Assembly: GCA_013298215.1 (NCBI GenBank)
Contig: JAAFKE010000003.1
Span: forward strand, 62,001 to 126,000
From: Cytophagales bacterium
GTDB lineage: Bacteria; Bacteroidota; Bacteroidia; Cytophagales; Spirosomataceae
Direction of reading: 5' to 3'
Length of the DNA: 64,000 nt
Part shown: in pieces, positions 1 to 64,000 of the stretch
How the letters are laid out: every line of letters begins with the position of its first letter
Position numbering within the stretch: position 1 is the stretch's first letter
Position numbers and translations under genes: made by a program
Notes under the pieces: model-generated
The model's input: only the letters and a program-made list of their open reading frames with translations
Told to the model about the DNA's origin: nothing
Database searches by the model: none

Positions 1-905
1 TCGCCGAGCATGCTTTCGTAGGCTCCCAGTCGGGCTTTCGATTTGGCTTGGCGTGCTTTGGGGGCCATTCTCACCCATTCCAACTCGCGCTGCAAGGTTT
101 TTTGGCGTTTCGACTCCTGCTTTTCTTCCTTGGCCAAGCGTGCCTGTTTTTGTTCCAACCACGACGAATAATTGCCCTTCCATGGAATCCCCTCGCCGCG
201 GTCTAACTCCAAAATCCAGCCCGCCACGTTGTCCAAAAAATAGCGGTCGTGCGTTACCGCAATCACCGTGCCCTTGTATTGCCGCAGGTGCTCCTCCAAC
301 CACAGCACCGACTCGGCATCTAAGTGGTTGGTTGGTTCGTCGAGCAGCAACACGTCGGGCTGCTGGAGCAGCAAACGGCAAAGGGCCACGCGGCGTTTTT
401 CGCCGCCCGACAGGTTCACGACCGATGCCTCCGAGGGTGGGCAGCGGAGCGCGTCCATGGCTTTTTCGAGGCGGCTGTCCAGGTCCCAGGCATCGAGCTG
501 GTCGAGGCGTTCTTGAACGTTGCCTTGGCGTTCTAAAAGTTTATCAAAATCGGCATCGGGCTCGCCAAATGCTTCGTTAATTTGTTCAAATTCTGCCAAT
601 AGATCAACGGTTTCTTTTGCGCCCTCCTCCACAATTTGGCGCACCGTTTTGGTGGCATCGAGCTGGGGTTCTTGCTCAAGCATACCCACCGAATAACCTG
701 GCGAAAAAACCACGTCGCCCTGAAAGTTCTTGTCGATACCCGCAATGATGCGCAGCAAGGTTGATTTTCCCGACCCGTTGAGACCCAACACGCCTATCTT
801 TGCCCCGTAAAAAAAAGAAAGGTAAATATTTTTAATAATCTGGCGGTTTGGCGGGATGATTTTACTCACCTTGGCCATTGAAAAAATAATGGTTTCGCTG
901 CTCAT
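1..905 (-). CDS. ettA: Energy-dependent translational throttle protein EttA (ABC-F ATPase), 3' end outside window
   Basis: ABC-F family ATPase that binds the ribosomal E site and couples translation initiation to ATP/ADP levels; it acts in the cytoplasm and has no membrane part. The 301 visible codons start at the ATG at 903-905. They cover the first ABC domain, with Walker A GLNGSGKST, signature LSGGEKRRVALCRL and Walker B/D-loop VLLLDEPTNHLDAES. The linker motifs GWILELDRGEGIPW and GNYSSWLEQK are typical of EttA rather than Uup or other ABC-F members. The second ABC domain lies beyond the left edge. The gene is divergent from the DUF349 gene. The product assignment is firm, but completeness cannot be judged. 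Confidence 0.93.
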   Translation of the reverse strand, partial: MSSETIIFSMAKVSKIIPPNRQIIKNIYLSFFYGAKIGVLGLNGSGKSTLLRIIAGIDKNFQGDVVFSPGYSVGMLEQEPQLDATKTVRQIVEEGAKETVDLLAEFEQINEAFGEPDADFDKLLERQGNVQERLDQLDAWDLDSRLEKAMDALRCPPSEASVVNLSGGEKRRVALCRLLLQQPDVLLLDEPTNHLDAESVLWLEEHLRQYKGTVIAVTHDRYFLDNVAGWILELDRGEGIPWKGNYSSWLEQKQARLAKEEKQESKRQKTLQRELEWVRMAPKARQAKSKARLGAYESMLG

Positions 906-944
906 GTTTTAGTTACTTTTGTGCAACAAATATCGGTAAATTCG

Positions 945-976
945 TTTAAACTTAGCGGCTTTTAATGGTATCTTTG
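945..976 (+). promoter_or_regulatory. Putative Bacteroidota-type promoter of the DUF349 gene
   Basis: TATCTTTG at 969-976 matches the Bacteroidota -7 consensus TAnnTTTG. TTTA at 945-948, 20 bases upstream, is one mismatch from the -33 TTTG. This would give a leader of about 125 nt containing a small hairpin and a 16-codon open frame. Confidence 0.5.
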
Positions 977-1108
977 TCCCGACGTTATCCAGAACGCTTA
1001 ATTTTAGTTCTGTCTGGCACACTTTGTGCAGATGCAGAATAATATTGAAATCGACGTTTGGCAAATAGCGCGCCCCCTCTAACCTGGTTTAGTAGATAAA
1101 AATTAAAC

Positions 1109-2392
1109 ATGGAAAATGTAACTTTAATGGACGAATACGGCTACGTCAAAGATGAGCTGGTATTTTTAAAAGGTTATTCTCAATATCCCGACCGCCGAAT
1201 TGGCGAGGTCAAGCGCACCGAACAGGAGGCGATTGATTATTTCAAAAACCGATTTTCGATTGCCGTAACCAAAGTTGAGCAACTGGCCGAAGAAATAGAA
1301 AGCGCCCAAAACAAAGGCTCGTACCTCACAAAATTGGTGCAACTCCGCAAAAAATTGCTGGGTTTCGACGGCCTGGGCAACTTCATACCGCTGCTGGCAA
1401 AATTAGACGATTTAGAAAACTACCTCAGCGGGCTAATTGACGTAAATCAAAAGAAAAATTTAGAGATTAAGACTGCCCTCATCGAAGATATGAAGGCACT
1501 TGCCACCGACGAAAACCCCGACTGGCAAGGCGCAACGGACCTGCTCCAAGAACTGAAATTGAAGTGGATCAGAACGGGCCCCGTCGAAAAAACCGACGAA
1601 CCCGACATTGAGGCCAACTTCCAGGCACTGATGGATGATTTCTTCCAACGTCGCCGCGAACATTTCTCAGAACAGAACCGAATTATAGGAGAACGTATTG
1701 CCCAGTACGACGATATCATCGAAAAAACATTCGCACTTTTGAGGATGTATAACGTGGGCGAAGCCCGCCTGATTTCGAAGACAATGGTGGACGAATGGCG
1801 CACAATTGGGGAGATTCCGCCGAAAAAAATGGCGAAAATGCTCAAAAAATACCGGGTTGCCCAGAAGAAACTCGGCGACAAGTTCAACCGCGTGAAAGGT
1901 ATCGTGGTGGAGGTACGCGAAGACCCCAAGGTGGTTCAGCAACGCCTAATGATGGTGGAAGCCGAGAAATTGAGCCGCGAGCAGGACATTATTATGGCCG
2001 CCGACCGCGCCAAGGTGTTGCTCAACCAGTGGAAAGAAATTAAACTACCCCCCCGCACTGGCGACAAAATGGTGGCCGAGCGCTTTAGGGCGGCCTGCGA
2101 CAAGATTTTTGAACTCAGTTACCTCGCTCGCGTGTTGAGCCGAAAATATCCTGCCCTCGAAATCCGCACCGAAGAAGACCAGTTGGTCATTAAAATTCGG
2201 GAGATGGAGTACCTCATTAAACGCGAAAAAGGCGACCTCGAGATTGCCATCAACGATGCCCAAAGCATGAACGCCGACGAGGAAACCCAACGCCAAGTGT
2301 TGGGCCGAATCAACATCCAGAAGCGAAAAGTTGCCATGAAAGAGGTGATCTTGAAAGAGTTTCAGACGCGCCTGTCGAAGGTCAGGGAGTAA
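1109..2392 (+). CDS. DUF349 domain-containing protein
   Basis: Highly charged, helix-rich cytoplasmic protein of 427 residues with no signal peptide or membrane segment. It carries repeats of the DUF349 type, a Trp-containing helix followed by a basic/aromatic helix. Examples are LLQELKLKWIRTGPV (about residue 145), WRTIGEIPPKKMAKML (about 230) and LLNQWKEIKLPP (about 305). The N-terminal DEYGYVKDELVFLKGY block is one I associate with Bacteroidota members of this family. The biochemical role is unknown; distant DUF349 proteins have been linked to RNA or ribosome functions, but nothing here shows that. It converges with comB and shares a hairpin terminator with it. Confidence 0.8.
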   Translation: MENVTLMDEYGYVKDELVFLKGYSQYPDRRIGEVKRTEQEAIDYFKNRFSIAVTKVEQLAEEIESAQNKGSYLTKLVQLRKKLLGFDGLGNFIPLLAKLDDLENYLSGLIDVNQKKNLEIKTALIEDMKALATDENPDWQGATDLLQELKLKWIRTGPVEKTDEPDIEANFQALMDDFFQRRREHFSEQNRIIGERIAQYDDIIEKTFALLRMYNVGEARLISKTMVDEWRTIGEIPPKKMAKMLKKYRVAQKKLGDKFNRVKGIVVEVREDPKVVQQRLMMVEAEKLSREQDIIMAADRAKVLLNQWKEIKLPPRTGDKMVAERFRAACDKIFELSYLARVLSRKYPALEIRTEEDQLVIKIREMEYLIKREKGDLEIAINDAQSMNADEETQRQVLGRINIQKRKVAMKEVILKEFQTRLSKVRE

Positions 2393-2422
2393 AACTGCGC
2401 GGCAAGCCGTTCATATTATTTG

Positions 2423-2463
2423 GCCAAAGTGGTTGCAATAGTTTCTATTGCAACCACTTTGGC
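2423..2463. terminator. Perfect 19-bp hairpin between convergent DUF349 gene and comB
   Basis: The arms at 2423-2441 and 2445-2463 are perfectly complementary (GCCAAAGTGGTTGCAATAG and its reverse complement) around a TTT loop. The hairpin lies 30 bases after the DUF349 stop and directly after the comB stop, so it can serve both strands. T-tracts on either side are weak. Confidence 0.75.
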
Positions 2464-2464
2464 T

Positions 2465-3172
2465 TTACATGGCCACCAGTGTATTGCCCCGCAAAACTGG
2501 GACAACATCGTACAGATCGTGTTGGAGGCAAAACGATATGTCTTTTTGAATGCCAAGCCGTTGCAACCGCCGCACGTGCGACGACGACGCAACGTAGCCC
2601 ATCAGATCGGCCTTGGCCTGGCCATACATCCGCTGGGCAATGAGTGCGCTGTCTTCGCCCACCAAATAATCGTTTTGGAGGGCCTCCACGAGCGCACCCG
2701 CAAAGAGGCTGTCCTCCAAGTTTACGCGGCCTTTCCAACCTGCGCAAAGCACCAGCACGTCGTATTGTTGCGATTTGAGGTAGTTTGCCACCGCACCCAG
2801 GTTCAAGAAAGCACCCACGAGCACTTTTACGGCCTCGGCTTTGGCCTTGGTAATAGACAAGGTGCCGTTTGTGGTGGTCATGGCTATATCGGCTCCGATG
2901 AGGCGGTCGTCCATGTAGCTAAACGGCGAATTATCTAAGTCGAACCCCTCTACTTTTTGGGCGTTGCGTTCGGCGGCGGCCACAAAACCTTTTTTTTGGA
3001 GGTCATAACATTCTTCGACCGTGGCCACGGGAATAATGCTGCGCACACCGTGGGCAAAAGCGGTGGTCATGCAGGAAGTGGCCCTAAAAATATCGGTCAC
3101 TACCACAATCGAGTTTTCTATTTTGTGCAGGTGCAGCAGGTCAGGGGTTAGGCAAACGTCAATGCTTTTCAT
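2465..3172 (-). CDS. comB: 2-phosphosulfolactate phosphatase family protein
   Basis: Member of the ComB family, Mg-dependent acid phosphatases that release sulfolactate from 2-phosphosulfolactate. ComB is a step of coenzyme M synthesis in methanogens and occurs widely in bacteria where the role is less clear. Family landmarks are VVVTDIFRATSCMTTAFAHG near residues 23-42, AAERNAQKVEGFDLDNSP near 76-93, TTTNGT at about 120 and VLCAGWKGRVNLEDSLFAGA at about 160. The 235-residue length is normal. It starts 8 bases after the gcvT stop and is probably cotranscribed with gcvT. In this organism a sulfonate or sulfonolipid link is conceivable, but that is inference only. Confidence 0.85.
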   Translation of the reverse strand: MKSIDVCLTPDLLHLHKIENSIVVVTDIFRATSCMTTAFAHGVRSIIPVATVEECYDLQKKGFVAAAERNAQKVEGFDLDNSPFSYMDDRLIGADIAMTTTNGTLSITKAKAEAVKVLVGAFLNLGAVANYLKSQQYDVLVLCAGWKGRVNLEDSLFAGALVEALQNDYLVGEDSALIAQRMYGQAKADLMGYVASSSHVRRLQRLGIQKDISFCLQHDLYDVVPVLRGNTLVAM

Positions 3173-3180
3173 TCAATTTT

Positions 3181-4281
3181 TTATACGGTAGGTTTTACAA
3201 ATGGTAACTTAACAACAACAGCTTTGAGGAGCCGATCGCGCACTTTCACAAAAATTTCGGTACCCGCCTTGCTGTACAACGTTGGTACGTACCCCAAACC
3301 AATGCCCTTACCGAGCACTGGCGACTGCGTACCCGAGGTGACGCTGCCGATCAGCGCGCCATCGGCGGCGCACAAATCGTAGTGGCCGCGCGGTATTCCG
3401 CGGTCAATCATCTCGAAAGCCACCAACTTACGCGCTGGCCCCGCCGCTTTTTGTATTTTCAGCGCCTCCGAATTAACGAACTCTTTGCTGAACTTCGTGA
3501 CCCAACCCAGGCCAGCTTCGAGCGGCGAGGTGGTGTCGTCGATGTCGTTTCCGTAGAGGCAGTAGCCCATTTCGAGGCGCAGGGTGTCGCGCGCGCCGAG
3601 GCCAATTGGTTTGATGCCAAAATCGGCACCAGCCTCAAAAATGACGTTCCACATTTGTTCGGCGTGGTGGCTGCCAACATAAATCTCAAAGCCACCCGCG
3701 CCCGTGTAGCCAGTGGCAGAAATAATCACGTCGTCGATCCCAGCCATCGTTCCACGGCAAAATGTGTAGTAATCCATGGCCGACAGGTCGATGTCAGTCA
3801 GTTTTTGGAGCGTTTGGGTGGCTTGGGGGCCTTGCACGGCCAGCAGACACAGCTCGGCCGAGATGTTTTCCATTTCTACGCCGTCGGTATTGTGGGCGCA
3901 AATCCAGTTCCAATCTTTTTCAATGTTAGACGCATTTACAACCAAGTAGTATTCCTCCTGGTTGAGACGGTAGACCAGCAGATCGTCCACCACGCCTCCG
4001 TCGGCGTTGGGCAAATAGCTGTACTGGATTTTTCCGTCGAACAAAACCGACGCGTCGTTGGCCGACACCCGCTGAATGAGTTCGAGTGCCTTTGGCCCGC
4101 GCAGCACAAACTCGCCCATATGCGACACGTCGAACACGCCCACGCCCTGGCGGACGGTGTTATGTTCTTCAATATCAGATGAATAGCGAACGGGCATTAA
4201 AAATCCAGCGAAGGGCACCATCTTGGCCCCCAAGCGTTGGTGAACAGCCTCAAGGGGCACTGATTGTAGTTCTTCGGTCAT
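3181..4281 (-). CDS. gcvT: Glycine cleavage system aminomethyltransferase (T protein)
   Basis: Transfers the aminomethyl carbon from the lipoylated H protein to tetrahydrofolate, giving 5,10-methylene-THF and ammonia. The 366 residues align along the whole GcvT family: [14 protein letters not shown] (20-33), FDVSHMGEF (about 50), [15 protein letters not shown] (about 95-110, including the folate-binding Asp region), [12 protein letters not shown] (about 190) and [20 protein letters not shown] (about 230). The C-terminal barrel domain ends in KLPFVKP. First gene of a likely two-gene unit with comB. No gcvH or gcvP lies in this window, so the glycine cleavage genes are dispersed. Confidence 0.96.
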
Positions 4282-4388
4282 TAGGTTATTGGGTTGTTGG
4301 GAATATTTGCCGCTGTGAAACGGAAAGGCATTGGCGAAAAATGGGATTTAAAATATGTGTGTCGAGCCTCTGCCCAAACACTACCGAG

Positions 4389-4676
4389 TTACTCTATAAA
4401 TCCGTTTTCCAGCAAAATATCGAGGTATTGTTGTTTTGACATCGGACAATTGGCTAAGTCAAGAAATTCGTCCTTGCTCAATTTGCATTGAAAGCTCATT
4501 TGTTTAATCAGGTAGCTTCCTAAGTCATCCTCACCGTGGCTAATTTTTGTGTGTAAAACAAGTTTTCCATTGTGGAACAATTCGAGCCACTTATGGTCGG
4601 CACTTTTGTGTTGGGCATCGCTAAACCCCTTTTCTATGAGATTTTTGTACGTTTTCTTGGCATTAATAACCGCCAT
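4389..4676 (-). CDS. Small protein, HicA-like fold, possible toxin of a two-gene module
   Basis: A 95-residue protein with an N-terminal helix, then LIEKGF, then strands around WLELFHNGKLVLHTKISHG. This resembles the alpha-beta-beta-beta layout of HicA mRNA interferases, where a conserved His sits in the sheet. The C-terminal half (MSFQCKLSKDEFLDLANCPM) is a pattern I associate with a HicA-related group usually annotated as hypothetical. It overlaps the end of the upstream 313-residue gene by 14 bases and is AT-richer than the backbone. That layout fits a toxin-antitoxin or similar mobile module. The function is inferred from fold-like pattern and context only. Confidence 0.45.
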   Translation of the reverse strand: MAVINAKKTYKNLIEKGFSDAQHKSADHKWLELFHNGKLVLHTKISHGEDDLGSYLIKQMSFQCKLSKDEFLDLANCPMSKQQYLDILLENGFIE

Positions 4677-5604
4677 TTGATTTACTTTTTACGATAATGT
4701 TAAGGATTGTTTTTATTGCCGATAGCCGTTTTGTTAGTTTGGTGTCGTCAAGTGAGTTGTAGCGGGTATAAATATAATCAAACTCTTGTGAGAAATTAAT
4801 CTCGGCCTCATCGATAGTTAGCCCACACCCAACAATGTCCAACAGTTCGCAAGTTATCATATGGTAGTCGTCTTCTTTTTCTAATGAGCACCTCAAAGGA
4901 CAGTTAAGTTCATAAATAACGTCTTCGTGCACAACCACGCTCGGCGCATACGATAGCGAAGCCTTTTTGCCCGAATACTCCTCTAATATTTTGGTGTTTT
5001 TTGCACCATTCTTCGTTGTTGTCTTAACTTTTCTTATGCTGATGTCTTCGTATATTTCAGGATCTTTGTTCTCGATAATACTCACACTTAGGGCATCTTT
5101 TGCCTCTCTACTAAATTTTCCAACTTTGTACAAAGGCAATATTGCACTGTGACCATTTTTCGTTTCTACCTCAACTATATTCACTGGTGCCGTGCCAAAA
5201 CTTTTTGTAAATCCATACAGACCGTCTACGATTTCGTTCCTCACATATCCCTCCGGATAATGTGTTTTTATTTTACCGAGATCTCCCTTTTCTAATAAAC
5301 CCATTAAAATCTCAAATTTATTAGAAACTGTTACCCGTTGTTTTTGCACTCCCGTTCCGAGCGTTGGCTGTATTCTGTTTGTGAAAGAGAACGATGGCAC
5401 GGCACTTCCAGCAGTAAAACCAACGAGTTCGACTTTAAAATTATTTAGGTCAATGGTGTCTTCGTCGGATACGCTTACTCGGGCAATGGTTTGTAGTAAA
5501 CTTTGTAGATTTTTTGCTATCTCAATAAGATAATCAACTGGCAATGAATTGAACTTGCCAATTTCTCCACCAATTTGAATACTTATCTTATCCTTGATTT
5601 TCAT
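4663..5604 (-). CDS. Hypothetical protein with HicB-like C-terminal segment
   Basis: I do not recognise the first roughly 220 of 313 residues: a soluble alpha/beta protein starting MKIKDKISIQIGGEIG, with no signal peptide. The C-terminal part, from about ELNCPLRCSLEKEDDYHM through CELLDIVGCGLTIDEAEINF to DDTKLTKRL, resembles the small HicB-type antitoxin fold (partial RNase H-like), with the usual G-x-G-x-T-x-x-E-A turn. I prefer the ATG at 5602-5604 over an upstream start at 5640, because a -7 promoter element (5642-5649) would put the transcript start close to or inside the longer frame. It is translationally coupled to the HicA-like gene by a 14-base overlap. AT-rich and probably acquired. 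Confidence 0.5.
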   Translation of the reverse strand: MKIKDKISIQIGGEIGKFNSLPVDYLIEIAKNLQSLLQTIARVSVSDEDTIDLNNFKVELVGFTAGSAVPSFSFTNRIQPTLGTGVQKQRVTVSNKFEILMGLLEKGDLGKIKTHYPEGYVRNEIVDGLYGFTKSFGTAPVNIVEVETKNGHSAILPLYKVGKFSREAKDALSVSIIENKDPEIYEDISIRKVKTTTKNGAKNTKILEEYSGKKASLSYAPSVVVHEDVIYELNCPLRCSLEKEDDYHMITCELLDIVGCGLTIDEAEINFSQEFDYIYTRYNSLDDTKLTKRLSAIKTILNIIVKSKSNGGY

Positions 5605-5641
5605 ATTGTAGTAGCAACGAGCCGTAGTTAGGTTTGGCACA

Positions 5642-5649
5642 CAAAATTA
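5642..5649 (-). promoter_or_regulatory. Putative -7 element of the HicB/HicA-like pair
   Basis: On the minus strand this reads TAATTTTG, an exact TAnnTTTG match, about 38 bases before the preferred ATG at 5604. No good -33 element is evident. Confidence 0.4.
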
Positions 5650-5738
5650 CAAATACTGTACCAATTAAACGCTTTTTGTACATATCATTTTGCGATTCGG
5701 TCTGCTCAACCATCTTATACTAAGTGTAGGCGTTGGCC

Positions 5739-8700
5739 CTAAAAACCTTCTTTCTCCTCTTCCTTTTTCTTGGCGGGCTTTTTACCCGGCATCGTGGTTT
5801 CTTTCGTGGTTTCTTTGCCCGCCACTTTGGGGTCGGCGGGCGCGTTGGTCATTATTGCTTTGCCGTATTTGTCATACAGCGGCTTGCCATCTTTGCCCAG
5901 GACAGGCACCAATTTAGGCGTGTCGGCCAGGGTCTCCTCAGAGGCAGGGCTGGGAGCGGTTTTTTTGGCGTTTTTGCCAACTGGTGCGGGCGGAGTTTTG
6001 GCAATAACTTTGGGCTGCGGGCGGGCTTTGGTTTTGTAAACGTTCATGCACCGCTCCAAAAATGAGTTGCGTTCGTCGAAACCCAACGGCACCATTTTGA
6101 AGTCTTTTTCTTTCGATTTGTCTCCTTTACCCTTTGCCATTAGCATGTCATTAAAGGTATAGTCCGACGACACCACACCCAGTTGGCCGTCTTGCCAATC
6201 GAAAAAATACCACAACTCGGGCGAAACCTCCACGTAGATGCTCACCTCGTCGTCTTTGCTGCGCTTTCTGATCTCGACGTAGCCGTTCATTTCGGCGTTA
6301 ATGTCGTTGTTGCCCAAATTAGAAACACCCAACGTACCACCAACGCTATAAAACGAATTTTGGCTGGCCGACCACCGCAGATCGACGTTCGAGAGCACCA
6401 CCGATGCGTTGAACTTCGACGACGCGTCGGTGAGTGGTCGGTAGTCGGCAGCTCGGCGATTGAGGTACGTTTCGGCTTGTTTTGGGCCAATGAGTGCCGT
6501 CAGTTTGGCCAACAGGCGGTCGAGATTCGGTTCGGCAGGATCGTCGTTTTTGTTTTCTAAGTTCTCCTCCACAATCTTTTTTGCAATCTCGCCCATGGCT
6601 TGTGGGGCGGCCAAAAAATTAAAACTCAGCAGTGTATTAAACTTATACGCATTGCTATCTACGTTGATCGATGCCAAGCCCGCCGCCATAAACATCTCGT
6701 CTTTGCTATAAGTTTTTCCGCTCCGCATAAAGTTCAATACGCCCTGGTAACTAATAACCCCCTTGGCATCGTTGAAAGTATAAGCATTTTGCTCGTCGAT
6801 CAGCTCGCTGTCGGCCTTCGGTTTAGGCACAATTTTGAAGGACTTTGTGGCCTCGTTGAACGACATTGAACCCGTGGCCAAAAAAATATTTTGATCGTTT
6901 TTTGATTCCTTCGTTGATAAAAAAGTGCTGTACAGGCCGTCGGCACCCGACCTGTAATGTAGGCCCACAAACAACGGGTCTTCGGTTTCGTTTTTGAGGG
7001 TCTGGTCAATTTTGATGGCCACGTTTTTGGTAGGTATTTCTTTGAAACCAATCCAAGAACTCAGCAAATCGACCCTTTTTTTAATGATCGGTTTCACGTA
7101 GCCACTAAACTGCAAATTGGGCTCGGGGGCAAGCATAACCATGCTCCCTTTGTACTGAATGCGCGGCGAAATAATGAAATTATCAGCCTCGGTGATTTCG
7201 GCGCGTGCCGCCGTGAAAAAAGTTTTGGTTGCCGTTTTATTTTTGGCGTTGGCCACCACCACATTAGGGCGCAGCTCAAAATTGCCCATTTTTACGGAAA
7301 CAGAGTCGTTTTTGATGGTAATATATTGGTAGGTGGCATCGCCAGAGAACTTGTTTCGGGACGAGATTGTGATATTTCCATTTTTTAGTCGGTGGTATTC
7401 GTTGAGTGTATCGAGCAACAAACGGGCATTTTTGAAAGGCTGCATGTCTCCGTTTCGACGGATGGTTACCAAGCCTTTTTCGGGCAGTACCTTGGCATCC
7501 GCCGATTTTATATACGGCACCCCGCTGATACTTAACGTCATTTTCTCGATCTCGTACAAGGCCGCCGACCCGTTAAAAATAAGTCCTTCTTGCTCGGGTG
7601 CGGTGGCCGAAAAAGTAGAGGTCAAAACATCGCCTTTCATGGCAATCGTCTTGGCGTTTATGTTCCACTGCGCCCGGTTAATGGACGTGCGGTAGGCGGC
7701 AAACGGAAACTCTACGCTCGAGCTCGTCTCCAGCGCGTTGTTGTTGGATACTATGCCCACGGCTCCCTTCACGATATTAAAGTCAATGTCAACGTTTTGC
7801 CCCAACAGCACGGGTCTGAAAGAGTTTTGCTGCTGCGTCGAAACGATTTTGAACTGGGCCTCGCCCGCCGAAAAACCCTCTTTGTTGAATTTTATGTCCT
7901 GCGACAACAACTCCGAATCGTCGCGTTTGAGCTGTCCGCGCCCGTACAGACCCGTCGAACGCAGCACCACGCGCCCGTCTAACTTGGTGCTGGCGTTGTA
8001 AAAACTAAACGTGTTTCCCTTCGTCGAAAAACTCATGCTATCGGCGCGTGGTACCCACCGCATGGTGTAGTTTCGCATGTCTACTTTCGGGAAGTACGCC
8101 TTTCCAATCACCATTTCTTTGATCTCGGCCTCGGTGCCAAAAGCCGTCAGCGAGTCGGTCAAAAAGAGCATATCTTGCGTTGGCACGCGCGCACTCAGGT
8201 GCATTATCTCTCCCTTTGAACGAAGCCCTCTTTTGTCCATCACCAAATTGGCACCAAATTTTACGTTGGTATTTTTGTTGTATACCTTGAAACCCGCCGC
8301 TGGTACGCGGTACTCAAAGCCCAGCGAATTGTCGGGCATGGAGCGGAGTTCGGCCTTGAAATCGGGAAAAATTCCGTCTGAGTGAAACGTCCCGAGAAAT
8401 ACAATGTCGGCCATTCCCAGACTATCGTAGTCAATAGAGGGTATTTTAAAATAGGTTTTTCTGCTGTACGCCACATTACCACGGTCGGCCTGGTCGAAAA
8501 AAACGGTCATTCCTTCGGGAATACTGAGGCGTGGAAAAACCGAATTTTTGATTTTTCCAGATTTGTTGGCGGGGTCATTTAGGTAAATCCTTCCCGATTT
8601 TTCGTATTTCACGTCCTCGCCAATCTCCGTTGAGCCACCCTTGCTGTAAACCGATTGCGGCACAAAGGTAATGGACTCTATTTTGGTCAAATCGACAAAA

Positions 8701-10652
8701 AACTTGTCGTAATTAAACTTCAAGTCGTTTCCCTTAAACCTAAAATTAGCTGACTTCAACTGACCGTTGAGCGTAAAGTCACGGTTTCGCCCCATTCGGA
8801 TTTGCTTGTCGGACGGCTGGGCAAATATTTTCAGTGAATCACTGATCGTAAACGTGTTCACCCCCCTGATCGTCAGGATACTATCGGCCAGATCGATGGA
8901 GGCATTGGCCAAACTTTCTGTGTTGTTGAAGAGCGACGTAATCTGAAAGTTGTCGTAATCGGTTTTGTTTATGTTGGCCAAAATGTACAAAATTCCTTTT
9001 TTAGAAAGTGCATACAGGTCAGTTTTGGGGTTGTTTTCTAAGTAGCTCTGCCGCACCATTTGGTTCAAACTTCCGCGCACAACCTGCTCATCTTTTTTGT
9101 AGAATGTAGCCAAATCGTAGGGCGTAAAATTGGGTACTTTTTGCTTTTGCACATAGTTTGCAGCCATCAGAAGCGGATGAAACCCAAACTCCGAACTAAT
9201 AGCCGAAAAGCGCTCGGGTTTAAAAAAACCGAACGACTCAAACCGGATAGGCACTTCGGCCTTACCCGAAACGACGTAGAACTCCAACTGGTTTTTAGGA
9301 AAGCTCCAGCGCAACATTTCCGAATACACATACATTTTATGGTACGTGTCGGTGTAGGGCACGTCGCGGTAGCTGGTACCATCGGCGCGGTCGAGTTTGA
9401 GCAACCCCGCCACGTCGGCATACATAAATCGAACACCCGGGTGGTAAAGCGAGTCGTTTTTTCCTATCATCGTAACAAACGAAGCCAGCGGGGCCGTCAC
9501 CACGGTGTCGCTCAATATAAACTTGCGGCTCTTTGCCCTAAAAGCCACTTTGTTGTCTTTCAAAACGGTTATTTCCGACGGCTCGTTGTTCAGGGACGTG
9601 CTCAGGCGGTTTTTGCCCAACAGCGTTAGCCCGCCTTGGTAACGAATGTTGGCACTGAAACTACGCAAAACAGCATCGTTGGCATAGGACACAAAAACGG
9701 GCTGGTTCGACGGCACCCCGCGCGGGCGGCGCTTGCTCTCGAAATCGAAAACGCCCTTTATGGGCTTGGCCAGGCGGGTTTCGTAGCGCAGCGTCACGTC
9801 GTCGGCACTGATTTTGGGCGTGTTCACATTAAAAACGTATTCGCTCAGTTGCACAGCAATGGCGGGGTCTCCGGCTACTTCCCAGGAGAACCGTCCGTTT
9901 TTGCCAACAAAAAAACCTTCCTTCACCGACAGCACACCGTCGGTCTGCGACAGCGTGACGGAGTCGTTGAAGGTGGTCATTACCAGGTCAATTCCTTGAA
10001 AATCAATAACCGCACCGCTGGCAGTTGGTAGTTTTCGCTTTTGATAATCAGGCACTTTTGCGTCGGCACTGTCGCTCAGAATGGTGTTGGAGTCCCAGCC
10101 GTCGTCTTTTTTGGCCATTTCTACCGTCCTCACCACCTCGGTATTGGTGTCGGTATACCTAAAATTAAACGTGCCACCGATGGCGTAGAGTTTATTGTAA
10201 TTTGAATTATAAAGCAACCGCGACTCGTAGAGCAGGTGGGCTTGTTCAAAGAATTTGAGAACCAATTTGGGGTCGTTGCTGTCGGTTATTCGGGCGGCCA
10301 CGTCCAAAAACGCGTCCATGGCCACGGGAGTAATGTTGTGTACATAAATAGCCGCGTGGATACCCGCGAACATTTCGACAAACTGCGGATTGGCCTTGTA
10401 GCCCTTGCTGACCAGTTTTTTGACCATGGCCATTGCCTTGGCTTGCTGTTGGCTGCTGAAACGCGGGTCTAACCAGACTGCTTTTAGGCGTTCGCTGGCC
10501 TTGGCATACTGGGGCGTACCGCCATACGACATCATTTTTTCTACATCTGCCACAAACTGCGCGGGGTCGTCGGAGAGCCGCACCAGTTGGCCCCGGAGCG
10601 CACCGTGAAACAGCAGTAGAAACAAAACGAAGACGCGGGACAGTTTTTTCAT
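5739..10652 (-). CDS. Giant exported protein of unknown function (1637 aa)
   Basis: Not recognised by domain. It begins with a clear signal peptide (MKKLSRVFVLFLLLFHGALRGQ). A helical first 170 residues (KASERLKAVW, FVEMFAGIHAAIY) lead into a very long beta-rich body with recurrent short strand-turn units such as GVNTFTISDSLKIFAQ, TEIGEDVKYEKSGRIYLNDP and LDGRVVLRSTGLYGRGQL. This suggests a beta-helix or OstA/AsmA-like elongated periplasmic or surface structure. The last 110 residues are rich in Pro and Lys (KTPPAPVGKNAKK, PGKKPAKKKEEEKEGF). There is no obvious T9SS C-terminal domain. It starts 3 bases after the prmA stop and is therefore probably cotranscribed. I believe similar very large proteins occur in other Cytophagales, but I cannot name a function. 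Confidence 0.8.
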   Translation of the reverse strand: MKKLSRVFVLFLLLFHGALRGQLVRLSDDPAQFVADVEKMMSYGGTPQYAKASERLKAVWLDPRFSSQQQAKAMAMVKKLVSKGYKANPQFVEMFAGIHAAIYVHNITPVAMDAFLDVAARITDSNDPKLVLKFFEQAHLLYESRLLYNSNYNKLYAIGGTFNFRYTDTNTEVVRTVEMAKKDDGWDSNTILSDSADAKVPDYQKRKLPTASGAVIDFQGIDLVMTTFNDSVTLSQTDGVLSVKEGFFVGKNGRFSWEVAGDPAIAVQLSEYVFNVNTPKISADDVTLRYETRLAKPIKGVFDFESKRRPRGVPSNQPVFVSYANDAVLRSFSANIRYQGGLTLLGKNRLSTSLNNEPSEITVLKDNKVAFRAKSRKFILSDTVVTAPLASFVTMIGKNDSLYHPGVRFMYADVAGLLKLDRADGTSYRDVPYTDTYHKMYVYSEMLRWSFPKNQLEFYVVSGKAEVPIRFESFGFFKPERFSAISSEFGFHPLLMAANYVQKQKVPNFTPYDLATFYKKDEQVVRGSLNQMVRQSYLENNPKTDLYALSKKGILYILANINKTDYDNFQITSLFNNTESLANASIDLADSILTIRGVNTFTISDSLKIFAQPSDKQIRMGRNRDFTLNGQLKSANFRFKGNDLKFNYDKFFVDLTKIESITFVPQSVYSKGGSTEIGEDVKYEKSGRIYLNDPANKSGKIKNSVFPRLSIPEGMTVFFDQADRGNVAYSRKTYFKIPSIDYDSLGMADIVFLGTFHSDGIFPDFKAELRSMPDNSLGFEYRVPAAGFKVYNKNTNVKFGANLVMDKRGLRSKGEIMHLSARVPTQDMLFLTDSLTAFGTEAEIKEMVIGKAYFPKVDMRNYTMRWVPRADSMSFSTKGNTFSFYNASTKLDGRVVLRSTGLYGRGQLKRDDSELLSQDIKFNKEGFSAGEAQFKIVSTQQQNSFRPVLLGQNVDIDFNIVKGAVGIVSNNNALETSSSVEFPFAAYRTSINRAQWNINAKTIAMKGDVLTSTFSATAPEQEGLIFNGSAALYEIEKMTLSISGVPYIKSADAKVLPEKGLVTIRRNGDMQPFKNARLLLDTLNEYHRLKNGNITISSRNKFSGDATYQYITIKNDSVSVKMGNFELRPNVVVANAKNKTATKTFFTAARAEITEADNFIISPRIQYKGSMVMLAPEPNLQFSGYVKPIIKKRVDLLSSWIGFKEIPTKNVAIKIDQTLKNETEDPLFVGLHYRSGADGLYSTFLSTKESKNDQNIFLATGSMSFNEATKSFKIVPKPKADSELIDEQNAYTFNDAKGVISYQGVLNFMRSGKTYSKDEMFMAAGLASINVDSNAYKFNTLLSFNFLAAPQAMGEIAKKIVEENLENKNDDPAEPNLDRLLAKLTALIGPKQAETYLNRRAADYRPLTDASSKFNASVVLSNVDLRWSASQNSFYSVGGTLGVSNLGNNDINAEMNGYVEIRKRSKDDEVSIYVEVSPELWYFFDWQDGQLGVVSSDYTFNDMLMAKGKGDKSKEKDFKMVPLGFDERNSFLERCMNVYKTKARPQPKVIAKTPPAPVGKNAKKTAPSPASEETLADTPKLVPVLGKDGKPLYDKYGKAIMTNAPADPKVAGKETTKETTMPGKKPAKKKEEEKEGF

Positions 10653-10655
10653 GGT

Positions 10656-11489
10656 CTAATTATTTCTTTCAAAAACAACGGCACTCCAATTGTTGAGACT
10701 TTTCTTTTTGGTGGCTTTCAGGCCCACCTCGGCGGCTTTGGCTTCTATGTCGGGTTCGTCGTGGGTATAAAAACCGCTCACAACCAGCGTGGCGGTGGGC
10801 TTCATGAAGGTTGCATACATGGGTATCTCGCGCAGGAGGATGTTTCGGTTTATGTTGGCCAGCACAATGTCGTAGGTTCCAGCGGGACAGTCTTCGATGG
10901 TTCCCTGAAACAGCGAGATATTTGTCTGGCAACCGTTTAGCTCGCTGTTTTCGACGGCATTTAGGTACGCCCACTCTTCAATATCAAAGGCCGTGGCGCG
11001 GCTCGCGCCCATTTTTAGGGCCAAAATAGCCAAAATACCCGTCCCGCTGCCCACGTCCAGCACCGTTTTGTGGGCGTGGTCTATGCCCAACTGCAAGGCC
11101 ATAACCGAGGCGGTGGTTTCGTGGTGGCCCGTCCCGAACGACATTTTGGGATTAATCACAATATCGTATTCAAAATGGGGGCTGACGGCGTGGTGCGTGG
11201 CCCTCACTATAATTCGGCCTTCGACCTCGATGGGTTGGTAATTGCGCTCCCATTCTTCGTTCCAGTTTTTTTCTTCTAACGTTACCACGTGCCACGCTAT
11301 TGCGGTCATTTCTTGGTATTTAACGATTATTTCCAGCAGCAAGGCCTGGTCGTAGTCGGGCAGTTGAACGTAGGCGTTGAGGCCGCTGTCGGTTTCGACG
11401 AACGATTCGTAGCCAATTTCGGCCAGTTCGGCCATGAGCATATCCGTAAAATCGGCCGAGGCCGTGAGTTGCAATTCGTTATAGACCAT
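10656..11489 (-). CDS. prmA: Ribosomal protein L11 methyltransferase
   Basis: SAM-dependent enzyme that trimethylates ribosomal protein L11. An N-terminal substrate-recognition domain (residues 1-95, with EEKNWNEEWERNYQPIEV at its end) is followed by the catalytic Rossmann domain. Motifs are NPKMSFGTGHHETT, the SAM loop VLDVGSGTGILAILALKMGA, and LANINRNIL, the PrmA version of the NPPY-like motif. I chose the ATG at 11487-11489 (MVYNELQLTASADF, 277 aa) because this matches the usual family start; an upstream frame to 11522 adds 11 unconserved residues. It is upstream of, and almost touching, the giant exported protein gene. Confidence 0.94.
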   Translation of the reverse strand: MVYNELQLTASADFTDMLMAELAEIGYESFVETDSGLNAYVQLPDYDQALLLEIIVKYQEMTAIAWHVVTLEEKNWNEEWERNYQPIEVEGRIIVRATHHAVSPHFEYDIVINPKMSFGTGHHETTASVMALQLGIDHAHKTVLDVGSGTGILAILALKMGASRATAFDIEEWAYLNAVENSELNGCQTNISLFQGTIEDCPAGTYDIVLANINRNILLREIPMYATFMKPTATLVVSGFYTHDEPDIEAKAAEVGLKATKKKSLNNWSAVVFERNN

Positions 11490-11819
11490 TGATTTGGGTG
11501 TTTGGCGGCAATTTACATTCAAACAGCCATTGTATCCAAAACCCCGCTGGCTGCACGCCCAATATTACCCACACAAAAGCTATTCTTTGGCTCCAACATT
11601 GTTGCCACTGACCAAAAAACACGGTCTTCTACAAACACCAGCAACGATCTACCGAGTGCCTATTGTTTTCTCAATCCACCACCGGTGGTGTTGGGCGCTT
11701 ACCCGAATTGAACTTTTGCGTTTGTTGGTTTTTTTACATTCTTTTGTCGGTGGGTTGTCCTTTGGTTTAATGAACATGAATACCACTCCCACTTTGCGAG
11801 CAATACCCACCAACATACC
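11490..11819. other. 330-bp intergenic region between divergent prmA and murF-alr
   Basis: No open frame here is credible as a gene. The region must hold promoters for both divergent genes, but I find no exact TAnnTTTG element close to either start. The only notable structure is a perfect 14-bp palindrome, CACCACCGGTGGTG, at 11677-11690. Confidence 0.6.
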
Positions 11820-14252
11820 TTGAAAATACAGACCAACGCCCAGTACCTACTCCACGACAGCCGCCAACTGATGTTCCCCGAGGCGAGTGTTTTTTTCGCC
11901 ATCCGAGGCCAGCACCACGACGGCCACGACTACGTGCTGCCCCTCTACGAGCAGGGCGTTCGGGAGTTTGTGGTCGAGGGTGGCGTACTTTCGGGAGCTC
12001 AAAAACAAGCGTTTGAGGAATTAAAAAATGCCAAATTTTGGGTTGTCGATAACGCACTCCTCGCCATGCAACAATTGGTGGCCCACCACCGCACGCAGTT
12101 TCACGTTCCGGTGGTGGGCATAACGGGTAGCAACGGCAAGACGATCGTAAAAGAATGGTTGGCGCAACTGCTGGCACCCGAGTTTAACGTCGTGAAAAGC
12201 CCAAAAAGCTATAATTCTCAGCTGGGCGTGCCGCTGTCGGTGTGGGCCATGAACGCCACCCACACGCTGGGCATTTTTGAGGCGGGGCTTTCTAAACCCC
12301 ACGAGATCGAACACATTGAGCCCGTGGTGCGCCCCACAATCGGGATTTTTACCAACATTGGGCCAGCCCACGACGAAGGTTTTAGGAGTACGAAACAAAA
12401 GATTACCGAAAAACTGCGGCTCTTCTCGCACGCCCAAAAACTTATTTACTGCGCCGATTACGAAGATATAGATACCGAGGTAAACATCATTTTGCGCGCC
12501 GCCAACCCCACCATCGACCTGGTGGCTTGGGGCAAAAAGAAAAACGCGCGCGCCAAATACCAGACGCTGTTTGACGCTGTGGCCCAGAAACTGACGGTGA
12601 ACGACCACGTTTTTTCGACCCACTTCAAAGATGCAGCATCGGTAGAAAACCTAACGCACTGCATTGTGTTGATGCTCGAAATGAAGTACGCTCCCGCACT
12701 CATTGAGCAACGTATTGCGCTGCTGCGGCCCGTTTCGATGCGCCTCGAAATGAAACAAGGTACCAATAACTGTTATTTGATCGACGATTCGTACAACAAC
12801 GACTTGGCTGGACTAACGATGGCGTTGCAGTTTTTGAGCCAGCAAGAACAACGGCCCCAAAAGGTGGTGATCCTGTCGGATTTATTGCAGACGGGCCAGA
12901 AAGAACCCGATCTTTACCAGCACATTGCCCAACTGCTGGCCGAAAAAAAAGTTGATCGACTCGTAGGAATTGGCGCGGCATTTGGCCGAAACAGCGCATT
13001 TTTTGAAACAGGCAGTTTGTTTTTTTCCGACACGGAGGCATTTATGGCCGCAGCGCTGGTTTTTAAAAACGCACTCATTTTGGTGAAAGGTGCGCGCCCG
13101 TTTGAATTTGAACGAATTGTGAATCAGCTCCAAGAGAAGGTACACGGCACGGTGCTGGAAATAAATTTGGACGCGCTCACCCACAACTTAAATTATTACC
13201 GCGAAAAAGCGGGCGCAAATACCAAGATCATGGTCATGGTAAAAGCCTTTGCCTACGGCAGTGGCAGCGCGGAGGTGGCCCAATTGTTGCAGTTTCATCG
13301 GGTCGATTATTTGGCGGTGGCCTACGCCGACGAGGGCATCGAACTACGCCAAAACGGCATCGAACTACCCATTATGGTCATGAATCCCGCCGCTGGGAGT
13401 TTCGAGAAAATGTTTGAGCACAACCTCGAGCCCGAGATTTATAGCCCCCGCATTTTGGAATACTGGCTGGCGTTTGTGGCACAAAAAAAGGGCAAAAAAA
13501 CGCCAAAAATCCACCTAAAACTCGACACGGGTATGCACCGCCTGGGCTTTGTGGAAAGCGACCTGCCAACGCTCATTGCCCAGATTACAGAAAATCCAGT
13601 TTTGCGGGTAGCCACTGTTTTTAGCCATTTGGTGGGTGCCGACGAAAGCAAACACAACGCATTTTCGGAAAAACAGTTCGCGCTTTTCGGAGCCATGTAC
13701 GGCCGCATCGCCGCCGCATTGGGCTACCAGCCAGCGCGGCATATGCTAAATTCGGCGGGAATTGTGCGGTTTCCCGACTTTAAAATGGACATGGTTCGGC
13801 TCGGAATTGGCCTTTATGGGGTGGAGGTAAACCAACTGGAACAACGTTTTCTGAGGCCCATCGGAACGCTCAAAACGGTGATTTCTCAAATAAAAAACCT
13901 CAAAGCGGGGCAAACGGTGGGCTACGGTCGGCGCGGGGTCTTGGAACGTGACGCTCGGATTGCGACCATTGCCATTGGCTACGCCGACGGTTTTGACCGT
14001 GGTTTCAGCGGGGCAGTGGGGCGTGTGAGCGTGGGCGGCGTGCTTTGCCCAGTGGTGGGCAATGTGTGCATGGACATGACGATGATTGACATTACCGACG
14101 TGCCAACCGCCCAAGAAGGCGATGAGGTGGTTGTATTTGGTGCTCAAAACCCGATTACAGACCTCGCCCGCGCCATCGGCACAATTCCTTACGAAATTTT
14201 AACGGGCATTGGCGCACGGGTGAAGCGGGTGTTTTTTAAGGAGGGTAACTAA
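11820..14252 (+). CDS. murF-alr: Bifunctional UDP-MurNAc-tripeptide:D-Ala-D-Ala ligase / alanine racemase
   Basis: Two consecutive enzymes of peptidoglycan precursor synthesis in one 810-residue chain. Residues 1 to about 435 are MurF-like: DSRQLMFPEASVFFAIRG, ATP loop GITGSNGKTIVKEWL, SPKSYNSQLGVPLSVW, IGPAHDEGF and the C-terminal YNNDLAGLTMAL region. Residues about 440-810 are alanine racemase: VLEINLDALTHNLNYYR, PLP lysine in MVKAFAYGSG, HLKLDTGMHRLGF, and MVRLGIGLYGV with the second catalytic Tyr region. This fusion is known in Bacteroidota. The start is a TTG at 11820; no in-frame ATG lies closely upstream and the protein begins normally for MurF. Alr makes D-Ala, and MurF attaches the D-Ala-D-Ala dipeptide, with D-Ala ligase acting between them. 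Confidence 0.93.
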   Translation: MKIQTNAQYLLHDSRQLMFPEASVFFAIRGQHHDGHDYVLPLYEQGVREFVVEGGVLSGAQKQAFEELKNAKFWVVDNALLAMQQLVAHHRTQFHVPVVGITGSNGKTIVKEWLAQLLAPEFNVVKSPKSYNSQLGVPLSVWAMNATHTLGIFEAGLSKPHEIEHIEPVVRPTIGIFTNIGPAHDEGFRSTKQKITEKLRLFSHAQKLIYCADYEDIDTEVNIILRAANPTIDLVAWGKKKNARAKYQTLFDAVAQKLTVNDHVFSTHFKDAASVENLTHCIVLMLEMKYAPALIEQRIALLRPVSMRLEMKQGTNNCYLIDDSYNNDLAGLTMALQFLSQQEQRPQKVVILSDLLQTGQKEPDLYQHIAQLLAEKKVDRLVGIGAAFGRNSAFFETGSLFFSDTEAFMAAALVFKNALILVKGARPFEFERIVNQLQEKVHGTVLEINLDALTHNLNYYREKAGANTKIMVMVKAFAYGSGSAEVAQLLQFHRVDYLAVAYADEGIELRQNGIELPIMVMNPAAGSFEKMFEHNLEPEIYSPRILEYWLAFVAQKKGKKTPKIHLKLDTGMHRLGFVESDLPTLIAQITENPVLRVATVFSHLVGADESKHNAFSEKQFALFGAMYGRIAAALGYQPARHMLNSAGIVRFPDFKMDMVRLGIGLYGVEVNQLEQRFLRPIGTLKTVISQIKNLKAGQTVGYGRRGVLERDARIATIAIGYADGFDRGFSGAVGRVSVGGVLCPVVGNVCMDMTMIDITDVPTAQEGDEVVVFGAQNPITDLARAIGTIPYEILTGIGARVKRVFFKEGN

Positions 14253-14260
14253 ACGAAGAG

Positions 14261-14334
14261 TGATCCCAATAGGACTCGAACCTATGACCGACGGATTAGA
14301 AATCCGTTGCTCTATCCAACTGAGCTATGGGACC
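14261..14334 (-). tRNA. tRNA-Arg (anticodon TCT)
   Basis: Full cloverleaf on the minus strand: acceptor GGTCCCA pairs with TGGGATC (one G-T), then discriminator A. The D arm is GCTCAGTTGGATAGAGC, the anticodon stem ACGGA/TCCGT frames TTTCTAA with anticodon TCT, and the T arm is ATAGGTTCGAGTCCTAT. CCA is not encoded. It lies at the 3' end of murF-alr on the opposite strand. Confidence 0.97.
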
Positions 14335-14538
14335 AACAATGACGCAAAAGTAGCGTTTTTTCGGCACAACACAAAGCAATTGCTTGGCATAATAAACATT
14401 TCGGCGTGCCGACTGGCGCATTTGGCTTTTGCTTGAACGGCCAAAGTTTGCCATATTTGCCCTCCTCCCGATAGAAAACACCGATTCGCTGCTTTTACGA
14501 GAGTTATTAGTTCAATTGTTTCAAAACCCTGCTTCTGA

Positions 14539-17085
14539 ATGAAAAGAATTGCCGCTTCTATTTTGCTAATCACCTTTTTCTCGGCCAATGCCCAGGTAGC
14601 CGACGATTATTACCTACCCCAAAACGTGACCTACAACGCGGCCATTCCGACCCCCAAACAGTTTTTGGGGTATCAGGTGGGCGAGTGGCACGTGGGCCAC
14701 GACCAGCTGGTGGCTTACCTACGAAAATTGGCGGAGGTTTCTGACCGCGTAGATGTGTCGGAATACGGGCGTACCTACGAAAACCGCCCGTTGATTCACC
14801 TCACGGTGTCGTCGGCCCGAAACCTGAGCAACCTCGAAAGCATCCGTAACGAACACAAAAAACTGAGCGACCCCGCCCAGTCGAACGGCCTGAATACCAA
14901 GGCAATGCCCGTGGTGGTTTGGTTGGGTTATACCATTCACGGCAACGAACCCAGCGGCAACAACGCCGCGCTGCTGGCCGCCTACTACTTGGCCGCCGCC
15001 CAGGGGCCTGGTATAGACTCGCTCCTGAACGAGTCGGTTATTTTGCTCGATCCGACGATTAATCCCGACGGCTCAAATAGGTTTTCGAGTTGGGTGAACA
15101 CCCACAAAAGCCAGAATTTAGTGACCGACCCCAACAGCCGCGAGTTTGGCGAAGCCTGGCCAGGTGGCCGCTCCAACCATTATTGGTTCGACCTCAACCG
15201 CGATTATCTTTATATGCAGCACCCCGAAAGCAAAAGCCGCATGGCGGTGTTTCACCAGTGGAGACCCAACGTGCTGACCGACCACCACGAAATGGGAACG
15301 GGTTCAACGTTTTTTTTCCAGCCGGGCGTACCCTCGCGCACGCACCCGCTCACGCCCAGACGAAACATTGAACTTACCCAGAAAATAGGCAAATACCACG
15401 CCGCTGGTTTAGACAAGATCGGTTCTTTTTATTACACCGAAGAAAACTTCGACGACTACTACTACGGCAAAGGCTCGTCGTACCCCGACGCGCACGGTTG
15501 CGTTGGTATTTTGTTTGAACAGGCCAGCTCGCGCGGCCACGCCCAAGACTCGCAAAATGGCGTGGTGACGTTTCCGTTTACCATCAAAAACCAGCTTACC
15601 ACCACCCTCACCAGCCTGCAAGCCGCGCTTGCCATGCGCACGGAGCTACTCGACTACCAACGTGAATTTTATAAAGAGCCCAGTTCTGACCCCGTAAAAG
15701 CATTTGTTTTTGGGGAGTCGAACGACAAGGTGCGCCTTTGGGAAATGGTTAATATCCTGCAACGGAACCAAATAGACGTGTACCCGCTCGGAAAAGATGA
15801 GGTTGTGGAGGGCAAAAAGTTCGTTAAAGGCAGCTCGTTTGCAGTGCCAATGAACCAACCCCAACACCGTTTAATAAAAGCTATTTTCGAGAAACGAACT
15901 ACCTTCGAGGACAGTTTATTTTATGATATTTCGGCCTGGGGAATGCCCCTTTGCTTCAACGTGCCAAATGCCGAGGCTAAAACACCCGTGGCTTTGGGCG
16001 AAAAAATAACCAAAAACGACTTCCCAAAAGGCAAAGTACTGGGCAAAAGCAACCTGGCTTATATGTTTGAGTGGGACAGTTATTTTGCTCCCCGCGCCGC
16101 CAATGAACTAATGCAACGCGGCTACCGCCTCAAAACAGCCACCCAGCGAATTACGGCAATCATAGACGCTGGCACGACTAAGATGTTTGATTATGGCACC
16201 GTTCAGGTGCAACTAACTGGCAAAAATGCCGAAGCGGCCCAAGCACTTCTACAAACCATGGCCGCCCGCGACGGCATAGATTTTTATGCCATGCCAACTG
16301 GGCTCACCCCGCAAGGACTCGATTTGGGCAGCGAAAACTTTAAGAATATGCGGCAACCCCGCCCACTCATGCTCGTGGGTGCGGGCGTGAACAGCTTGGA
16401 CGCAGGAGAGGTGTGGCACTTATTGGACACCCGAATGAATATGCCCCTCACAATGGCCGAAATAAGCACGGCCAACCGCGTAGACCTGGGCAAATACAAC
16501 GTCATTGTGATGGCCAGTGGCGATTACAACGCCCTGCAAGACGACAAACTCAAACGCTGGGTGCAGGCGGGCGGCACGCTCATTGCCATGACCGAGGCCC
16601 TAAATTTTGTGTCCGAAAAGGGAATTGCCCCCATTAAAATGAAAAAACTCCCCGCCGACACAACGGCAACAATGCTACCCTACGCGCTGGCCGACCGATA
16701 CAGGGGCGCACAGGCCACGGGCGGAGCCATTTTTCAGTCGCAGTTGGATGTCTCTAATCCGATGGGTTACGGCTTTAAAGACAGCATCATTAACACTTTT
16801 AGAGACCACAACGTAGTAATGGAACCCGTGAAGGATGCCTTCGCCGCGCCACTTCGCTACACCAACAAGCCGCTGGTGAGCGGGTATATTTCGGCCAAAA
16901 ACGAGAAATTTATGCGCGGAACACCCGTAGTTGCCACCTACAATGTGGGTGCGGGCAAGGTTATCGCCATTACCGACAACCCCAATTTTAGGGCCTTTTG
17001 GTGGGGAACCACCAAACTGTTTTTGAACGCCGTGTTTTTTGGCAATCAGATAGGCTCGGGGCGGTTCAACCCATTCGAGGACTAA
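14539..17085 (+). CDS. Secreted M14 family zinc carboxypeptidase
   Basis: Exported metallopeptidase of 848 residues. The signal peptide is MKRIAASILLITFFSANAQ. The M14 catalytic domain covers roughly residues 40-370: zinc ligands in YTIHGNEPSGNNAAL (H-x-x-E) and TDHHEMGTGSTFFFQPG, a VSEYGRTYENRPL segment before them, and the catalytic Glu in GILFEQASSRG. The large C-terminal region (about 380-848) looks like a glutamine amidotransferase-like or beta-rich accessory domain, with VMASGDYNALQDDKLKRW and GGTLIAMTEAL. Long Bacteroidota M14 peptidases of this layout are common. The substrate is unknown; a role in nutrient peptide or cell-wall peptide degradation in the periplasm or outside the cell is likely. 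Confidence 0.9.
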   Translation: MKRIAASILLITFFSANAQVADDYYLPQNVTYNAAIPTPKQFLGYQVGEWHVGHDQLVAYLRKLAEVSDRVDVSEYGRTYENRPLIHLTVSSARNLSNLESIRNEHKKLSDPAQSNGLNTKAMPVVVWLGYTIHGNEPSGNNAALLAAYYLAAAQGPGIDSLLNESVILLDPTINPDGSNRFSSWVNTHKSQNLVTDPNSREFGEAWPGGRSNHYWFDLNRDYLYMQHPESKSRMAVFHQWRPNVLTDHHEMGTGSTFFFQPGVPSRTHPLTPRRNIELTQKIGKYHAAGLDKIGSFYYTEENFDDYYYGKGSSYPDAHGCVGILFEQASSRGHAQDSQNGVVTFPFTIKNQLTTTLTSLQAALAMRTELLDYQREFYKEPSSDPVKAFVFGESNDKVRLWEMVNILQRNQIDVYPLGKDEVVEGKKFVKGSSFAVPMNQPQHRLIKAIFEKRTTFEDSLFYDISAWGMPLCFNVPNAEAKTPVALGEKITKNDFPKGKVLGKSNLAYMFEWDSYFAPRAANELMQRGYRLKTATQRITAIIDAGTTKMFDYGTVQVQLTGKNAEAAQALLQTMAARDGIDFYAMPTGLTPQGLDLGSENFKNMRQPRPLMLVGAGVNSLDAGEVWHLLDTRMNMPLTMAEISTANRVDLGKYNVIVMASGDYNALQDDKLKRWVQAGGTLIAMTEALNFVSEKGIAPIKMKKLPADTTATMLPYALADRYRGAQATGGAIFQSQLDVSNPMGYGFKDSIINTFRDHNVVMEPVKDAFAAPLRYTNKPLVSGYISAKNEKFMRGTPVVATYNVGAGKVIAITDNPNFRAFWWGTTKLFLNAVFFGNQIGSGRFNPFED

Positions 17086-17153
17086 TACATACTGAACCCC
17101 GCCGTTTTTTGAACTTCCTGCCGCGTTGAGCCATTATTTGATTGGAAAATGCC

Positions 17154-17161
17154 TAATTTTG
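17154..17161 (+). promoter_or_regulatory. Putative -7 element of the desaturase gene
   Basis: TAATTTTG is an exact TAnnTTTG match, 74 bases before the preferred ATG at 17236. It overlaps a longer in-frame start at 17149, which argues against that start. No -33 element is evident at the usual distance. Confidence 0.4.
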
Positions 17162-17162
17162 T

Positions 17163-17205
17163 GAACAAATTATTAACCGTAGCGTTTATAGTTAATAATT
17201 TGTTC
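17163..17205. repeat. Perfect 15-bp inverted repeat in the desaturase leader
   Basis: The arms GAACAAATTATTAAC (17163-17177) and GTTAATAATTTGTTC (17191-17205) are perfectly complementary around a 13-nt spacer. They sit immediately after the -7 element, at or just after the expected transcript start. This could be an operator for a dimeric repressor or an mRNA hairpin. Confidence 0.8.
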
Positions 17206-17235
17206 AAAACCAGTCTAAAAAATAGAGTCAAAACA

Positions 17236-18243
17236 ATGAGCGCACCGAAGGAGTTTTCTGTATCGACCCACACTGAGCCGCACCGCATTAGAACACGCGA
17301 AATTCTGAAATCGCACCCCGAAATCAAAAAATTGGTAGGCCGCAACGTCAATACCTTTTATATAATGGTGGCCGCAGTGGCTTTCCAAGTGCTGGGAGCG
17401 TATTTGTTGAAAGACCAAGCCTGGTGGGTGGCGCTGATTGCGGCATATTGCCTGGGCGCGTTTGCGGTTCACACACTTTTTGTGAGTATCCACGAATCGG
17501 CGCACAACCTTATCTTTAAGAAACCGACGCACAATCTGCTCGCCGCCATTTTTGCAAACCTGCCGTCTATTTTTCCCACGGCTATTTACTTCCGTCACTT
17601 CCACATTAAGCACCACGCCTTCCAGGGAGTACACGAGTTAGACACCGACCTACCAGATTATTGGGAAGCCAAGCTCATTGGGGCGGGCTTCGTGGGCAAG
17701 TCTATTTGGCTGTTTATGTTCCCGATGTTTCAGGGCATCCGCACGCTTCGCGCCCGCGAGGTAAAACCTTTCGACGGCTGGGTGGCACTCAACTTTGTGG
17801 TTCAGATTGCTTTTGTGGTCGGAATCATTGCGTTCACGGGTTGGGTTGGGTTTTTATATATGTTCGCAAGTTTCTGGTTTTCAGTAGGTTTCCATCCACT
17901 GGGCGCGCGCTGGATCCAGGAGCACTACCTGGTGGTTGATAAAAACCAAGAAACGTATAGCTACTACGGGCCGCTCAACGGCGTGAACCTAAACGTAGGA
18001 TACCACAACGAACACCACGATTTTCCTTCGATCCCGTGGCAAAACCTTCCAAAAATCAAGGAAAAGGCACCCGAGTTTTATGATACGCTTCACTACCACA
18101 CCTCTTTTGTGCGGCTTTGGGGTAAGTTTATATTCGACCAAGAGATAAGCCTATACTCGCGCATTATCCGTAAAAACAGGGGTAAAGTGAGCCTGTCCGA
18201 CCCATCGAAGCCAGACACTGAGCTGATGGCCGTAATGAACTAA
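17236..18243 (+). CDS. Membrane fatty acid / sphingolipid delta-4 desaturase-like protein (DEGS1-like)
   Basis: Membrane di-iron desaturase of 335 residues with the three His boxes HESAH (in SIHESAHNL), HFHIKHH and HNEHHDFP, and four or more hydrophobic segments. From memory, the chain resembles eukaryotic dihydroceramide delta-4 desaturase (DEGS1/DES1) along nearly its whole length, more than bacterial acyl-lipid desaturases. Points of resemblance are PHRIRTREILKSHPEIKKL at the N-terminus, FANLPSIFPTAIYF before box 2, ETYSYYGPLNGVNLNVGYHN leading into box 3, and APEFYDTLHYH after it. The start at 17236 (MSAPKEFSV) matches where DEGS proteins begin and lies downstream of the promoter. The likely substrate is a sphingoid- or sulfonolipid-type long-chain base, which is inference. 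Confidence 0.85.
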   Translation: MSAPKEFSVSTHTEPHRIRTREILKSHPEIKKLVGRNVNTFYIMVAAVAFQVLGAYLLKDQAWWVALIAAYCLGAFAVHTLFVSIHESAHNLIFKKPTHNLLAAIFANLPSIFPTAIYFRHFHIKHHAFQGVHELDTDLPDYWEAKLIGAGFVGKSIWLFMFPMFQGIRTLRAREVKPFDGWVALNFVVQIAFVVGIIAFTGWVGFLYMFASFWFSVGFHPLGARWIQEHYLVVDKNQETYSYYGPLNGVNLNVGYHNEHHDFPSIPWQNLPKIKEKAPEFYDTLHYHTSFVRLWGKFIFDQEISLYSRIIRKNRGKVSLSDPSKPDTELMAVMN

Positions 18244-18263
18244 GAAACCCGTCTTCCTCGCCC

Positions 18264-18962
18264 ATGAAGTCCGTATTTTCTTTCTGGCGAGATTTCATTG
18301 ATCTCCTATTTCCCCGCGTTTGCTTGGCCTGTGCTGGCGAGTTGGTAGAATCCGAAGAACTCGTTTGCACAGGCTGCTGGGCGGCCATCCCCAAAACGCA
18401 GTCCCACGTGCACGCTCTGCCCGCCTTGCACGCAAAATTTGCGGGAAGGGTGGCAGTTAAACACGTTTTTAGCTACTTCTCGTTCGAGAAAAGTTCGCGG
18501 GTTCAAAACCTGCTCCACGAACTAAAATACAAAAATCAAACTGAGTTGGGCATCGTGCTGGGCAAGTTCTACGGCACCGACCTGCGCCAAATTGGGTATC
18601 AAGGCCAGTTAGACTTGATAGTGAGTGTGCCTCTGCACCCAAAAAAATACCAACAACGCGGCTACAACCAAAGCGACCTTTTTGCCGAAGGGCTGTCGGC
18701 TGCGTTGGGCGTGCCGTGGTCGGGCGTGGCTTTGCAGCGAGCCACCTACACCACCACGCAAACCAATAAAAATCGGGCCGAGCGTTGGCAAAACGTGGCG
18801 GGCGTGTTTGTGGCGCCAAACGCAGCCGATGTGGCGGGCAAGCGCGTTGCCCTCGTGGACGACGTGATGACGACTGGCGCAACCATCGAGTCGGCAGTTG
18901 TGACGCTGCTGAACGCGGGTTGCCGCGAGGTGTCCGTTATCACAATTGCGGCGGTTATGTAA
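18264..18962 (+). CDS. comF: ComF family phosphoribosyltransferase-like protein
   Basis: ComF-type protein of 232 residues. An N-terminal cysteine zinc-knuckle (CLACAGELVESEELVCTGCW, about residues 19-38) is followed by a type I phosphoribosyltransferase fold. The PRPP-binding signature is VALVDDVMTTGATIESAV (about 195-212), and VSVPLHPKKYQQRGYNQSD is the typical ComF central motif. Family members take part in DNA uptake in naturally competent bacteria, probably handling incoming single-stranded DNA, but many carriers are not known to be competent. It starts 20 bases after the desaturase stop and may share its transcript. Confidence 0.9.
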   Translation: MKSVFSFWRDFIDLLFPRVCLACAGELVESEELVCTGCWAAIPKTQSHVHALPALHAKFAGRVAVKHVFSYFSFEKSSRVQNLLHELKYKNQTELGIVLGKFYGTDLRQIGYQGQLDLIVSVPLHPKKYQQRGYNQSDLFAEGLSAALGVPWSGVALQRATYTTTQTNKNRAERWQNVAGVFVAPNAADVAGKRVALVDDVMTTGATIESAVVTLLNAGCREVSVITIAAVM

Positions 18963-19056
18963 AAAAGTTTGTTATCGTTTCGCGCACAAGACCTCAGACG
19001 ATTTTTTGTTTTACAGCTTTGGGTCGTATAATTGCACGGTATTAGTTCCTCAACCT

Positions 19057-20313
19057 ATGGCTCCTTCCCGAAAATCCGATGTTAGTTTACTGTTTAGTTT
19101 GCCCGTAATCGTAGCTGCACTTGGCTACTTTGTTGATATTTACGACCTGCTGCTGTTCGGCATCGTGCGGGTGCCAAGTCTAAAATCGCTGGGCCTCACC
19201 GACGCGGAGGTGTCGAACGTTGGCGTAATGATATTTAATTGGCAGATGGCGGGTCTGCTCTTGGGCGGTATCTTGTGGGGTGTTTTGGGGGACAAAAAGG
19301 GTCGCCTTTCAGTACTTTTTGGTTCTATCATTACTTACTCGCTCGCCAATGTGGCTTGTGGGTTCATTCCGCAGGTCACGTTCATGTCGCAGACCGATTA
19401 CTACGCGCTCATGCGGTTCATTGCGGGCGTGGGCTTGGCGGGCGAGTTGGGCGCGGGCATCACGCTGGTGTCGGAGGTGTTGCCCAAAGAGCTACGCGCC
19501 ATCGGTACGTCTCTGGTGGCGGGCGTTGGGCTTTTCGGCGCGGTGGTGGCCTACTTCACCGTCGAAATTTTTAACGATTGGAGCATCGCTTACTTTGTGG
19601 GTGGTGGCCTTGGTTTTGGCTTATTACTGCTGCGGGTGGGCGTGTCGGAGTCGGGAATGTTCAAGGAAGTAGCTGGCCAACAGCAGGTCATCAAAGGTGA
19701 TTTTCTTTCGTTTTTCACCAACCGCGACCGTTTTTTGCGCTACATGAAGTGCATAGGCATTGGCCTGCCAACGTGGTTTGTGATCGGTATTTTGGCCACA
19801 TTTAGCAACGAAATTGGCCAAGCCTTGGGCATCGTCGGGGGCATCAAGCCTGGCTTGTCCATCATGTGGTGCTACGTGGGCCTGGCCAGCGGAGACCTGG
19901 CCAGTGGTTTTGTGAGCCAGTGGATGGCTTCGCGGCGCAAAGCCGTTGCGTTTTTTATGGTATTTTCTTTGCTGGTCTCAACGGTTTGCCTCTTCGGCCA
20001 AATCCAAAACGCCGCCACTTTCTATGCCTTGGCGGTAGCTTCGGGCTTTGGAATCGGGTACTGGGCCATGTTCGTGACCATCGGCGCGGAGCAATTTGGC
20101 ACAAACCTACGCGCCACGGCCGCCACCACCGTTCCTAATATGGTGCGTGGAACAGTTATTTTAATGACGATGTTATTCAAAGACCTTAAACCTTCACTTG
20201 GCGTTTTAGTGTCGGCGGCGGCGGTGGGTTTTATTTGTTACGCAATTGGGTTTTATTCTACCTACACCATCTCCGAAACGCACGGAAAAGATTTAGATTT
20301 TTTAGAAAAATAA
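19057..20313 (+). CDS. MFS transporter (metabolite:H+ symporter-like)
   Basis: A 12-segment major facilitator of 418 residues. Motif A is in the loop after helix 2 (WGVLGDKKGRLSVLFGS), and RFIAGVGLAGELGAGITLVSEVLP spans helices 4-5, a pattern of the sugar/aromatic-acid symporter branch. The second half carries the degenerate repeat around SQWMASRRKAVAFFM. I prefer the ATG at 19057 (MAPSRKSDVSLL), because the upstream frame overlaps comF and adds 37 polar residues unlike an MFS N-terminus. The substrate cannot be predicted from sequence alone. Neighbours give no metabolic clue. Confidence 0.87.
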   Translation: MAPSRKSDVSLLFSLPVIVAALGYFVDIYDLLLFGIVRVPSLKSLGLTDAEVSNVGVMIFNWQMAGLLLGGILWGVLGDKKGRLSVLFGSIITYSLANVACGFIPQVTFMSQTDYYALMRFIAGVGLAGELGAGITLVSEVLPKELRAIGTSLVAGVGLFGAVVAYFTVEIFNDWSIAYFVGGGLGFGLLLLRVGVSESGMFKEVAGQQQVIKGDFLSFFTNRDRFLRYMKCIGIGLPTWFVIGILATFSNEIGQALGIVGGIKPGLSIMWCYVGLASGDLASGFVSQWMASRRKAVAFFMVFSLLVSTVCLFGQIQNAATFYALAVASGFGIGYWAMFVTIGAEQFGTNLRATAATTVPNMVRGTVILMTMLFKDLKPSLGVLVSAAAVGFICYAIGFYSTYTISETHGKDLDFLEK

Positions 20314-20353
20314 TTGTAAGCTAAAACCATCAGACCAAAAAATACTACAGTCC

Positions 20354-21481
20354 ATGCCGAATCTCGTTCAAATTAAGTCTGCCGATGTCAGCGCATTGTC
20401 AAAACTTCAGAAACAATTCAATTCGAGTATCCGAAAGATAAACGTGCTAAAAAAGGAGTTGGAGGTTGTACAAACCGAAATGGACAATGTACAAGTCAGA
20501 ATTGCAAAAGACATCATTCCGATTGAACGCAAGCTAATCAGTTGCCAGGTCGAAGAGATAAAACTGTTGGATGTTCAGCACGCATCGGGTATGTTTAAAA
20601 AGAGAGATGCCCAAACGCTCTCGGAACTGATCTGGGCGCGGTCGTTTGAGTTAATTGAACAACTCGACGTGCAGGATTTGAAACCCATCTTTGAGCGGCA
20701 CAACGGCGGCGTGAGTTTTGAGGACGAAAACCGCAAGGCCGACGAAGCTATTTCGGAGTCGATGAAAGAAGTGTTTGTAAAAATGTACGGGGTAGAGTTT
20801 GAGGACGATGCCGACGTTGGTTCGGCGGAAAAATTCCAGGAATACGTGGCTCAAAAAATGGCCGACCAAGAAGCCAACGACGACGCGCGCCGCGCCAAAC
20901 GCAAAAAATCGCCGAAGCAACTCGAAAAAGAGCAACGTCTGCAAAATGAAGAGAAGCAACTTAGCAAAACTGGCCGCCAGATTTACCTCGAATTGGTCAA
21001 AGAGTTTCATCCCGACCGCGAGCAAGACGAAGACGAAAAAGCCCGAAAAACCAACTTGATGCAACAAATAACCGATGCCTACGAAAAAGATGACCTCTTT
21101 GAGCTGCTCCGCCTGCGGTTGGCATTGATGGGTACGGATTTTGAACACGCCAACGGCGACCAACTAAAATACTACGTTAAACTCCTAAAACAACAAGTTA
21201 GCGAGCTGCAAGAAGCCATCCACGGCCTAAAAAACGCGGGGAAGGCATCTTTCTTTTCGCAGTCTATTTACGCCCGTTTTTGTTCGGATTTTCGCACTTC
21301 CATGGAGCAGAAATTTAAAAAAGAGATCGGTCAGATTAAAAAATACCTCAAGCAAGCCGAACAAGATGTGCTGAAAGTGCACGATTTTGAGTACGTGAAA
21401 ATGCTCGTTGAACAATACCGAAAAGAACAGAAACAAAAAGCCAAACAAGGCCCAGACCTGTCCGATTTGTTTGGTATATAG
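20354..21481 (+). CDS. Coiled-coil protein with internal J-domain-like segment
   Basis: Soluble 375-residue protein. Residues 1-75 are predicted coiled coil (LKKELEVVQTEMDNVQVRI). A charged linker (DDARRAKRKKSPKQLEKEQR) precedes a J-domain-like stretch at about 205-260: IYLELVKEFHPDREQDEDEK, with the HPD triad that stimulates Hsp70 ATPase, then ITDAYEKDDLFELLRLRLAL. A second coiled coil follows and the protein ends DLSDLFGI. It is therefore probably an Hsp70 (DnaK) cochaperone of unknown client. The J-domain is central rather than N-terminal and lacks the Gly/Phe and zinc-finger parts of DnaJ. It lies 65 bases upstream of ffh on the same strand. Confidence 0.7.
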   Translation: MPNLVQIKSADVSALSKLQKQFNSSIRKINVLKKELEVVQTEMDNVQVRIAKDIIPIERKLISCQVEEIKLLDVQHASGMFKKRDAQTLSELIWARSFELIEQLDVQDLKPIFERHNGGVSFEDENRKADEAISESMKEVFVKMYGVEFEDDADVGSAEKFQEYVAQKMADQEANDDARRAKRKKSPKQLEKEQRLQNEEKQLSKTGRQIYLELVKEFHPDREQDEDEKARKTNLMQQITDAYEKDDLFELLRLRLALMGTDFEHANGDQLKYYVKLLKQQVSELQEAIHGLKNAGKASFFSQSIYARFCSDFRTSMEQKFKKEIGQIKKYLKQAEQDVLKVHDFEYVKMLVEQYRKEQKQKAKQGPDLSDLFGI

Positions 21482-21513
21482 TGCCGTTTGTTAAAATATT
21501 GGCACTAAATGCG

Positions 21514-21521
21514 TACCTTCG
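21514..21521 (+). promoter_or_regulatory. Putative -7 element of ffh
   Basis: TACCTTCG differs from TAnnTTTG at one base and lies 25 bases before the ffh ATG. TTTG at 21487-21490 could serve as the -33 element, although the 23-base spacing is slightly long. Confidence 0.4.
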
Positions 21522-21546
21522 CAGTCTCATTTAGCTGTGTATAAGT

Positions 21547-22863
21547 ATGTTTGAAAGCCTGCAAGATAAACTCAATAAAGCCATCCGAACCCTAAAAGGC
21601 AAGGATAGGATCACCGACATCAACGTGGCGGCCACCGCCAAAGAAGTTCGTAGGGCACTGATGGATGCCGACGTAAACTTTAAAGTTGCCAAGGACATTA
21701 CCGACAAAATAAAGGACAACGCCCTCGATCAGAAAATACTGATCGCGGTCGATCCTGGTCAGATGTTCGTCAAGATCGTTCACCAAGAACTGACCGAACT
21801 CATGGGCGGCCAAGCCCAAAGTATCAACATCAAAGGCGACCCCGCCGTGATACTGATCGCCGGTTTGCAGGGTTCGGGAAAAACCACCTTTTCTGGAAAA
21901 CTGGGCGCGATGCTCAAAAAACAGGGCCGCCAAGTGCTTTTAGTGGCCTGCGATATTTACCGCCCCGCCGCTATCGATCAGTTGCAGGTGTTGGGGGCGC
22001 AAATTGGCGTGGAGGTTTATGCCGAAGCAGACAACAAAAACGCCGTTTCGATTGCGGTGAACGGTTTGGCGCACGCCAAAAAAACGGGCAAGAAAATCGT
22101 AATCGTCGATACCGCTGGCCGCCTGGCCGTGGATGAGGCCATGATGCAAGAGGTAGCCGACATCAAAACGGCCACCAAACCAACCGAAATCCTGTTCGTA
22201 GTCGATTCGATGACGGGTCAGGATGCCGTAAACACGGCCAAGGCCTTCAACGACCGCCTTGATTTTGACGGCGTGGTGCTGACCAAACTCGACGGCGACT
22301 CGCGCGGAGGAGCCGCCATTTCGGTGAAGTCGGTCGTAAACAAGCCGATCAAGTTTATTTCGACGGGCGAAAAAATGGAAGCCTTAGACGTGTTCTACCC
22401 CGACCGCATGGCGAGCCGCATTTTGGGAATGGGCGACGTTTTGTCGTTGGTAGAACGCGCCCAGCAGACATTCGATGAGGACGAGGCGCGGCGCATTAGT
22501 GCCAAAATGCGCAAGAACCAGTTCGACCTCAACGATTTTCTTGGGCAGTTGCAACAGATAAAAAAAATGGGCAACCTCAAAGATTTGGTTGGCATGATCC
22601 CTGGCGTGGGCAACGCCATGAAAGACGTAGAATTAGACAACAATACTTTCAAGCCAGTGGAGGCCATCATCTATTCGATGACCCCCAAAGAGCGCGAAAA
22701 ACCCGAGATTATCGAGCTAAACCGCAAAAAACGGATTGCCAAAGGCAGTGGAACGTCGGTACAGGAGATCAACAATTTGCTCAAACAATTTGACGATATG
22801 CGTAAAATGATGAAAAAAATGAACCAGATGCAATCGTCAGGAAAAATGAAAAAATTTACGTAA
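21547..22863 (+). CDS. ffh: Signal recognition particle protein Ffh (SRP54)
   Basis: GTPase that with 4.5S RNA recognises signal sequences and delivers ribosomes to FtsY at the membrane. Complete N, G and M domains are present in 438 residues. The N domain is MFESLQDKLNKAIRTLKGK. The G domain has P-loop GLQGSGKTTFSGKL, DIYRPAAIDQL, DTAGRLAVDEAMM, TKLDGDSRGGAA and GTGEKMEALDVFYPDR-like closing loops. The methionine-rich M domain holds the RNA-binding MTPKEREKP and SGTSVQEINNLLKQF motifs and ends in MMKKMNQMQSSGKMKKF. Its stop codon overlaps the next start (TAATG). No 4.5S RNA gene was recognised nearby. Confidence 0.97.
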   Translation: MFESLQDKLNKAIRTLKGKDRITDINVAATAKEVRRALMDADVNFKVAKDITDKIKDNALDQKILIAVDPGQMFVKIVHQELTELMGGQAQSINIKGDPAVILIAGLQGSGKTTFSGKLGAMLKKQGRQVLLVACDIYRPAAIDQLQVLGAQIGVEVYAEADNKNAVSIAVNGLAHAKKTGKKIVIVDTAGRLAVDEAMMQEVADIKTATKPTEILFVVDSMTGQDAVNTAKAFNDRLDFDGVVLTKLDGDSRGGAAISVKSVVNKPIKFISTGEKMEALDVFYPDRMASRILGMGDVLSLVERAQQTFDEDEARRISAKMRKNQFDLNDFLGQLQQIKKMGNLKDLVGMIPGVGNAMKDVELDNNTFKPVEAIIYSMTPKEREKPEIIELNRKKRIAKGSGTSVQEINNLLKQFDDMRKMMKKMNQMQSSGKMKKFT

Positions 22864-23345
22864 TGAAAAAACCAGCGTCGATCTACCCAGCAACGGTACT
22901 CTTTTTGGTGCTTGGCCTTCTGAGTTCTAACCAAGAAGTGACCGCCCAGGCTTCGGTGGCCTATTATCCTTGGAACGGGGTTTTTTCGGTCAGTACCAAC
23001 CCCGATAAGATCGTTTGGGGCGATGCCCGCCTCCAAACCAACACGTTGCTGGGCAGTTTGAGCACCGAACTGATGCCGATGGTAAACTTTAAACGCACCG
23101 AGATGGCCAATTTCTACGCTGGCGCGGGAGTTCGTCTCAATTTTATTGGCGCATTGGCCAACGGAGACCGCCTCATGGAGGGCTACATTATGAGCGTGGG
23201 CACCCGAATAGTACCCTTCAAAACCCACCGAAATTTTAGGGTCGCTTTTGAGTTTCAACCTTACGTGCAGCGGAGCGGCAAATCGGGCGTGATGAAAACC
23301 AACTTCGGGCTGGCCTACGTGTTTGGAAAGCGCAGTGCGCAGTAA
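22863..23345 (+). CDS. Small exported beta-rich protein, probable outer-membrane barrel
   Basis: No family recognised. The 160 residues begin with a signal peptide (MKKPASIYPATVLFLVLGLL to about TAQA). The mature part alternates hydrophobic and polar residues with aromatic girdle-like positions: FYAGAGVRLNFIGA, LMEGYIMSVGTRIVPF, FRVAFEFQPYVQR, TNFGLAYVFGK. That is typical of a small 6- to 8-stranded outer-membrane barrel. The last residues (AYVFGKRSAQ) do not end in the usual terminal aromatic. Its ATG overlaps the ffh stop by one base, so it is translationally coupled to ffh, an unusual partner for a housekeeping gene. Confidence 0.6.
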   Translation: MKKPASIYPATVLFLVLGLLSSNQEVTAQASVAYYPWNGVFSVSTNPDKIVWGDARLQTNTLLGSLSTELMPMVNFKRTEMANFYAGAGVRLNFIGALANGDRLMEGYIMSVGTRIVPFKTHRNFRVAFEFQPYVQRSGKSGVMKTNFGLAYVFGKRSAQ

Positions 23346-23390
23346 AAAACGAAACTGTCTGTTTGAAATAAACCCTTAGACAAGCCCCAA

Positions 23391-24251
23391 ATGCGCTATT
23401 TAGACCCCAAAAACGACCTCACGTTCAAAAAGGTTTTTGGCCAACACCCCCACCTGCTGAGGAGCTTCCTCAACGCACTCATTCCGCTCAAACCAGGCCA
23501 GCAAATTGTGAGCCTGCAATACCTGCCCACGGAGTTAGTACCCGACATTCCAGCCCTCAAACATTCGATCGTGGATGTGCGTTGCACCGATAATTTCAAC
23601 CGACAGTTTATCGTCGAGATGCAGATGTTGTGGACTGATAGTTTCAAGACCAGAATACTGTTTAATGCCTCAAAAGCCTACGTAAAACAATTAGAAAAAG
23701 GCAAAGAATACAAATCCCTCAACCCAGTCTTTGCCCTCAGCTTGGTGAACGAAGACTTCGAGAAAGACACCACCGAGTTTTACCACCACTACAGTTTGGT
23801 GCATAGCTTACTGGAAAACAAAAAATTGGAGGGCCTCGAGTTTGTATTCGTAGAACTGCCCAAGTTCAAAGCCCAAAACCTGACCGATAAAAGAATGCAG
23901 GTGCTGTGGCTACGCTACCTGGCAGAGATAGAAACGGATACCCAGACGCTACCAGCCGACCTAATGGAAGTGCCCGAAATACGCGAGGCACTGCAACTAC
24001 TCAAAGAAAGTGCCTACAGCCGCGACGAACTGGCCGTTTATGACCAATACTGGGACGGGATCAGCAGTGAGAAAACACTCTTGGAGGGAGCGCTACAAGA
24101 AGGCAAAGAAATAGGAATACAAGAAACTAAACGCCTCGGTGTTGTTAGGGCATTGCAACGCGGAAAACTAAGCCTCGCAGAAATAGCTGAGGATTTTGAC
24201 GTTGATGCTCAGACAATTATAGAAATTCAGACAACTTTGGAGAGGCAATAA
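23391..24251 (+). CDS. Rpn family / PDDEXK_2 transposase-like nuclease
   Basis: Matches the Rpn/YhgA-like family of PD-(D/E)XK nucleases often annotated as putative transposases. The N-terminus RYLDPKNDLTFKKVFGQ is the standard family opening. The nuclease core shows the catalytic pattern in SIVDVRCTDNFNRQFIVEMQ (D, then E-x-Q). The C-terminal third is helical and ends in a short repeat-like region (LAEIAEDFDVDAQTI) common in these proteins. The E. coli Rpn proteins promote RecA-independent recombination. Base composition here resembles the backbone, so it is not a very recent arrival. No inverted repeats were found around it. Confidence 0.82.
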   Translation: MRYLDPKNDLTFKKVFGQHPHLLRSFLNALIPLKPGQQIVSLQYLPTELVPDIPALKHSIVDVRCTDNFNRQFIVEMQMLWTDSFKTRILFNASKAYVKQLEKGKEYKSLNPVFALSLVNEDFEKDTTEFYHHYSLVHSLLENKKLEGLEFVFVELPKFKAQNLTDKRMQVLWLRYLAEIETDTQTLPADLMEVPEIREALQLLKESAYSRDELAVYDQYWDGISSEKTLLEGALQEGKEIGIQETKRLGVVRALQRGKLSLAEIAEDFDVDAQTIIEIQTTLERQ

Positions 24252-24284
24252 CGTATTGTCTTTTCCAAGCACAAAACATAAAGT

Positions 24285-26042
24285 TTAGTGGCCAACACTC
24301 GTATCGTCGCCGCGCGGGTCGGAGCCTCCTTCGAGCGTGCCATCGGGAAGCACCATGATGCAGTCCATTCGACCGATGGTGTTTTTCTGGGTATTTAGGT
24401 TGTAGCCCCGTGCTTTTAGTTTGTTGATGGTGTTTTCGGTAAATGCCCCGTTCTCAAAAGTGGTCATGTCGGGCAACCATTGGTGGTGAAATTTTAGGGC
24501 GTTCACGGCTTGTTGTATCGTCATGCCGTGCTCCAAAACATTGAGAATAGTCTGAAAAACGGATGTAATAATCGTCGATCCGCCTGGTGTGCCAACCACC
24601 AAAAATAACTTCCCGTCTTTTTCGACAATAGTCGGGGTCATCGACGACAACATTCTTTTGCCTGGCGCGATGGCGTTGGCGGCGTTGCCGATGAGCCCAA
24701 ACATATTTGGAACGCCTGGTTTTACGCTAAAATCGTCCATTTCATTGTTCATCAAAAAACCAGCTCCCCCCACCAACACGCGGCTGCCGTAGCCACCATT
24801 GAGGGTTGTTGTGATGGCGGCGGCGTTGCCGTCGCGGTCGATCACCGAGAAATGGGTCGTTTCCAAACTTTCGTAACCAGGCAAGTTACCCCCGTTAAGT
24901 GCCTTGCTGTCGGTGGCGCGGTCCCAGTTAAAATCGGCCCAGCGCGACTTCAAGTACGCCCCGTCGGTGAGTTCTTGCACGGGTACTTTCACAAAATCGG
25001 CATCGCCCAAAAACTTGGCGCGGTCGGCGTAGGCGCGGCGTTCGGCCTCAATCATTACCTGAACGGTGGAATCGGCGTGCCAACCCCATTTTTTTAGCGG
25101 ATACGGCTCCACGAATCTCAACAGCTGCAACAGCGCCACACCACCGCTCGAGGCAGGGGGCATGGTGATGATCTTGTAGTTTTTATAAGTGCCCACTATT
25201 GCCTCACGCCACACCGACTGGTATTGCTTGAGGTCTTTTTTAGAGATAATCCCTACACCTTTTTTCATTTCGGCCAGTAGCATCTTGGCCGTTTTGCCGC
25301 CATAAAATCCCTTTCGACCCTTGCGCTGGATTCTTTTTAGGGTTTCGGCCAGATCGGCCTGCGTCCAAAGATCGCCTTTCTGCCAATTTTTACCGTCGGG
25401 GTGGAGCAGGTACGTTTTTTGGGGATTTAGCCTGACGATGTCGGCTTTGATGCGGTTGAGGCCCAGAGCTTCTTTTTCGGTGAGAACAGTGCCGTTTTGG
25501 GCCAAATCAATGGCGGGTTGCAACAACGCCGCCCACGGCAGAGAACCAAACCGCTCGTGTGCGCGCACCATGCCATCGACCGAGCCTGGCACTCCGCTGG
25601 CCAAATGGCCCGTCATACTCAGCCCCGCAATCACGTTTCCGCTTGCGTCCAAATACATATCTTTACTACCTGCCAGCGGTGCTTTTTCCCTAAAATCGAG
25701 CGTGTGACTCTGGCCATCTTTGGCGCGGTATACCAAAAAGCCCCCGCCGCCAATGTTGCCCGCCGCTGGGTGTACTACTGCCAGCGCAAACTGCACCGCA
25801 ATGGCCGCATCGACGGCGTTGCCACCCGCCTGCAAAATGGCCGTACCCACCCGCGATGCCTCCGGGTGCGCCGAAGCCACCATGCCGTTCTTGGCAAAGA
25901 CTCCTTTTTTGTCCGAAAAAAATGGCTTTTGGGTGGGGTCGTCGTTCAAAAACTGATAAAAACCCTTGTTCTCTTGGCCAAAACCGACCGTTACTTGACC
26001 AAAGAATAACAATAAAAACAGGATGCCGAAGGTTTTTTTCAC
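24285..26042 (-). CDS. ggt: Gamma-glutamyltransferase
   Basis: Exported glutathione hydrolase/transpeptidase of the Ntn-hydrolase superfamily; it removes or transfers gamma-glutamyl groups from glutathione and related peptides. The 585 residues include a signal peptide (MKKTFGILFLLLFFGQVTVGFGQ), the gamma-glutamyl-binding Arg region (LDFREKAPL), the autocleavage site with nucleophilic Thr in LETTHFSVIDRDGNAAAITT, and GSRVLVGGAGFLMNNEMDDF of the small subunit. The lid-loop and SSMTPTIV motifs are normal. The precursor should self-cleave at the Thr into two subunits in the periplasm. Monocistronic, convergent with the Rpn-type gene. Confidence 0.95.
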   Translation of the reverse strand: MKKTFGILFLLLFFGQVTVGFGQENKGFYQFLNDDPTQKPFFSDKKGVFAKNGMVASAHPEASRVGTAILQAGGNAVDAAIAVQFALAVVHPAAGNIGGGGFLVYRAKDGQSHTLDFREKAPLAGSKDMYLDASGNVIAGLSMTGHLASGVPGSVDGMVRAHERFGSLPWAALLQPAIDLAQNGTVLTEKEALGLNRIKADIVRLNPQKTYLLHPDGKNWQKGDLWTQADLAETLKRIQRKGRKGFYGGKTAKMLLAEMKKGVGIISKKDLKQYQSVWREAIVGTYKNYKIITMPPASSGGVALLQLLRFVEPYPLKKWGWHADSTVQVMIEAERRAYADRAKFLGDADFVKVPVQELTDGAYLKSRWADFNWDRATDSKALNGGNLPGYESLETTHFSVIDRDGNAAAITTTLNGGYGSRVLVGGAGFLMNNEMDDFSVKPGVPNMFGLIGNAANAIAPGKRMLSSMTPTIVEKDGKLFLVVGTPGGSTIITSVFQTILNVLEHGMTIQQAVNALKFHHQWLPDMTTFENGAFTENTINKLKARGYNLNTQKNTIGRMDCIMVLPDGTLEGGSDPRGDDTSVGH

Positions 26043-26077
26043 AGGATTTGATTTAAATGAGCATTGCTTTCTAACTC

Positions 26078-26085
26078 CAAATTTA
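26078..26085 (-). promoter_or_regulatory. Putative -7 element of ggt
   Basis: On the minus strand it reads TAAATTTG, an exact TAnnTTTG match, 35 bases before the ggt ATG. No clear -33 element. Confidence 0.4.
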
Positions 26086-26151
26086 TTTAAAAGTTTGGTG
26101 GTTGCCTAATCGGTTGGAGCAATTTTAGGGATAAAATCAAACTAAAACCCC

Positions 26152-26159
26152 TACCTTTG
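26152..26159 (+). promoter_or_regulatory. Putative -7 element of the MFS gene at 26163
   Basis: TACCTTTG is an exact TAnnTTTG match ending only 3 bases before the ATG, so the transcript would be leaderless or nearly so if this element is used. Confidence 0.4.
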
Positions 26160-26162
26160 GGC

Positions 26163-27335
26163 ATGGAATCAGCCCAGAAAAGCATCTTTACCCCCCAATT
26201 TTACCTACTCTGCACCAGTTCGTTTCTGTTCTTTGCCAGTTTCAATATGCTCATTCCCGAGCTACCCGACTACCTCGCCCAAATGGGCGGTGGTGCATAC
26301 AAGGGCTTCATAATCAGTCTGTTCACCGTCACTGCGGGGTTATCTCGCCCGTTTAGCGGCCGCCTCACCGACCGCGTCGGGCGCGTACCCGTCATGGCTT
26401 TTGGATCGCTGGTTTGCTTTGTGTGCGGGTTTTTATACCCCATCTGCACCACGGTTTTGCCTTTCCTTTTTTTGAGACTCGCCCACGGCTTTTCGACGGG
26501 TTTTAAGCCCACTGGCACGTCGGCCTACATTGCAGATATTATTCCTGCCGACCGACGCGGCGAAGCCATGGGCTTGCACGGGCTCTACAGCAGCATCGGT
26601 ATGGCGCTCGGGCCTGCCATGGGAAGCTGGATAGCGGGGGCATTTTCGCTCAACGTACTGTTTTATATTTCGTCCATCTTTGCGTTACTTTCCATCGCTA
26701 TTTTGGTCAATATGAAGGAAACGTTGCCCAAAACCCAGACCCTGAACCGCGAAATGTTTCAGATTACCCGAAAAGATATTTTTGATACCGACGTACTACA
26801 ACCATCAGTCGTTACTTTTTTAACTGCTTTCAGTTTCGGTGCGGTGGCCACGCTCACGCCCGACCTCAGCAAGAGCGTAGGACTACAAAACAAGGGACTG
26901 TTTTTTTTAATTTACACCCTGGCATCGTTGGCAGTGCGGCTTTTTGCGGGCAAGTTTTCGGACCGCCACGGGCGCGTGCCAATCATAAAAGTTGGTTGCG
27001 CAAATTTAATTGTGGCCATGGCCATCACGGCATTGGCAAACAACCAGGCACTGTTTTTTGTGGGCGCGGCCTTTTTTGGCATTGCAATGGGCATACTTTC
27101 GCCCATTTGCTTGGCCTGGACGGTAGATCTGAGCAACGACGCAAACCGTGGACGCGCACTGGCCACCATGTACATAACTATGGAAGCGGGCATTGGCCTC
27201 GGCGCATTTTTGAGTGCCTTAATCTACGGCGACAACGCCGCTAATTTTATCTGGGCCTTTGGCATGAGCGGCATTTTGGCCATTTTTGCTTTCGGGTATC
27301 TCTACACAATTCGAGACCAGCAAACAGTCGAATGA
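26163..27335 (+). CDS. MFS transporter (drug/metabolite efflux-like)
   Basis: A 12-helix major facilitator of 390 residues. Motif A is present in both halves: SGRLTDRVGRVPVMAFGS after helix 2 and AGKFSDRHGRVPIIKVG after helix 8. RLAHGFSTGFKPTGTSAYIADI spans helices 4-5, followed by MGLHGLYSSIGMALGPAMG, the antiporter-type motif C region (G-x8-G-x3-G-P). That pattern favours an exporter. The start at the ATG 26163 follows a TACCTTTG element; a TTG two codons upstream is the alternative. Divergent from ggt. Substrate unknown. Confidence 0.87.
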   Translation: MESAQKSIFTPQFYLLCTSSFLFFASFNMLIPELPDYLAQMGGGAYKGFIISLFTVTAGLSRPFSGRLTDRVGRVPVMAFGSLVCFVCGFLYPICTTVLPFLFLRLAHGFSTGFKPTGTSAYIADIIPADRRGEAMGLHGLYSSIGMALGPAMGSWIAGAFSLNVLFYISSIFALLSIAILVNMKETLPKTQTLNREMFQITRKDIFDTDVLQPSVVTFLTAFSFGAVATLTPDLSKSVGLQNKGLFFLIYTLASLAVRLFAGKFSDRHGRVPIIKVGCANLIVAMAITALANNQALFFVGAAFFGIAMGILSPICLAWTVDLSNDANRGRALATMYITMEAGIGLGAFLSALIYGDNAANFIWAFGMSGILAIFAFGYLYTIRDQQTVE

Positions 27336-27387
27336 CCCGCCCCGTGGCTATCCAAAACCTAATTTACACCATTCAAATACTCATTTC

Positions 27388-27882
27388 ATGCAAAACAAAG
27401 GTTCAATATTTGAGCAAGTGGCCGCCCAGTTGGCCGAAGCAGGTTTTAAGGTTGTACAAAAAGACGAGTCGCGCCCGTGGGGTGGTTTCTTTGTGATAGA
27501 CGAGGGCCAAGCCTCCGCCTTTATCGAAACCTATTTCCCACAACTGTCGGTGGCCGATTTTGCAAGTTTTGAGAAACTATCGCCCAAAATATTGGTCGTT
27601 GCACCCCACAAACGGCTGTCGTGGCAGTATCATTTCAGGCGCGAGGAAATCTGGCGCGTCATCGGTGGCACGGCGGGCGTGGTTACGTCGCCGACCGACG
27701 TGGAGGGCAACTTACAGCACTTGGCCGTTGGGCAGGTCATAAAAATGGCCATCGGCGAACGCCACCGCCTGGTAGGCCTCGAAGATTGGGGTATTGTGGC
27801 CGAAATTTGGCAACACACCGACCCCCAAAACCCGTCGGACGAGGACGACATTGTGCGCCTGCAAGACGATTTCGGGCGGTAG
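27388..27882 (+). CDS. Cupin protein of the type II phosphomannose isomerase family
   Basis: A single-domain cupin of 164 residues matching the C-terminal domain of bifunctional ManC-type phosphomannose isomerases. Motifs are ESRPWGGFFVIDE, then ILVVAPHKRLSWQYHFRREE with metal-ligand His residues, WRVIGGTAGVV and MAIGERHRLVGLEDWGIVAE. Stand-alone versions may isomerise a sugar phosphate, but activity cannot be read from sequence. I chose the ATG at 27388 (MQNKGSIFEQ); the longer frame to 27286 overlaps the preceding MFS gene. Its last 31 codons with stop lie inside a 152-bp direct repeat, and a second copy of that 3' end is found about 1 kb downstream. Confidence 0.8.
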   Translation: MQNKGSIFEQVAAQLAEAGFKVVQKDESRPWGGFFVIDEGQASAFIETYFPQLSVADFASFEKLSPKILVVAPHKRLSWQYHFRREEIWRVIGGTAGVVTSPTDVEGNLQHLAVGQVIKMAIGERHRLVGLEDWGIVAEIWQHTDPQNPSDEDDIVRLQDDFGR

Positions 27883-27941
27883 GTTACGTGGTTGATGCGC
27901 CTAAAAGGCAAATCCTAAGTTCAGCCCCCCGTGAACGCCCG
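27790..27941. repeat. Left copy of a 152-bp direct repeat flanking the MntA/HepT cassette
   Basis: Matches 28780-28931 at a constant offset of 990 bases, with 5 mismatches in 152 by eye (27792, 27843, 27885, 27927, 27933). It contains the true 3' end of the cupin gene plus a copy of the C-terminal end of the convergent envelope-protein gene. Confidence 0.95.
27901..27941 (-). pseudogene. Duplicated C-terminal fragment of the 478-aa envelope protein gene
   Basis: About 13 codons homologous to the end of the gene that finishes at 28891, including its TAG stop. Compared with the functional copy it has two non-synonymous changes (Arg to Gly at 27927, Tyr to His at 27933), as expected for a non-functional remnant. 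Confidence 0.8.
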
Positions 27942-27954
27942 TTGTGTGTAATAC
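27941..27954. repeat. Left inverted repeat of the MntA/HepT cassette
   Basis: GTTGTGTGTAATAC starts exactly at the end of the 152-bp repeat. The reverse complement of 28669-28682 is GTTGTGTGTAGTGC, identical at 12 of 14 positions. The pair encloses the toxin-antitoxin genes. Confidence 0.7.
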
Positions 27955-28007
27955 GACCGCTACCCCTTCAAAATTCGGCTGTGGAATACGAGTTCGATAA
28001 AATCACG

Positions 28008-28015
28008 TAAATTTG
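28008..28015 (+). promoter_or_regulatory. Putative -7 element of the mntA-hepT operon
   Basis: TAAATTTG is an exact TAnnTTTG match, 18 bases before the ATG at 28034. It overlaps the alternative upstream TTG at 28013 and so favours the ATG. The promoter lies inside the cassette, which therefore carries its own transcription signal. Confidence 0.5.
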
Positions 28016-28033
28016 ATTCATCATATACTGACA

Positions 28034-28336
28034 ATGAATAGACTTAAAGCATATACATCAGACATAATTAAACTTTGTGAAACTCACAAGGTTAAAAGCC
28101 TGTATGCTTTTGGTTCTGTTTTGACGGACAATTTCAATGAAGAAAGTGATATTGACCTAATTGTAGACTTCTCAAACATAGCGGTAGAAGATTATGCAGA
28201 CAACTACTTTGACTTCAAATTTTCTTTACAAGATATTCTCAAAAGACCCATTGACCTATTAGAAGAGAGGGCTATAAAAAATCCATATTTCAGACAGTCT
28301 GTTCATCAACAAAGACAACTTGTATATGGACAATGA
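28034..28336 (+). CDS. mntA: MntA-type nucleotidyltransferase antitoxin
   Basis: Minimal nucleotidyltransferase of 100 residues with the signature G-S-x10-D-x-D in GSVLTDNFNEESDIDLIVDF. This is the active site of MntA antitoxins, which transfer AMP groups onto a Tyr of the HepT toxin. The rest fits the family: N-terminal helix MNRLKAYTSDIIKLCETH, and RPIDLLEERAIKNPYFRQSV before the end. It overlaps hepT by 11 bases, so translation is coupled. The gene is clearly AT-richer than its neighbours and sits inside an insertion bounded by a 152-bp direct repeat. Confidence 0.9.
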   Translation: MNRLKAYTSDIIKLCETHKVKSLYAFGSVLTDNFNEESDIDLIVDFSNIAVEDYADNYFDFKFSLQDILKRPIDLLEERAIKNPYFRQSVHQQRQLVYGQ

Positions 28337-28664
28337 TATTAAAGCGTGGCTTTATGATATTTTGAACGCCATTATGGAAATTGAAAGCTTCTTTGATGAC
28401 AGTACAAAAGAGTTTGCAAAATATCAAAATGACCTACGAACTAAAAGGGCTGTCGAAAGAAACATAGAAATAATTGGCGAGGCATTAAGCCGAATTCTAA
28501 AACGTGACGAAACGATTTTAATCTCAAATTCGAGAAAGATTGTTGATACAAGAAACAGAATTATTCACGGCTACGACTCTGTATCCGACGATGTTATTTG
28601 GGGTATTATAATTCGACATCTTCCAACTTTGCAAATAGAAATTGAAGATTTGTTGGGCGAGTAG
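28326..28664 (+). CDS. hepT: HepT-like HEPN ribonuclease toxin
   Basis: HEPN-domain toxin of 112 residues, all helical. The RNase signature R-x4-H-x-Y appears as RNRIIHGY at about residues 81-88; the Tyr of this motif is the residue AMPylated by MntA. Flanking helices are AWLYDILNAIMEIESFFDDS, RAVERNIEIIGEALSRIL and WGIIIRHLPTLQIEIEDLL. The ATG at 28326 is preferred over a TTG two codons earlier. It is the second gene of the pair, as in the usual mntA-hepT layout. The motif is complete, so the toxin is probably active. Related modules act in plasmid or island maintenance and phage defence; which applies here is unknown. Confidence 0.9.
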   Translation: MDNDIKAWLYDILNAIMEIESFFDDSTKEFAKYQNDLRTKRAVERNIEIIGEALSRILKRDETILISNSRKIVDTRNRIIHGYDSVSDDVIWGIIIRHLPTLQIEIEDLLGE

Positions 28665-28668
28665 AAGC

Positions 28669-28682
28669 GCACTACACACAAC
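28669..28682. repeat. Right inverted repeat of the MntA/HepT cassette
   Basis: GCACTACACACAAC, whose reverse complement matches 27941-27954 at 12 of 14 bases, begins 5 bases after the hepT stop. Confidence 0.7.
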
Positions 28683-28700
28683 ATGGGGTTTTATAATAGT

Positions 28701-28715
28701 GGGGCATAGCGCCCC
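28701..28715. terminator. Small GC-rich hairpin downstream of hepT
   Basis: GGGGC (28701-28705) pairs with GCCCC (28711-28715) over a 5-base loop in an otherwise AT-rich stretch, 36 bases after the hepT stop. No T-tract follows on the plus strand, so this is a weak terminator call. Confidence 0.3.
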
Positions 28716-28779
28716 CCGCAAAAAAGCATAAGCATAGTTTGAGGGCTATCGTAAATGCTATATTTTCATCAGTAATACG

Positions 28780-28872
28780 GGCATTGTGGCCGAAATTTGG
28801 CAACACACCGACCCCCAAAACCCGTCGGACGAAGACGACATTGTGCGCCTGCAAGACGATTTCGGGCGGTAG
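28780..28872 (+). pseudogene. Duplicated C-terminal fragment of the cupin gene
   Basis: Thirty codons plus stop that read GIVAEIWQHTDPQNP to QDDFGR, identical in protein sequence to the end of the cupin at 27388-27882. It differs only at two synonymous positions (28782, 28833). It has no start or upstream body and is a by-product of the cassette insertion. Confidence 0.85.
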
Positions 28873-28931
28873 GTTGCGTGGTTGATGCGCCTAAAAGGCA
28901 AATCCTAAGTTCAGCCTCCCGTAAACGCCCG
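28780..28931. repeat. Right copy of the 152-bp direct repeat
   Basis: Holds the true 3' end of the 478-aa envelope-protein gene (stop at 28891-28893) plus a second copy of the cupin 3' end. See the left copy at 27790-27941. Confidence 0.95.
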
Positions 28932-30327
28932 AAAAGCGGCCAGCAAAGTTGGTTCCATTTTGAATAAAATTGCGAGCCACGGTTAAATGGAAATCAATGA
29001 ACCCACTTCCGAATAATTTTTGCTGAAAACCGATCGTAGGTCCAACGCCAAAGCGTGTGCTGGGAAACCTTTGATCGGAAAAACCACTAAAATTGCTCCA
29101 CTTAATAAGTTGGTGCGCAAAAACTGCCGACGCGGCCACGTAAACACCCGACAGGTTGTTGCCGCCGTCGTGGTTGCGAATGCGCCTGGCCTGGGTAAAA
29201 TAGTAGCGCGTTTGCAGGTAAGACCTGAAACTCGACACCCCAAAAGTACCCGCCGACAAGGCCCCGCCAAGTTGGTTTTGCCTAAAATCACCGCCGTATT
29301 CAGCTGCCACGTTTACCGAAAGGGGCGAGTTGAAAAGTTTGTACTCGTAGGCCAGCGCGCCCGAAAAAGACTGATTTCTGAGACCCAACGAAATGTTTGG
29401 CCACGTGACCTTCACGAGCGAGGTCTGACTTTCGTAGCAACGCAGCACGTCGCACAGCAGGCGCTTGGGCGTTTTCTTGAAATCGCCGAAGGCTACCCCC
29501 AAACTGAGACTGGTCTGCAAAAACCACTCTGCGGGCAGATTAGTCTCGGTCCAGGTGGTTGTGTATTCGTTTTGGCGGTTACCGAATGGTTTGACGGTAT
29601 TATCGCCATCCTTGAAAACGATTTTTTGATTGAATCCTGCAAACGACGTTCGGCTCAACGCAACCCCAAAATCAATGAGACCAGATTTTAGAAACCGCCG
29701 CTGGATGCCGTAGCGAAGCGCAATTTGGTTTTTAAGTTGCCTAAAATCGTAGTTGGTTTGCCACGTTTTACCATCGAAACTAATTAGTCTAGAAGTTGAA
29801 GCTAAACGCGAATTATTGTACCCAAGCAGGTCGTTGAAACGAACTGAAAAATAATTGGCCGAGAAATTGTTCATGCTTTTACCCTCGGCAATACGCTTTT
29901 TGAGGTCGTAATACCACCTCATTTCGCCAGTAACGGCGACTCTTAGTATTTGCAAGCCTGCTGGTGTGCCCAAAGTCAGCGACGGAACACTACTGCCGTC
30001 GCCAATAAGATAGCCTGCCTGCTGACCAATATCGTAAACGGGCAAAGCAGTGGGAAACGCGCCGAATTGCACCGAGAAAGAGGGCGTAATTTTTTTCTCG
30101 AAACGCAACCAAATCGGGCTAAAACTATTTGCTCCCTCTACGTCGAAAGTTAGTTTAAGCATCCACTTTGTGGGTTCTTTGGTCATAAAAACGTAGTCGT
30201 AGGAGTCTATAAAACGTTGTTTTTCGAACCGTGCGGTGTCTGCGACAAACCGCGTAGAATCTGTCTGCGCCCACGACGCGTGGAAGAGCAGAAACGCGCA
30301 AAACGATAGCTGAATTTGTTTTTTCAT
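28891..30327 (-). CDS. Exported envelope protein, paralogue 2 of the sigma-factor operon
   Basis: Unrecognised exported protein of 478 residues. Signal peptide MKKQIQLSFCAFLLFHASWAQ, then a beta-rich body ending LNLGFAF with a C-terminal Phe, so probably an outer-membrane barrel. It shares with the next upstream gene the N-terminal YDYVFMTKEPTKWMLK block and a motif of the form RWYY-x4-RI-x2-GKS-x-NN-F-SANYF (about residues 137-160). A weaker second copy (RYYFTQARRI, NNLSGVY) lies in the C-terminal half, implying an internal duplication. It is the last gene of the five-gene operon; its last 13 codons sit in the 152-bp repeat, but this copy is intact. Confidence 0.75.
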   Translation of the reverse strand: MKKQIQLSFCAFLLFHASWAQTDSTRFVADTARFEKQRFIDSYDYVFMTKEPTKWMLKLTFDVEGANSFSPIWLRFEKKITPSFSVQFGAFPTALPVYDIGQQAGYLIGDGSSVPSLTLGTPAGLQILRVAVTGEMRWYYDLKKRIAEGKSMNNFSANYFSVRFNDLLGYNNSRLASTSRLISFDGKTWQTNYDFRQLKNQIALRYGIQRRFLKSGLIDFGVALSRTSFAGFNQKIVFKDGDNTVKPFGNRQNEYTTTWTETNLPAEWFLQTSLSLGVAFGDFKKTPKRLLCDVLRCYESQTSLVKVTWPNISLGLRNQSFSGALAYEYKLFNSPLSVNVAAEYGGDFRQNQLGGALSAGTFGVSSFRSYLQTRYYFTQARRIRNHDGGNNLSGVYVAASAVFAHQLIKWSNFSGFSDQRFPSTRFGVGPTIGFQQKLFGSGFIDFHLTVARNFIQNGTNFAGRFSGVYGRLNLGFAF

Positions 30328-30338
30328 GGTAGTTGTGT

Positions 30339-31667
30339 TTACAGTGCGAAGCCTATTTTAATGTCTAAGACGGGGTTTACTCCTGGAATAATAAAGTCAT
30401 GAAAAGTCTTGTTGAGGTTGCGCTCCAAACCCACCTTGGCATCTACAAACCCATTTGCAAACAAGCGGCGTTGCATTCCCCAGACCACACCCAGGGAGGT
30501 AATAAAGTTTGTTCTTAGTCGTATATTTTCGGGACTGAAATTCAAAAAACTGTGCGCTAACTCGTTGCTGCTGTGCAGTGCCACGTAGTTTGCCGACAAA
30601 TTATTGGCCGATTTGCCCTGCATAATTCGCTTCTTGAGGTTGTAGTAGAAGCGTGGCTCAAGCACGTACCGACCCGACAGGGTGTTGCCCTCGAGTCCAG
30701 TTATACCGAAAGGAATGTAAAATCGCTCAAAGCGGTAGGAATAGTCCAACCGAACTTCTTGGTTGATCGACCAAGCCGATTTGTTTATTTTTCGTTCGTA
30801 GGCCGTTGATAACGAAACGTTTACGTTGTTGGGCGCTACGTAAAAAAGCCTGGTCATGTCTATTTTAAGCATCGATTTGTCTTCTTCAAAACACCTAAAA
30901 ATATCACAGCTCGATGCGGTGGCCTTGCTCTTTTGGCCACCAAGGGCCAGCCCAAGCCTCACCTCCGAACGCGCCGAAAAGCCCCCCAGTGCCGTATTGT
31001 TCCAATTAGAAAGACGGAAGTTGCCTATCCGGTCTTGCACATACACGGGCGTGTGGTCGGTGTCTTGTTGGCAGCCTACGTTCATACTAAAATCAAAAAA
31101 ACCGTGGTTGAACACCCGCCGCTGGATGCCGTAGGTCAGCATGAGGCGTTGCTGAGGGGCCACGATGGTGCGGTCGCTTCTCTGGTAATCTACGGGGGCA
31201 AAGCGCGTAAGTTTGAACGAGAAATAATTTCCCGAAAAGTTATTGGCACTTGTGCCCGCTGCTATTCGCTGGGCCATGTTGTAGTACCAGCGCGGTTCGA
31301 TTTGGGCGTACCAAAACCCCCTAATTATTTGTTCAGACTTGTGGTTGTAGCCCACCAAGCCATTCACCGAAAACGAGGGACTCAGTTTTGCCTCGACGCC
31401 CAGTTCTAAATTGTACTCAAAATCGCCAGACCTAGAACGCCCCGAAGTCATGGCGGCATAGTTGGCTTTGAGCATCCATTTTGCCTCTTGGCGGGTCATA
31501 AATACGTAGTCGGCCGCCGACGACACAAACGCCTGCTTTTGCAGCGCGCCGCTTTCTTGCGAATACTGGAACGAATCGGCTCCCGTGTTTTGCGCCAAGA
31601 GAGGCATACTACAAATAAGTTGAGCGGCCAAAAGCACGAGTGTTGGGAATACAAAAGGGGTTTTCAT
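30339..31667 (-). CDS. Exported envelope protein, paralogue 1 of the sigma-factor operon
   Basis: No family name recognised. Signal peptide MKTPFVFPTLVLLAAQLIC to about LLAQ; 442 residues, beta-rich, ending LDIKIGFAL, which suggests an outer-membrane barrel. It contains two copies of a recurrent motif: RWYYNMAQRIAAGTSANNFS (about residues 126-145) and RFYYNLKKRIMQGKSANNLS (about 335-355). It also has the SADYVFMTRQEAKWMLKANY block shared with its paralogue downstream. The gene starts 5 bases after the DUF4097 gene stop and ends 11 bases before the next start, so the operon is tight. It is likely controlled by the sigma/anti-sigma pair at the operon's head. Confidence 0.75.
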   Translation of the reverse strand: MKTPFVFPTLVLLAAQLICSMPLLAQNTGADSFQYSQESGALQKQAFVSSAADYVFMTRQEAKWMLKANYAAMTSGRSRSGDFEYNLELGVEAKLSPSFSVNGLVGYNHKSEQIIRGFWYAQIEPRWYYNMAQRIAAGTSANNFSGNYFSFKLTRFAPVDYQRSDRTIVAPQQRLMLTYGIQRRVFNHGFFDFSMNVGCQQDTDHTPVYVQDRIGNFRLSNWNNTALGGFSARSEVRLGLALGGQKSKATASSCDIFRCFEEDKSMLKIDMTRLFYVAPNNVNVSLSTAYERKINKSAWSINQEVRLDYSYRFERFYIPFGITGLEGNTLSGRYVLEPRFYYNLKKRIMQGKSANNLSANYVALHSSNELAHSFLNFSPENIRLRTNFITSLGVVWGMQRRLFANGFVDAKVGLERNLNKTFHDFIIPGVNPVLDIKIGFAL

Positions 31668-31672
31668 GGCTA

Positions 31673-32428
31673 TTATTGTGTTTTTGAAGTGAGTGCCGAT
31701 ACGTATTTTAAGGTTGTTTGGTTGATTTTAACGTCCATTTTCACGAGCGTTTTGTCGGTCTCAATTTCAATGTTGCCGTACTCGGCTCGGATGCGGCATT
31801 GGCCCTTGATATTTTTAAGGTGGCAGTCGCTGCGGTCGGTTGTCAGTGCCAGATCACCGTCCACGTTCTCGGCTCGGAGAGTGCCAAAGCGCGCGTCCAC
31901 GGCTATTTTCCCAACCAAATTTTGCAGCACCACCGCGCAAAAATCGGCCTTCACGGTGGTTTCCTGGCTCAAACCATCGATGAGTACCTTGCCAAAATTA
32001 TTCTGGATTGTCACCGCGCCACTCGCAGGAACCACCAGCCGATACCTGGCTTTTAGGTTGGCCTGGGGTTTGGCCGCGCCTTTGGGCAGCAGCACGTAGT
32101 TGCGGGCATAAACGGTGTTGCCCGAGGCTTCAATGAGGTGCTTAAAATAATCTAAGTCGTTGGTCGCCACGGTGCGGTCGGGATGCTTGGCCACTAAATC
32201 TACCGTTATTTTTATCTCTGGCCTATCCCAAGTACTCACTTCCACGTCGGCGCGTTCGGCACTGATGCTTATCCTTTTTATTTTGCCAAACACAAAAGTT
32301 TTTTCTACACTTTTGGTAACAACCTGCAAAGTTTGCGCCTGGCCGCTGGCGTGGCAAAACACGGCCAAAGCACACGCCAAGGCGGCCAGGCGTTTACAAG
32401 TTTCATGCGGTATTAGGGGTGTTTTCAT
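31673..32428 (-). CDS. DUF4097-like exported beta-helix protein
   Basis: A 251-residue exported protein. After a signal region (about residues 10-31, CKRLAALACALAVFCHASGQ) come short beta repeats of the putative-adhesin type: ISAERADVEVSTWDRPEIKI, GAVTIQNNFGKVLIDG, IAVDARFGTLRAENVDGDL, ALTTDRSDCHLKNIKG and RAEYGNIEIETDKT. These give the running turn-by-turn pattern of DUF4097 beta-helices. Such proteins often sit beside ECF sigma/anti-sigma genes in Bacteroidota, as here. The role is unknown and may be sensing or scaffolding in the periplasm. It lies 11 bases after the anti-sigma gene. Confidence 0.75.
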   Translation of the reverse strand: MKTPLIPHETCKRLAALACALAVFCHASGQAQTLQVVTKSVEKTFVFGKIKRISISAERADVEVSTWDRPEIKITVDLVAKHPDRTVATNDLDYFKHLIEASGNTVYARNYVLLPKGAAKPQANLKARYRLVVPASGAVTIQNNFGKVLIDGLSQETTVKADFCAVVLQNLVGKIAVDARFGTLRAENVDGDLALTTDRSDCHLKNIKGQCRIRAEYGNIEIETDKTLVKMDVKINQTTLKYVSALTSKTQ

Positions 32429-32439
32429 GGCTGTTGGTA

Positions 32440-32952
32440 TTAAATTTCTTCAAATATTTTTCTTAGTACATCGGTGCGGTCGCTGTCTATTTGCACAAAT
32501 TGAGCCACCAAGTTAGGGTCAGGATTGTAGGTTTCGATGACCGTTTTTAACTCTTGGTGTGCGGCATTGAGCTGGTCTAATTGTTGCTTTAAGTTCTTGA
32601 ACTCGGGTTTCTGACACACGTCAGCCCGCTTGATGCAGTAGGCTTCGATCTGCGCCGACTGGCTTTCAAGGCTCTGAGACGCATTGATTGTCAGTGGTTT
32701 AGTTAGTTTTTCTTCGGAATAGGTAATTTTTTCGGTGTTAGTTTGCTGCGTAGTCCACCAGCCAAAAACACCCACCACCAACACCACCAACGCCACCGAG
32801 GCCGCTGCCAGCCACCAAGCCCGTGGCTCAAACCGAACCGATTTGGTGCGGCGAAGCTCTGATTCAATTACCTCCCAACTCGACGCGGGCGGCGTGTACT
32901 GGGGCAAATTTTGGGCCCACTTGGGCTGTTTGTTTTCTGGGTTATCTTTCAT
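32440..32952 (-). CDS. Predicted single-pass membrane anti-sigma factor
   Basis: A 170-residue protein with a cytoplasmic N-terminus of about 45 residues (PPASSWEVIESELRR), one membrane segment (about 46-70, WWLAAASVALVVLVVGVFGW) and a periplasmic helical part with two Cys (AYCIKRADVCQKPEF) and a coiled stretch. It overlaps the end of the ECF sigma gene by 11 bases. The topology and coupling are those of Bacteroidota anti-sigma factors, although the N-terminal part lacks a recognisable zinc-binding (ZAS) motif. It would hold the sigma factor at the membrane until an envelope signal releases it. Confidence 0.72.
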   Translation of the reverse strand: MKDNPENKQPKWAQNLPQYTPPASSWEVIESELRRTKSVRFEPRAWWLAAASVALVVLVVGVFGWWTTQQTNTEKITYSEEKLTKPLTINASQSLESQSAQIEAYCIKRADVCQKPEFKNLKQQLDQLNAAHQELKTVIETYNPDPNLVAQFVQIDSDRTDVLRKIFEEI

Positions 32953-33466
32953 GGCTTTGGCCGATTGCGTATTTTAATTTTTTCTTGGCATAACTCAACT
33001 GCGACTTTGACGTTCCCTCCGAAACACCCAACATTTGCGCCACTTCGGCGTGGGCGTACCCCTCAATTTCGATCAAACAAAAAACCGTTCTTGCGCCCTC
33101 GGGCAGGGTCAGAATGTGCCGTTCGAGGGCCTCTGCGCCAATGCTTTCGCTCAACCAGTCCTCCACGCGCGCATCGGACGGGAGTTCGTCCATGAGCACC
33201 CAATTTTTGGGCTCTTTAAATTTTCTTTTGGCTTTTCGCACCAAAATGGCTTTGATCCAGGCCCCCAACGTGGCCTCCTGCCTAAACTGGCCAATTTTCT
33301 TAAAAACCTCCAGAAAGGTATCTTGCAATACATCGTTCGCGTCGTCAAAATCGCCAGTGAGTCGGTATGCCAGCGTGTACATGGCTGTTTTGTAGCGGTC
33401 GTACAAGACTCGCTGCGCAATGCCGTTGCCTGCTTCACAACCCGTTATTAATTCACTTTCTGACAT
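32942..33466 (-). CDS. ECF-type RNA polymerase sigma factor
   Basis: Sigma-70 family extracytoplasmic-function factor of 174 residues. Region 2 is LYDRYKTAMYTLAYRLTGDF with DANDVLQDTFLEVFKKI, which contacts the -10 element and core. Region 4 is LPEGARTVFCLIEIEGYAHA with AEVAQMLGVSEGTSKSQLSY, the helix-turn-helix for the -35 element. It heads a five-gene minus-strand unit with an anti-sigma factor, a DUF4097 protein and two envelope paralogues, which are its probable regulon. The sequence does not show which signal it answers to. Confidence 0.93.
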   Translation of the reverse strand: MSESELITGCEAGNGIAQRVLYDRYKTAMYTLAYRLTGDFDDANDVLQDTFLEVFKKIGQFRQEATLGAWIKAILVRKAKRKFKEPKNWVLMDELPSDARVEDWLSESIGAEALERHILTLPEGARTVFCLIEIEGYAHAEVAQMLGVSEGTSKSQLSYAKKKLKYAIGQSHER

Positions 33467-33480
33467 CCTTATCTGGTTCT

Positions 33481-33488
33481 CAAACGTA
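33481..33488 (-). promoter_or_regulatory. Putative -7 element of the ECF sigma operon
   Basis: Minus-strand TACGTTTG matches TAnnTTTG exactly, 14 bases before the ATG. A housekeeping-type promoter would give basal expression. No separate ECF-type autoregulatory promoter was recognised. Confidence 0.4.
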
Positions 33489-33548
33489 AGGTGTGCCTAA
33501 AATCAGTAAATGGTTGGAAAGCCATCAAATTTTTTTGGGGAGGAAACA

Positions 33549-33594
33549 AAAAAAGTGCAGCCAGGGGTCGTTAAATCCTGACTGCACTTTTTTT
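33549..33594 (-). terminator. Rho-independent terminator after the sugar isomerase-like gene
   Basis: The plus-strand arm AAAAAAGTGCAGCCAGG (33549-33565) pairs with CCTGACTGCACTTTTTT (33577-33593), with one C-A mismatch. A-runs and T-runs at the base give U-tracts on both strands. It lies just after the stop of the minus-strand gene at 33610. Confidence 0.8.
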
Positions 33595-33609
33595 AAGCTG
33601 AAACTATTT

Positions 33610-34452
33610 TTACTTGATGCCGTTTTTTCTCAAAAAAGCAATGCTCATTGGTACCTGAGCCACCGACCGCGACGATTCATCCTCAATAATTACGTAGTCC
33701 ACCCCCGTTTTGTGGGCGGCTTTCATCACTGCGGCCATGCCCACGTCGCCAGTACCGAGCACCACGTTGGTCTCCACGTCGGCATCGCCATTTTGGTTGC
33801 CAACGGTGCCTTTGGCCCGATCTTTGGCGTGTATGAGCGGAAAACGTCCAGCATATTTTTCTAAAATAGCCACGGGGTCTTGCCCTGGGTGGGTGATCCA
33901 GAAAGTATCCATCTCAAATTTCACGTAATCGGGATTGGTATTTTTAAGCAGATAATCGAACAGCGTACCGTCTTCGTAGGGTCTGAACTCATAACCGTGC
34001 GGATGGTAAAAAAATTGCACCCCGTTTTCTTTCAGCAGTTTACCCACTTTGTTAAAAACGGTGACGGCTTTTTTCATGTCGTCAATCGTAAAATCGGTTC
34101 CGTTGTGGGGTATCCAAAAGCAGCCCGCGTACTTGACGCCAAAGGTCTTGGCATCGGCCAACCCCTGAGCGGGATTTTGCTCCCAAACCTTGAAATCTAC
34201 GCCCGTACCAATAGCCGTGAGGCCGTTTTGGGCGAGCATTTTCTGAAAATCGGATACCGACAGTCCATACGTGCCCGCCAGTTCGACGTACTTAAAACCC
34301 ATTTGCTTCACTTTGGCCATCGTACCTGGCACATCTTTGGCAAATTCGTCCCGAAAACTATACAATTGAACTGCCATCTTGGGTTGCGCCAAACCAAACG
34401 TAGTCTGACATAGTAATAGGGCGACAAAAATGCGGCTGAGTGAGTTTTTCAT
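33610..34452 (-). CDS. Exported sugar phosphate isomerase/epimerase-like TIM barrel
   Basis: Xylose-isomerase-like TIM barrel (AP endonuclease 2 superfamily) of 280 residues with a signal peptide (MKNSLSRIFVALLLCQTTFGLAQ), so periplasmic. Barrel strands show MAVQLYSFRDEF, GFKYVELAGTYG, FFYHPHGYEF, VKFEMDTFWITHPG, FPLIHAKDRAKG and YVIIEDE. The metal-ligand type residues (E, D/H, H, E) of the family are in place. Exported members are frequent in Bacteroidota and are usually linked to sugar or inositol turnover; the substrate is unknown. I took the ATG at 34452; a frame reaching 34476 adds residues before the signal peptide. A 9-bp inverted repeat lies just upstream. Confidence 0.83.
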   Translation of the reverse strand: MKNSLSRIFVALLLCQTTFGLAQPKMAVQLYSFRDEFAKDVPGTMAKVKQMGFKYVELAGTYGLSVSDFQKMLAQNGLTAIGTGVDFKVWEQNPAQGLADAKTFGVKYAGCFWIPHNGTDFTIDDMKKAVTVFNKVGKLLKENGVQFFYHPHGYEFRPYEDGTLFDYLLKNTNPDYVKFEMDTFWITHPGQDPVAILEKYAGRFPLIHAKDRAKGTVGNQNGDADVETNVVLGTGDVGMAAVMKAAHKTGVDYVIIEDESSRSVAQVPMSIAFLRKNGIK

Positions 34453-34460
34453 TGGAGTAG

Positions 34461-34485
34461 TTAGTAAGTGAAACATACTTACTAA
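34461..34485. repeat. 9-bp inverted repeat upstream of the isomerase-like gene
   Basis: TTAGTAAGT (34461-34469) and ACTTACTAA (34477-34485) are perfectly complementary with a 7-nt spacer, between the ribD stop and the next start. Possible operator or weak hairpin. Confidence 0.6.
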
Positions 34486-34497
34486 AATGTTTTACAC

Positions 34498-35502
34498 CTA
34501 AAATCTACTGATTGTGCCACCAAGAATAGGAATATAAGTTGTGAGGGTGTTGTTCAGAATGGACTGCTGGTCGGTTTGCTGCGCCCTAAAAACGGGTGCC
34601 GCCACCCCAACACCAATCGAAAAGGACGACTGTACCCGCCTGATCTCGTTCCAAAGCCCCAAGTCAATAAATGCCTGCAACGTTTGTGCGCCTCCCTCTA
34701 CCAACAAAGATTGAACGTTGCGGTCGCGCAGCTGGCGGAGCATATCCGAGCCAATTTGTTGGGTTACGACCAACGTTTCTTGCGTGCCATCAAAAAGATT
34801 TAGGCTGCTGGGCAAACGACCAAGGCGGTCGATCACAACCCGAACGGGGTTGCGGCCCCGCCAATAACGCGCATCGAGGCGCGGATTGTCGTAAAGGGCA
34901 GTGTTGGTTCCCACGCAAATTGCGTCTTCTTCGGTGCGCCACCTGTGCAACAATGTTTGGGAAAGCGAGTTGCTGATTTTTAGTGGCTTACAGTCGTTTT
35001 TGGCTAAAAAACCGTCGGCAGTTTCAGCCCATTTTAAGACAATGTAAGGTCTGTTTTGTTCGATGTAGGTAAAAAAACGTCGGTTCAGATAACGACCTTG
35101 AGCGGATAGAACTCCCGTTTCTACCTCTATGCCCGCCTCCCGCATTTTTTGTAAACCCTTGCCCGCCACCAGTGGGTTAGGGTCTTCGTTACAAACCACC
35201 ACCCGCCGCAGTTTGTGCCGCACCAGCAAGTCGGCGCAGGGCGGTGTTTTGCCAAAATGAGCGCACGGTTCGAGGGTTACGTAGAGGGTAGCTCGGCACA
35301 AAAGCGTTTGGTCGGCCACGCTGGCCAAGGCGTTTACCTCGGCGTGCTGGCCGCCGTATTGTTGGTGCCAGCCCTCGCCAATAATTTGGTTTTGATGCAC
35401 CACCACGCAGCCCACCATCGGGTTGGGGCTCACCGAGCCACACCCATTTTGAGCCAATTCGAGGGCGCGTTGCATAAAAATGGCATCGGTAGGCTGGGGC
35501 AT
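34498..35502 (-). CDS. ribD: Riboflavin biosynthesis deaminase/reductase RibD
   Basis: Bifunctional enzyme for steps 2 and 3 of riboflavin synthesis: deamination of the diaminopyrimidine phosphoribosyl intermediate, then side-chain reduction with NADPH. The N-terminal cytidine-deaminase-like domain has zinc ligands in HAEVNALASV and PCAHFGKTPPCADLL, with NPMVGCVVV before them. The C-terminal reductase domain starts near residue 145 (RPYIVLKWAETADGF) and carries VGTNTALYDNPRLDAR and LLVEGGAQTLQAFI. The 334-residue length is typical. It follows the DUF4920 gene by 29 bases. No other rib gene is in the window. Confidence 0.95.
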   Translation of the reverse strand: MPQPTDAIFMQRALELAQNGCGSVSPNPMVGCVVVHQNQIIGEGWHQQYGGQHAEVNALASVADQTLLCRATLYVTLEPCAHFGKTPPCADLLVRHKLRRVVVCNEDPNPLVAGKGLQKMREAGIEVETGVLSAQGRYLNRRFFTYIEQNRPYIVLKWAETADGFLAKNDCKPLKISNSLSQTLLHRWRTEEDAICVGTNTALYDNPRLDARYWRGRNPVRVVIDRLGRLPSSLNLFDGTQETLVVTQQIGSDMLRQLRDRNVQSLLVEGGAQTLQAFIDLGLWNEIRRVQSSFSIGVGVAAPVFRAQQTDQQSILNNTLTTYIPILGGTISRF

Positions 35503-35531
35503 CGAAACGGGAATAATACTATGCTGGTGGG

Positions 35532-35981
35532 TTAGTCTTTCACCACCACGCCGTCGGCCACGAAGGTAACTGCCTTCTCGGGGTCGGTTATTTTTTCGAT
35601 CTCGGCCTTGCTTTTGCCCGCGTCTTCGGCGTAGTGGCGCAGCTCGGCCACGGGGGTGGTTTTCAGTTTTGCCGTGCCTTCAAAAACCACGGTTTTGCCC
35701 GCAATGTCTTTGGGAACAAAAAAGCCGTAGTCCTTAAACGTGACCCGCATGGAGGTGCCATCTTCCATTTTCACTTTCATCCAGCAGCCCTTCATTTGGC
35801 ATACCGACTCGACCGTACCCGATACCTTGGCATCTACGGTTTCTTTGCCGCTCATTTTTTGGGTCAGCTCGCTGGCCGAAATAGCCCCTTTGGCTTTTAT
35901 TTTTTTACCAAAATGATTGTCGCCCGCTTGGGCGGTCATGGCCACGCAAAGTGCCAACGCAAATGTGATTATCGTTTTCAT
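35532..35981 (-). CDS. DUF4920 domain-containing exported protein
   Basis: Small exported protein of 149 residues: signal peptide MKTIITFALALCVAMTAQA, then a domain with the DUF4920 hallmark CQMKGCWMKVKMEDG around residue 65. The two conserved Cys in C-x4-C-W are the family's most constant feature. MRVTFKDYGFFVPKDIAGK and VVFEGTAKLKT follow, consistent with an OB-like beta barrel. The function is unknown; the paired Cys could bind metal or form a disulfide. It lies between pyrG and ribD on the same strand. Confidence 0.85.
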   Translation of the reverse strand: MKTIITFALALCVAMTAQAGDNHFGKKIKAKGAISASELTQKMSGKETVDAKVSGTVESVCQMKGCWMKVKMEDGTSMRVTFKDYGFFVPKDIAGKTVVFEGTAKLKTTPVAELRHYAEDAGKSKAEIEKITDPEKAVTFVADGVVVKD

Positions 35982-36041
35982 CGTTTCTGTTGGTTGATAT
36001 TGAAAAACAAATATGGCAAGTATTCTACTAAAAAAAAACTG

Positions 36042-37697
36042 CTACTCCTCAACCGCCGCGTGTTGCCGTTGGTCGGCGTAGGTCATGGCGGCCTTCACAA
36101 AATGCACAAAAAGCGGGTGCGGGTTTTCGGCGGTGCTTCTGAGTTCGGGATGAAACTGCACGCCCACAAAGTGTGGATGCGTGGGCAGTTCGATGATCTC
36201 GACCAGGTTGGTTTCGGGATTAATGCCCGATGCCACCAAACCAGCCTGTTGAAGGGCTTCTAAATAGTTGTTGTTTAGTTCGTAGCGGTGACGGTGGCGT
36301 TCGCTAATGTTCATTTTTCCGTAAATTGCGTGGGCCAACGTACCTTTCTGTACTTTGCACGGGTACGCGCCCAGGCGCATGGTTCCCCCTTTTTTTGTTA
36401 CCTTTTTTTGCTCCTCCATGATGTCTATCACGGGTTGCGGCGTTTGGGGGTTCATCTCAAAAGAGTGCGCCTCTGGCCAGTTGAGTACGTTGCGGGCGTA
36501 TTCTATCACGGCCATTTGCATACCGAGGCAAATGCCCAAAAATGGGATTCCGTTTTCGCGCACGTAACGAACCGCTTCGATTTTGCCCTCAATACCTCGC
36601 TCGCCGAAACCTGGAGCTACCAAAACCGCATCTAAATTTTTGAGTATTTCGGAAGCGTTTTCGACCGTTAGAGATTCCGAGTGAATCCATTCGATCCGTA
36701 CTTTACACCGATTGACCGCCCCCGCGTGGATGAACGACTCGGCAATGGACTTGTAGGCATCGTGGAGCTCGACGTACTTACCCACCAGCCCAATTGTGAC
36801 GGTGTGGGCTGGGTTTTGTAGGCGGTGCACAAACTCCTCCCAGGCCGTCAGTTCGTAGTCGCGGTCGTTATAAATATCGAGCATATAAAGCGCGCGCTGG
36901 TCAAGTTTTTCGCGTTTCATCAGCAGCGGCACTTCGTAAATGCTGTTGGCATCCATGGCCTCAATCACCGAACTAACCTGTACATTGCAAAACAACGCTA
37001 TTTTTTTGCGCAGTTCAATGGGCAATGGGTGCTCGGAGCGACAAACCAATATGTCTGGCTGAATGCCCGACTCTTGCAGCATTTTTACGGAGTGTTGGGT
37101 GGGCTTGGTTTTTAGCTCTCCCGCCGAATGGAGGTACGGAATGAGCGTGAGGTGAATGACGAGGGTGTCGTTTTCGCCCTGCTCGAAACGAAATTGGCGC
37201 ACGGCCTCCAAAAACGGCAGCGACTCAATGTCGCCCACGCAACCGCCAATTTCGGTAATTACGATGTCATACTCGCCCGTTTCGCCGAGCAGGCTTATGT
37301 TTCGCTTTATTTCGTCGGTAATGTGCGGCACAACCTGAACGGTTTTACCCAAAAAATCGCCCCGTCGTTCGGCCGAAATCACGTTGAAATAAATCCTGCC
37401 CGTGGTTATGTTGTTGGCCTGCGAGGTGCGCACGTTCAAAAAACGTTCGTAGTGGCCCAAGTCTAAATCGGTCTCCGCCCCGTCGTCGGTCACGTAACAT
37501 TCTCCGTGCTCGTAGGGGTTCAACGTGCCTGGGTCGATATTTAAGTAGGGGTCAAATTTTTGGATCGTTACCGACAAGCCTCTGGATTGCAACAACTTAG
37601 CAAGCGACGATGCGATGATTCCTTTGCCGAGCGACGACGTAACGCCCCCCGTGACAAATATATACTTTGCAGATTTTTTCCCGTTCTCAGCCGACAT
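36042..37697 (-). CDS. pyrG: CTP synthase
   Basis: Converts UTP to CTP using ATP and glutamine. The N-terminal synthetase domain (residues 1 to about 280) opens KYIFVTGGVTSSLGKGIIAS and contains ITEIGGCVGDIESLPFLEA. The C-terminal class I glutamine amidotransferase domain (about 300-551) has oxyanion and nucleophile FLGICLGMQMAVIEYARN (Cys in GICLGMQ) and the His-Glu pair in GVQFHPELRS. The 551-residue length is normal. A -7 promoter element lies 31 bases upstream. Confidence 0.97.
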   Translation of the reverse strand: MSAENGKKSAKYIFVTGGVTSSLGKGIIASSLAKLLQSRGLSVTIQKFDPYLNIDPGTLNPYEHGECYVTDDGAETDLDLGHYERFLNVRTSQANNITTGRIYFNVISAERRGDFLGKTVQVVPHITDEIKRNISLLGETGEYDIVITEIGGCVGDIESLPFLEAVRQFRFEQGENDTLVIHLTLIPYLHSAGELKTKPTQHSVKMLQESGIQPDILVCRSEHPLPIELRKKIALFCNVQVSSVIEAMDANSIYEVPLLMKREKLDQRALYMLDIYNDRDYELTAWEEFVHRLQNPAHTVTIGLVGKYVELHDAYKSIAESFIHAGAVNRCKVRIEWIHSESLTVENASEILKNLDAVLVAPGFGERGIEGKIEAVRYVRENGIPFLGICLGMQMAVIEYARNVLNWPEAHSFEMNPQTPQPVIDIMEEQKKVTKKGGTMRLGAYPCKVQKGTLAHAIYGKMNISERHRHRYELNNNYLEALQQAGLVASGINPETNLVEIIELPTHPHFVGVQFHPELRSTAENPHPLFVHFVKAAMTYADQRQHAAVEE

Positions 37698-37728
37698 ACG
37701 CGTATTTTTTTTCTTTGATTACGGGACA

Positions 37729-37736
37729 CAAAGGTA
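37729..37736 (-). promoter_or_regulatory. Putative -7 element of pyrG
   Basis: Minus-strand TACCTTTG is an exact TAnnTTTG match, 31 bases before the pyrG ATG. CAAA at 37761-37764 (TTTG on the minus strand) could be a -33 element, but the 24-base spacing is long. Confidence 0.45.
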
Positions 37737-37766
37737 GGCCAAAACCGCTCGTTTGAGCCACAAAGC

Positions 37767-37786
37767 CGCAGATTTATTTATCTGCG
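37767..37786. other. Hairpin over the rnr stop codon
   Basis: CGCAGAT (37767-37773) pairs with ATCTGCG (37780-37786) across a TTATTT loop that contains part of the rnr stop codon. It may act as an mRNA 3' structure between rnr and pyrG; there is no clear U-tract. Confidence 0.4.
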
Positions 37787-40090
37787 ACGTTTGCCAGCGT
37801 TGGCGTTTTTGGGTCTGTTCGGCTTTTGGGGCACGCTACCTGAGCGGCTTCGCTCGCCTCTGCTGCCCCTACCCTTCCGCTCCAACTGCCCCCCAGCGAG
37901 CGACAAATCCATGCTTCGGCGGGCTACGTTGGTTTCTTTTACGCACACCTCAACGGCATCGCCGAAGGTAAATGTGCGGCGGCTTTGCTGGCCAACCAAT
38001 TGTAGTCCTTCGCGGTTGTAGTCGTAGAAATCGTCTTTCAGATCGGCCACCCGCACCAGGCCCTCGCAGCCATTTTCGGTAATTTCAACAAAAAAGCCAA
38101 ACTCGGTTACGCCAGTAATAATGCCCTCAAAAACACGGTCAAGGGGCATTTTACTCATAAATTCGACCTGTTTGTATTTGATAGAAGCGCGTTCGGCATC
38201 GGTGGCCAACTTTTCGCGTTCCGACGAGTGCTTGGAGGCTTGCTCGTACCAGGCCACGTCGGCCGACTGGCCGCCGTCTATGTAATGTTGCAGCAGGCGG
38301 TGGGCCATCATGTCTGGATACCTCCTGATCGGCGACGTGAAGTGCGAGTACCGCTTGAAAGCAAGCCCAAAATGCCCCAGGTCTTGCACGCTATACCGCG
38401 CCTTGGCCATTGTTCTAACGGCCAATTGTTGCAGTACATTTTGCTCGGGTTGGCCCTCAAGTTTTGCCATGAGGCCGTTCAACGCGCTGGCCACCTGCGC
38501 CTCGCCGTCGATCTTGACGCGGTAGCCGAGGCGGCTGGCAAAGTCGGCAAATATTTTGAGTTTTTCTAAATTTGGGTGCTCGTGTACCCGGTACACCATC
38601 GTATTTTTTTCGTCCCCGCGCGATTTACTATACACAAATTCGGCCACGCGTTTGTTGGCCAACAGCATAAATTCTTCGATCAGCTTGTGGGCATCTTTCC
38701 GCACTTTCGGCACCACGGCCAGCGGCGATCCATCGGCGGCGAGCTTAAACTTTACCTCTACGGTCTCGAAATTTATGGCTCCCTTGGCAAAACGCTCGTC
38801 GCGGAGTTGGTGCGCCAGCCCATTGAGTGTGTGCAGCGGCTGAACAAATTCTGATTCGGGTGCTTCGAGGGCGCTGCCCTGCAACTCCAAAACCTCCTGG
38901 GCTTCTTCGTAACTAAATCTTTTATCGGAATGAATAATGGTGCGGCCAAACCATTCCTTGCTGATTCGGGCGTTGGGCGTGATCTCAAAAACCGCCGAAA
39001 ACGTGAGTTTATCCTCGTTTGGTCGGAGCGAACAAAGTTGGTTGGAAAGCTTCTCGGGGAGCATCGGCACGGTTCTGTCTACGAGATAAACCGATGTGGC
39101 GCGTCGGTAAGCCTCCTCCTCGAGGAGCGTGCGGGGCTGCACGTAGTGGCTCACGTCGGCAATGTGTACGCCAACTTCGTAGTTGCCATTGTCTAATGTT
39201 TTAAACGAAATGGCATCGTCAAAATCTTTGGCATCGGCGGGGTCGATCGTCAGCGTGAGGGTATCTCTAAAATCGCGTCGTTTGGCAATTTCGGTTTCGG
39301 CGATTACCTCCGAAATAGCATCGGCTTCGGCCTGCACCTCATCGGGAAAACGATTGGGAAGCCCAAATTCGGCCAAGATAGCGTGCATTTCGGCGTTGTT
39401 TTCGCCCGCCTTGCCCAGCACCTCCACCACCTCGCCTTCCATGCGTTTGGCGCGGCCTGGCCACTGCACCACTTTCACGATTACTTTATCTCCGCTTTTG
39501 GCGTGGTTAAACTTGCCTTCGGGCACAAAAATTTCTTCGTAAACCTTGCGGCTGTCGGGCGTAACGATGGCGTATTTTGGCCACATTTCTACCGTACCCA
39601 CAAGCTCCGTTTTGCTCCGCGTTAGCACCTCCGCCACGCGGCCTTCGAGGCGTTGCCCTCGGGCAAAGCCATCGCTAAACATCGCCACCCGCACTGTGTC
39701 GCCGTCTATGGCACCGTTCAAATCGCTGGTTTCTATTTTGAGGTCTTTGTCGATACCTTCGGCCACGATGAAGGCAAATTTTTTGTTCACGTGGTCCACC
39801 CGCCCTATCACTTCGTTGGCGCTGGCCTCGAATTTGTACGTACCATCGGCGCGGAGCATTACTCGTTTTTCGGCTACCAAATCATTCAGTAGTTCTCCGA
39901 AAAGAATTTGGAGTTTGCGTTCGTCGGCATCGAAGTGCCGAAAAATTTCGGCGGCGGTGAAAGATTCGTGGTCGTTGATTTCAAAAAAAGCGGCCAGATC
40001 GGCCTTCAGTTCATCCAAAAAAGAGAGTGCTGTTTTTCTATTGGGCTGCCGCTGTTGGTTGGGCTTGCCAGTATTGTTGTTTTTTCGCAT
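37778..40090 (-). CDS. rnr: Ribonuclease R (3'-5' exoribonuclease, RNB family)
   Basis: Degrades structured RNA processively from the 3' end. The 770 residues show an N-terminal helix-turn-helix region (FTAAEIFRHFDADERKL), two cold-shock-like domains, the RNB catalytic domain with the Asp cluster in DPADAKDFDDAISF, VGVHIADVSHYV, RRATSVYLVDRTVPMLPEKL and SPIRRYPDMMAHRLLQ, and a C-terminal S1 domain (FEGIITGVTEFGFFVEITEN). It ends in a basic Arg/Lys-rich tail (ERKGRGSRGERSRSG, GKRRR), usual for RNase R and likely to bind RNA. Transcribed toward pyrG, with 80 bases between. Confidence 0.95.
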   Translation of the reverse strand: MRKNNNTGKPNQQRQPNRKTALSFLDELKADLAAFFEINDHESFTAAEIFRHFDADERKLQILFGELLNDLVAEKRVMLRADGTYKFEASANEVIGRVDHVNKKFAFIVAEGIDKDLKIETSDLNGAIDGDTVRVAMFSDGFARGQRLEGRVAEVLTRSKTELVGTVEMWPKYAIVTPDSRKVYEEIFVPEGKFNHAKSGDKVIVKVVQWPGRAKRMEGEVVEVLGKAGENNAEMHAILAEFGLPNRFPDEVQAEADAISEVIAETEIAKRRDFRDTLTLTIDPADAKDFDDAISFKTLDNGNYEVGVHIADVSHYVQPRTLLEEEAYRRATSVYLVDRTVPMLPEKLSNQLCSLRPNEDKLTFSAVFEITPNARISKEWFGRTIIHSDKRFSYEEAQEVLELQGSALEAPESEFVQPLHTLNGLAHQLRDERFAKGAINFETVEVKFKLAADGSPLAVVPKVRKDAHKLIEEFMLLANKRVAEFVYSKSRGDEKNTMVYRVHEHPNLEKLKIFADFASRLGYRVKIDGEAQVASALNGLMAKLEGQPEQNVLQQLAVRTMAKARYSVQDLGHFGLAFKRYSHFTSPIRRYPDMMAHRLLQHYIDGGQSADVAWYEQASKHSSEREKLATDAERASIKYKQVEFMSKMPLDRVFEGIITGVTEFGFFVEITENGCEGLVRVADLKDDFYDYNREGLQLVGQQSRRTFTFGDAVEVCVKETNVARRSMDLSLAGGQLERKGRGSRGERSRSGSVPQKPNRPKNANAGKRRR

Positions 40091-40227
40091 TTGCGATGGT
40101 TCTTTATCTTAACTAAAAATATGTCTATTGGTCTGTGAACACCTACGGCGCTCCAAACTTTGCGGGCGTTGTTATCCGACCATATAACACCAGCGGGCGG
40201 CAAATAGTGGCGGCCGTTGGCCAAAAC

Positions 40228-43200
40228 TTATTCCAGCACCTGAATCCAACCTTTGCAACGCTGGCCGTTGGGCGTGGTGAGGAGGTAATAATACAGCCCA
40301 TTTTGCACGTCTTTCCCCCAGTCGCTCTGGTAGTTATCGGCCTTAAAAACGCCCCTGCCCCAGCGGTCGTTTATCTCCAAGGCAGCGTTTTTTATTCGTA
40401 CCACAAACAGGTCGTTCTTGCCGTCGCCGTTGGGTGTTATCACATTATTGAGCTGGTTGAGGTTCTGCACGTCAATCATTTTAGCAACGCTATACTCGCA
40501 ACCAGCGGCACTGGTGGCTTTCAAAACAACGCTATACGAGCCGTCGTTGGAATATGTGGATATTGCTGGGGTTGTGGCACGCTCCGTTTTTCCATCCCCA
40601 AAGGTCCATTCGGAGCGGCTCGCACCCGCAGTGTTGTTGGTAAAACTCACCGACGTGGGTTCGCCGCAGGCGTATTGTTGGTTCACGGCAAAATCTACGG
40701 CCAGCGGCCTGTCGATGGCCACCTTTACGGTTTTGGTGGGGCGGCAGCCGTCGGCATACAGCCCCGTGACGGTATAAGTGGTGTTTTGTTGGGGTTTTGC
40801 CACGGGGTTGCTCACCGTCGTGTCGCTCAGGGTGGGGTTTCGCGCCCACCCAAAACGCGCCGCACCACGCGCCAGCAGTTGCACCGAAGTACCCACGCAA
40901 ATGGTGGTGTCGGGGCTCACAAAAAAATCGGGCTTGCTGTCATCAATTCGCACCGTTACGTTTTTGGTTGGTTTGCACCCGTCGGCGTAGGTGGCCACAA
41001 CGGTATAAACGGTGGTTTGTCTCGGCGACGCCACTACGCTATTCCTGGCGGTGTCGCTCAGGGTTTGCCCCGGCGACCACACGTACCTAAGTGCCGCGCC
41101 CTGCGCAAACAACCGCACCGAGTTTCCAGCGCAAATGGTGGTGTCGCGCCCCGCCACAAAATCGGGTTTGACGTTGTCGATCTTCACGGTAATGGTCTTG
41201 GTCACATCGCAGACCGCGTTTGATATTTTAACGGAATAAACGGTGGTCGTTTTGACTTTGGCAGTTGGGTTTGCCACGGCTGGGTTGGTCAAACCAGCGC
41301 TTGGGGTCCAGAGGTAGGTTGTGCCGCCTTCGGCTTTGAGCTGGGCCGCCACGTCGCTGCACACCGTGGTGTCGCCAGTGGCTTTGGCGTTTATTTGCCG
41401 CACCACAATGGTTCTGGTGGCCACGTCCACGCCCCGGTTGCAAACCAACGGATTGAACGCCCGGAGCGTAATTTTGTACTCGCCAGGCTTGTCGAAGGTA
41501 ACTTTTGCTTGCAAAGGATCGCGCGAGATCACGTTGCCGTCAATGTCCCACTGGTACGTTTTTCCGTTCACACTCACGTTTTGCAAATCGAGGGTGAGGG
41601 GCGCACAACCCTCCAAAATATTTTTGCGCGTGCCTTCGTAGGTGTCGAAAGCGGCCCGAATGCGGTCTAAGTCGAACTTAAAGGCCGCATTATTGCAGTT
41701 GCTGCTGTTATTTTTTTCGGACCATGCACCCGATGTCGTCGGAAAAAGCGATCCGTCGCAAGCACACGTCGAATGGTAAACAACGCCATCTTTGGAGAAC
41801 CGACTCGTGCCGCCGTCCACGTGGTCGCCTTTGTTTTGCGAGCCGCTCACTGCCGTGCCAAAGTAGGTGGCATAAAGCAGTGATTTGGCTCCTTTTTCGA
41901 GAATAGCCAAGTAAAAATTATTGCCCGATGTGTTTTTTTGGTAGGCATTGGCCGTAACGGGCAGGTCTTTGGTGCTGCTAAAAGGCGAATGGTTGGTGGC
42001 CGAGTTTGTGACGCCACCCCAGCCAGCGAGGTAGATATTTCCGCAATCGTTCACCGAAAAAGCCGTTGGCGAAATGTCTGGCGTGCCGCGCCCCGACCCC
42101 AGCACCGTTGAGAAGAGCGTGGTGCTCAGGCTGGCATCCAGACAATGAATAAACTGCGCGCCTCGATTGTTGAAATACGTGCCAATGGTTGAGGGATACA
42201 ACGCGCGGCCGTTGGTGAGGCCCAGCACGTAAATATTCTCTTCTTTGTCTAAGTCGATCATGTAGCAAACCTCCGTGTTGGGCGTACCCACGTAGGTGAG
42301 CCGCTGAAGATTATTGGTCTGGTATTTGGCAATGAAGCCGTCTTCTACGCCCCCAATGGCGGGGTGGTGCGCATCTCGGCTGGCCGTCAAATTTGGGCTT
42401 CGGGTTTGGCCACAGACATAAACCGCGCCCGAAGGCCCCACTTTCAGGCCGTAGGCCGCGTCAAAGTCGGAACCGCCCAAGTAGGTGCTCCAAAGTAGGT
42501 TATTGAGGGCGGCATCTAACTTAAAAACTACGCCGTCTTGCGCGCCGCCGCTTCTTGGTTGGGGGGCGTTCAGCACGGGAAAATCCGTCGAAAGCGTCGA
42601 TGAGGCCACGTAAACATTGTCGTCTTTGTCCAAAACTACCTCCCCGCGCAGGTCGTCGCCGTAGTTTCTGATTTCTACGATGGCAATCTCCTGGGTTGGC
42701 GTGTTGAAAAAAGCGGTCTGGCTCACGCCGTCGTTGCCGCGCCCTCCCACGTAGGTGCTACCCAAAAGTTGCGTACCGTCTTTGCTGAGTTTGGCCACAA
42801 AAATATCCGTTCCGGCGGTAAAATTAATGGCTCCGTCGCGAATGGTGTTGCCCGAGGGCACGTAAGAACTGCCACCCGAAAACGTTTTTTTGTAGCCGTT
42901 TGCCCCCACCGGGAAGTCGGACGAACCCGTAGTTCCCATAATTACCAACTCGCCTTTGGAGTTCACAATCATACTATTGGGCGTTTCGGTGTTGCCTCCC
43001 CCGATAAACGTAGCGTAGAGCAGTTTTTTGCCGTCTGGACTGTATTTTGTAATGCCAATATCGACCTTCCCACCTTGCTTGCTCTGATACGCCCCGAGCG
43101 TTGTCGGGTATTCGGCCGAAAACACCGAGCCGCCCGCGTACAGATTTCCGTCAGCATCGAAAGTGGCCGTGTGCCCCCAGTTATCGGCGGTAGATCCCGA

Positions 43201-43974
43201 AAAAGTCGAAAACACCAACTCGGGGTCAATCGTGAGTGGCAACTCGGCGTTGTAGCCCTTCGGAAAATCGAATTGAAGCGTATTTGCGTCCAAACGAATT
43301 TGGGTTTCAACGCCTTTGTTTTTTTCGTCAATCTCCTGAAAACTATACGGTTGCAGCTCTCTTACGCTCCCAAATGCCGTTTTTACGAACAACTGATTGT
43401 TCCCAACGCTCACCTGGTCTGCGCCTTCGTAGCGCATTTGTATTTGTTTGGGATTGGCCTTGGCTGCAACTTCAAACTCATATTTTAGGGTCTGTCGGTA
43501 GGTATAGATTTTAAGGTCAATGCCCGGGTAGAGCCCTTCGTACTCAACCTGGCCAAACGAAGCCACGCCCTGTGCCCAGCGGCTGGGGTCGTTTCCGATG
43601 AAATAATTGCGATTTTCGGCCACTTTGTGGTCTGCCTTCATTTGCACGTTTGGGCTACTCCCTTCAAAAAAAACCTCGACGGCCTGCGCCTTTATGCCCT
43701 CGCTGGGTTGGCCGTTGGCAAGTATGGGCGCATTTTTGGCGGTGGGTTTATTGCCCGCGTGGCGTTTGCTGAGTGCCTCCGTGTCGTAGAAAACGTAGAG
43801 CATCGAATGGCTTTTGAGGAACAAAAAACCGCCCGGAACGTCGGCGCGGTAGCGCACGGCGGCGTCCCATTGCCCCTGATTTTTTATAAAATGAACCGCC
43901 GAAGTACCCGCCACCTGCGCCCGAACGGTGAAAATGCCCAGGAACGAAAACACAAAATATCTGACTATACGCAT
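40228..43974 (-). CDS. Very large secreted protein with SBBP propeller, PKD/Ig repeats and gliding-motility C-terminal domain
   Basis: Secreted 1248-residue protein. The signal peptide MRIVRYFVFSFLGIFTVRA begins at the ATG 43974; a TTG at 43998 would add 8 residues. The N-terminal domain is followed by SBBP-type propeller repeats (LLYATFIGGGNTETPNSM, LLGSTYVGGRGNDGVSQ, LLWSTYLGGSDFDAAYG). A PKD domain lies at about 790-870 and three Ig-like repeats of the form DTTIC-x-GNSVRL...YVWSPGQTLSDT follow. A second PKD (WTFGDGKT) precedes the C-terminal domain NNVITPNGDGKNDLF to NGLYYYLLTTPNG. That last domain is the type B sorting signal of the Type IX secretion system (CHU_C family). The protein is therefore exported through T9SS and attached to the cell surface. 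Its target is unknown; adhesion or gliding is plausible. Confidence 0.88.
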   Translation of the reverse strand: MRIVRYFVFSFLGIFTVRAQVAGTSAVHFIKNQGQWDAAVRYRADVPGGFLFLKSHSMLYVFYDTEALSKRHAGNKPTAKNAPILANGQPSEGIKAQAVEVFFEGSSPNVQMKADHKVAENRNYFIGNDPSRWAQGVASFGQVEYEGLYPGIDLKIYTYRQTLKYEFEVAAKANPKQIQMRYEGADQVSVGNNQLFVKTAFGSVRELQPYSFQEIDEKNKGVETQIRLDANTLQFDFPKGYNAELPLTIDPELVFSTFSGSTADNWGHTATFDADGNLYAGGSVFSAEYPTTLGAYQSKQGGKVDIGITKYSPDGKKLLYATFIGGGNTETPNSMIVNSKGELVIMGTTGSSDFPVGANGYKKTFSGGSSYVPSGNTIRDGAINFTAGTDIFVAKLSKDGTQLLGSTYVGGRGNDGVSQTAFFNTPTQEIAIVEIRNYGDDLRGEVVLDKDDNVYVASSTLSTDFPVLNAPQPRSGGAQDGVVFKLDAALNNLLWSTYLGGSDFDAAYGLKVGPSGAVYVCGQTRSPNLTASRDAHHPAIGGVEDGFIAKYQTNNLQRLTYVGTPNTEVCYMIDLDKEENIYVLGLTNGRALYPSTIGTYFNNRGAQFIHCLDASLSTTLFSTVLGSGRGTPDISPTAFSVNDCGNIYLAGWGGVTNSATNHSPFSSTKDLPVTANAYQKNTSGNNFYLAILEKGAKSLLYATYFGTAVSGSQNKGDHVDGGTSRFSKDGVVYHSTCACDGSLFPTTSGAWSEKNNSSNCNNAAFKFDLDRIRAAFDTYEGTRKNILEGCAPLTLDLQNVSVNGKTYQWDIDGNVISRDPLQAKVTFDKPGEYKITLRAFNPLVCNRGVDVATRTIVVRQINAKATGDTTVCSDVAAQLKAEGGTTYLWTPSAGLTNPAVANPTAKVKTTTVYSVKISNAVCDVTKTITVKIDNVKPDFVAGRDTTICAGNSVRLFAQGAALRYVWSPGQTLSDTARNSVVASPRQTTVYTVVATYADGCKPTKNVTVRIDDSKPDFFVSPDTTICVGTSVQLLARGAARFGWARNPTLSDTTVSNPVAKPQQNTTYTVTGLYADGCRPTKTVKVAIDRPLAVDFAVNQQYACGEPTSVSFTNNTAGASRSEWTFGDGKTERATTPAISTYSNDGSYSVVLKATSAAGCEYSVAKMIDVQNLNQLNNVITPNGDGKNDLFVVRIKNAALEINDRWGRGVFKADNYQSDWGKDVQNGLYYYLLTTPNGQRCKGWIQVLE

Positions 43975-44001
43975 CGAAATAAGACTAATACCCACCAAAA
44001 T

Positions 44002-44619
44002 TCATTTATAATCGGCTAAATTAACGATATTACTACAAAAATCGTACTCATTTTGTTGGTTAGAACAGATAATTAACAACTGACCTGCGGTTTGGGTTTG
44101 AACCGTGGCCCGGTACCAATCTGCTCCTGCGGCATCGAGGTTGGCGGTTGGCTCGTCGAGCATCACAACGGGGACATCCGAAAAAAACGCCAGGCCAAGT
44201 TTGAGGCGCTGTTTCATGCCCGACGAAAAATATTTGATGGGCTTGTGCAACGCCGCTGTGAGCCATAGCAGCTCGGCCAAATCTACGGCCCTGAGGCTGT
44301 TTTTGAACGGTTTGAACTTTTGATGAAAAGCCACCACCTCCAAAAAACTAAACTCCTCAATAAGCTCCATGTAGGGCGCGGCCAATACAATTTGCTTGTA
44401 CCAGTCGTCTTCGCTGAGTACGCTCGCGGGGGTTTGGTAGCGTATCTGACCCTCGGTGGGCGGCACAGCACCCGCCAAAACTTGCAACGCCGTGGACTTG
44501 CCGCTGCCGTTTGCCCCCACAAAAGTGTAGCTCTGCCCCGTTTGTAGATTGAGTTCTAAACCGCGAAATATCCACTCTCGGTTAAATTTTTTGCCTACGT
44601 TCTGGGCTGTGATCTGCAT
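44002..44619 (-). CDS. ABC transporter ATP-binding protein (single, short)
   Basis: One nucleotide-binding domain of 205 residues. Walker A is FVGANGSGKSTALQVLAG; the Q-loop region is QIVLAAPYMELIEEFSFLEV; the signature FSSGMKQRLKLGLAF replaces the usual LSGGQ with FSSGM, as in many Bacteroidota GldA/CcmA-type exporters; and Walker B is VVMLDEPTANLDAAG. The H-loop His seems to be replaced (LLIICSNQQNEYDFC has Asn/Gln where His is usual), which could impair hydrolysis. No permease gene is adjacent. It ends just before the giant T9SS substrate gene on the same strand. The transported substrate is unknown. Confidence 0.85.
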   Translation of the reverse strand: MQITAQNVGKKFNREWIFRGLELNLQTGQSYTFVGANGSGKSTALQVLAGAVPPTEGQIRYQTPASVLSEDDWYKQIVLAAPYMELIEEFSFLEVVAFHQKFKPFKNSLRAVDLAELLWLTAALHKPIKYFSSGMKQRLKLGLAFFSDVPVVMLDEPTANLDAAGADWYRATVQTQTAGQLLIICSNQQNEYDFCSNIVNLADYK

Positions 44620-44737
44620 GATGATCTAAAATGATGTAGTACGGTGCTGGTTCACAAAATTCTGCATTTAAACCCGGTTGGCAAAATTTAACTGCCCAAC
44701 ACTGCGTTGTGTTGGCGAGCAAGCCGAAGTTTTGTTG

Positions 44738-44745
44738 TAATTTTG
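44738..44745 (+). promoter_or_regulatory. Putative -7 element of the surface-glycan operon
   Basis: TAATTTTG is an exact TAnnTTTG match, 64 bases before the PhyH ATG. TTG at 44712-44714 could be the -33 element with a 23-base spacing. Confidence 0.45.
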
Positions 44746-44809
44746 GGATCGATATTTGTAGTGCTTTTCAAAAAAGGGGGCGTTTGATTTGCTCCCAAAA
44801 AACAGACCT

Positions 44810-45628
44810 ATGTTACAGGAACAATACAAAAAAGACGGATATTTGTTGATAAAAGGAGCCTTAGACAAAGCAGTCGTGGGCAGCATATACCGCGAAGCAC
44901 GCCAGATATTTGGCCAGCAGATCAAAAAAACACTCGGGCAAAACGTGGACATCGACGACCGCGATGCCTTTGAAAACGCCATGTACGCATTTTTTGAGAA
45001 AGATTTTGAAGCCTTCCGCAACACTGGCCTCACGGTGCAACACGGCATTGGCCTCCACAAATTGGGCACGAGCGATGCCATTCTCGACCTCATAAAATCG
45101 GTCGGCGTGGCACAACCCGTCATTGCGGTGCGCCCCGCGATGCAGTTTAACAGTCGGTTTTTGGCAAAAAATGGGAGTAATCACTGGAAACTGGGCGCAC
45201 ACCAAGACTGGCGCACGGGGCAGGGATCGTTGGACAGTGCCGTGATCTGGTTTCCGATGGTGGAGGCAGGAGCCGAAATTGGTGCGTTGCAGGTCATTCC
45301 TGGCAGCCACACGTGGGGGCTGATGGCCGCCAACACAACCGGCTACGCGGGCAGCATAACCGACAACCTGAAAGAAGAAGACTACGTGCAAACAACCTAC
45401 GAACCAGGCGATGTGCTGATATTTTCGGCCTTTTTGGTGCATCGTTCGGGCGACAACTCAACCAACAACATTCGCTGGTCGGTGCAGTTGCGGTATAACA
45501 ACCTGGCCGAAAGCACCTTTATTGAGCGCGGCTACCCGATGCCCTACATCTATAAACCACAAGAAGAATTGGTGACCCCCGATTTTCCGAAGGCGCAACA
45601 AATTCAGGCCCTTTTTGCGGCCAGCTAA
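44810..45628 (+). CDS. Phytanoyl-CoA dioxygenase (PhyH) family protein
   Basis: Non-haem Fe(II)/2-oxoglutarate oxygenase of 272 residues. Iron ligands are in LGAHQDWRTGQGSLDS (H-x-D) and the distal His in FLVHRSGDNSTNN, followed by RWSVQLRY, where the Arg binds 2-oxoglutarate. The N-terminal helix YKKDGYLLIKGALDKAVV is typical of the family. I chose the ATG at 44810; an upstream TTG at 44789 would add 7 residues. It is first in a likely operon with two glycosyltransferases and an O-antigen ligase-like protein, so its substrate may be a sugar or lipid in surface glycan. That is inference from position. Confidence 0.85.
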   Translation: MLQEQYKKDGYLLIKGALDKAVVGSIYREARQIFGQQIKKTLGQNVDIDDRDAFENAMYAFFEKDFEAFRNTGLTVQHGIGLHKLGTSDAILDLIKSVGVAQPVIAVRPAMQFNSRFLAKNGSNHWKLGAHQDWRTGQGSLDSAVIWFPMVEAGAEIGALQVIPGSHTWGLMAANTTGYAGSITDNLKEEDYVQTTYEPGDVLIFSAFLVHRSGDNSTNNIRWSVQLRYNNLAESTFIERGYPMPYIYKPQEELVTPDFPKAQQIQALFAAS

Positions 45629-45658
45629 CGGCCGAGTGGCTCCAATGTTATTTTTCAA

Positions 45659-46729
45659 ATGAACAAACTGCTGTACATTTCGCTCAATGACGGTTCGGAT
45701 ATGCGAATCAACAAAGAAGTGAGAACCCTCGCAACCCGATTTGAGGTTGATTTTGTGGGAATAGCCCAAAACGAAGACAATGCTTTTGTGCGCCCCTTTG
45801 TTCACGAAATGACCCTGGTGGCTGGCGAGCGCCGCCAGCTTAAAACCCTGCTCAAATTTGTGGTTTTGGTGGCTCGGAAAATCCTAACCCAGCGCTACCA
45901 CTCCGTTCACGTCATCAACGAACAGCCACTGCTGTTGCTGTATCCATTTTTGTTTCTTCAAAAACACGTCGTTCTCGATCTTTTCGATTCGTTGTTTTTA
46001 ATGAAAAACAAGGGGGGAAATCAGTTGGCTTGGCTCAAAAAAATGGTGTACGCACCCGCTCACGTACTGATCGTGACGGACGAAAACCGACGGACGCTCC
46101 TGCCCGATGGTTTACAAAGGGCGGCAGTGGTGGTGCAGAATTACCCGTATAAATTGGGAGATACTCCGCCAAAAAAACGAGACAACCACCTCACTATCAT
46201 GTACTTTGGCTGGCTCGGTACCACTCGCGGAACGCACACCATTGAGCAACTTCTGCTGGCCGATGCCACCGTACACGTTCTAATGGCGGGCTGGTGCGGC
46301 GATGCGGCCAGCGAAAATCTGGCCAAACACCCCAACGCTACTTGGCTTGGCGTATTGCCCCAAAAGGAGGCCATGCAAGTGGCCGCTCAACGCGCCGACT
46401 ACATCATGTGCGTGTATGCACCCGTGGAGCAAAACAACATCAACGCCAGTCCCAACAAAATATATGATGCCATCCAAACGCGCACGCCCGTGGTAATGAA
46501 CCCCGAAGTGCGCGTACACGCGTTCGTAAAACAACACAATTTGGGGTACGTCATGGATCAGTATGAAGCACCTGATTACCCAAAAATGGCCGCCGACCTG
46601 TTGAGCCAGCGCCAAAATTACCGTTTCGACGACCAGCTGGTGGGTGCCTTCACCTGGGAAAACGTGGAAAAACAACTGATAGAAGCCCACGCGGGCTCGT
46701 TTGTACCCCGACCCGAAATGCCGCAATGA
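45659..46729 (+). CDS. Glycosyltransferase (GT4-like)
   Basis: A two-domain GT-B-type protein of 356 residues. The N-terminal domain opens NKLLYISLNDGSDMRINKEV and contains HVINEQPLLLLYPFLF and VVLDLFDSLFLM. The C-terminal domain holds TIMYFGWLGTTRGTHTIEQL, ADATVHVLMAGW, the family-like NINASPNKIYDAIQTRTPVV, and NLGYVMDQYEAPDYP. That last region corresponds to the nucleotide-sugar binding E-x7-E area of GT4, here with Asn/Lys in place of the first Glu. The donor and acceptor sugars are unknown. The end overlaps the next gene by 4 bases (ATGA), so the two are coupled. Confidence 0.78.
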   Translation: MNKLLYISLNDGSDMRINKEVRTLATRFEVDFVGIAQNEDNAFVRPFVHEMTLVAGERRQLKTLLKFVVLVARKILTQRYHSVHVINEQPLLLLYPFLFLQKHVVLDLFDSLFLMKNKGGNQLAWLKKMVYAPAHVLIVTDENRRTLLPDGLQRAAVVVQNYPYKLGDTPPKKRDNHLTIMYFGWLGTTRGTHTIEQLLLADATVHVLMAGWCGDAASENLAKHPNATWLGVLPQKEAMQVAAQRADYIMCVYAPVEQNNINASPNKIYDAIQTRTPVVMNPEVRVHAFVKQHNLGYVMDQYEAPDYPKMAADLLSQRQNYRFDDQLVGAFTWENVEKQLIEAHAGSFVPRPEMPQ

Positions 46730-47829
46730 AAATACTTTTTTGCACCAACGCCTTCGAGACTGTCACGAACGGCCCCGCCAAGTTTGCCAATCTAATTCTG
46801 GACATCAATACTTTATTTCCCGCGCATCAAATACAAATACTGACCGAAGACGTGTCGTCGTCGCGGGCGTTTGTTCATAAAATGGAGGTTAGCGTTCCTG
46901 CACCGTTGCGCTTTTTTGGGCAAATACTCCGCAGTTTTCAGTACCACCGCCGCGCCATGCAAATTCGGAGAGATTTCGACTTCGACGTGATCGTTTACAA
47001 CAATGCGCTGGTGGGTTGGTGGAGTGCCGTGCGGTTTAAAAACAGCGTTGGCATGATAAACGACTACACGAATGCCTCCTGCCAACTACGCGATTTTAGG
47101 CCCGAGTACCGATTTGTTCAAGAATGGATATTTAAACAAATCGAACACTTTTCGACCCTCTTTTTTGGGAAAATAATTACCAATTCTGACTATTTAACAC
47201 AGCTCATAGTCGGCGAATATCCCAACATAAAAACCAAAGTGCACCGGCTCTACAAGGGCATCGAAGCACCCGAATCGGTGCGCGCGTTTAGACCTATATC
47301 GGGCATGGTGCGGGTTCTTTTTGTGAAAAGAGACTACCCGCTCGGGGGCTTTTTTACCCTCATTGCCGCCCTAAAACAACTCAAATACCCCGTCGAACTC
47401 ACCGTAGTTGGCCCCTGGGAAAACCAACGTGCAACGATCCAGCAACACGCAGAGGCAAATTTGGCGATCATATTTTTGCCCTTTCAAACCCAAAAACAAG
47501 TGTTTGCATTGTACCAAGCCACCGATATTTTCTGCGTACCGTCGCACAAAGAGGCTTTTGGGGTGGCCAACTTAGAAGCCCTGGCGCGGGGTGTGTCAGT
47601 GGTCACGTCCAACGCGGGCGGCATTCCAGAGGTACTAAACTACGGCAAATGCGGCTGGCTCGCGCCCGTGGGCGACGCCCCCGCGCTGGCTCAGGCCCTC
47701 ACCGAGTGCATTGAAAATGAGGAACTTCGCCGCCAAAAAACCGAGAACGGTCTGCAGTTTTGCCAGCAATTTTTTAAGGAAAAGTTATTGCGTAATTTTG
47801 TGGATATTTTAGATCGTCCAATTTCTTGA
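46726..47829 (+). CDS. Family 4 glycosyltransferase
   Basis: Retaining GT-B glycosyltransferase of 367 residues. N-terminal acceptor half: LFCTNAFETVTNGPAKFANL and FDVIVYNNALVGWWSAVRF. The C-terminal donor half has the classic FCVPSHKEAFGVANLEALAR with its E-x7-E motif, then VVTSNAGGIPEVLNYGKCGW. It overlaps the preceding gene by 4 bases and the following one by 4 (TTGA). The three enzymes are thus translationally coupled and probably build one surface polysaccharide or lipopolysaccharide unit. Sugar specificity cannot be predicted. Confidence 0.9.
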   Translation: MKILFCTNAFETVTNGPAKFANLILDINTLFPAHQIQILTEDVSSSRAFVHKMEVSVPAPLRFFGQILRSFQYHRRAMQIRRDFDFDVIVYNNALVGWWSAVRFKNSVGMINDYTNASCQLRDFRPEYRFVQEWIFKQIEHFSTLFFGKIITNSDYLTQLIVGEYPNIKTKVHRLYKGIEAPESVRAFRPISGMVRVLFVKRDYPLGGFFTLIAALKQLKYPVELTVVGPWENQRATIQQHAEANLAIIFLPFQTQKQVFALYQATDIFCVPSHKEAFGVANLEALARGVSVVTSNAGGIPEVLNYGKCGWLAPVGDAPALAQALTECIENEELRRQKTENGLQFCQQFFKEKLLRNFVDILDRPIS

Positions 47830-49124
47830 ACTTTTCTCCCCAGCAATTCGTCGGGTCTCCCAAAGAGGCCGCCTCCATCAACCGCGAACCAGTCTTCGTG
47901 GCCCTGACCCTCAACGCCGCGCTGGTCATTGTGGGCTACGGCCTGGCGGTTATATCGGGCAACGCCACGGTGGAGGCCATGCGACTCATCAAAAACGGGG
48001 TGCTTTTGCTGTCGATCCTCAACCTGTTCAACCAAAACAACGTGGTAGCCCAGGTGGCGTTCTCCCAGCAGACCAAGGTGTTTATAATTGGCGGACTCTT
48101 TATGATCTTTTCATTTTTTTCGAGCGATTTCAACACCGCCATTTCGTCCACCCTCACCTGCGTGGTTCCGCTGGTGTACGTGGCGGTTTCGGTTATGTAT
48201 TTGCTTACCAAATACGCCAAACACGACGTTCTCAACGCGCTGCTCAACGCCACAAACTGGATTTACTTTATTCCTATCATCAGTTTTTTTCTAACTGGCG
48301 GCAGCATCACCAACACCAACATTTATTACGTAGATACCGAAAACGCGTCTGCCTTCTACTCCAACCACTACGGCTGGGCGGGCACTTTGTTTTTGCTAAC
48401 AGGCATAGACCTCCTCAAAAACTACACACTACCCACGTGGCGCAAAATATTTTTGTACGTGTTTTGCCCCATTGCGGCGTATCTGACGCTTATTTCGGGC
48501 AACCGCACGTCGTGGTTGTCGCTGGGGGTGGTGAGTATTATTTTCATTTTGCAGTACAAGCAGCTCTCCGTAATCAATAAATTACTGCTGAGTTTATTTC
48601 CCATTTTTTTGGTCATTTACCTGGCCCAAGACCCCACATCGTCGGTTAATGCGCGTTTGGAGAAGTCAAAAAAGCAGTACAACGAAGGCGAAACGCGGTT
48701 TAATAATAGCCTCATTGCGGCGCGGTATTTCAACGACCGCCCCTACCTGTGGCTCACTGGCGTGGGGTTGTTCAACCCCGAGATATTGAAAGACAAAAGC
48801 CTTATTACCAACTACCACAACTCCTACAACGAGGTGCTGTTTGGGACGGGTGTTTTGGTCTTTTTGTTTTTTTTATACCTATTTCTCTGGCAACCGCTCC
48901 GCAAATACCTCAAATACTACGCCCGCAGTTACCTTTTCTTACCGCCCATTCTAATCATTCCATTCTTTGAAAGTAATCTTACGGGTGGGCAATTTTTGTT
49001 TTATCCGTGGTTTATCTTCACCATTTTGCTGGGTAGCCAGTCTATTTACGACATATTTTTGGTGCGCGCCACCCTCCAAGAGCGCGAGGCCGAATCGCAG
49101 ATTATCAAACAAAAAGAAAAGTAA
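47826..49124 (+). CDS. O-antigen ligase / polymerase-like membrane protein
   Basis: Polytopic membrane protein of 432 residues with about 10-12 hydrophobic segments. The Wzy/WaaL-type signature lies in the large periplasmic loop and the helix after it: LWLTGVGLFNPEILKD and NYHNSYNEVLFGTGVLVFL, the N-H-N/E-x-G pattern of the O-antigen ligase family. ISGNRTSWLSLGVVSIIF is the other conserved block (GNRTS). It starts at a TTG (47826) overlapping the previous stop. It probably polymerises glycan or transfers it to lipid; polymerase and ligase cannot be told apart from sequence. Confidence 0.83.
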   Translation: MNFSPQQFVGSPKEAASINREPVFVALTLNAALVIVGYGLAVISGNATVEAMRLIKNGVLLLSILNLFNQNNVVAQVAFSQQTKVFIIGGLFMIFSFFSSDFNTAISSTLTCVVPLVYVAVSVMYLLTKYAKHDVLNALLNATNWIYFIPIISFFLTGGSITNTNIYYVDTENASAFYSNHYGWAGTLFLLTGIDLLKNYTLPTWRKIFLYVFCPIAAYLTLISGNRTSWLSLGVVSIIFILQYKQLSVINKLLLSLFPIFLVIYLAQDPTSSVNARLEKSKKQYNEGETRFNNSLIAARYFNDRPYLWLTGVGLFNPEILKDKSLITNYHNSYNEVLFGTGVLVFLFFLYLFLWQPLRKYLKYYARSYLFLPPILIIPFFESNLTGGQFLFYPWFIFTILLGSQSIYDIFLVRATLQEREAESQIIKQKEK

Positions 49125-49273
49125 ACGGGTGGGTGGGTGAGGTATCCAATTTTATAATTCAGCACCTGGAACCGAATAAGTATATTTGTGAGCGGATGCC
49201 TGCCTCGTAGAAAGCGTGGTAGGCGGTTATTTTAAAACTGCCATTTGACAGACAAAACCAACCAAAATATTTG

Positions 49274-49281
49274 TATCTTTA
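49274..49281 (+). promoter_or_regulatory. Putative -7 element of the AT-rich Rpn-type gene
   Basis: TATCTTTA is one base off TAnnTTTG and lies 22 bases before the ATG. Confidence 0.3.
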
Positions 49282-49303
49282 TAAGGGATAATTTCATTCG
49301 ACA

Positions 49304-50206
49304 ATGAACAAAAAACTTATTCGATTTGACTGGGCGATAAAACGGCTTTTGAGAAATAAAGCCAATTTTGGTATTTTAGAAGGGTTTTTGAGCGAATTGC
49401 TCTTTGACAGTATTCGTATTGAGAAAATACTGGAAAGTGAGTCAAATCAGGAAACAGAAGATGATAAATTTAATCGGGTGGATATTCTTACCCAAAATTC
49501 TAAAAATGAGTTAATTATCATCGAAATTCAAAATACTTATGAGATTGATCGCGCGGCGAACCGTTATCTCCAAAGAATGGCTTACGGTGCTTCAAAAGCA
49601 TTGACAGAAAACCTCTCTTTGGGGCAAGCATATTCTGAAATAAAAAAAGTAATTTCTATCAATATTGTTTATTTTGACCTCGGACAAGGACAAGATTATG
49701 TTTACAAAGGTGGCACGGTTTTCAAAGGACTGCACCAACACGACACCTTGACACTTTCTAACAAACAACAGATTGCGTTTTCAAAAGAAAATATATCCGA
49801 TATTTTCCCAGAATATTATATTATCAAGGTTAATAAATTCAACAATATTGCCAAAGATACATTGGACGAATGGATTTACTTCTTGAAAAACAGTGAAGTA
49901 AAAGATGAGTTTAAAGCAAAGGGATTAAAACAAGCAGGCGAAGTTTTGGACATTATGAGACTTCCGCAAAACGACCAATATAGTTATAATCGTTACTTGG
50001 ATTATTTACATTACAAGGCAAGTGAAATACTTTCTTTACAGTCAGAAGCAGAAGATAGAATTAGACAAGACGAAAGGCTGAAAGCTAATATTAAACTTGC
50101 CGAAAACTTAATTTTAAAAGATACAGCCGACCAATTTATAGCTGATGTAACTGGACTGACATTGGAACAAATTAAAGAAATAAGAGCTAATTTGACGAAA
50201 AAGTAA
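49304..50206 (+). CDS. Rpn family / PD-(D/E)XK nuclease family transposase
   Basis: A 300-residue PD-(D/E)XK protein of the Rpn/putative-transposase group. The N-terminus is IRFDWAIKRLLRNKANFGIL and EGFLSELL. The nuclease core is RVDILTQNSKNELIIIEIQN (D, then E-x-Q). NRYLQRMAYGASKALTENLS and VISINIVYFDLGQGQDYVYK are standard for this branch. The C-terminal end LTLEQIKEIRANLTKK resembles the short repeat tail of the family. The gene is much AT-richer than the backbone and uses different codons, a sign of recent transfer. I found no flanking repeats. It is only distantly like the Rpn gene at 23.4 kb. Confidence 0.85.
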   Translation: MNKKLIRFDWAIKRLLRNKANFGILEGFLSELLFDSIRIEKILESESNQETEDDKFNRVDILTQNSKNELIIIEIQNTYEIDRAANRYLQRMAYGASKALTENLSLGQAYSEIKKVISINIVYFDLGQGQDYVYKGGTVFKGLHQHDTLTLSNKQQIAFSKENISDIFPEYYIIKVNKFNNIAKDTLDEWIYFLKNSEVKDEFKAKGLKQAGEVLDIMRLPQNDQYSYNRYLDYLHYKASEILSLQSEAEDRIRQDERLKANIKLAENLILKDTADQFIADVTGLTLEQIKEIRANLTKK

Positions 50207-50373
50207 CTGTGTAGCGATAGTATTTGCAAAAAAGACAAATGGAAGTCTGAAAATAGTATGCCTTTGCCAAAAGAATTAGTATAAAATGCGGGAGACAAAA
50301 GCCGCACCCAATCTGAGACGCTAACTCCCCTCCATCAGCATCCTTCTGCGACCCATTTTACAGAACTATCCAC

Positions 50374-50838
50374 TCAGTAAGTAGCCTCGTAGCTGATCTC
50401 AAAATCTATTTTTTGCCACAAACGCCGCTCTACTTTGACGGGAAAAATATTGTTGGCATCGTCGAGCTGATTGGCATAAAGTCCTTTTTCTTCCCGCACA
50501 AACACCGAATAATACCCCGCTGGCAGTGATACGCAGAAGGTGCCGTCTTTTTTAGACTGTACGCTTCGGATCAAGCGACTTTTGGGGTTGCGGTAAAAAC
50601 CAGCGTCGTTGGTCGTTTGCGACACGTTGGTGAGTTCGTAGATCAGCACCTGCCGCACCACGGGCCGCCCCTTGCTGGCGGGCACATCGGGCGAGGGCAT
50701 ATTGTTTCCTGACCTCCACGTGACGGTGCCGCAAATACCCTGCGTTGGTGGTTTTTTGGTCTTTTGCGGCTGAGAGGAGCCCGCCAAACTCACAAAAAAC
50801 AGTGCAACGGCCACGGCAGTAAATTTCGCTGATTTCAT
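50374..50838 (-). CDS. Exported carboxypeptidase-regulatory-like / SdrD-B-like protein
   Basis: A 154-residue exported protein. The signal peptide from the ATG at 50838 is MKSAKFTAVAVALFFVSLAG; a longer frame to 50877 overlaps the upstream stop and adds a polar stretch before it. The mature part is one beta-sandwich-like domain: GICGTVTWRSGNNMP, then VRQVLIYELTNVSQ, SVQSKKDGTFCVSLPAGYYS and VFVREEKGLYANQ. This pattern (G-T-F-x-v-x-L-P-x-G-x-Y) is the transthyretin-like fold of carboxypeptidase regulatory domains. The exact role is unknown. It follows the rhodanese-thioredoxin gene and is probably cotranscribed. Confidence 0.65.
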   Translation of the reverse strand: MKSAKFTAVAVALFFVSLAGSSQPQKTKKPPTQGICGTVTWRSGNNMPSPDVPASKGRPVVRQVLIYELTNVSQTTNDAGFYRNPKSRLIRSVQSKKDGTFCVSLPAGYYSVFVREEKGLYANQLDDANNIFPVKVERRLWQKIDFEISYEATY

Positions 50839-50876
50839 GGCACTGAAACGACGAATGGTCCGAAACCGTATGCACA

Positions 50877-51581
50877 TCAGAGATTTTTATCGAGTACCTC
50901 GCGCAGCTGGTTTTCGTTGTGCAGGCCAATGCCGTTCCAGAGTCGTTTGGTGTTTTTGTACAAAATCAGCAGCGGAATCTCGTCCACGCCCAGCCTGCGG
51001 GCGAGTACTTTGTTGTTGTCGTAGTCGATCGTGACGATCTGCACGCGGCCTTCGTACTGTTTTTTGAGGCGATCGATGGTGGGCAACATCTGCTGACACG
51101 GGCCGCACCACGGCGCATAAAAATCGAACAGCACGGGTTTGGGAGAGGCAATAAGCGCCTGGAATGCCTCCTCTGATAGTTGGTCTGCTACGGCAACTTT
51201 GGCCGCCTTTTCGGTTGGCTTTTGGGCTGCTTCCCATTTTATGACCCCGCCTTGTAGTTCGTAAATGGCCGCGAAACCACTTTGGGCGAGTATTTTGGCC
51301 GCCGCCGTACTCCGCGAACCCGCCAAACAATACACAAAAACGGGGTGGGCTTTATTGAGTTTTGCCAACGAGGCAGTGAAGGACTCCGCCCTAAAATCAA
51401 AATTCTGGGCATCTTTAAGGTGGCCTTTCTCGTATTCGGCGGGTGTGCGAACGTCTATGAGTTGGGCGGCGGGGGTTTGGGCAAGTTTTGTCTCAAAGTC
51501 GGCAACGCCGAGGGTTTGCAACGTTTGGGCGTTGGCGCAAAACCCCGCAAAAAGGAGTATTAGTCTGAAAACGATTTTCAT
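50877..51581 (-). CDS. Exported rhodanese-thioredoxin fusion protein
   Basis: One chain of 234 residues with two redox/sulfur domains. Signal peptide MKIVFRLILLFAGFCANAQ; rhodanese domain at about residues 24-115 (LIDVRTPAEYEKGHL, then the active-site Cys in VFVYCLAGSRSTAAAKIL); thioredoxin domain at about 130-234 (FDFYAPWCGPCQQMLPTI, cis-Pro region IPLLILYKN). Both active sites are intact. The protein should act in the periplasm, moving sulfane sulfur or reducing a persulfide or disulfide. Separate periplasmic rhodaneses and thioredoxins are common; the fusion is less usual. A -7 promoter element lies about 40 bases upstream. Confidence 0.9.
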   Translation of the reverse strand: MKIVFRLILLFAGFCANAQTLQTLGVADFETKLAQTPAAQLIDVRTPAEYEKGHLKDAQNFDFRAESFTASLAKLNKAHPVFVYCLAGSRSTAAAKILAQSGFAAIYELQGGVIKWEAAQKPTEKAAKVAVADQLSEEAFQALIASPKPVLFDFYAPWCGPCQQMLPTIDRLKKQYEGRVQIVTIDYDNNKVLARRLGVDEIPLLILYKNTKRLWNGIGLHNENQLREVLDKNL

Positions 51582-51621
51582 GTCTGAGGGCTTTTAGGTT
51601 ATATTTTTCGGGTCATAAACA

Positions 51622-51654
51622 CAAAGATAAGACACGAAAACCGTTGTCTGACAA
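51622..51654 (-). promoter_or_regulatory. Putative promoter of the rhodanese-thioredoxin gene
   Basis: Minus-strand TATCTTTG (51622-51629) is an exact -7 match. TTG at 51652-51654 lies 22 bases upstream as a possible -33 element. Confidence 0.5.
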
Positions 51655-51658
51655 TTGC

Positions 51659-52102
51659 TTACACCAATTTAGCATCCAGCGCAATGGGTACAGTTGATAA
51701 CGCCTGCGACACGGGGCAACCAGCTTTTGCTACGTTGGCCAGCTCCATAAATTGCGCTTCGGTTATGTTAGGAACCACGCCCTCTAGGGTGAGTCTGATG
51801 GCCGAGAACTTAAAACCACCCTCCACTGCGTCCATGTCGATGGTGGCCGTGGTTTTTAGTGAGGTGGCCGTGAAACCCGCGCCCACCAACTGAAAACTAA
51901 GTGCCATGGCAAAGCAACCCGCGTGCGCTGCCGCAATGAGTTCTTCGGGGTTGGTGCCCGCTTTGCCGTCTTCGTTCTGAAACCGCGCCTTGAAAGAGTA
52001 CGGCGTGTCGTTCAATACGCCGCTCGACGAGTTCAGTGAGCCAGTACCTTCGAGGCCAGTGCCGTTCCAAACTGCGCTCGATGTTCTTTTTATTGTTGCC
52101 AT
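51659..52102 (-). CDS. osmC: OsmC family peroxiredoxin
   Basis: Thiol-dependent hydroperoxide reductase of 147 residues, in the OsmC rather than the Ohr branch. The peroxidatic Cys is in AAHAGCFAMALSFQL and the second Cys in ANVAKAGCPVSQAL. The N-terminal SAVWNGTGLEGTGSLNSSSG and TNPEELIAAAHAG match the family, including the Glu that orients the catalytic Arg. It protects against organic peroxides and osmotic stress in the cytoplasm. Monocistronic. Confidence 0.93.
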   Translation of the reverse strand: MATIKRTSSAVWNGTGLEGTGSLNSSSGVLNDTPYSFKARFQNEDGKAGTNPEELIAAAHAGCFAMALSFQLVGAGFTATSLKTTATIDMDAVEGGFKFSAIRLTLEGVVPNITEAQFMELANVAKAGCPVSQALSTVPIALDAKLV

Positions 52103-52248
52103 TGTTGTGGTTTGTTTGATTTTAACGCTGCAAAGATTCTTAAATAACTTGCGTAAAACTAAGCATCAACTTCGATAAATTTAGTGCTGTGGCTTTTAAA
52201 TGAAGCTGCGCCAGCAAATAGGGGTTTTCATAACTACCTAATTCTTCG

Positions 52249-52256
52249 TATTTTTG
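52249..52256 (+). promoter_or_regulatory. Putative -7 element of mpl
   Basis: TATTTTTG is an exact TAnnTTTG match, 22 bases before the preferred ATG at 52279. Confidence 0.45.
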
Positions 52257-52278
52257 GGGTAGGTATTTAACAAAGATG

Positions 52279-53652
52279 ATGTCACAAAAAGTACATTTTA
52301 TTGCCATTGGCGGTGCTGTAATGCACAACTTGGCAATGGCTCTTCATAAAAAAGGCTATTTAGTAACGGGTTCGGACGACGAGATCTACGAGCCGTCGCG
52401 CACGAGGTTGGGCAAACTAAACATTTTACCCGCCGAAGACGGCTGGTTTCCCGAAAAAATTCATGCGGGTTTAGACGCAATTATTTTGGGAATGCACGCC
52501 CGAAAAGACAACCCCGAGCTGGCCAAGGCCCAACAACTGGGGCTAAAAATATACTCTTACCCCGAGTATATTTACCAACAAAGCACCGATAAGCAGCGCG
52601 TTGTGATTGCGGGCAGCCACGGCAAAACCAGCATTACGTCCATGATTTTGCACGTATTGAAGGTAAACCAACGCAAATTTGACTACCTGGTGGGTGCTCA
52701 AATAGAAGGGTTTGAAACCATGGTGCAACTTACCGACGATGCTCCCGTGATTGTGGTGGAGGGCGACGAATATTTTACGTCTCCCACCGACCCCAGGCCC
52801 AAATTTTTGCATTATCACCCCCACATGGCGCTCATCAGCGGCATTGCCTGGGACCACGTGAACGTTTATCCAACCTGGGAAAGCTACGTACATCAATTTG
52901 AACAACTGGCCGAGGCTATGCCCAAGTCGGGCGTTTTGATTTTTGACGAAACCGACGATATGCTGGACATTATTGGGCAAAACGAACGCCCCGACGTTCA
53001 GAAGATTCCGTACCAAGCCCACCAAAGCCACATTGTAAAGGGCCAGACTTTTTTGATTACCCAAGACTTTGGCGACGTGCCACTGTTGGTTTTTGGCGAA
53101 CACAACCTCAAAAATATCAACGGTGCGCTGGCAGTCTGCAACAAATTGGGCGTAACGGACGAGCAGTTCTACCGCGCCATTCAGACTTTTAAGGGTGCGG
53201 CCAACCGCCTGGAACTCCTCGGAAAAAACGCTGAGACGATTATGTATAAAGATTTTGCCCACGCACCATCCAAAGTTGAGGCCACCACCGCCGCCGTGAA
53301 GGCGCAGTTCGACGACCGACGTTTGATTGCCTGCGTAGAGCTGCATACGTTCAGCAGTTTGAGCAAAGATTTTTTGTATCTCTACGAAAACAAGCTGAAC
53401 CCCGCCGACGTGGCCGTGGTTTTTTACAGCCCACACACCCTGGAAATGAAACGCCTCGAACCCATTACGCCCCAAGACGTGAGGCAGGCGTTCGGGAGGC
53501 CGTCGTTGCAGGTTTTTACGGATAGTGCCGATCTGCAAGCATTTTTGCTGGCCCAAAACTACCACAAAACCAACCTGCTCATGATGTCGTCGGGCACATT
53601 TGGGGGCACTAATCTCAAAGAACTGGCTCAAAAAATATTGGCTCGGGATTAG
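52279..53652 (+). CDS. mpl: UDP-N-acetylmuramate:L-Ala-D-Glu-meso-DAP ligase (Mpl)
   Basis: Mur-ligase family enzyme that recycles the tripeptide released from peptidoglycan by joining it to UDP-MurNAc. The 457 residues begin VHFIAIGGAVMHNLAMALH, a variant of the MurC/Mpl dinucleotide-like loop. The ATP loop is VIAGSHGKTSITSMIL. PVIVVEGDEYFTSPTDPRPK is the Mpl-type version of the Mur central motif, and AHAPSKVEATTAAV is the C-terminal-domain motif. The GDEYF/PRPKF features separate Mpl from MurC. I take the second of two adjacent Met codons (52279). With murF-alr elsewhere in the window, de novo wall synthesis and recycling are both represented. Confidence 0.88.
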   Translation: MSQKVHFIAIGGAVMHNLAMALHKKGYLVTGSDDEIYEPSRTRLGKLNILPAEDGWFPEKIHAGLDAIILGMHARKDNPELAKAQQLGLKIYSYPEYIYQQSTDKQRVVIAGSHGKTSITSMILHVLKVNQRKFDYLVGAQIEGFETMVQLTDDAPVIVVEGDEYFTSPTDPRPKFLHYHPHMALISGIAWDHVNVYPTWESYVHQFEQLAEAMPKSGVLIFDETDDMLDIIGQNERPDVQKIPYQAHQSHIVKGQTFLITQDFGDVPLLVFGEHNLKNINGALAVCNKLGVTDEQFYRAIQTFKGAANRLELLGKNAETIMYKDFAHAPSKVEATTAAVKAQFDDRRLIACVELHTFSSLSKDFLYLYENKLNPADVAVVFYSPHTLEMKRLEPITPQDVRQAFGRPSLQVFTDSADLQAFLLAQNYHKTNLLMMSSGTFGGTNLKELAQKILARD

Positions 53653-53671
53653 GTAAAAATCACCACAAAAA

Positions 53672-53701
53672 AAGGGCGGCTCGATTGCTCAAGCCGCCCT
53701 T
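53672..53701 (-). terminator. Terminator between convergent mpl and rpmE2
   Basis: AAGGGCGGCT (53672-53681) pairs with AGCCGCCCTT (53692-53701) over a 10-base loop. An A-run at 53667-53673 supplies the U-tract for minus-strand rpmE2. Confidence 0.85.
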
Positions 53702-53720
53702 CGACGAAGTAAAACCAGGG

Positions 53721-53966
53721 TTATGCCTTTTTTGCGTAACGCTTCATGAACTTGTCCACGCGGCCTGCCGTGTCGAGAAGTACGTTTTTGCCCGTATAAA
53801 AAGGGTGCGACTGCGAGCTAACCTCCACTTTGTAAACTGGGTAGGTTTTGCCCTCGAACTCGGTGGTGTCTTTTGTGGCAACGCACGAGCGGGTCAGAAA
53901 CTTGTAATCGGTGGCCAGGTCGAGGAAAACAACTTCCTTGTAGGTCGGGTGAATATCTTTTTTCAT
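53721..53966 (-). CDS. rpmE2: 50S ribosomal protein L31 type B
   Basis: L31 of 81 residues: [60 protein letters not shown] and [11 protein letters not shown]. It lacks the C-x2-C...C-x2-C zinc set of type A L31, so it is the zinc-independent form, often favoured when zinc is scarce. It has a good promoter upstream and a hairpin terminator downstream, so it is a single-gene unit. Confidence 0.96.
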
Positions 53967-54020
53967 TATTTTTTAAAGTTGTATCGTTAGATAATTAAGT
54001 CAGTTTTCAGAAACGGAGTG

Positions 54021-54051
54021 CAAAGTTACCAGTTTTCTGTTAAGAGACAAA
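54021..54051 (-). promoter_or_regulatory. Bacteroidota-type promoter of rpmE2
   Basis: On the minus strand, TTTG (54048-54051) and TAACTTTG (54021-54028) are separated by 19 bases, an exact match to the -33/-7 consensus of the Bacteroidota primary sigma factor. This is the best promoter in the window. The leader would be about 45-50 nt. Confidence 0.7.
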
Positions 54052-54137
54052 TTTTTGTTTATTTATTCCTGAACCATGCCATGCGTATTATTCACTTACG
54101 TTTGTTGTATGCCCATGATTACAGCCTTGTTGGCCAC

Positions 54138-54179
54138 GCTTTGGGGCGGGCTTTTCGAGCAAAAAGCCCGCCCCAAAGC
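54138..54179. terminator. 18-bp perfect hairpin downstream of lpdA
   Basis: GCTTTGGGGCGGGCTTTT (54138-54155) pairs perfectly with 54162-54179 over a 6-base loop, directly after the lpdA stop. There is no U-tract outside the stem. Its stability still suggests a 3' end or processing signal. Confidence 0.65.
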
Positions 54180-54182
54180 ATT

Positions 54183-55580
54183 TTACAAGTGAATTACCTC
54201 GCCGTAGGCGGCGGCGGCGGCCTCCATTACGGCCTCCGACATGGTTGGGTGCGGGTGCACCGATTTTATGATCTCGTGGCCAGTTGTTTCTAAGTTGCGG
54301 GCAGTTACCACCTCGGCAATCATCTCCGTCACGTTTGTGCCGATCATGTGCGCGCCGAGCCATTCGCCGTATTTTGCGTCAAAAATAACCTTTACGAAGC
54401 CCTCGGGCACGCCAGCAGCCTGAGCCTTGCCCGATGCCGCAAAGGGAAACTTGCCCACTTTAATGTCGTAGCCCGCCTCGCGAGCGGCTTTTTCGGTATA
54501 GCCCACCGACGCAATTTCGGGCGTGCAATAAGTACACCCAGGGATATTGTTGTAATTGAGCGGTTCGACGTGCGGCAAACCAGCGATCTTTTCGACGCAG
54601 ATAATGCCCTCGGCCGAGGCCACGTGCGCCAAAGCCTGCCCCTTGGTCACGTCGCCGATGGCGTAGTAGCCGTCCACGTTGGTTTTATAAAAATCGTCGG
54701 TCGTAATCAATCCCCGCTCCACTTTAATACCCACTTCTTCGAGTCCGATGTTTTCGATGTTGGCCGTTACGCCCGCCGCCGAAAGCACCACTTCGGCTTC
54801 AAATGTTTTCTCGCCCTCGGGCGTTTTCACGAGCACCTTCACGCCCTCGCCGCTGGTATCTACTTTCAGCACCTCCGAGTTGGTAAAAATATCAATGCCC
54901 ATTTTTTTGTATTGCTTGGCGAGTTCCTTCGAGATGTCCTCGTCTTCGACTGGCACAATGTTGGGCATAAACTCAACGATCGTCACCTTGGTGCCCATGG
55001 AGGCATACACGTAGGCAAACTCAACGCCAATGGCTCCCGAACCGATGATGAGCATGGTTGCGGGCTGGTGTGGGAGGGTCATGGCAGCGCGGTACTCGAT
55101 CACCTTGTGGCCGTCGATGGGAACCGTTGGGAGCTCACGGGCGCGGCGGCCCGTGGCAATAATAATGCTTTTGGCCTCGTAGTTGGTCTTCTGGCCATTT
55201 GCGTCGGTCACTTCCACTTTTTTTCCTGGAATCACCTTCCCAAAACCATTGATAACATCGATCTTATTTTTTTTCATCAAAAACTTAACGCCTTTACTCA
55301 TGCCCTCGGCCACACTGCGGCTACGGCCAATGATGGCCGAAAAATCGACCTCGGCGTTTTCGACCTTTATGCCGTAGTCGGTGGCATGCTTAATGTACTG
55401 AAACACCTGGGCACTTTTGAGCAACGCTTTGGTAGGAATACACCCCCAATTGAGGCAAATACCCCCGAGGCTTTCGCGCTCTACGACAGCCGTTTTTAAA
55501 CCTAATTGTGATGCGCGAATGGCAGAAACGTAGCCACCTGGGCCACTGCCAACAATAATTACATCATACTGTGAAGCCAT
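54183..55580 (-). CDS. lpdA: Dihydrolipoyl dehydrogenase (E3)
   Basis: FAD- and NAD-dependent disulfide oxidoreductase that reoxidises lipoyl groups of pyruvate and 2-oxoglutarate dehydrogenases and the glycine cleavage H protein. The 465 residues show the FAD loop VIIVGSGPGGYVSAIRASQL, redox disulfide GGICLNWGCIPTKALL, NAD loop LIIGSGAIGVEFAYVYASMG, YAIGDVTKGQALAHVASAEG, and the His-Glu active-site pair in SVHPHPTMSEAVMEAAAA. It could serve the glycine cleavage system whose gcvT lies at 3.2 kb. Single gene with its own -7 element and a strong hairpin behind it. Confidence 0.96.
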   Translation of the reverse strand: MASQYDVIIVGSGPGGYVSAIRASQLGLKTAVVERESLGGICLNWGCIPTKALLKSAQVFQYIKHATDYGIKVENAEVDFSAIIGRSRSVAEGMSKGVKFLMKKNKIDVINGFGKVIPGKKVEVTDANGQKTNYEAKSIIIATGRRARELPTVPIDGHKVIEYRAAMTLPHQPATMLIIGSGAIGVEFAYVYASMGTKVTIVEFMPNIVPVEDEDISKELAKQYKKMGIDIFTNSEVLKVDTSGEGVKVLVKTPEGEKTFEAEVVLSAAGVTANIENIGLEEVGIKVERGLITTDDFYKTNVDGYYAIGDVTKGQALAHVASAEGIICVEKIAGLPHVEPLNYNNIPGCTYCTPEIASVGYTEKAAREAGYDIKVGKFPFAASGKAQAAGVPEGFVKVIFDAKYGEWLGAHMIGTNVTEMIAEVVTARNLETTGHEIIKSVHPHPTMSEAVMEAAAAAYGEVIHL

Positions 55581-55635
55581 GTTTTTGTGATGAAAGTGAA
55601 GTGTTTAATTCAGAAAATCGCTTTAAAACCAAGTA

Positions 55636-55643
55636 CAAAAGTA
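55636..55643 (-). promoter_or_regulatory. Putative -7 element of lpdA
   Basis: Minus-strand TACTTTTG is an exact TAnnTTTG match, 55 bases before the lpdA ATG. The -33 region is poor. Confidence 0.45.
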
Positions 55644-55706
55644 ACTCGAAAAATTGGTAATAAAATTCATTGCGCAGCTATAAACACCAAAAGGTGCATT
55701 AAAAAT

Positions 55707-55746
55707 AAACCCCTCCGCCAGCAAAACGCAGCCAGCGAAGGGGTTT
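55707..55746 (-). terminator. Terminator of the small exported protein gene
   Basis: AAACCCCTCCGC pairs with GCGAAGGGGTTT (one mismatch) over a 16-base loop. On the minus strand the stem is followed by a T-rich run. It lies 19 bases after the stop at 55766. Confidence 0.75.
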
Positions 55747-55765
55747 GAAAACAAAACGGGCAGGA

Positions 55766-56170
55766 TCACTTTACCGAAATCAGTAGTTCGGGCTGTACTT
55801 CAACCGCTTCGGGAGTTCTGAGTTTCACTTCTTTGGTAATGGTGGTTTCGCCGTTGGTGATCTGAAATTGGTACACACCCGAGTCCATACTCCCAAAATC
55901 GAATTTGCGCCAGTATTTAGTGGCGTTTTTGCCCACCATTTCGGTGTACAACACCTGGCCCGTGGCATTTTGGAGGGTCACGCTCAGGCGTTGGCCTTTT
56001 ACTTTTTCGATCGTCAAGTTTAGCTTAGACGTTCGAATAGTTTGATACATACCCACTTCAAAATTTTTGGTGGGATGATTGCCAGTGGTCGGATTTTCGG
56101 CAAGGGCCGAAACTGAGACTATCGCACTGACTGCGAGGCTGCTGAATAGGTTTTTAATGAATGTTTTCAT
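55766..56170 (-). CDS. Small exported protein with T9SS-like / DUF3244-type beta domain
   Basis: A 134-residue exported protein. The signal peptide is MKTFIKNLFSSLAVSAIVSV to SALA. The mature domain has RTSKLNLTIEKVKGQRLSVT, LQNATGQVLYTEMVGKNA, KFDFGSMDSGVYQFQITNGE and TTITKEVKLR. This beta-sandwich pattern is seen in DUF3244-like and T9SS C-terminal-domain-like proteins (x-D-x-G-x-Y-x-F-x-I). Here it forms the whole mature protein rather than a tail. No function is known. The region upstream (56171-56469) is about 300 bases without another gene, contains only weak hairpins and carries the promoter of the divergent oxidoreductase gene. Confidence 0.65.
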   Translation of the reverse strand: MKTFIKNLFSSLAVSAIVSVSALAENPTTGNHPTKNFEVGMYQTIRTSKLNLTIEKVKGQRLSVTLQNATGQVLYTEMVGKNATKYWRKFDFGSMDSGVYQFQITNGETTITKEVKLRTPEAVEVQPELLISVK

Positions 56171-56431
56171 GGCTGTTAAAAAGGTTAAAATGTTTGGCTG
56201 TTAATTCTGACTGCAAGATGCACGCGGAGGTCCGAAAGTTGCGATTCTGTGACGAACGGTTTAAAAATAAAATGAACGGCAATTTGAGTGCCATTTTACC
56301 GTCTTTCAGTAGTTAAAATTGGGCAATCTGACTACTTTGCATTCAGTGATTAATGAAAGCCCAACCGCACCGCGAAACCCAAAAGAGAAACATAAAATAT
56401 TGGTTGCTGTAAAGTAAAAAGTGACTTTTTA

Positions 56432-56439
56432 TACCTTTA
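56432..56439 (+). promoter_or_regulatory. Putative -7 element of the Gfo/Idh/MocA gene
   Basis: TACCTTTA, one mismatch from TAnnTTTG, lies 30 bases before the ATG in an AT-rich stretch. Confidence 0.35.
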
Positions 56440-56469
56440 AAGTTCGAACCCGCTTTTAATACCACAAAC

Positions 56470-57849
56470 ATGAGCAGCTCTCGTAGAGATTTCGTAAAAC
56501 ACATTGGCCGCGCCTCAGCGCTGATGGCCGCAGGTGGCCTTAGCCACGTTTCGGAAGCATTGGCCTACGGGTACAGCAAGCGTTTGGGGCCGAACGACAA
56601 AATCAGGATTGCCACAATTGGCATGGGCATCCAGGGTTTCAGCGACACCCGCGCCGCGCTGCAAGTGCCTGGCGTAGAACTGGTTGCCGTTTGCGACCTG
56701 TACAATGGCCGACTCGAACGCGCCCGCGAGGTGTACGGCAACACTATTTTTACGACCCGCAATTACCGCGAAATACTAAACCGCACCGACGTGGATGCGG
56801 TCTTGGTTGTGACCCCCGACCACTGGCACGACCGCATAACGATCGATGCCCTGCTGGCGGGCAAGGCCGTTTATTGCGAAAAACCGATGGTGCATAAATT
56901 GGAAGAGGGCCGCGCGGTAATCGAAACCCAGAAGCGCACGGGTAAGGTTATGCAGGTTGGTAGCCAGCGTATTAGTAGTCCCGTTTTTGCGGAGGCCAAG
57001 CGAGTGGTGGAGGCGGGCGATATTGGGCAGATAAACCTCATTGAGGCCAACAACGACCGCTTCAATGCCATCGGGGCGTGGCAATATTCTATTCCGACCG
57101 ATGCCTCAACCGAAACGTTGGACTGGGAGGCGTTTTTGGGCGATGCCCCCAAGCGCGATTTTGACGCGACGCGGTTTTTTAGGTGGCGCAACTACCGCGA
57201 TTACGGCACTGGCGTGGCTGGCGACCTGTTCGTACACCTTATCACGGGCATTCACTACATAACGGGGTCGTTGGGGCCAAACCGCATCTACGCCACTGGC
57301 TCACTGAGTATGTGGAAAGACGGCCGCGACGTACCCGACGTAATGTTGGGTATTTTAGACTACCCCCAAGCGGGCAAGTTCGCCGCGTTTCAGGCCATGC
57401 TCAAAGTAAATTTTGCCAACGCTGGCAACGCCCAAAACTACACCCGAATTGTGGGGACGGAGGGCGAAATAAACCTGATGGGAAACAGCTTGATTGTGAA
57501 ACGAAACAAATTGGCCAAAGCACCTGGCTTTGGCGGCTACGACAGCTACAATACTTTTAGCACCGCCCAGCAAACCGAGTTTGCCAAACAATACAACACC
57601 CGCTATTCCGACGAAGACCGCCGCGCCGAGCCATCAAAAGAGTTTCGCTTCGACAAACCCGCCAACGTGGACGAGCAGGTGCTGCACTTTGCCAACTTTT
57701 TTGATGCCATTCGCAACGGTACGCCCAACATTGAGGGTGCCGAATTTGGGTTCAGAGCGGCCGCGCCCGTTTTGGCGTGTAACAAAAGCTACTTTGAGCA
57801 AAAAGTGATTCATTGGGATGCCCAAAACATGAAAACAACCAACAAATAA
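56470..57849 (+). CDS. Tat-exported Gfo/Idh/MocA family oxidoreductase
   Basis: NAD(P)-dependent oxidoreductase of 459 residues. The N-terminus MSSSRRDFVKHIGRASALMA is a twin-arginine signal (RRDFVK), so the folded, cofactor-loaded enzyme would be exported by Tat. The Rossmann part shows RIATIGMGIQGFSDTRAA, VDAVLVVTPDHWHDRITIDA and VYCEKPMVHKLEEGRAVIE, with the catalytic Lys in the EKP motif. The C-terminal alpha/beta domain (DWEAFLGDAPKRDFDATRFF, RDYGTGVAGDLFVH) fits the Bacteroidota exported branch. Such enzymes act on sugars, inositols or, in some cases, glycoside oxidation steps. The substrate is unknown. Confidence 0.9.
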   Translation: MSSSRRDFVKHIGRASALMAAGGLSHVSEALAYGYSKRLGPNDKIRIATIGMGIQGFSDTRAALQVPGVELVAVCDLYNGRLERAREVYGNTIFTTRNYREILNRTDVDAVLVVTPDHWHDRITIDALLAGKAVYCEKPMVHKLEEGRAVIETQKRTGKVMQVGSQRISSPVFAEAKRVVEAGDIGQINLIEANNDRFNAIGAWQYSIPTDASTETLDWEAFLGDAPKRDFDATRFFRWRNYRDYGTGVAGDLFVHLITGIHYITGSLGPNRIYATGSLSMWKDGRDVPDVMLGILDYPQAGKFAAFQAMLKVNFANAGNAQNYTRIVGTEGEINLMGNSLIVKRNKLAKAPGFGGYDSYNTFSTAQQTEFAKQYNTRYSDEDRRAEPSKEFRFDKPANVDEQVLHFANFFDAIRNGTPNIEGAEFGFRAAAPVLACNKSYFEQKVIHWDAQNMKTTNK

Positions 57850-57867
57850 GCGTGATTCGGGGCAAAA

Positions 57868-58725
57868 TTATTTGCGCTCAATGCCGTCCAAAACCCACCG
57901 AATATCATTGGCGCGGCGCATAAAATCGGTGCTTGCTTGCAGGTCTTGGCCGTCGATGGTGGCCTTGAAGGCTTGCAGGTATTCGATGTAGTCGGCCAAA
58001 GCCTGCGACACGTTGGCACGGTTTTGGTCGAATATAGGGGCCCACATTTGCGGTGAACTTTTGGCCAAACGCACCGTCGAACTAAAACCCGTGCTGGCCA
58101 TTTCGAAGATGTTTTGTTCATCTTTTTCCTTTTCTAAAACCGTGTATCCGAGGGCAAAAGCACTTACGTGGCTCAAGTGCGAAATGTAGGCCAGGTGCAG
58201 ATCGTGTTCGGGGGCAGTCATGTAGTAAACCTTCATGCCAATCTCTCTAAACAAAGATTCGGCCAGGGTTAGGCTGTCGGGATTACTTTTTTCGCGGTCG
58301 CAAATTATCACGTTTTTGGTAGGCAACAACTCCCGAAACGCCGCCGAGGGGCCCGAGTTTTCGGTACCTGCCATGGGGTGGGCGGCCACAAATTGGGCTC
58401 GTTTTGGGTGCGTGTCGGCTATTTCGCAAATGCGCTGCTTCGTCGAGCCCAAATCTATCACCGTGCATTGGTCCGAAATTTGGTCTAATATACGCGGCAA
58501 AAGTTCGAGAATGGCATTTACGGGCGTGGCCAAAACCAGCAGGTCGGCGGTTTGCACAACCGCCGACAACGGCAACACCTCATCTACAATACCCTTGGCC
58601 ACTGCCAGCTGCCCATAAACCACCGACGCGTCTGCACCCATGAAGTGCATCTTGGGGTATTTGTGGCGCAGGGCCAGTGCAAACGACCCGCCCAAAAGAC
58701 CAACCCCCACTATTCCTATTTTCAT
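57868..58725 (-). CDS. tyrA: Prephenate dehydrogenase
   Basis: NAD-dependent step of tyrosine synthesis, prephenate to 4-hydroxyphenylpyruvate. The 285 residues start with the NAD loop KIGIVGVGLLGGSFALALR, then DLGSTKQRICEIADTHPKRA and the catalytic His motif AAHPMAGTENSGPSAAFREL. The helical dimerisation domain contains DLHLAYISHLSHVSAFALG and FSSTVRLAKSSPQMWAPIF. No chorismate mutase or ACT domain is fused. It follows the DUF4301 gene by 20 bases and is probably cotranscribed. Confidence 0.94.
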   Translation of the reverse strand: MKIGIVGVGLLGGSFALALRHKYPKMHFMGADASVVYGQLAVAKGIVDEVLPLSAVVQTADLLVLATPVNAILELLPRILDQISDQCTVIDLGSTKQRICEIADTHPKRAQFVAAHPMAGTENSGPSAAFRELLPTKNVIICDREKSNPDSLTLAESLFREIGMKVYYMTAPEHDLHLAYISHLSHVSAFALGYTVLEKEKDEQNIFEMASTGFSSTVRLAKSSPQMWAPIFDQNRANVSQALADYIEYLQAFKATIDGQDLQASTDFMRRANDIRWVLDGIERK

Positions 58726-58745
58726 CTATTTTTGTTTTGATTTAA

Positions 58746-60260
58746 TTACGCAAAACCTTGGTGTTCTGGGCGTAGCAGGTCTTTGACGCTCTTCACAGGA
58801 TTGAACGTGATGAGCGGCACTTCCACGAAAATGGTGTTCCAGTCGGCCATCGAACCGTTCCAAAGCCCTGGTAACTCTTGGGCTTTGAGGTCTTTGCCGT
58901 CTTTAGATTTGGCCGAAATAAAACCAGTCAGGGGGTCTCTGAACTGCATGAGGTCAAATTTTTGGCCGTTTTTATCCCGCATCGAAAACACCAAATCGAC
59001 GGGGTTGAAGTGCGTAGCTTCGTCGAAAATGGCCTTCTGCGCTGGGTTGGTCAAATCAATCTGGGCCGACTCCACCACCTGGAGCGACACGGTGTCGTCG
59101 GGGTTTTGTGCCCAAAACGGCCCACCGCCAGGTTCGCCCACGTTTTTTACCATGCCACAAACCCGAACGGGTCGGTTGAGCTTGGCCCGAAAAAACGCCA
59201 ACTTTTCGGCATTGGTGCGGGTGCTAAAATTGGCGGGTGGCAGGGTGCAGAGAACCGTACCAAAAAAATGGGTCAGGTCATCAATCAATCCTGGCACGTC
59301 GTCGCGGCTTTCGAGTTCGTCCTGAAAATCAAATATTTGGGCCTGGTAGTCGAGCAGCAACGCCGCCAGGACTTTTTTGTAGGCAACCATGATGGGTTTT
59401 ATGTTGTCGGGCACCACGTTGTCAATATTCTTGGTAAACACCACGTCGGCATCTTGGTCGTTGAGGTTGGCCAGCAACGCGCCGTGGCCCGCTGGACGAA
59501 ACAAGAGCGTGCCGTCGGCATTTCTGAAAGGTGTGTTGTCGGGGTTCACCGCGATGGTGTCGGTCGTGGGTTTTTGCTCCGAGTAACTAATGCTGTACAC
59601 CACCCCGTATTGCGCCTCATAAACGGGCCGAACGCGTTCGATCAATTCCTCGAAACGCAACCGATGCTCGGGCGAAACCGTGAAGTGGAGCATCACTTTC
59701 CCGTTTGAGTTGGCGTACTGCGCACCATCAGCCAGGTGTTCTTCCACGGCCGTTCGGGTGGTGGTGGCGTAGGCATGAAACTTCAACAAGCCCTTCGGCA
59801 AGTTGCCGTAGTCTAACCCCTTGGTTTCGAGCAGATAGGCGGTAATGGTCTGATAATCTTGTTGTTGAATGCACGCCTCAATGTCTAATCCGCTGGCCTG
59901 CATCGCGTTTTTTAGGTCTTCAAAAAAAGCAAACTTCTTTAGTTGGGCGCAATATTGCACCACCTCGGGATCAGTTTTGGCGTGGTCTTTAAAAGCAAAA
60001 AGCGATTTAAACATTCTGGTGGCTGCGCCCGACGCTGGCACAAATTTGAGCAAGTCGGCGTGTGGTGCTTGCGCGTCGAAAGCGGCTACGTACTCGCCCA
60101 ATTTATCCTCGGCCACCCGCACGATGCCGTCGCCGACGGTAGCGGCTTTGATGACGTTCATGTACGGAAAGCCATCGACAAAATACTGAATTTGGGTCTG
60201 AACGGTATCGAGCGGCACACCCTGTTTTTGGATTTGCTGGAGGTCGGTTTGCGAAAACAT
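58746..60260 (-). CDS. DUF4301 family protein
   Basis: Bacteroidota-restricted family of about 500 residues with no signal peptide. The start at the ATG 60260 gives MFSQTDLQQIQKQGVPLDTV, the usual family opening; a longer frame to 60305 adds 15 atypical residues. Conserved blocks are KFVPASGAATRMFKSLFAFK (about residues 75-95), GNLPKGLLKFHAYATTTRTA, RPAGHGALLANLNDQDADVV and KNIDNVVPDNIKP. The PASGAATRMFK and KNIDN patterns recall sugar-nucleotidyltransferase-type loops, but no activity is established. It lies upstream of tyrA on the same strand. Confidence 0.85.
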   Translation of the reverse strand: MFSQTDLQQIQKQGVPLDTVQTQIQYFVDGFPYMNVIKAATVGDGIVRVAEDKLGEYVAAFDAQAPHADLLKFVPASGAATRMFKSLFAFKDHAKTDPEVVQYCAQLKKFAFFEDLKNAMQASGLDIEACIQQQDYQTITAYLLETKGLDYGNLPKGLLKFHAYATTTRTAVEEHLADGAQYANSNGKVMLHFTVSPEHRLRFEELIERVRPVYEAQYGVVYSISYSEQKPTTDTIAVNPDNTPFRNADGTLLFRPAGHGALLANLNDQDADVVFTKNIDNVVPDNIKPIMVAYKKVLAALLLDYQAQIFDFQDELESRDDVPGLIDDLTHFFGTVLCTLPPANFSTRTNAEKLAFFRAKLNRPVRVCGMVKNVGEPGGGPFWAQNPDDTVSLQVVESAQIDLTNPAQKAIFDEATHFNPVDLVFSMRDKNGQKFDLMQFRDPLTGFISAKSKDGKDLKAQELPGLWNGSMADWNTIFVEVPLITFNPVKSVKDLLRPEHQGFA

Positions 60261-60450
60261 CGGCAGTGAACTATGTTTATGGTTTGACGGCGGTAAAGTT
60301 GCCAACTTTAAAACATAAATGCAATAAAGATTTCTTGCACCGTGTTTGGGGTGCCAAGTTGTTCAGCCATTCGTATCTCTTTGCGCTGGGTTTGGCCTCG
60401 AAAACTGTTGTGCCACACAAATTTTCAAACCACCAACCTGCTTTTTTGGT

Positions 60451-60458
60451 TAAGTTTG
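60451..60458 (+). promoter_or_regulatory. Putative -7 element of hemH
   Basis: TAAGTTTG is an exact TAnnTTTG match, 39 bases before the ATG at 60498. This supports that start over the longer open frame to 60342. Confidence 0.45.
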
Positions 60459-60497
60459 CGAGAAGTACAAAATCGCTTTTTTAAAAACACACTATTG

Positions 60498-61580
60498 ATG
60501 TTGCAATCGCCCGAAAACATAGCCCTCCAAGAACCCGTTTACCAAACTGCCACAAAGCCCAAATTGGGCAAAACGGGCGTACTAATCGTGAACCTCGGCA
60601 CGCCCGACAGCCCCTCGGTGGCCGATGTCCGCAAGTATCTGCGGGAGTTTCTGATGGACGGACGCGTCATTGACATTCCGTACTTGTTTCGATTTTTGCT
60701 CGTGCAGGGCATCATTGCGCCGTTTCGCGCCCCCAAATCGGCCAAAACCTACCGCGAAGTATGGACTCCCGCTGGTTCTCCACTCAAAGTGTATGGGCTG
60801 TCGAACGAAATCGAACTTCAAAAATTACTGGGCGACGATTTCGTAGTGAAACTCGGAATGCGCTACCAAAGTCCGAGCATCAAAACGGCACTGGATGCCT
60901 TCCAAAAAATGGGCCTGAGCCGCATTGTGGTCATTCCGTTTTTTCCGCAGTACGCATCGGCCACCACTGGCTCAGTCTATGAAGAGGTCATGCGCCTGCT
61001 CACAAAATGGCAAGTTGTACCCGAGGTGAAGTTTATCAGCACTTTTTTTGACCACCCAAAGGTTTTGGCGGGCTACGTAGAAAACGGCCTCAAAATGATG
61101 GCTACCCACGATTACGAACACTTTGTTTTTAGTTTTCATGGCGTGCCCGAACGCCACATCAGAAAAGGCGACTGCAACGGCGACGTGTGCAAGATGGGTA
61201 GCTGCTGCGACTCGCTGGGGGCCTTCAACCAGCTCTGCTACCGCGCCCAGTGTTTTGAAACTACCCGTTTGCTGGTCAAACAATTGAACATCCCAGAAGG
61301 AAAATACACCACCTGTTTCCAGTCGCGGCTCGGCACCGATCCTTGGATAAAGCCCTACACCGAAGACCTGGTGAAAGAACTTCCCAAACGTGGTATTAAG
61401 AACGTGCTGGCGTTTTCGCCCGCCTTCGTGGCCGACTGCCTCGAAACAACCGTAGAAGTGGGCGAGGAATACAAAGAACTTTTTGAAGAAAATGGCGGCG
61501 AGCATTGGCACTTAGTACCAAGCCTCAACGACAGCCCGAGGTGGGTAGAGGCCCTGGCGGAGATGGCCGTGGCGAATTAA
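60498..61580 (+). CDS. hemH: Ferrochelatase
   Basis: Inserts Fe(II) into protoporphyrin IX (or coproporphyrin) in the last stage of haem synthesis. From the ATG at 60498 the chain has 360 residues: GVLIVNLGTPDSPSVADVRK at the N-terminus, GSPLKVYGLSNEIELQKLL, MRYQSPSIKTALDAFQKMG, the catalytic His in FSFHGVPERHIRKGD, CFQSRLGTDPWIKPYTEDL, and the conserved Glu in SPAFVADCLETTVEV. A Cys cluster (CNGDVCKMGSCCD) after the catalytic His is notable and may bind metal. The longer frame to 60342 has no family support. Haem supply fits the respiratory genes that follow. Confidence 0.95.
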   Translation: MLQSPENIALQEPVYQTATKPKLGKTGVLIVNLGTPDSPSVADVRKYLREFLMDGRVIDIPYLFRFLLVQGIIAPFRAPKSAKTYREVWTPAGSPLKVYGLSNEIELQKLLGDDFVVKLGMRYQSPSIKTALDAFQKMGLSRIVVIPFFPQYASATTGSVYEEVMRLLTKWQVVPEVKFISTFFDHPKVLAGYVENGLKMMATHDYEHFVFSFHGVPERHIRKGDCNGDVCKMGSCCDSLGAFNQLCYRAQCFETTRLLVKQLNIPEGKYTTCFQSRLGTDPWIKPYTEDLVKELPKRGIKNVLAFSPAFVADCLETTVEVGEEYKELFEENGGEHWHLVPSLNDSPRWVEALAEMAVAN

Positions 61581-61593
61581 CCAAATCAAGGCG

Positions 61594-61601
61594 TATATTT
61601 G
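61594..61601 (+). promoter_or_regulatory. Putative -7 element of nuoL
   Basis: TATATTTG is an exact TAnnTTTG match in the hemH-nuoL gap, 21 bases before the nuoL ATG at 61623, so nuoLM may have its own promoter. Confidence 0.45.
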
Positions 61602-61622
61602 CCGCTACATTTAGCGCAACGC

Positions 61623-63485
61623 ATGAACCTATTGATCGCCATTCTGCTTTTACCGTGTTTGGGCTTTGCGTTGTGCTTTACTGTGGGCAAAGCCCTCGGC
61701 CACCGCGTTGGCTGGGCTGCGGTGGCCACCACTGCCGCTGGACTGGTGTTGGTGAGCTTGGCCGCAGCTACGCACCAACCAGTTGATACTTTTTCTACGA
61801 CCTGGCTTCGCATCGGCTCAACTCCGTTTTCATTTTCGCTTTATTATGACAACGCGGCGTTGCTAATGCTCGTCTTGGTGCATTTTATCGCCGTTTTGAT
61901 CCAATTATTTTCCATCGATTACCTCAAACCCCAGTCCGACCATCGCCGATACTTCGGGTTCATCCAGCTGTTTATACTGGCCATGCTCGCGATTATCCTG
62001 GCGGGAAACTTGTTTCAACTCTATTTTTTCTGGGAGTTGGTGGGTCTCTGCTCCTACCTATTAATTGGTTTTTGGTACCAAAAACCCCGCGCGGTTTGGG
62101 CGGCAAAAAAAGCGTTTCTCATCAACCGAATCGGCGACGCTGGTCTTTTGCTGGGCATTTTTTGCGTTTATCAACAATTCCAAACCACCGATTTTAGTAG
62201 TTTTGCGAACCAAGACCAACTTACTACTGCGGGCGGACTATTACTTTTTTGTGGCTGCGTGGGCAAGTCGGCGCAGTGGCCTTTGTCGAGCTGGCTACCC
62301 GATGCCATGGAAGGCCCCACGCCCGCGTCGGCGCTCATCCACGCGGCCACGATGGTGGCGGCGGGCATTTTTTTATTGTTCAGAATTTACCCACTTCTCA
62401 GTCCAGACGCGCTCGTGGTCGTTGCAGTCGTTGGCGTTTTTACGGCGTTGTGGGCATCTTACAGCGCGGTTTACCAAACCGACATAAAAAAAACGCTGGC
62501 CTACTCCACCGTTTCGCAGTTGGGCCTGATGGTGTTGGCCGTGGGCGTGGGTGCGCCGCAAGCTGCCATGTTCCATTTGTGTACGCACGCATTTTTTAAG
62601 GCTGGCCTGTTTTTGGGGGCGGGCAGCATTATCAGTAGCACCCGCAGCCAAGACACCACCCAAATGGGCGGCCTGGCCTCAAAACTGCCCGTTACGTTTG
62701 TTTGTTACGTGCTCTGCGCTGGCGCGCTGGCGGGCTTGCCACTTTTATCGGGCTTTTTGTCGAAAGACAGCATTCTGGTGGCCGCCATTTCGTGGGCAAA
62801 CGGCTACCAGCGTTGGTGGGCATATACTATCCCCGCTTTGGCGTTAGCGTCCGTCGGTTTAACGGCTTTCTACGTGACCAAACAAGTAAAAATGATTTTT
62901 TTTGGCATCGCCAGAAACCAGCCCCCCACCCTACCAATTGTCGAGTCGGGTTGGTTCATCAAACTACCGTTGGTTTTGCTGGCGATGTTGTCGGTGGGCT
63001 TTTGGTTTTCGCCCAACCCCCTTCAAAGCGAGTCGAACTGGGTGGTGCCATTTTTGGGCAACAATACCGTTGGCTTACCAATGCACTGGGTTGGATGGGT
63101 TTCTGTCATCACCACTTCGGTGGGTATTCTGTCTGCTTGGAGGGTCGATTATCGCAGATTCACACTGGCCAAAAAGAGCTATCTCGACATTCTTTTCGAC
63201 CACTTTTTACCTAAATACGTTGGCTTTTTCGCCCGTTTTTTTAACCAAATAGACGTAAAAATTATCGACCGCGCAGTCGATTACGTCGGAATCAGCAGCG
63301 TAATTTTGGCGCACATCATCGCCTGGTTCGACCGCCACGTGGTCGATGGCTTGGCGCGGCTCAGTGCCTGGGCTGCGGGGTTTGGTGGCAATGTTGCGCG
63401 GTCTTTTCAGAACGGCCGCATCCAATCATACTTTGTGGTTAGCTTAATGGGTTTAGTGTTGATTATCATTTTGTTTTTACTATGA
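61623..63485 (+). CDS. nuoL: NADH-quinone oxidoreductase subunit L
   Basis: Proton-pumping antiporter-like membrane subunit of respiratory complex I. From the ATG at 61623 it has 620 residues and about 14-16 hydrophobic segments. Conserved blocks are FFWELVGLCSYLLIGFWYQK with the key Glu, AFLINRIGDAGLLLGIF, LPDAMEGPTPASALIHAATM, KKTLAYSTVSQLGLMVLAVG with the Lys of the proton path, and MFHLCTHAFFKAGLFLGAGS. A long C-terminal lateral helix region follows. Its end overlaps nuoM by 4 bases (ATGA). It directly follows hemH rather than nuoK, so the complex I genes seem to be split in this genome. Confidence 0.95.
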   Translation: MNLLIAILLLPCLGFALCFTVGKALGHRVGWAAVATTAAGLVLVSLAAATHQPVDTFSTTWLRIGSTPFSFSLYYDNAALLMLVLVHFIAVLIQLFSIDYLKPQSDHRRYFGFIQLFILAMLAIILAGNLFQLYFFWELVGLCSYLLIGFWYQKPRAVWAAKKAFLINRIGDAGLLLGIFCVYQQFQTTDFSSFANQDQLTTAGGLLLFCGCVGKSAQWPLSSWLPDAMEGPTPASALIHAATMVAAGIFLLFRIYPLLSPDALVVVAVVGVFTALWASYSAVYQTDIKKTLAYSTVSQLGLMVLAVGVGAPQAAMFHLCTHAFFKAGLFLGAGSIISSTRSQDTTQMGGLASKLPVTFVCYVLCAGALAGLPLLSGFLSKDSILVAAISWANGYQRWWAYTIPALALASVGLTAFYVTKQVKMIFFGIARNQPPTLPIVESGWFIKLPLVLLAMLSVGFWFSPNPLQSESNWVVPFLGNNTVGLPMHWVGWVSVITTSVGILSAWRVDYRRFTLAKKSYLDILFDHFLPKYVGFFARFFNQIDVKIIDRAVDYVGISSVILAHIIAWFDRHVVDGLARLSAWAAGFGGNVARSFQNGRIQSYFVVSLMGLVLIIILFLL

Positions 63486-64000
63486 ATTTACTCTCCCTGT
63501 TAATTTTTTTGCCGCTTTTTGGTGCCGCTTTGGTTTTGTTCTTGCCCGCATCTCAAACAAAATACTTCAAATGGATCACCCTTGGTTTTTGCGCGGTAGA
63601 GCTGCTCGCCGCCGCCGTGGTTTACCATTATTTCGACCTTTCTAACCCCAGTTTTCAGTTCGTCGAACAAACCGACTGGATTACGCTTTCTTTGGGTAGT
63701 TTGGGGGCGGTGTCTATCGATTATTTGTTGGGCATCGACGGCATTAGCCTGCCGCTGGTTTTGCTCACGGGCGTGGTCATGCTGGTGGGTGCGGTGTCGT
63801 CGTGGCAAATAACCAGCCGCCAACGAGCCTATTTTAGCCTCTACCTGCTTCTCACGGCCAGCATTATGGGGTGTTTTTTGGCCTTAGACTTTTTCCTGTT
63901 TTTTCTATTTTTCGAGTTCATGCTCCTTCCCATGTATTTTTTAATTGGGCTTTGGGGCGGCCCGCGCCGCGAATACGCGGCAATCAAATTTTTTCTTTAC
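63482..64000 (+). CDS. nuoM: NADH-quinone oxidoreductase subunit M, 3' end outside window
   Basis: The first 173 codons are visible: MNLLSLLIFLPLFGAALVLF, then SIDYLLGIDGISLPLVLLTG, an ND4/NuoM hallmark, and FFLFFLFFEFMLLPMYFLIG with the conserved Glu of the channel, followed by LWGGPRREYAAIKFFLY. It is the second antiporter-like subunit of complex I and is translationally coupled to nuoL by a 4-base overlap. nuoN probably follows beyond the edge. Confidence 0.95.
   Translation, partial: MNLLSLLIFLPLFGAALVLFLPASQTKYFKWITLGFCAVELLAAAVVYHYFDLSNPSFQFVEQTDWITLSLGSLGAVSIDYLLGIDGISLPLVLLTGVVMLVGAVSSWQITSRQRAYFSLYLLLTASIMGCFLALDFFLFFLFFEFMLLPMYFLIGLWGGPRREYAAIKFFLY

Follow-up and report, generated by a model that had tools for sequence, protein, structure and literature searches.

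Introduction of a trans-4 double bond converts dihydroceramide into ceramide, and it is this bond that gives sphingosine its signaling and membrane properties. DEGS enzymes carry out the reaction with a di-metal center and O2, abstracting hydrogens at C4 and C5 of dihydroceramide. Among bacterial lipids, the acylhalocapnines of Salinibacter ruber have a sulfonolipid base with a double bond beside a hydroxyl. This is the arrangement that we predict for the lipids of the organism described here. Salinibacter was not identified among the genomes that we searched.

Capnine and the sulfonolipids have been described as sulfur-containing counterparts of sphingosine 1-phosphate and ceramide 1-phosphate, with links to choanoflagellate development and to inflammation (PMC9304779). 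The sulfonolipids of S. ruber are reported to vary in saturation (PMC2596770). The closest described route to such lipids is the pathway of capnine sulfonolipids that starts with the cysteate acyltransferase SulA/CFAT, known from Alistipes and Flavobacterium; our host resembles these organisms in having a SulA-type CFAT with the diagnostic lysine, but in the available extracts of PMC9304779, PMC11211663 and PMC12927429 no desaturase is named for the pathway. More generally, the extracts of open-licence PMC literature on capnine and sulfonolipids that we examined describe no desaturase for capnine, the sole mention of one being eukaryotic. Nor did we find a report of a bacterial DEGS in extracts from the same open-licence collection, which cannot prove absence.

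Here we describe a bacterial gene whose product resembles eukaryotic DEGS1/DEGS2 (DES) in its FA_desaturase core, its Lipid_DES N terminus, its three His boxes and its ETYSYYG and NVGYHNEHHDFP blocks. It differs from them in belonging to a bacterial genome without a recognized serine palmitoyltransferase (SPT) and in its predicted substrate, which is a sulfonate analogue. We put the probability at roughly 0.55 that it is a DEGS-family di-metal membrane desaturase that introduces a trans C4-C5 double bond into the base of capnine sulfonolipids.

The DEGS-type desaturase and its bacterial relatives

The window, by which we mean the whole 64,000-nucleotide stretch of DNA analyzed, contains an uninterrupted ORF on the forward strand whose translation gives 335 amino acids and a stop. 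The gene is real and intact, and its GC content equals that of its surroundings (0.499 versus 0.501 for the window). A longer in-frame start at 17149 is disfavored because aligned relatives begin near 17236, their own start codons being mostly the nearest ATG picked by script. Two further ORFs of the window were noted: one of 810 aa at 11820-14252 on the + strand, which by eye resembles a MurF-alanine racemase fusion, and one of 1637 aa at 5739-10652 on the - strand, whose N terminus resembles a signal peptide. The features discussed below are as follows.

17236..18243, + strand: DEGS-type membrane desaturase, 335 aa plus stop (translation, Pfam, alignment, trees)
17248..17349, + strand: Lipid_DES N-terminal signature, residues 5-38 (PF08557, 45.3 bits, cut-off 23)
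17491..17505, + strand: His box 1, HESAH, residues 86-90 (H86 and H90 invariant in a 25-protein alignment)
17602..17616, + strand: His box 2, HIKHH, residues 123-127 (H123, H126 and H127 invariant in the 25-protein alignment)
18004..18018, + strand: His box 3, HNEHH, residues 257-261 (invariant in the 25-protein alignment; DNA pattern unique in the window)
2465..3172, - strand: 2-phosphosulfolactate phosphatase (ComB), a possible sulfonate supply (PF04029, 266.8 bits)

Both signatures of the DEGS family are present: FA_desaturase with three His boxes (PF00487, 1.8e-24, 87.3 bits by HMMER against Pfam), and Lipid_DES above its curated cut-off (5.9e-12). Lipid_DES is the Pfam signature of sphingolipid Delta4-desaturases. 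The DEGS homology claimed in an earlier note on this DNA, made from the sequence alone, is thus borne out by PF08557, and the strings that it had named (RTREILKSHPEIKKL, FANLP, ETYSYYGPLN and NVGYHNEHHDFP) are all found in the protein. So too are the three His boxes, intact and with their histidines invariant; all three occur in 43 of the 43 proteins extracted, the window protein included, and the DNA pattern for HNEHHD, met once in the window, was absent from 100 shuffles. An NCBIfam scan placed the protein in no family over its cut-off. The acyl desaturase models DesA and DesB scored 12.9 and 15.2 bits, far under the cut-off of 500, and the top match of any kind was CrtW at 28.8 bits against a cut-off of 350. 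Among the three FA_desaturase genes of the host genome, only the window gene has Lipid_DES.

As the eukaryotic comparator we used a single human DEGS1 sequence that is itself approximate, as are the values given for it; its PF08557 score is 74.3 bits. The window protein shares 37.4% identity with it, in keeping with the resemblance along nearly the whole chain that had been noted from the sequence. Across the 42 bacterial proteins compared the range is 35-48%, whereas three other bacterial desaturases reach 15-20%. A phylogeny with eukaryotic DEGS had been proposed as a check. In our tree the approximate human sequence falls among the bacterial DEGS-like rows, where it joins four proteins of the family f42 with support of 99/100, one of the four being 48% identical to it. 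The split from three outgroup desaturases has support of only 74/58, with very long branches, a distant outgroup and one approximate eukaryotic sequence. Homology with DEGS is therefore supported by the curated family model and, weakly at the root, by the tree, which as a sequence comparison offers a lead to the origin of eukaryotic DEGS, not a result. Both trees pair the window protein with its sister from G006, a genome of the same family, within a clade of its own family. The f42 family, which belongs to another class, holds two distinct DEGS types, L021-L024 and L046-L047; the first is the nearest to the approximate human DEGS1 in the tree. A PDB search for a DEGS comparator found none. 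The viral_contigs collection gave 54 pattern matches and no relative of the window protein, and BFVD gave six desaturase-type proteins of giant viruses with 10-16% identity.

The gene is not special to its host, and relatives are common in several Bacteroidota lineages. Lipid_DES was found in one gene of the host genome, in 40 of 395 sampled genomes of the phylum (scoring was limited to the 18 best first-look candidates of each genome, and a few occurrences may have been overlooked) and in none of 14 control genomes. Ten of the 40 phylum matches had no locus and were left out of the extraction. Of 49 loci, we set aside L001, L035 and L043 as repeats and L018-L020 as desaturases of other kinds; L034, truncated at the end of its contig, did not enter the identities and trees. 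In named bacterial genomes there were at least 580 related stretches, and the best 80, which we kept, come from Spirosoma, Hymenobacter, Arcicella, Aquirufa, Chitinophaga, Mucilaginibacter, Ferruginibacter and others. A set of 59 genomes, made up of the host and its relatives, gave 17 matches to the window protein. Sixteen of these are homologues of at least 395 bits; the other, in G046 (24 bits), is another desaturase and was excluded.

The predicted fold fits the membrane desaturase/hydroxylase (AlkB) class and is silent on substrate. An AlphaFold2 model of the window protein (25 sequences, mean pLDDT 77, pTM 0.81) matched best, among solved structures, two chains of chloroplast Ycf2/Orf2971-FtsHi complexes (Z 17.4 and 16.4). 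AlkB followed with Z 15.1 and 14.6, and SCD1 with Z 5.7, a value that alone would mean little; Foldseek returned one match at E <= 0.001. The model is thus of the same broad fold class as AlkB alkane monooxygenase and stearoyl-CoA desaturase, but these are only 13-15% identical to the window protein and have other substrates.

Long-chain-base synthases in the host and across the class

Which base could the host supply? Its genome, which is 99.97% complete, has one strong gene (276 bits) and one weak match (55 bits) on the AONS model, a broad model that also matches in 13 of 14 control genomes. The strong gene scores 578 bits against Alistipes SulA (7u7h), 547 against CFAT (28eh) and 225 against SPT (3a2b). 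On the SPT model it reaches 281 bits, against a cut-off of 640, and by two models no SPT in the host genome was over cut-off. SulA differs from SPT in its active site by a lysine (PMC9304779). To locate this position we counted along the printed alignment from the cofactor lysine, and the host gene carries lysine there, where SPT has alanine. Across 46 aligned AONS rows, which include three CFAT-type repeats and take in all 15 desaturase-bearing genomes of the class and six of the eight of f42, lysine occurs in 28 of 28 CFAT-type rows and alanine in 18 of 18 SPT-like rows. With a SulA-type CFAT that has the lysine, and with no recognized SPT, the host appears to make capnine sulfonolipids and not sphingolipids. 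The desaturase and CFAT lie on different contigs.

Two observations on the AONS family stand apart from this argument. CFAT is the sole strong member in the host genome, with no obvious BioF or Kbl, and biotin may therefore not be made by the usual route. In other genomes, some open frames that contain a CFAT-like match (45-46% identity) run to 1113-1171 codons, over double the normal length, and may encode fused capnine-synthesis proteins (G235:C1:441649-442785, G274:C210:29618-30757 and G308:C158:4374-5516).

The sulfonate side of the pathway gives an indirect hint. The 2-phosphosulfolactate phosphatase to which the earlier note had drawn attention is indeed encoded in the window, and ComA is present elsewhere in the genome (306.6 bits); the hint is real, but as to a supply for capnine it is an indirect one. 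ComA and ComB could supply sulfolactate and, via sulfopyruvate, cysteate, the latter step being inferred. CapA is a bacterial cysteate synthase; the cysteate synthase model TIGR03844 found no match over its cut-off in the host genome (18.7 bits versus 324.9).

Among the 59 genomes, all 16 that carry the homologue have CFAT and none has SPT, so that in the host and the 15 others CFAT is the sole recognized long-chain-base synthase. SPT in the relatives was judged by the NF047600 model only, and one homologue-bearing genome, G009, is 88% complete. Four of the 59 genomes do have SPT, and all four lack the desaturase (0/16 with desaturase versus 4/43 without, Fisher p 0.57). CFAT itself is in 57 of the 59.

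We then looked across the class (98 genomes, a total counted from tables assumed to be ordered by kinship), scoring CFAT and SPT in the best four first-look candidates per genome of the phylum samples, so that a few presences may be missed. CFAT occurs in 91 of the 98 genomes, and the desaturase in 15 of the 91 with CFAT versus none of the seven without (Fisher p 0.59). Because CFAT is nearly universal in the class, its co-occurrence with the desaturase is uninformative, and we rejected it as proof of substrate. SPT gave a different picture: the desaturase is present in 8 of the 10 genomes that have SPT as well as CFAT, and in 7 of the 81 that have only CFAT (p 3e-6, with no correction for kinship). 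One genus accounts for five of the eight. All seven genomes of the class with SPT but without CFAT are also without the desaturase.

Beyond the class, eight f42 genomes have the desaturase and CFAT. Another 17 desaturase-bearing genomes, of the families f35, f53 and f61, gave neither a CFAT match at 1e-100 nor an SPT above cut-off; seven of them were inspected, and have an alanine-type AONS enzyme below the SPT cut-off. We also noted that G127, which bears the desaturase and gave no CFAT match, has two SPT-like AONS genes of 526 and 502 bits, below cut-off (C4:73010-74185 and C15:153036-154211).

SPT clusters around the desaturase in relatives

In the window itself, no long-chain-base synthesis gene adjoins the desaturase. 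Nor do we read the pairing with the downstream gene, which starts at 18264, as a functional operon, because the sister gene in G006 (L003) lies in a different neighborhood with other neighbors. We surveyed 100 desaturase loci (80 named, 20 unnamed) with flanks of up to 10 kb, many of them shorter, containing 1528 ORFs. A motif filter recognized the desaturase ORF in 96 of the 100 loci, missing L059, L090, L093 and L097, and at the top of the list of neighbor families none occurs in more than 16 of the 96. BLAST of the host CFAT and one SPT against the 1528 ORFs found SPT-type genes in 5 of the 100 loci and, with the host CFAT as query, CFAT-type genes beside the desaturase in none. SPT is thus the sole pathway gene found beside the desaturase in these loci.

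Four of the five loci (L065, L068, L081 and L082) are alike. SPT lies 2.2-2.3 kb upstream of the desaturase on the same strand, in a run whose order, on one strand, is FA_hydroxylase, SPT, GNAT, an epimerase-type reductase, the desaturase, inositol-1-phosphate synthase and PgpA, with a CDP-alcohol transferase and then a PAP2 gene further along. The gene families were assigned by scanning for L068 and for the reductase of L081, and in the other loci by order, length and first residues. On the SPT model the four genes score 648 (L065), 634 (L068, just below the cut-off of 640), 641 (L081) and 649 bits (L082). We call these loci Saprospiraceae-type, two of the four records being labeled Saprospiraceae and two only Bacteroidota/Bacteroidetes. 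In the fifth locus, L122 (Chitinophagaceae), an SPT of 666 bits lies 9 kb from the desaturase on the other strand, with the same lipid genes.

The desaturases of the four Saprospiraceae-type loci nest in a clade of 20 rows to which the window protein also belongs (SH-aLRT 98), in a quick tree to which 11 chosen named rows had been added, with no outgroup. The settings differ in that these desaturases stand beside SPT and inositol-lipid genes, whereas in the window the gene is alone and SPT was not found. SPT together with acyltransferase-like, reductase-like and inositol-lipid genes around the desaturase of relatives points to long-chain-base synthesis, and these clusters are the strongest evidence that the clade of the window protein works with long-chain-base lipids, not ordinary fatty acids. 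A CFAT (529-551 bits) was found as well in each of the five genomes in which SPT lies near the desaturase, so that there either base could be the substrate. Taken with the co-occurrence in 8 of 10 genomes, the clusters indicate that sphingolipids are probably the substrates in lineages possessing SPT.

As an observation in its own right, the four runs from FA_hydroxylase to the inositol-lipid genes are candidates for bacterial clusters that make inositol sphingolipids both unsaturated and hydroxylated, and their content is closer to eukaryotic sphingolipid synthesis than that of the usual bacterial set is. Presumably such clusters make inositol sphingolipids.

Proposed reaction, alternatives and meaning

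The earlier note had suggested action on bacterial sphingoid or capnoid bases. The link to long-chain bases gained ground from the SPT clusters of relatives, and in the host, with CFAT present and no SPT recognized, the base is narrowed to a capnoid one. In the reaction that we propose, CFAT would condense cysteate with acyl-ACP to 3-ketocapnine, which would then be reduced and N-acylated. The desaturase, with O2 and electrons from a bacterial donor, would introduce the trans double bond at C4=C5 of the capnine chain, beside the 3-hydroxyl. Its substrate could be the free capnine base or the N-acylated lipid, and acting on N-acylcapnine it would give a 3-hydroxy-4-ene capnine. Bearing the allylic alcohol typical of sphingosine, such a lipid would be the sulfonate counterpart of ceramide 1-phosphate or sphingosine 1-phosphate.

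The same capnine lipid might instead meet a C4/C5 hydroxylase, or a mixed desaturase/hydroxylase like DEGS2, and yield hydroxylated capnines. DEGS2 is indeed named as a desaturase/C4-monooxygenase in PMC13161914, and RIF-1 of Algoriphagus has a 5-hydroxy group on its capnine base (PMC3463246), so some enzyme does modify a capnine in this part of the chain. We regard this alternative as unlikely. Slightly less likely again is that the enzyme desaturates true sphingolipids, ceramide or sphinganine, coming from an unrecognized route or by uptake from outside. The close relatives of the window protein in SPT clusters, the 8 of 10 genomes with SPT and CFAT, and the use of dihydroceramide by eukaryotic DEGS all speak for it; but no SPT was recognized in the host genome by two models or in the 15 other desaturase-bearing genomes by NF047600, and the desaturase is missing from the seven genomes of the class in which SPT occurs without CFAT. 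There is a slim chance that the protein desaturates a fatty acyl chain, as acyl-lipid desaturases do, its likeness to DEGS reflecting ancestry only, as the 17 desaturase genomes of f35, f53 and f61 and the listing of DES1 also as an acyl-lipid delta8(3)-desaturase (PMC13161914) might suggest, but against this stand the SPT clusters of its clade, the Lipid_DES signature that it alone has in a genome with two more FA_desaturase genes, and the scores of the NCBIfam acyl desaturase models.

If capnine desaturation is the true function, a missing step of unsaturated sulfonolipid synthesis would gain an enzyme. The 4-unsaturated capnines would be a closer mimic of sphingosine lipids, and the enzyme could serve as a bacterial model of DEGS. 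Whether true sphingosine is made by some Bacteroidota is a question that the SPT-desaturase clusters of relatives open directly to genetics.

Finally, a wider picture seems to us possible, if doubtful. The Bacteroidota DEGS branch may serve sphingolipids and also, where SPT is missing, their sulfonate twins, sulfo-sphingosines (4-unsaturated capnine lipids). The animal enzyme may lie in or beside that branch, nearest to the f42-type subgroup, and bacteria and early eukaryotes may have exchanged sphingosine chemistry. Where eukaryotic DEGS came from thereby becomes a testable question.
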